DNA of 15,707 nucleotides from a bacterium (GTDB lineage Bacteria > UBP6 > JAFGXH01). The stretch lies in the NCBI GenBank assembly GCA_027064085.1, contig JAMOQH010000056.1:1-15707 (forward strand), in the 5' to 3' direction. The notes under the pieces were generated by a model. That model was not told where the DNA came from. It did no database searches and saw nothing but the letters and a program-made list of their open reading frames with translations. Of the stretch, positions 1 to 15,707 are shown piece after piece (within the stretch, counting starts at the first letter, position 1; every line of letters begins with the position of its first letter). The position numbers and the translations under genes are program-made.

Positions 1-106
1 AATGGTAGATTTAATTTCAACAACAAGGTCTTATGAGGCTAATGTATCAGTTGTTGATTCTATTAAAAAGATGGCAACACAAGCAATTTCAATTGCAAGA
101 TCTTAA
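1..106 (+). CDS. flgC: Flagellar basal-body rod protein FlgC, C-terminal end (partial)
   Basis: Only the last 34 full codons are present; the gene enters from the left edge and stops at TAA 104-106. The peptide reads MVDLISTTRSYEANVSVV and then an amphipathic helix ending in ATQAISIARS. The E/MV-(D/N)-x-I-x-x-x-R-x-YEAN pattern is the conserved C-terminal helix of flagellar axial rod proteins. The short tail after YEAN, with a small hydrophobic end, fits FlgC better than FlgG or FlgF, which usually end differently. FlgC forms part of the proximal rod in the periplasm, so the cell is probably flagellated. The stop lies 10 nt from the stop of the convergent fadH, and I see no clear terminator in that gap. 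The axial-protein family is well supported; the FlgC assignment is somewhat less sure. Confidence 0.75.
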   Translation, partial: MVDLISTTRSYEANVSVVDSIKKMATQAISIARS

Positions 107-116
107 TATACTTAAT

Positions 117-2191
<2,075 letters not shown>

Positions 2192-2194
<3 letters not shown>

Positions 2195-2220
2195 ATAACA
2201 TATAAAAAAAATAAATTCTA
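2192..2220 (-). promoter_or_regulatory. Putative fadH promoter with extended -10
   Basis: On the minus strand, TATATT (2192-2197) is preceded by TG plus one base, an extended -10 pattern. A weak -35, TAGAAT (2215-2220), lies 17 bp further upstream. Transcription would begin inside the FadR-like palindrome. The -35 is poor, so this is tentative. Confidence 0.4.
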
Positions 2221-2244
2221 GTTTTATGATATTGATAAATAATA

Positions 2245-2273
2245 TTGACAAGTTCAACTCTTATTTTTATAAT
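2245..2273 (+). promoter_or_regulatory. Consensus sigma-70 promoter for the ProRS-like operon
   Basis: TTGACA (2245-2250), a 17-bp spacer and TATAAT (2268-2273) match the sigma-70 consensus perfectly. Transcription would start near 2280. This excludes the in-frame ATG at 2226 as the main start and leaves a very short leader before the ATGs at 2286 and 2295. Confidence 0.75.
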
Positions 2274-2294
2274 GAAATATCTTTTATGGGGATT

Positions 2295-3848
2295 ATGTTA
2301 TATTCAAAAGCAATTATTAATACAAGTAGAGAAAATCTTTCTGATAGTAATGTCAAATCATATTCTCTTATGGTTAGAGCTTCTTTAATAAAAAAAATGG
2401 GCTCAACTTATTACTCATTCTTACCCTTAGGCAATAAAGTTTTCAATAATATATTAAATCTTATTAATAAAAAATTAGAAAACAATGGAGTATTAGAGGT
2501 TTCTAATGGTTATAACAATGAAACACTTCTTTATTCTATGGTAAAGCAATACATAAATAAAGTTAATGACCTACCAATTATATTGTCTTCTACAAAGGAG
2601 ATTAATAGAAAAAACAATACAAAATCAGGCTATGGCCTATTATATAACTCTTTAACTAATGTAAAAAAAATTGAATCTATCTCTTCAAATTTAAAACAAG
2701 CTAGAGAGGTTTTTAATCAAATTGCAATAGTATTTAAAGAAATATTTGCAGAATTAAATATTAAAGTTCAACCCATACAAACAGGCGAAGATAAAGCAGA
2801 AATACTAGCTTTTTTAGAATCAGGTAATACCGAGTATTTATTATGTGAACACTGTAATTACTCAGCATCAACAGAGCATATCATTCCTTATTTTCATAAA
2901 CCCTTATTACCATCTAAAAACAAAATGGAAAAAGTTTATACTCCAAATATAAAATCTATAGATGATTTATCAAAATTTTTCAATTTACCAAAATCTCATT
3001 TTATTAAAACAGTTTTTTTTGATGTTGATGGTAAAAAAGTACTCACAATTTCAAGGGGCGATAGAAGAGTTTCTGAAGATAAATTAAAAACTTTATTTGA
3101 TACTAAAAAAATAAAGCAAGAAGACTTAAGATATGTAGAAAGAGTTTTAGCATTACCTGTTGGCTTTATAGGCCCTATAGATTTAAAACACATATATATT
3201 GTAGCTGATTACTCCATAAAAGGAATGAAAGATGCAATAAGTGGAGCAAATGAATTAAATTATCATTATAAAAATGTAAATATCAAGCGAGATTTTGAAG
3301 TTGATATAATAGCAGATATTACAGAAACTGTAGGTGGAGACATTTGCCCTATTTGTAAGCAAGGTAGTTTATTTAAGGGAAATGGAATAAAACTAGCAAG
3401 TTTAGATATTGATAAAGAGGCTAATAATATTGAAGTAATAAATAATAATAAAAAACAAAATGCAATATTATCTTTTTTTGAAATTGATTTAAATAGAGTA
3501 TTTTCTATCTTAGTTCAGCAAAATAACGATAAAAAGGGTATTATTTGGCCTAAATCTATCACTCCCTATGATATTTTAATTATTCTAGTTAAAAATAATG
3601 AACTAAACACAAATGAAGTTAAAAAGTTTCAAAATGACTTAAAAAATAAAAACATTTTAATAGATGATAGAAATAAATCTATGGGTATTAAATTTAATGA
3701 TAGTGAATTGCTGGGCATTCCATATAGAATTATTATTTCTAAAAAAGCAATAGAAAACAACTTATACGAAATTACATCAAGATATAACTTAAAAACACAA
3801 AAAATGAATTATCAAGATATTATTAGTTTTATAAACAAGGAAGGATAA
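2295..3848 (+). CDS. Prolyl-tRNA synthetase-like protein lacking the aminoacylation signature
   Basis: This 517-residue relative of bacterial prolyl-tRNA synthetase (ProRS, about 570 aa) begins MLYSKAIINTSRE, like the family. The N-terminus (RASLIKK...YYSFLPLG, to about residue 46) aligns with class II motif 1. The motif 2 region, normally an FRDE, RPRFG and REF.MKDAYSF series, is replaced by EINRKNNTKSGYG and unrelated residues. Motif 3 keeps Arg401 but loses its glycines (FEIDLNRV). The inserted YbaK-like editing domain (about 214-340) keeps FIKT with Lys238, RGDRRVSEDKL (254-264) and GFIGP (290-294). The anticodon-binding domain (about 422-517) is well kept (DDRNKSMGIKF, LLGIPYRI). I infer that it cannot form Pro-tRNA and may edit mischarged tRNA-Pro in trans. 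A fast-evolving true ProRS cannot be excluded. The start rests on homology, the promoter at 2245-2273 and GGGGA at 2288; ATGs at 2286 and 2226 are alternatives. A downstream SDR gene begins 1 nt after its stop. Confidence 0.75.
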   Translation: MLYSKAIINTSRENLSDSNVKSYSLMVRASLIKKMGSTYYSFLPLGNKVFNNILNLINKKLENNGVLEVSNGYNNETLLYSMVKQYINKVNDLPIILSSTKEINRKNNTKSGYGLLYNSLTNVKKIESISSNLKQAREVFNQIAIVFKEIFAELNIKVQPIQTGEDKAEILAFLESGNTEYLLCEHCNYSASTEHIIPYFHKPLLPSKNKMEKVYTPNIKSIDDLSKFFNLPKSHFIKTVFFDVDGKKVLTISRGDRRVSEDKLKTLFDTKKIKQEDLRYVERVLALPVGFIGPIDLKHIYIVADYSIKGMKDAISGANELNYHYKNVNIKRDFEVDIIADITETVGGDICPICKQGSLFKGNGIKLASLDIDKEANNIEVINNNKKQNAILSFFEIDLNRVFSILVQQNNDKKGIIWPKSITPYDILIILVKNNELNTNEVKKFQNDLKNKNILIDDRNKSMGIKFNDSELLGIPYRIIISKKAIENNLYEITSRYNLKTQKMNYQDIISFINKEG

Positions 3849-3849
3849 T

Positions 3850-4794
3850 ATGAAAAGAGTTGCAATAACAACTAAAGATTTCCATTATGCAAATCAACTA
3901 ATAAAAGATTTATTAGAAGACGAAAGAATTGAAAAGATTGTAGTAATAGGTAAAGATTTGACTATCCCAATGATAGATAAAATTGTTTATATCGATACAC
4001 TACCATATTTCCCATTATCTACAATTTTAAAAGAGAATAAAGTTGATACTATTGTTAATTTCATGAAAATAGATGATGATACTTACTCTAGTAAAGAGGC
4101 TTATAATATAACTTTACAGTCTTTAAAAAACATAATGTCTTCAGGGGTTAGAGCAGGAGTTAAAAACTTTATTCTCTATAGCTCTGCAGTTGTTTATGGA
4201 GTAAATAAAAAGAAAAAATTGATTAGTTTTGAGCCTACTAGATTAAAAAAAGCTGGAAGTAAGTTTTATTATTCTAAATTAAGATTTGAATCTGAAAAAA
4301 TAGTTTATGAATATATGGATGAATTTCCTGAACTAAATATTAAAATAGCGAGAACATCTTTTACTTTAGGGCCAAATATTAATAATTTAATTTCTGCATA
4401 TTTAGGGCTTAAATTTATACCTATGGTTACACATTATAATCCCGAATTTCAATTTGTTCATGAAGATGATGTTGTTAGAGCATTCCACCATTTAATTTTT
4501 AATGGAGAAAAGGGAATATATAACATAGCTCCTGATAGCAGTATTTCATTAAAAGAAATATCTGAAATAATGGGGCATAAACTAGTATCTTTTCCTAAAA
4601 TATTAGCAAAACAAATAGCATTTTTAAGTTGGTATACAATGCCAAAAGTATTAAAAATACCTCCATATTCTCTTAATTTCTTTATGCACTCACTGTTAAT
4701 TAATAATGAAAGTCTTACAAAAACAGGATTTAAATTTAATTATACAACAGAGGAAACAGTTAAAGCATTTAAAAAATTTAAAGAACATTTTTAA
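3850..4794 (+). CDS. NAD-dependent epimerase/dehydratase-like (extended SDR) protein, atypical motifs
   Basis: This 314-residue protein has an extended short-chain dehydrogenase fold. Family landmarks are SSAVVYG (111-117), YYSKLRFESEKIV (Lys143 with Glu at +4), ARTSFTLGP (167-175) and QFVHEDDVVRA (201-211, the common FVHvdDva block). The usual N-terminal TGxxGxxG nucleotide loop is missing: the first strand is followed by TTKDFHYANQ. The residue four before Lys143 is Phe139 where the family has the catalytic Tyr, although Tyr140 and Tyr141 are adjacent. It may bind a nucleotide or sugar without classic redox catalysis. The substrate is unknown. The ATG is preceded by AAGGA inside the last codons of the upstream gene, with a 1-nt gap, so translation is probably coupled to the ProRS-like gene. 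The SDR fold is well supported; the activity is uncertain. Confidence 0.75.
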   Translation: MKRVAITTKDFHYANQLIKDLLEDERIEKIVVIGKDLTIPMIDKIVYIDTLPYFPLSTILKENKVDTIVNFMKIDDDTYSSKEAYNITLQSLKNIMSSGVRAGVKNFILYSSAVVYGVNKKKKLISFEPTRLKKAGSKFYYSKLRFESEKIVYEYMDEFPELNIKIARTSFTLGPNINNLISAYLGLKFIPMVTHYNPEFQFVHEDDVVRAFHHLIFNGEKGIYNIAPDSSISLKEISEIMGHKLVSFPKILAKQIAFLSWYTMPKVLKIPPYSLNFFMHSLLINNESLTKTGFKFNYTTEETVKAFKKFKEHF

Positions 4795-4803
4795 GGTTTA
4801 ATT

Positions 4804-5934
4804 TTGATTTATTTAGATAATGTATCTGGTATCCCACCATTAGAAGAAGTAAAAAATAATATTAATAAAAATTTAAGTTACTCTTACAATCCATCTTCTT
4901 CCTACTCATTAGGGCAAAAAGTTAATTCAGAAATACAAAAAACAAGAAACTTAATAGGAGATATCTTTAATATTACTCCTAATAATGTGATTTTTACATC
5001 AGGAGCAACAGAAGCTAATAATTTGGCTATATTTGGATATAAAAACAAAAGAAATACCCCCTACTCTATTGCATATTTAGGATTTGAGCATAATTCAATA
5101 ACAAAACCTCTTAAATACTTAGAAAAACAAGGCCATAGTTTAGTTAAATTGAATTATGACGATATTGTAAACAACATAGATAAAGTAGTTAATATCTTAA
5201 AAGAAAATAAAGTATCTTTTTTAGCATTAAGTCATAGTTATCCTAATATTGGTATATTATTACCTATTGAAAAAATTGTAAAAAAAATAAAAACGGAGCT
5301 TACAAGAATACACATTCATATTGATATGGCTCAATCTTTTATGAAAACAGATTTAAAAATGGCTAATATTGATTCAATTTCTATTTCAGGTCATAAAATA
5401 GGAGCATTAAAAGGAGTTGGAGCATTAATACTAAAAAATAATCAACTCATAAACCCAATAATTATGGGTGGAAAACAAAATTTTTCATTAAGAAGTGGAA
5501 CAGAAAATATTTTAGGAATTTTATCATTTAAAGATGCAATAACAGTATGGAATAATAATAAAGAGCTTTTTAAAAACAATCTTTTAGATCTAAATATATG
5601 TTTTAGAAAACAATTTAAAATTGTTTTTAGTGAGAATAAAAATGTTAAACTAATAACTCCTAGTGAAAACTATACTCGTAATATCATTACTATAGCTGTA
5701 AAGAACATACTTTCAGAGCATATTATTAGATTTTTAGATGAAAAAGAAATAATGATTTCAGCATCATCTACTTGCAGTGATTTAAATTATAAACCACCAT
5801 TTTTAGATTTAATCAATTTACCAAAAGAATTCCATAACGGAATAATAAGAGTTTCATTTTCTCCATTTAATAAAAATAGTGAAATTGATAGCTTTTTTGA
5901 GTATTTTCAAAAGGGAATAGAATATTTTAAATAA
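4804..5934 (+). CDS. Cysteine desulfurase-like class V aminotransferase (NifS/IscS family)
   Basis: This 376-residue PLP enzyme of the NifS/IscS group normally takes sulfur from L-cysteine for Fe-S clusters or thiolated tRNA. MIYLDNVSG opens as in the family. NPSSSYSLG (29-37), FTSGATEANNLAI (64-76), His96 (FEHNS), HIDMAQS with Asp174 and Gln177, SGHK with the PLP lysine Lys198, and RSGTEN (230-235) are all present. Cys324, in SASSTCSD, occupies the persulfide cysteine position. The usual NNE(I/T)G block is changed to SYPNIG (145-150), which is unusual. The start is TTG at 4804, chosen because the translated N-terminus aligns with the family; AAGG lies 7 nt upstream. It follows the SDR gene by 9 nt and is the last gene of the operon. 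Catalysis looks possible; the sulfur acceptor is unknown. A selenocysteine-lyase or other class V role is the alternative. Confidence 0.82.
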   Translation: MIYLDNVSGIPPLEEVKNNINKNLSYSYNPSSSYSLGQKVNSEIQKTRNLIGDIFNITPNNVIFTSGATEANNLAIFGYKNKRNTPYSIAYLGFEHNSITKPLKYLEKQGHSLVKLNYDDIVNNIDKVVNILKENKVSFLALSHSYPNIGILLPIEKIVKKIKTELTRIHIHIDMAQSFMKTDLKMANIDSISISGHKIGALKGVGALILKNNQLINPIIMGGKQNFSLRSGTENILGILSFKDAITVWNNNKELFKNNLLDLNICFRKQFKIVFSENKNVKLITPSENYTRNIITIAVKNILSEHIIRFLDEKEIMISASSTCSDLNYKPPFLDLINLPKEFHNGIIRVSFSPFNKNSEIDSFFEYFQKGIEYFK

Positions 5935-5937
5935 AAA

Positions 5938-5955
5938 TGAATGAATACTCACTCA
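5938..5955. promoter_or_regulatory. FadR-type operator upstream of acyl-CoA dehydrogenase
   Basis: TGAATGAATACTCACTCA matches 17 of 18 positions of the remembered FadR consensus TGAATGAnTAnTCATTCA. A further TCATTC at 5953-5958 gives a second, wider dyad with GAATGA at 5939. The site starts 3 bp after the desulfurase stop and ends 5 bp before the -35 box of the acyl-CoA dehydrogenase promoter. It resembles the site before fadH, which suggests a shared TetR-family regulator encoded elsewhere. Confidence 0.65.
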
Positions 5956-5960
5956 TTCTA

Positions 5961-5989
5961 TTGACAAATACTATCAATATATTTATCCT
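5961..5989 (+). promoter_or_regulatory. Promoter of the acyl-CoA dehydrogenase operon
   Basis: A perfect -35 TTGACA (5961-5966) is followed by a 17-bp spacer and TATCCT (5984-5989) as -10. It lies directly downstream of the FadR-like operator and about 30 bp before the translation start. Confidence 0.6.
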
Positions 5990-6019
5990 TATACAGTATA
6001 ACTATTTTAGGAGGCTAAA

Positions 6020-7804
6020 TTGGCGAGAAACATTAAAGGTGGTGATTTTTTAATGACACCAGTATTAACAGATAAAATTATGATACCAGAATATTTTACA
6101 GATGAACAAAAAATGTACTACAGAACAGCCAGAGGTTTTGTAGAGAACGAAGTGTTTCCTATTATGGATAGACTACAAGCTAAAGAAGACGGCTTAATGG
6201 CTAGTATACTAAAAAAAGCAGGAGAACAAGGTTTATTAATGGCAGATATACCAGAAAAGTATGATGGTTTAGAATTAGATAAAGTTACTTCTATGATTTT
6301 GACTGAAGGTAGTTCATTAGATTCTTCATTTTCTGTTAGTTTAGGAGCACATACAGGCATAGGAAGCTTACCCATAGTATTTTTTGGTAATGATGAACAA
6401 AAAAAGAAGTATTTACCTAAATCAGCAACAGGAGAATGGTTATTTGCTTACGCTTTAACAGAACCAGATAGTGGAAGTGATGCACTTGCAGCAAAAACTA
6501 AAGCTGTATTATCAGAAGATGGTAAATATTATATACTAAATGGAGTTAAACAATTTATTACTAATGCAGGTTTTGCAGATATTTTTATTGTATTTGCAAA
6601 AGTTGATGGAGAAAAATTTACAGGATTCATAGTAGAAAAAACTTACGATGGTGTTTCAACTGGTGCCGAAGAACATAAACTTGGTATTATTGGCTCTTCA
6701 ACAAGACAATTAATTTTGGAAGATTGTAAAGTACCCGTTGAAAATGTATTAGGAGTAATAGGCAAGGGTCATAAAATTGCTTTTAATATTCTAAATTTTG
6801 GAAGATTTAAACTTGGAGCAGCAACCGTTTCAGGTAGTAAAGCAATGATTCAACTATCTGTAGAATATGCTAAATCAAGAAAACAATTTAAAAAATATTT
6901 ACATGAATTTGGAATGATTAAAGAAAAAATTACTAATATGTATTTAAAAACATATACATCAGAAACAATGTCTTACAGAGTTGCCGGTATGATGGATGAA
7001 GAAATTCATAAAATAGATAAAAAAGACCCTGATTATACAAATAAATTTATGAAAGCAATAGAAGAATACTCTATAGAAGATTCAATTATGAAAATTATTG
7101 GTTCTGAATACTATGATGATGCAGTTAATGAAACAATGCAAATTCACGGAGGAAATGGCTATATTAATGAATATCAGATAGAAAGATATTATAGAGACAG
7201 TAGAATTAATAGGATTTTTGAAGGAACAAATGAAATTAATAGATTATTAATCCCTGGAGTTCTTTTAAAGAGAGCTATGAAAAATGAAATTCCACTACTT
7301 TCTTATGGTCAAGAAATTACAAAAATGATTAAAGCAAAATCATATCCAGAAATTGATGAAAACAATATTCTAGGCAAAGAAATCTCAGCTCTTGAAAGAG
7401 CAAAAATAATAGCCCTTATTGGAGTACAAGAAGCTGTTATGAAATACCAAATGAAACTTATAGATGAGCAAGAATTATTAAAATTAAATGCTGATGTAGT
7501 AACTGAGATATTTGTAATGGATAGCGTTATTGCAAGAGCTTTTCAAGTTCATAATGAAAATTTAAAATATAGTGATTTTCATATAAAAACTGCTCAACTT
7601 ATTGTAAATGAAGGAGTTGAGAAAGTTTTAAATAATACTCTTGAAATGTTAAGAGCAATGGTAAAAGAAGAAAAGTATCCTAAAAAAGAAGCTTTATTAA
7701 GAAGTATTTATTATAGGCCTTTTTTAAGAAATATAAAATTAAAAAGGGAAATTTGTGATACTTTAATAGACAAGGAAAAATATTTTTTAACAGAAATAAA
7801 CTAG
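6020..7804 (+). CDS. Acyl-CoA dehydrogenase, long (VLCAD/ACAD9-size) type
   Basis: This 594-residue flavoprotein catalyses the first alpha,beta-dehydrogenation step of beta-oxidation and passes electrons to ETF. The N-terminus ARNIKGGDFL matches the conserved start of the roughly 595-aa bacterial subfamily and supports the TTG start at 6020, which follows AGGAGG (6009-6014) by 5 nt. The ATG at 6053 would remove this conserved segment. The FAD-binding signature AYALTEPDSGSDA (144-156), KQFITNAG (177-184), RKQF (287-290) and IHGGNGYINE (375-384) are present. Glu401, in RIFEGTNEINR, is at the catalytic base position. Residues from about 415 on are the extra C-terminal helical domain of the long type. 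A FadR-like site and a promoter lie upstream, and the DUF2889 gene begins 7 nt after the stop. Chain-length preference cannot be read from the sequence. Confidence 0.92.
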   Translation: MARNIKGGDFLMTPVLTDKIMIPEYFTDEQKMYYRTARGFVENEVFPIMDRLQAKEDGLMASILKKAGEQGLLMADIPEKYDGLELDKVTSMILTEGSSLDSSFSVSLGAHTGIGSLPIVFFGNDEQKKKYLPKSATGEWLFAYALTEPDSGSDALAAKTKAVLSEDGKYYILNGVKQFITNAGFADIFIVFAKVDGEKFTGFIVEKTYDGVSTGAEEHKLGIIGSSTRQLILEDCKVPVENVLGVIGKGHKIAFNILNFGRFKLGAATVSGSKAMIQLSVEYAKSRKQFKKYLHEFGMIKEKITNMYLKTYTSETMSYRVAGMMDEEIHKIDKKDPDYTNKFMKAIEEYSIEDSIMKIIGSEYYDDAVNETMQIHGGNGYINEYQIERYYRDSRINRIFEGTNEINRLLIPGVLLKRAMKNEIPLLSYGQEITKMIKAKSYPEIDENNILGKEISALERAKIIALIGVQEAVMKYQMKLIDEQELLKLNADVVTEIFVMDSVIARAFQVHNENLKYSDFHIKTAQLIVNEGVEKVLNNTLEMLRAMVKEEKYPKKEALLRSIYYRPFLRNIKLKREICDTLIDKEKYFLTEIN

Positions 7805-7811
7805 GAATATT

Positions 7812-8363
7812 ATGACCTATGAAGAAATTATAGAGAAAGTAAAACATTCTCAACAAAAAATGAATAGAAGCTTAAATGTTGATATTTATACTGTAGATAA
7901 CAATAAAAAAGTTGTTACAATCTGTAAAATGCATGATGATTATCACGATTTAGAATTAGCAATTATTTTTAAAAAAGGAAGTTTTAAAATTGAAAAGATT
8001 GCTCCAAGAATGTTAAGAACGCCCTACTCTATCTGCTTACAAGCAACTGAACCATATAAAAATCTTATTGGTATATCAGCATTTGAAAGAGGAGTTTTAA
8101 AAAAAATTAAAGAACTTATCAAAAGAAATATTGGTTGTACCCACATTACAGAAATGATAGAAGTTAGCTTTAGAGCTTTATTTGCATCATTAGAAAACTT
8201 AGATGGCTCTATGTTTGATACAGGTGTTTCTTCAGAAGAGCATAGACAATTAGTTATGAGTCTTCCCGGTATGCTTAATACTTGTAAAGCTTTCAATGAA
8301 AATGATAAAAATAAAGAGTTATTAAAATCTGCAAGAGAAAAACTAACTAAATCTAATAGATAA
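7812..8363 (+). CDS. DUF2889-family protein
   Basis: This 183-residue soluble protein has no signal peptide or membrane segment. I recognise the DUF2889 pattern. There is an N-terminal beta-rich part with conserved HDDYHDLEL (41-49), then TPYSICLQA with Cys75, LIGISAFERG (85-94) and GCTHITEM (108-115). The C-terminus carries SLPGMLNTCKAF (150-161). The conserved Cys and His residues suggest a possible metal or ligand site, which is inference. The family has no established function that I know. The Shine-Dalgarno AGGA (7803-7806) overlaps the stop codon of the acyl-CoA dehydrogenase gene, so the two are probably co-transcribed and translationally coupled. That makes a role linked to acyl-CoA metabolism plausible but unproven. 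Confidence 0.75.
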   Translation: MTYEEIIEKVKHSQQKMNRSLNVDIYTVDNNKKVVTICKMHDDYHDLELAIIFKKGSFKIEKIAPRMLRTPYSICLQATEPYKNLIGISAFERGVLKKIKELIKRNIGCTHITEMIEVSFRALFASLENLDGSMFDTGVSSEEHRQLVMSLPGMLNTCKAFNENDKNKELLKSAREKLTKSNR

Positions 8364-8380
8364 TATTACTATTATTATTA

Positions 8381-8405
8381 TAGTTCATTAATTTAAACTA
8401 TTTTT
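8381..8405 (+). terminator. Weak terminator-like hairpin after the DUF2889 gene
   Basis: A 5-bp AT-rich stem, TAGTT (8381-8385) with AACTA (8396-8400), is followed directly by TTTTT (8401-8405). The stem is short and weak, so termination here is uncertain. Confidence 0.3.
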
Positions 8406-8426
8406 AATACAAAGTTAAAACATTTA

Positions 8427-8456
8427 TTGTAATTTTAAAATATAATATGATATAGT
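8427..8456 (+). promoter_or_regulatory. Possible promoter of the CoA-transferase gene
   Basis: TTGTAA (8427-8432) and TATAGT (8451-8456) are 18 bp apart. A perfect TATAAT at 8441-8446 lies in the same AT-rich stretch but has no good -35. A half site CTCATTC (8459-8465) resembles half of the FadR-like operators, without a matching second half. Some promoter is expected here because of the 121-bp gap; the exact boxes are uncertain. Confidence 0.35.
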
Positions 8457-8484
8457 TGCTCATTCTTATTTTGTAGGAGATTAA

Positions 8485-9177
8485 ATGGTAAAGTTTTATA
8501 ATAGTTCAGAAGAAGCAATTTTTGATATTGAAGATGGTGCAACTATTTTAGTAGGCGGTTTTGGGTTAACAGGAATACCTGAAAACACATTGAAAGCAGT
8601 TAATAAAAAAGAAATAAAAGATTTAACCATTGTTTCAAACACTGCTCATACAGATAAACATGGACTTGGTCCAATTTTTGAGAAAAAACAAATTAAAAAG
8701 TTTATGGCTTCTTATATTGGAGAAAATCCTATTGCAGAAAAGCAATTTTTTAATAATGAATTTGAACTAGAACTTATTCCTCAAGGTACAATAGCAGAAA
8801 GATTAAGAGCTAAAAGTGCGGGTATCCCAGCTATTTACTTAGCAGCAGGAGTTGGAACAGAAGTTTCCGAGGGTAAAGAAATCAGAATTTTTAATGGCAG
8901 GGAATATTTACTTGAAACTGCTCTAGGGGGTGATTTTGCTCTTATAAAAGCATGGAAAGCCGATAAAGAAGGTAATGTTGTTTTTAGAAAAACTGCAAGA
9001 AATTTTAATCCTGTTATGGCAAGTGCTGCAAAAATTACTATAGTTGAAGTTGAAGAAATTGTAGAAAGTGGAGAACTAGATCCAGATTTTATACATACTC
9101 CTAGTATCTATGTCGATAGAATAATTTACGGTGAAACTTTTGAAAAACCTATAGAATTTTTAACAACTAGAGACTAA
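8485..9177 (+). CDS. scoA: 3-oxoacid CoA-transferase subunit A (alpha), without adjacent beta subunit
   Basis: The 230-residue length is typical of AtoD/ScoA alpha subunits (about 220-235). The family signature DGATILVGGFGLTGIP (17-32) is complete. The later blocks LIPQGTIAERLRA, GIPAIYLAAGVGT and ALIKAWKADKEGNVVFRKTARNFNP are also characteristic. The complex moves CoA between succinyl-CoA or acetyl-CoA and 3-oxoacids or short fatty acids. The catalytic glutamate is on the beta subunit, which is normally encoded immediately downstream; here the next gene is unrelated and on the other strand. The ATG follows AGGAG (8475-8479) by 5 nt. Its 3' end overlaps the convergent gene by 4 nt. The fold assignment is firm; the partner and substrate are unknown. 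Confidence 0.9.
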   Translation: MVKFYNSSEEAIFDIEDGATILVGGFGLTGIPENTLKAVNKKEIKDLTIVSNTAHTDKHGLGPIFEKKQIKKFMASYIGENPIAEKQFFNNEFELELIPQGTIAERLRAKSAGIPAIYLAAGVGTEVSEGKEIRIFNGREYLLETALGGDFALIKAWKADKEGNVVFRKTARNFNPVMASAAKITIVEVEEIVESGELDPDFIHTPSIYVDRIIYGETFEKPIEFLTTRD

Positions 9178-10325
9178 TGAATCTCGAACAAAAACAAAAA
9201 ATTACTAGCTTTTAGGCTGTAAAAATTAATTTCATCAGATAATTTTAAATCGCCACTGTAATTTCCAAATAGATATAATTTTTTATTTATAATTTTAAAA
9301 ACTCCATTAAAATAGCTTGCGCCTAATATTGCATTATGCCATATATTCTTTAAGTTTAAATCGTATTTTGAAATTATAATATTATTTCTATATTCAATTT
9401 TAGCAAAATATTCAATAAATAAACCTGTTTTTTTCACTTTGATTTTAGATGGAGTAACAACATAATCAAAATCTTTTAAATTATTTGTAACTAAGAGTTT
9501 TTGAGTATTATCAAATTTCTTTAAAATATTATTATAAGTAATTGCATATATATTTTCGTTTTTGTCTATTTCAAAAAATTTAACATTTGCTCCTTTAAGA
9601 ATTTCTTCTATTTTTTTAGTTTTTTTACCTATTTTATAAAACTTTTTTTCATTAGTTTTAAGATAAATACTCTCATTTCCTATTTTAATGCTATCTATTG
9701 CTATAAAACCTTTTCTAATTATTGATTTACTATAAATTTTCTTTAGATTCTCATCTAAAATCAGTAAAAAAGCATCTTCATAGCCTTTTTTTTCTAAAAA
9801 TTCAGATTTTCCTCCGTAATATCCTGCTATATATAGCTTATTTTCTTTAAATTTAGCTGTAGTAGGAAGAACCCCATAATTAGTTGATATATTTAAGTAA
9901 TTGATTAATGAACCTGTTTGAGTATTTAATTTAAGAATTAAAAGAGCATTAGTATTATTTGATTTTATAATTATTTTTTTATTATTAATCTCCAAGTTTA
10001 AGTCTTTGTTGTAATAAGTTGTTATATAAATTTCATTTTCACTGTTTTGTAAAATATTAACTCCTATTGCATCAATTTTCGTTTCCCAGATTAAAGCATT
10101 ATTTTTATCAAGTTTTTTTATTATTAATGAATTTACTTTATTTAGTAATAAGTATTTATTAGTATTTTTATCGCTAGTAATATCTTTGATTTTTATATTA
10201 ATTTCAGAGTTATCAAGCTTTATAGATTCTTTAAAATTTAAACAAGCATTATCCTCATTACTTTTACAATAAGAAAACAATGGAAAGTTAATAATCAACA
10301 TCAAAATAATCACTAAACACTTCAT
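9174..10325 (-). CDS. Secreted protein with beta-propeller (SBBP-like) repeats, function unknown
   Basis: This 383-residue protein begins with a Lys residue and a hydrophobic stretch (3-18), a probable signal peptide. Cys20 has no clear lipobox because the preceding residues are FSY. The rest is rich in short beta-strand units of the type 'N-x-x-hydrophobic-Y-hydrophobic' followed by KLD/KLN or LDENLK turns. Examples are NEIYITTYYN (97-106), LLILKLNTQTG (128-138), LYIAGYYGGKSEF (164-176), AFLLILDENLKKI (185-197), NIYAITYNN (258-266) and LYLFGNYSGDL (350-360). These resemble SBBP/beta-propeller repeats of exported proteins, at reduced similarity. The ATG has AGAGGA 5-6 nt upstream and its own promoter. 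It overlaps the CoA-transferase gene tail to tail. I cannot assign a function; an extracytoplasmic scaffold or binding role is a guess. Confidence 0.65.
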   Translation of the reverse strand: MKCLVIILMLIINFPLFSYCKSNEDNACLNFKESIKLDNSEINIKIKDITSDKNTNKYLLLNKVNSLIIKKLDKNNALIWETKIDAIGVNILQNSENEIYITTYYNKDLNLEINNKKIIIKSNNTNALLILKLNTQTGSLINYLNISTNYGVLPTTAKFKENKLYIAGYYGGKSEFLEKKGYEDAFLLILDENLKKIYSKSIIRKGFIAIDSIKIGNESIYLKTNEKKFYKIGKKTKKIEEILKGANVKFFEIDKNENIYAITYNNILKKFDNTQKLLVTNNLKDFDYVVTPSKIKVKKTGLFIEYFAKIEYRNNIIISKYDLNLKNIWHNAILGASYFNGVFKIINKKLYLFGNYSGDLKLSDEINFYSLKASNFLFLFEIH

Positions 10326-10356
10326 TTTTATCCTCTAATAAATAAAACACTCAAGT

Positions 10357-10386
10357 AGTATAGTATAAAAAATTGATATTTGACAA
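10357..10386 (-). promoter_or_regulatory. Promoter of the secreted propeller-like protein gene
   Basis: On the minus strand, TTGTCA (10381-10386) and TATACT (10357-10362) are 18 bp apart. This is a good sigma-70-like pair about 30 bp upstream of the ATG. A second overlapping TATACT lies at 10362-10367. It is back to back with the cysS promoter. Confidence 0.5.
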
Positions 10387-10414
10387 TATTTTATAGTTAT
10401 TTATCAGTATCTTA

Positions 10415-10443
10415 TTGAAAAAATACTAACATTGAGATATAAT
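10415..10443 (+). promoter_or_regulatory. Promoter of cysS
   Basis: TTGAAA (10415-10420), a 17-bp spacer and a perfect TATAAT (10438-10443) are placed 23 bp before the cysS start codon, so the leader is short. Confidence 0.7.
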
Positions 10444-10466
10444 AAGTCGCTTTTTATGGAGTTTAT

Positions 10467-11951
10467 ATGAAAGTTTACAACACTTTAACTAAGAAAAAAG
10501 AAGAATTTAAGACAATTCAAGAAGGAAAAGTTGGAATGTATGTATGTGGAGTAACAGTTTATGATTACTGTCATGTAGGGCATGCAAGAGCCTATTTATC
10601 CTTTGATGCAATTCATAGATATTTAGATTACAAGGGTTATGATGTTACTTATGTAAGAAACTTTACAGATGTTGATGATAAAATTATTAAAAGAAGTAAT
10701 GACGCAAATATTACGATAAAAGAGCTAACAGAAACTTATATAGATGCTTTTCATGAAGATATGCTTGCTCTTGGAATAAAAGATGTTTCTATTGAGCCAA
10801 AAGCAACAGAACACATATCAGATATGATAGAAATGATAGAAAATTTAATTAAAAATGGCCTAGCTTACGAAGCTAATGGTGATGTTTATTATGCTGTTGA
10901 AAAGTTTACAACTTATGGTGGTTTATCAAATAGAAATATTGAAGATATGTTAGCTGGAGCAAGAGTTGACATTTTAGAAGGTAAAAGAAATCCTCTTGAT
11001 TTTGCATTATGGAAAACCTCAAAAGAAAACGAACCATTTTGGGAAAGCCCATGGGGAAAAGGAAGACCAGGTTGGCACATAGAATGCTCTGCTATGAGTA
11101 CTAAATATTTAGGTAAAACCTTTGATATACATGGCGGTGGTAAAGATTTAGTTTTTCCTCATCATGAAAACGAGATAGCTCAAGCAGAGGGTGCAAATGG
11201 TCAAAAATATGTAAATTACTGGATGCATAATGGCTTTGTGAATATTGATGGTGCCAAAATGAGTAAATCTTTGGGTAACTTTTTTACCATCAGAAATCTA
11301 CTTGAAAACTATGACAGTGAAATCATTAGATTTTTTATTTTATCTAATCACTATCGCTCTCCTATTAATTTCAAAGTTGAAAATTATAAAGATGAATCAG
11401 GAAATGATAAAGTTAGATTTATTTCTTTAGATGAAGTTGAAGAAAGATTATACAATATTTATGATGCTTTCGATAAAATGAACGCTATTATTAATGCTGA
11501 TGGTAAAGAAGGAGCTAATTTGGATTCTGACTTCACATCAAAAATTTTAGAAAACTTTGAAAATGCAATGAACGATGATTTTAACACTGCAGCTGCACTA
11601 GGTGAGTTTTCTAAAGTAATAAAATTTATAAACGAAATAATCACAAAACCAAAAACAAAAATGAAAAATAAAAAAGCTACACTTAAAGAAGTTGCTCCTC
11701 AAGTTAAAGTAATTGCTGATATTTTAAATATTTTCAACAAAGATCCAAAAGAATTTTTAAATATGATTACTGAAAAAAGATTAAAATTAAAAAATATTGA
11801 CAAAAATGATATTTTAAATTTAATTGAAGCAAGAAAATTAGCAAAACAAGAAAAAAACTATCAAAAATCAGACGAAATAAGAGAGCAACTCAACAAAATG
11901 GGTGTTATAATCCAGGATACTGCCAATGGTGTTGAATGGCGTTTGAAATAA
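10467..11951 (+). CDS. cysS: Cysteinyl-tRNA synthetase
   Basis: This 494-residue class I synthetase charges tRNA-Cys with cysteine in the cytoplasm. The Rossmann catalytic domain has YVCGVTVYDYCHVGHAR, with Cys27 and the HIGH variant HVGH (36-39). Zinc ligands Cys207 (GWHIEC), His232 and Glu236 (PHHENE) are in family positions, and KMSKS is at 264-268. The C-terminal helical anticodon-binding part ends with the usual ARKLAKQEKNYQKSDEIR and VEWRLK. An 11-residue or so insertion follows INFKVENY (about 308-319) compared with E. coli CysS; it does not touch known catalytic residues. The ATG follows GGAG by 6 nt. A small hairpin (11945-11959) sits over the stop codon. The gene appears complete and functional. 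Confidence 0.97.
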   Translation: MKVYNTLTKKKEEFKTIQEGKVGMYVCGVTVYDYCHVGHARAYLSFDAIHRYLDYKGYDVTYVRNFTDVDDKIIKRSNDANITIKELTETYIDAFHEDMLALGIKDVSIEPKATEHISDMIEMIENLIKNGLAYEANGDVYYAVEKFTTYGGLSNRNIEDMLAGARVDILEGKRNPLDFALWKTSKENEPFWESPWGKGRPGWHIECSAMSTKYLGKTFDIHGGGKDLVFPHHENEIAQAEGANGQKYVNYWMHNGFVNIDGAKMSKSLGNFFTIRNLLENYDSEIIRFFILSNHYRSPINFKVENYKDESGNDKVRFISLDEVEERLYNIYDAFDKMNAIINADGKEGANLDSDFTSKILENFENAMNDDFNTAAALGEFSKVIKFINEIITKPKTKMKNKKATLKEVAPQVKVIADILNIFNKDPKEFLNMITEKRLKLKNIDKNDILNLIEARKLAKQEKNYQKSDEIREQLNKMGVIIQDTANGVEWRLK

Positions 11952-12100
11952 ACTATTTCTTAAATAATTAAAACAATAATAAGGGTTTAATATGAAATTT
12001 ATAATAAGTATTTTAATCTCCTATATTTCATACCTTAAGTAAAAAATAAAATTATTAATTTAAACTGTTAAATAGCTTAGACTAAGATTTAATTTCAAGT

Positions 12101-12150
12101 GAAGACCTTGGGCTGAACGAACAACGGAAAACTTGTTTTACAAGGTTGAA
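12101..12150. ncRNA. Candidate structured RNA or hairpin element (unidentified)
   Basis: This block is roughly 40% GC or more while its flanks are near 20%. It can fold as nested stems: ACCTTG (12105-12110) pairs with CAAGGT (12141-12146), and inside it AACAA (12120-12124) pairs with TTGTT (12133-12137) around the loop CGGAAAAC. It lies upstream of the ffh promoter, so it is not in the ffh leader. It lacks the SRP RNA tetraloop/asymmetric-loop signature and tmRNA features. It has no clear promoter or T-run. It could also be a remnant coding segment. Strand unknown. Confidence 0.3.
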
Positions 12151-12175
12151 GTTGCAAAAAAACAGATAAAAACCA

Positions 12176-12204
12176 TTGAAAACATACTTAAATTAGTGTA
12201 TAAT
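12176..12204 (+). promoter_or_regulatory. Promoter of ffh
   Basis: TTGAAA (12176-12181), a 17-bp spacer and a perfect TATAAT (12199-12204) predict a start near 12211 and a leader of about 68 nt before the ffh ATG. Confidence 0.7.
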
Positions 12205-12278
12205 ATAGCGTTTAAAAGTGGATTATCAAAGATTTGATTAAGTAATTAAGAAAATAATTAAGAAAATGGAGGCTATAA

Positions 12279-13865
12279 ATGTTTGATGTTATTTCGAGTG
12301 GATTTAAGAATGCTAAAAATAGATTTAAAGGGCAATCAGAACTTACAATAGAAAATATAAAACCAGCTCTTAGAGATATTAGACAATCCTTATTAGAAGC
12401 TGATGTTGAATTTAAAATTGTGAAAAAGTTTTTGAAGAATGTTGAAGAAAAAGCTCTTGGAGAAACAGTAAAAACTACAATTAAGCATAAAGGTGAAAAG
12501 CGTAAAATTAAACCTGCTGATGCATTTGTAAAAATATGTCAAGAAGAACTTGAAGCTTTAATGGGGCCAGTTGATACTTCTATAAACTATAGAGAAAAAG
12601 GGCCTTCTATTATTATGATGATGGGACTTCAAGGAAGTGGTAAAACTACAACTACTGGAAAATTAGCAAAAATGCTTACCGAAGAAGGTAAAAGAGTTTT
12701 ACTTGTAGCAGCCGATATTTATAGACCTGCAGCTATTGATCAATTAAAGGTTATAGGGGATACATTAGATTTAAAGGTATTCTCAGAAGCAAACACAAGC
12801 CCACAAGATATTTGTTCTCATGCTGTTAATTATGCAATTGAACATAAATATAATTTACTAATCTTTGATACAGCAGGGCGACTTGCAATTGATGATAAAT
12901 TAATGGGTGAGCTTGAAGAAATAGACAGAAGAACAAAACCTGATAACAAATTTCTTGTTATTGACTCAATGATAGGGCAAGATGCTGTTCATACAGCAAA
13001 AGAATTTAACAATAGGCTTGAAATAGATGGTGTAATCCTTACTAAACTAGATGGTGACGCAAGAGGTGGTGCAGCTCTATCAGTTAAAGAAGTTACTCAA
13101 AAACCAATTAAATTCTTAGGTATGGGAGAAACCTTTGATAAATTAGAAGTTTTTAGACCTGAAGGACTTGCATCTAGAATTTTAGGAATGGGTGATATCA
13201 TTGGGCTTGTTAATGATTTTGAAAAAGTTGTTGATGATAAAGCCGAAGAAGATGCAATGAAAATGCTTTCTGGAAATTTTGATTTTTACGATTTTAAAAA
13301 ACAAATGGGTATGATAGGAAAATTAGGGTCAGTAAAAGATCTCATGGCAAAAATGCCTATGGGCAATATGCAAATTCCTGATGAATTAGATGAAAGTACT
13401 TTTGGAAAAACTGTTTTTATGATTGATTCTATGACTCATAAAGAAAGACTTTACCCGGAAACAATAAATGAAAGCAGAATGATGAGAATATCTAAAGGTA
13501 GTGGGAGAAATCTAAAAGAAGTAAAAGAGCTTATGATGCAGTTCAATACCATGAAAAAAATGATGGAACAATTCTCTATGGGAAACACTGGTTTTTTAAA
13601 AAACATTCCAGGAATTAAGCAATTAATGCAGTTAAAGGATATGAAGGGAATGCTATCTGGTGGTGGCCTTGGTGACATGTTTGGTGGTGGTGGAATGCCA
13701 GATATGGGTGGAATGGAAAATATGTTTGGTAATATGATGGGGCAACAACAGACAGGCCAAGCTAAAAAGTCTAAAAAACAACCAAGAGTATTTAAAAGAG
13801 CCAATAGAGATAAAAAGAAAAAAATTGCAGCAAAATCTCGTAAAAAAAATAGAAAAAAGAAATAA
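12279..13865 (+). CDS. ffh: Signal recognition particle protein Ffh (SRP54) with long C-terminal tail
   Basis: This 528-residue SRP GTPase binds 4.5S RNA and signal sequences and delivers nascent membrane proteins to FtsY. The N domain is residues 1-95. The G domain has GLQGSGKT (116-123), DIYRPAA (146-152), DTAGR (197-201) and TKLD (255-258). The M domain (about 325-455) is methionine-rich and includes the RNA-binding RISKGSGR (403-410). Bacterial Ffh usually ends near 450-460. Here about 70 extra residues follow: a Gly/Met segment (GGGLGDMFGGGGMPDMGG and onward, 460-487) and a Lys/Arg tail (496-528). The ATG has GGAGG (12268-12272) 6 nt upstream, and the gene has its own promoter. No rpsP follows, unlike many genomes. 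Function is secure; the role of the tail is unknown. Confidence 0.97.
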   Translation: MFDVISSGFKNAKNRFKGQSELTIENIKPALRDIRQSLLEADVEFKIVKKFLKNVEEKALGETVKTTIKHKGEKRKIKPADAFVKICQEELEALMGPVDTSINYREKGPSIIMMMGLQGSGKTTTTGKLAKMLTEEGKRVLLVAADIYRPAAIDQLKVIGDTLDLKVFSEANTSPQDICSHAVNYAIEHKYNLLIFDTAGRLAIDDKLMGELEEIDRRTKPDNKFLVIDSMIGQDAVHTAKEFNNRLEIDGVILTKLDGDARGGAALSVKEVTQKPIKFLGMGETFDKLEVFRPEGLASRILGMGDIIGLVNDFEKVVDDKAEEDAMKMLSGNFDFYDFKKQMGMIGKLGSVKDLMAKMPMGNMQIPDELDESTFGKTVFMIDSMTHKERLYPETINESRMMRISKGSGRNLKEVKELMMQFNTMKKMMEQFSMGNTGFLKNIPGIKQLMQLKDMKGMLSGGGLGDMFGGGGMPDMGGMENMFGNMMGQQQTGQAKKSKKQPRVFKRANRDKKKKIAAKSRKKNRKKK

Positions 13866-13869
13866 AATC

Positions 13870-13890
13870 ATAAATAATGTGTTTATTTAT
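13870..13890. repeat. AT-only inverted repeat between ffh and batA
   Basis: ATAAATAA (13870-13877) and TTATTTAT (13883-13890) form a perfect 8-bp stem with loop TGTGT. It has no following T-run. It could be a weak attenuator or chance in AT-rich DNA. No promoter was recognised for batA, so read-through from ffh is possible. Confidence 0.3.
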
Positions 13891-13913
13891 AGGTTTGTTA
13901 TGAAGGATACCTA

Positions 13914-14933
13914 ATGGAATGGGGTCATAAAATATATTTTTGGTTATTAACTATTATACCAATTTTGGTTATTTGGGGAATTTACTTCTTTAAATCTAAA
14001 ATAAACAACTTTAATCTTCCTTTTGGAGTTTATTTTAATCAAATAAAAAAAAACACATCATACATAAAACTATATATTAAGTTTTCATTTTTTACACTAG
14101 CACTACTACTGCTTATATTAACACTAGCATCTCCTGCTTATGGAGAAAAATCTAAAATCGTTAAGAAGTCAGGAATTGATATAATTATTGCCCTTGATAT
14201 TAGTCGTTCTATGTTAGCAGAAGATATTTCTCCATCAAGAATTGATAGAGCAAAAATGGAATTATCCCTCTTTATAAATAAATTAAAAAGTGATAGACTT
14301 GGGTTAATTGCTTTTGCTGGCTTAGCATATCCACAATCACCATTAACAATAGATTATTCTATAATTAAAACATTTCTTTCTTCAATGGAGATTGGAGATA
14401 TTCCCGTTGGAGGAACAAATATTGAAATGGCAATAAATACAGCAATTAATATGTTTGATAATGGTACAAGAGGCGGAAATAGATCAAAAGTTTTAATTTT
14501 ATTAACTGATGGCGAATCTCATGATGGAAAAGCAATTCGGGCTGCAAAAAAAGCAGCAGAAAAAGGAATAGTGATATATACAATAGGTATTGGGTCTAAA
14601 GATGGTGAACTGATACCAATAAGAGACAAAAACGGAAAGAATAAAGGTTATTTAAAAGATCATGGTAAACCTATTTTAACCAAATTAAATGATAATCTAT
14701 TAAAAGAGATTTCTAGCATAACAGATGGTAAATATTATTCATTTAAAGATAATTCTCAAGATTTAGAAGGAATAATAACAAAAATATCTTTAATGGAGAA
14801 AAAAACATTAAAAGAAGAGTTTAGAATATTAAAAGAAGAGAGGTATCAAATACCACTTAGTTTTGCATTATTTTTTCTTTTACTTGCTTCATTTATTTCA
14901 GAGAGAAGTAATAAAAAAGAGAGGAAATCATGA
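13914..14933 (+). CDS. batA: BatA/BatB-type von Willebrand factor A membrane protein
   Basis: This 339-residue membrane-anchored VWA protein belongs to the Bat (Bacteroides aerotolerance-like) group. Two N-terminal membrane segments (about 7-25 and 54-76) and one C-terminal segment (about 313-329) flank the VWA domain (about 88-285). The metal-ion-dependent adhesion site is complete: DISRS (Asp95, Ser97, Ser99), Thr168 in GGT, and Asp199 in TDGE. Bat proteins are thought to form envelope complexes with MoxR-type ATPases and help with stress or envelope protein handling; their exact role is unsettled. AAGGA lies 6 nt before the ATG. The next gene overlaps it at ATGA, so the two are translationally coupled. 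No MoxR ATPase or DUF58 gene lies upstream here; ffh does. BatB cannot be told apart from BatA by sequence alone. Confidence 0.85.
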   Translation: MEWGHKIYFWLLTIIPILVIWGIYFFKSKINNFNLPFGVYFNQIKKNTSYIKLYIKFSFFTLALLLLILTLASPAYGEKSKIVKKSGIDIIIALDISRSMLAEDISPSRIDRAKMELSLFINKLKSDRLGLIAFAGLAYPQSPLTIDYSIIKTFLSSMEIGDIPVGGTNIEMAINTAINMFDNGTRGGNRSKVLILLTDGESHDGKAIRAAKKAAEKGIVIYTIGIGSKDGELIPIRDKNGKNKGYLKDHGKPILTKLNDNLLKEISSITDGKYYSFKDNSQDLEGIITKISLMEKKTLKEEFRILKEERYQIPLSFALFFLLLASFISERSNKKERKS

Positions 14934-15707
14934 AAAGGATTTTATTGATTTTATTAATTATTTTTAATATGGGCTTTTCTTTATTTGAAAAGGAGAATAC
15001 CAAGGTAGAAAGAGGTAACAATTTTTTAAAAGAAGGGAAATTTAAAGATGCTACAGATAATTTTTTAAGCTCTCTTAAAGATGATTTATCAGATAAACCT
15101 TCTGTCTACTATAATCTAGGAAATACTTATTATAAACAAAAAAATTATCAAGAAGCAATAAATAATTATCTAAAATCATTGAAATCTAAGAATCAAGAAG
15201 TTAGAGACAACTCTTTTTATAATATGGGAAACTCTTATTTTAACTTAAAAAAATATGATAAAGCTTTAAAATATTATAAAAAATATGCTCATAATAATCC
15301 TAATGATATAAATGTTAAACATAATATTGAAGTTTTACAAAAAATTCTTAAAAAACAACAAAAACAAAATAAAAATAACAAAGACAAGAAAAACAAGAAA
15401 GACAAAAAAGACAAAAAAGATAAGAATAATAAACAAGATAATAAAAATAAAGAAAAGAAAGACAAAGATAGCAAAAAACAAAATCAAGATAAGAGTAAGG
15501 ACGAGGCGTCGACTCGTCCAAAAGACAATAAAAATAAAGAAAAGAAAGACCAAAGTAAGGACGAGTCGTCGACTCGTCCAAAAGACAAACAAAATAAAGA
15601 TAAAAAAGACCAAAGTAAGGACGAGGCGTCGACTCGTCCAAAAGACAAACAAAATAAAGATAAAAAAGACCAAAGTAAGGACGAGGCGTCGACTCGTCCA
15701 AAAGACA
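14930..15707 (+). CDS. batC: BatC-like TPR protein with Lys/Asp-rich repetitive tail (partial, runs off the edge)
   Basis: The 259 codons present begin at ATG 14930, overlapping the batA stop (ATGA); AGGAAA lies just upstream. MKRILLILLIIFNMGFS is a signal peptide or membrane anchor. Three TPR units follow: VERGNNFLKEGKFKDATDNF (26-45), VYYNLGNTYYKQKNYQEAI (59-77) and FYNMGNSYFNLKKYDKAL (96-113). This matches BatC-like proteins that follow the VWA gene in bat operons and probably offer a periplasmic protein-interaction surface. From about residue 140 the sequence is a disordered Lys/Asp/Asn/Gln linker. From residue 189 it becomes a 20-residue repeat with the core KDEASTRPKD, at least four times, open at the window edge. 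The repeat DNA is GC-rich at its core and uses codons such as GCG, TCG and CGT that are rare in the neighbours. Total length unknown. Confidence 0.8.
   Translation, partial: MKRILLILLIIFNMGFSLFEKENTKVERGNNFLKEGKFKDATDNFLSSLKDDLSDKPSVYYNLGNTYYKQKNYQEAINNYLKSLKSKNQEVRDNSFYNMGNSYFNLKKYDKALKYYKKYAHNNPNDINVKHNIEVLQKILKKQQKQNKNNKDKKNKKDKKDKKDKNNKQDNKNKEKKDKDSKKQNQDKSKDEASTRPKDNKNKEKKDQSKDESSTRPKDKQNKDKKDQSKDEASTRPKDKQNKDKKDQSKDEASTRPKD
15494..15707 (+). repeat. In-frame 60-bp tandem repeats, each with a GC-rich palindrome
   Basis: Copies begin at 15494, 15554, 15614 and 15674 (the last cut by the edge), exactly 60 bp apart, and encode a 20-residue period. Each contains a 21-bp dyad (15499-15519, 15559-15579, 15619-15639, 15679-15699): GGACGAGNC, loop GTC, GACTCGTCC. 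In the second copy the 9-bp arms pair perfectly (N=T); in the others one base differs (N=G). The dyad is about 70% GC in an otherwise A-rich context. The last two copies are identical over the visible part, which suggests recent duplication. Confidence 0.9.

Follow-up and report, generated by a model that had tools for sequence, protein, structure and literature searches.

Why would a bacterium keep a full-length prolyl-tRNA synthetase (ProRS) that seems unable to charge its tRNA? The question arises from a homolog encoded in the stretch of 15,707 nucleotides analyzed here (the window), which makes up the entire contig C56 of a draft genome (G000; 3.65 Mb, 94.7% complete). The genome belongs to a small phylum, sampled here in 28 species. 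Together with two genomes of a sister genus (G001 and G002), G000 represents family f1, and f2–f4 are the other families of the phylum.

The frame of the window protein is open from ATG 2226, a possible upstream start giving 540 aa, to the stop at 3846–3848. ATG 2295, the start chosen in the first-pass annotation, is preferable because its N-terminus matches the family and GGGG precedes it. Matches to the models of the bacterial, INS-containing enzyme (ProRS-II) span the length of the protein, but their scores do not reach the cut-offs (NCBIfam PRK09194, 9.6e-87, 292 bits vs. 558; TIGR00409, 5.1e-66, 224 bits vs. 307). Homologous PDB chains are 5znj, 2j3l, and 5ucm. Pfam identifies the tRNA_edit domain (PF04073; 4.5e-17, 62.7 bits vs. 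a cut-off of 25.5) and the anticodon domain (PF03129; 2.8e-14), whereas the class II core (PF00587), which matches an ordinary relative at 1.2e-37, goes undetected by the Pfam search in the window protein and in its ortholog of G001. The protein has the domain order of a type II ProRS (INS, then class IIa anticodon domain) and fails its score cut-offs (PRK09194, TIGR00409, and PF00587).

Features of the ProRS homolog and of the adjacent gene (positions in the window)
Feature	Position	Strand	Remarks
CDS, full-length ProRS homolog (window protein)	2295..3848	+	517 aa; bacterial-type, INS-containing (type II)
N-terminal piece of former aminoacylation domain (motif 1 region to INS start)	2295..2843	+	TxE loop lost, ~25 residues deleted; from alignment
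Motif 2 remnant	2598..2636	+	EINRKNNTKSGYG where FRDE.RPRFG expected
First CxxC pair (CEHC) of four-cysteine knuckle	2844..2855	+	C184/C187, conserved in both orthologs
INS/tRNA_edit domain (PF04073)	2940..3281	+	Sole one detected in G000
Editing-site lysine, E. coli K279 equivalent	3006..3008	+	From alignment; kept in G001 ortholog too
Editing-domain aspartate, E. coli D350 equivalent	3207..3209	+	From alignment; kept in G001 ortholog too
Editing-domain histidine, E. coli H369 equivalent	3264..3266	+	From alignment; kept in G001 ortholog too
Second CxxC pair (CPIC)	3345..3356	+	C351/C354; from alignment
Motif 3 remnant	3471..3527	+	Glycines lost; arginine (3495–3497) kept; from alignment
Anticodon-binding domain (PF03129)	3573..3839	+	DDRNKSMGIKFNDSE block kept
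SDR epimerase/dehydratase gene	3850..4794	+	1 bp downstream of the window protein CDS; 65% identity neighbor in sister genus

Elsewhere in the window, the third gene of the apparent operon (4804–5934) codes for a NifS-like cysteine desulfurase that scores far under the family cut-offs (187 vs. 531 bits) and is not adjacent in G001. A gene for CoA-transferase subunit A (8485–9177) is followed directly by a gene on the opposite strand, with no adjoining subunit B. At the end of the window (15494–15707), a 60-bp tandem array of 3.6 copies with 96% matches runs off the contig; it encodes the terminal KDEASTRPKDKQNKDKKDQS repeat of a TPR-like protein, itself encoded downstream of a VWA protein (a BatA/BatC-like pair).

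The window protein was aligned with 32 ordinary ProRS-II, including that of E. coli and 21 of the same phylum. Positions whose invariance among the ordinary proteins reaches 93% or more were taken as near-invariant, which gives 90 in the catalytic domain, 26 in INS, and 19 in the anticodon domain. The window protein retains 28 of the 90 catalytic positions, compared with 22/26 in the editing domain (Fisher p = 2e-6) and 14/19 in the anticodon domain. In a leave-one-out analysis, ordinary ProRS-II keep a median of 100% of near-invariant positions and, apart from one protein (L047, see following), at least 74% of the catalytic ones. In the TxE proline-binding loop GPTHEE has become NGYNNE, adjoining the deletion. 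Where FRDE, RPRFG, and REFxMKDxYSF are expected in motif 2, there is INRKNNTKSGYG followed by unrelated residues; the LGTKYS segment ahead of motif 3 is deleted, and in motif 3 MGCYGIGVTR is replaced by LSFFEIDLNR. Whether the motif 2 arginine is kept is ambiguous, as its place is flanked by an R and a K, and the arginine of motif 3 survives in the window protein but is N in the ortholog of G001. Motif 2, the TxE loop, and the motif 3 glycines of a type II ProRS are thus all missing, and motif 2 is replaced in the ortholog as well. By this alignment, the aminoacylation site is destroyed. This bears out the first-pass annotation, which described a ProRS with a replaced motif 2 and a motif 3 without glycines that had lost its synthetic site and kept its editing and tRNA-binding parts; the state of the two arginines refines it.

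The editing domain retains the equivalents of E. coli K279, D350, and H369, of which the last two matter for editing and specificity. The K279A mutant of the E. coli enzyme is editing-defective (PMC3973320). The protein thus has the marks of the INS superfamily, i.e., the INS fold, the near-universal lysine, and the pocket residues. The RGD and GFIGP motifs, the four cysteines, and DDR..G.KF are common to the window protein and the G001 ortholog, and the cysteines are also present in the ProRS-II of other members of the phylum. The editing residues and the anticodon block are therefore as close to the family pattern as was first described. An AlphaFold2 model, built from an input alignment of ordinary ProRS, is ProRS-like (mean pLDDT 81, pTM 0.74); its confidence drops below 50 at residues 71–78 and 107–115, where the TxE and motif 2 loops used to be. 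It aligns with 8w8j over 513 residues (Z 39.8, rmsd 3.1). The modeling suggested in the first-pass annotation thus predicts the bacterial ProRS fold over the whole length, although a fold alone is no proof of function.

The first-pass annotation had proposed a search for a second proS, whose absence would leave a merely divergent ProRS. Contig C132 of G000 encodes a type I ProRS (ProRS-I, the archaeal/eukaryal type, without INS), with motifs 1–3 intact (PF00587 at 3.9e-17) and truncated only by the end of the contig. By that criterion the first-pass reading is not refuted. Complete ProRS-I above the TIGR00408 cut-off are present in G001 and G002, and an intact ProRS-I is thus found in 3/3 genomes of f1. 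Families f2–f4 have ordinary INS-containing ProRS-II, and no complete ProRS-I was found among them. Could the window protein nonetheless be a divergent enzyme still charging tRNA(Pro)? The predicted fold and the motif 3 arginine would fit, but deletion or replacement has removed the TxE loop, motif 2, and the GTKYS segment, the search with PF00587 detects nothing in either ortholog, and ProRS-I is intact in all three genomes; because of these losses and the intact ProRS-I, we reject this explanation as exceedingly improbable. No tRNA_edit/INS-type domain was found besides the window protein in G000, nor besides the ortholog in G001, and the unassembled 5–7% could hold a free-standing ProXp-ala. 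The tRNA(Pro) genes of G000 (UGG and GGG) have G35, G36, C1:G72, and A73. A single clade of the window protein with the phylum's own ProRS-II, as in vertical descent, is neither favored nor rejected (p-AU 0.11).

The collection of orthologs proposed at first yields a syntenic protein of 533 aa in G001, with catalytic losses alike. The two proteins form one clade in the tree of INS and anticodon domains (support 100/97). Identity over the catalytic, INS, and anticodon domains is 18%, 39%, and 31% between them, compared with 81%, 47%, and 60%, respectively, between ordinary ProRS-II of families f2 and f4. Measured by these identities, domain constraint is inverted in the pair relative to the ordinary ProRS-II of the phylum. 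Synonymous sites are saturated between the orthologs. In INS, codon positions 1 and 2 agree at 0.53 and 0.63 between G000 and G001, vs. 0.29 and 0.29 in shuffles; agreement is also well above shuffles in the anticodon domain and less so in the catalytic one. In G001, as in the window, the gene is followed by an epimerase (314 aa), of which no close homolog was found elsewhere in the phylum. That the sister genus has an ortholog with common losses, synteny, and inverted constraint speaks for a role in editing or tRNA binding rather than for a pseudogene. A decaying remnant, left without selected function when ProRS-I replaced ProRS-II, would account for the low overall identity between genera and for a catalytic domain whose similarity is barely detectable. 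It would not be expected to keep frames of 517–533 codons unbroken where the DNA is AT-rich and other genes of the two genera are down to 65–80% identity, nor such conserved codon positions in INS and the anticodon domain, nor to retain editing residues selectively, and we regard decay as quite unlikely.

Some observations count against a protein devoted to editing only. The window protein evolves fast, with 30% identity between G000 and G001, compared with 80% for ProRS-I, 71% for ThrRS, and 65% for the epimerase neighbor. The G001 ortholog keeps just 8/19 near-invariant positions of the anticodon domain. Finally, the gene and the epimerase are both missing from G002, which is probably an assembly gap, since this genome is 82% complete. 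Fast evolution and the partly eroded anticodon domain of the ortholog would also be expected if the protein had been recruited to a new role connected with tRNA or amino acids (regulation, the binding of uncharged tRNA(Pro), or the editing of some other mischarged tRNA, e.g., Cys-, Ser-, or Abu-tRNA), hydrolysis of Ala-tRNA(Pro) having become secondary or lost. The conserved epimerase neighbor has no evident link to translation, and INS-family relatives vary in amino-acid specificity (PMC11295145). Nevertheless, no portion of the protein is better kept than the editing-site residues, in two genera and in a second phylum (see following), and a search of G000 and G001 found no further INS-type domain on which ProRS-I, itself without editing, could rely. 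Recruitment to another role is thus a minority possibility, though one to be kept in mind.

Taken together, the kept INS and anticodon domains, the dead synthetic site, and a ProRS-I without editing lead us to take the window protein as a trans-editor serving ProRS-I. Specifically, it is probably a ProRS-II that no longer activates or charges proline and is maintained as a dedicated trans-editor of Ala-tRNA(Pro); we infer all three of tRNA binding, hydrolysis, and alanine specificity. In family f1, Pro-tRNA(Pro) would be made by ProRS-I, which lacks an editing domain. The window protein would use its anticodon domain to bind mischarged tRNA(Pro) at bases G35/G36, the 3′ end of the tRNA would be presented to the INS site, and this site would hydrolyze Ala-tRNA(Pro) in trans, the residual class II domain serving as a scaffold and possibly as a dimer interface. 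On its own, the INS domain of the E. coli enzyme is not specific for tRNA(Pro); it relies on the anticodon domain reading G35/G36, while ProXp-ala recognizes the acceptor stem (PMC3973320). Such a dependence would explain why an editing-only ProRS-II retains both domains. Alternatively, the protein could be a non-catalytic partner in a complex with ProRS-I, so that editing would effectively occur in cis of a two-enzyme assembly. The class II fold is predicted to persist, duplicated ThrRS form such editing heterodimers (PMC4787780), and YbaK makes a ternary complex with ProRS and tRNA (PMC11295145), but ProRS-I and ProRS-II are only distantly related, which leaves such a complex very improbable.

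Trans-editing by a former ProRS-II, if correct, may extend beyond one family. Among 389 genomes, each at least 90% complete and mostly from other bacterial families, 275 have a TIGR00409 match at 1e-25, with 269 over the cut-off. The six below are the two f1 proteins, three ordinary synthetases without INS, and one protein of G130, a genome from another phylum of which there are two genomes only. Weak matches in G089 and G216, where the frame is an ordinary ProRS-I, and in G352, a 505-aa class II synthetase without INS and with intact motifs, were rejected as dead ProRS-II. The protein of G130 is a ProRS-II of 550 aa, catalytically dead by its motifs (L132, 254–1903, contig G130:C173): FRDE reads FIDW, RPRFG reads KPKSG, GPTHEE reads LPDSHL, and motif 3 is lost. 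It keeps 22/26 near-invariant positions in INS and 16/19 in the anticodon domain, vs. 34/90 in the catalytic domain, and is still weakly matched by PF00587 (5.3e-08). G130 also has an intact ProRS-I (PF00587 at 9.5e-21; locus L137, contig G130:C183, is noted together with L132 for the pair). The dead ProRS-II gene is the first of its contig, with at least seven more ORFs after it.

The G130 protein keeps the stretch deleted in f1, and in the tree it branches separately from f1. The catalytic losses are thus likely independent, although the test does not reject one common origin (p-AU 0.073). Dead ProRS-II alongside ProRS-I, as recognized by motifs, are rare yet found beyond one lineage. With its intact ProRS-I, the G130 case strengthens the pseudo-synthetase reading put forward in the first-pass annotation, which the second ProRS and the ortholog of f1 also support, trans-editing being the putative activity. 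More tentatively, and with somewhat more doubt than belief, one may see in f1 and G130 a new class, in which ProRS-II would have been converted repeatedly, in unrelated phyla and alongside an editing-less ProRS-I, into dead, tRNA(Pro)-specific, anticodon-reading trans-editors.

A partly eroded synthetic site is found in L047 (4706–6385), a ProRS-II from the Erysipelotrichaceae MAG RUG12046 with a catalytic near-invariant score of 0.61. FRDE is retained, GPTHEE has become CSSSEE, RPRYG has become SIEYG, and a motif 3 glycine is lost. L047 may be a second copy or stand at an intermediate stage.

Among known systems, bacterial ProRS-II (TIGR00409, PRK09194; 2j3l, 5znj, 8w8j) resemble the window protein in whole-length homology, domain order, editing residues, anticodon domain, and predicted fold, but the latter lacks the TxE loop, motif 2, GTKYS, and the motif 3 glycines and scores far under the cut-offs. 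The INS trans-editors (ProXp-ala, YbaK, ProXp-x, and ProXp-ST1/ST2) likewise have an INS-type domain apart from a synthetic site, and the expected job of the window protein, clearing Ala-tRNA(Pro) where ProRS lacks INS, would be that of ProXp-ala. However, they are single-domain proteins, as a 2024 review states of all members of the INS superfamily except the INS domain of ProRS (PMC11295145), whereas the window protein is a three-part protein of 517 aa with a full synthetase body and an anticodon domain. The closest functional analog is ThrRS-ed, present in some archaea (PRK14938), a Ser-tRNA(Thr) hydrolase that also keeps editing and anticodon domains while another ThrRS charges. The window protein matches PRK14938 weakly, through the anticodon domain. 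ThrRS-ed derives from a ThrRS with an unrelated editing domain, and since the whole-length homology of the window protein is to ProRS, the analogy is one of design. Streptomyces ProRSx is also a duplicated, diverged bacterial ProRS with a specialized role, but it has synthetase activity and attaches proline to a special tRNA, and it is the sole ProRS entry in a review of duplicated synthetases (PMC9437257). An editing-only ProRS is not described in the literature searched, which lacked most subscription papers, and no such case was known at first pass either. As far as found, a ProRS-derived, editing-only trans-editor is new, INS trans-editing and the ThrRS-ed design being already known.

If this interpretation is right, the automatic label "proline--tRNA ligase" would be wrong for the window protein, in which nature would have separated the editing site of ProRS from the synthetic one. 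How anticodon recognition reaches the INS site is an open question (PMC3973320), and such communication could be tested cleanly in a protein with no competing synthetic site. In these bacteria, translation quality control would have survived the replacement of a synthetase, the old enzyme staying as proofreader.
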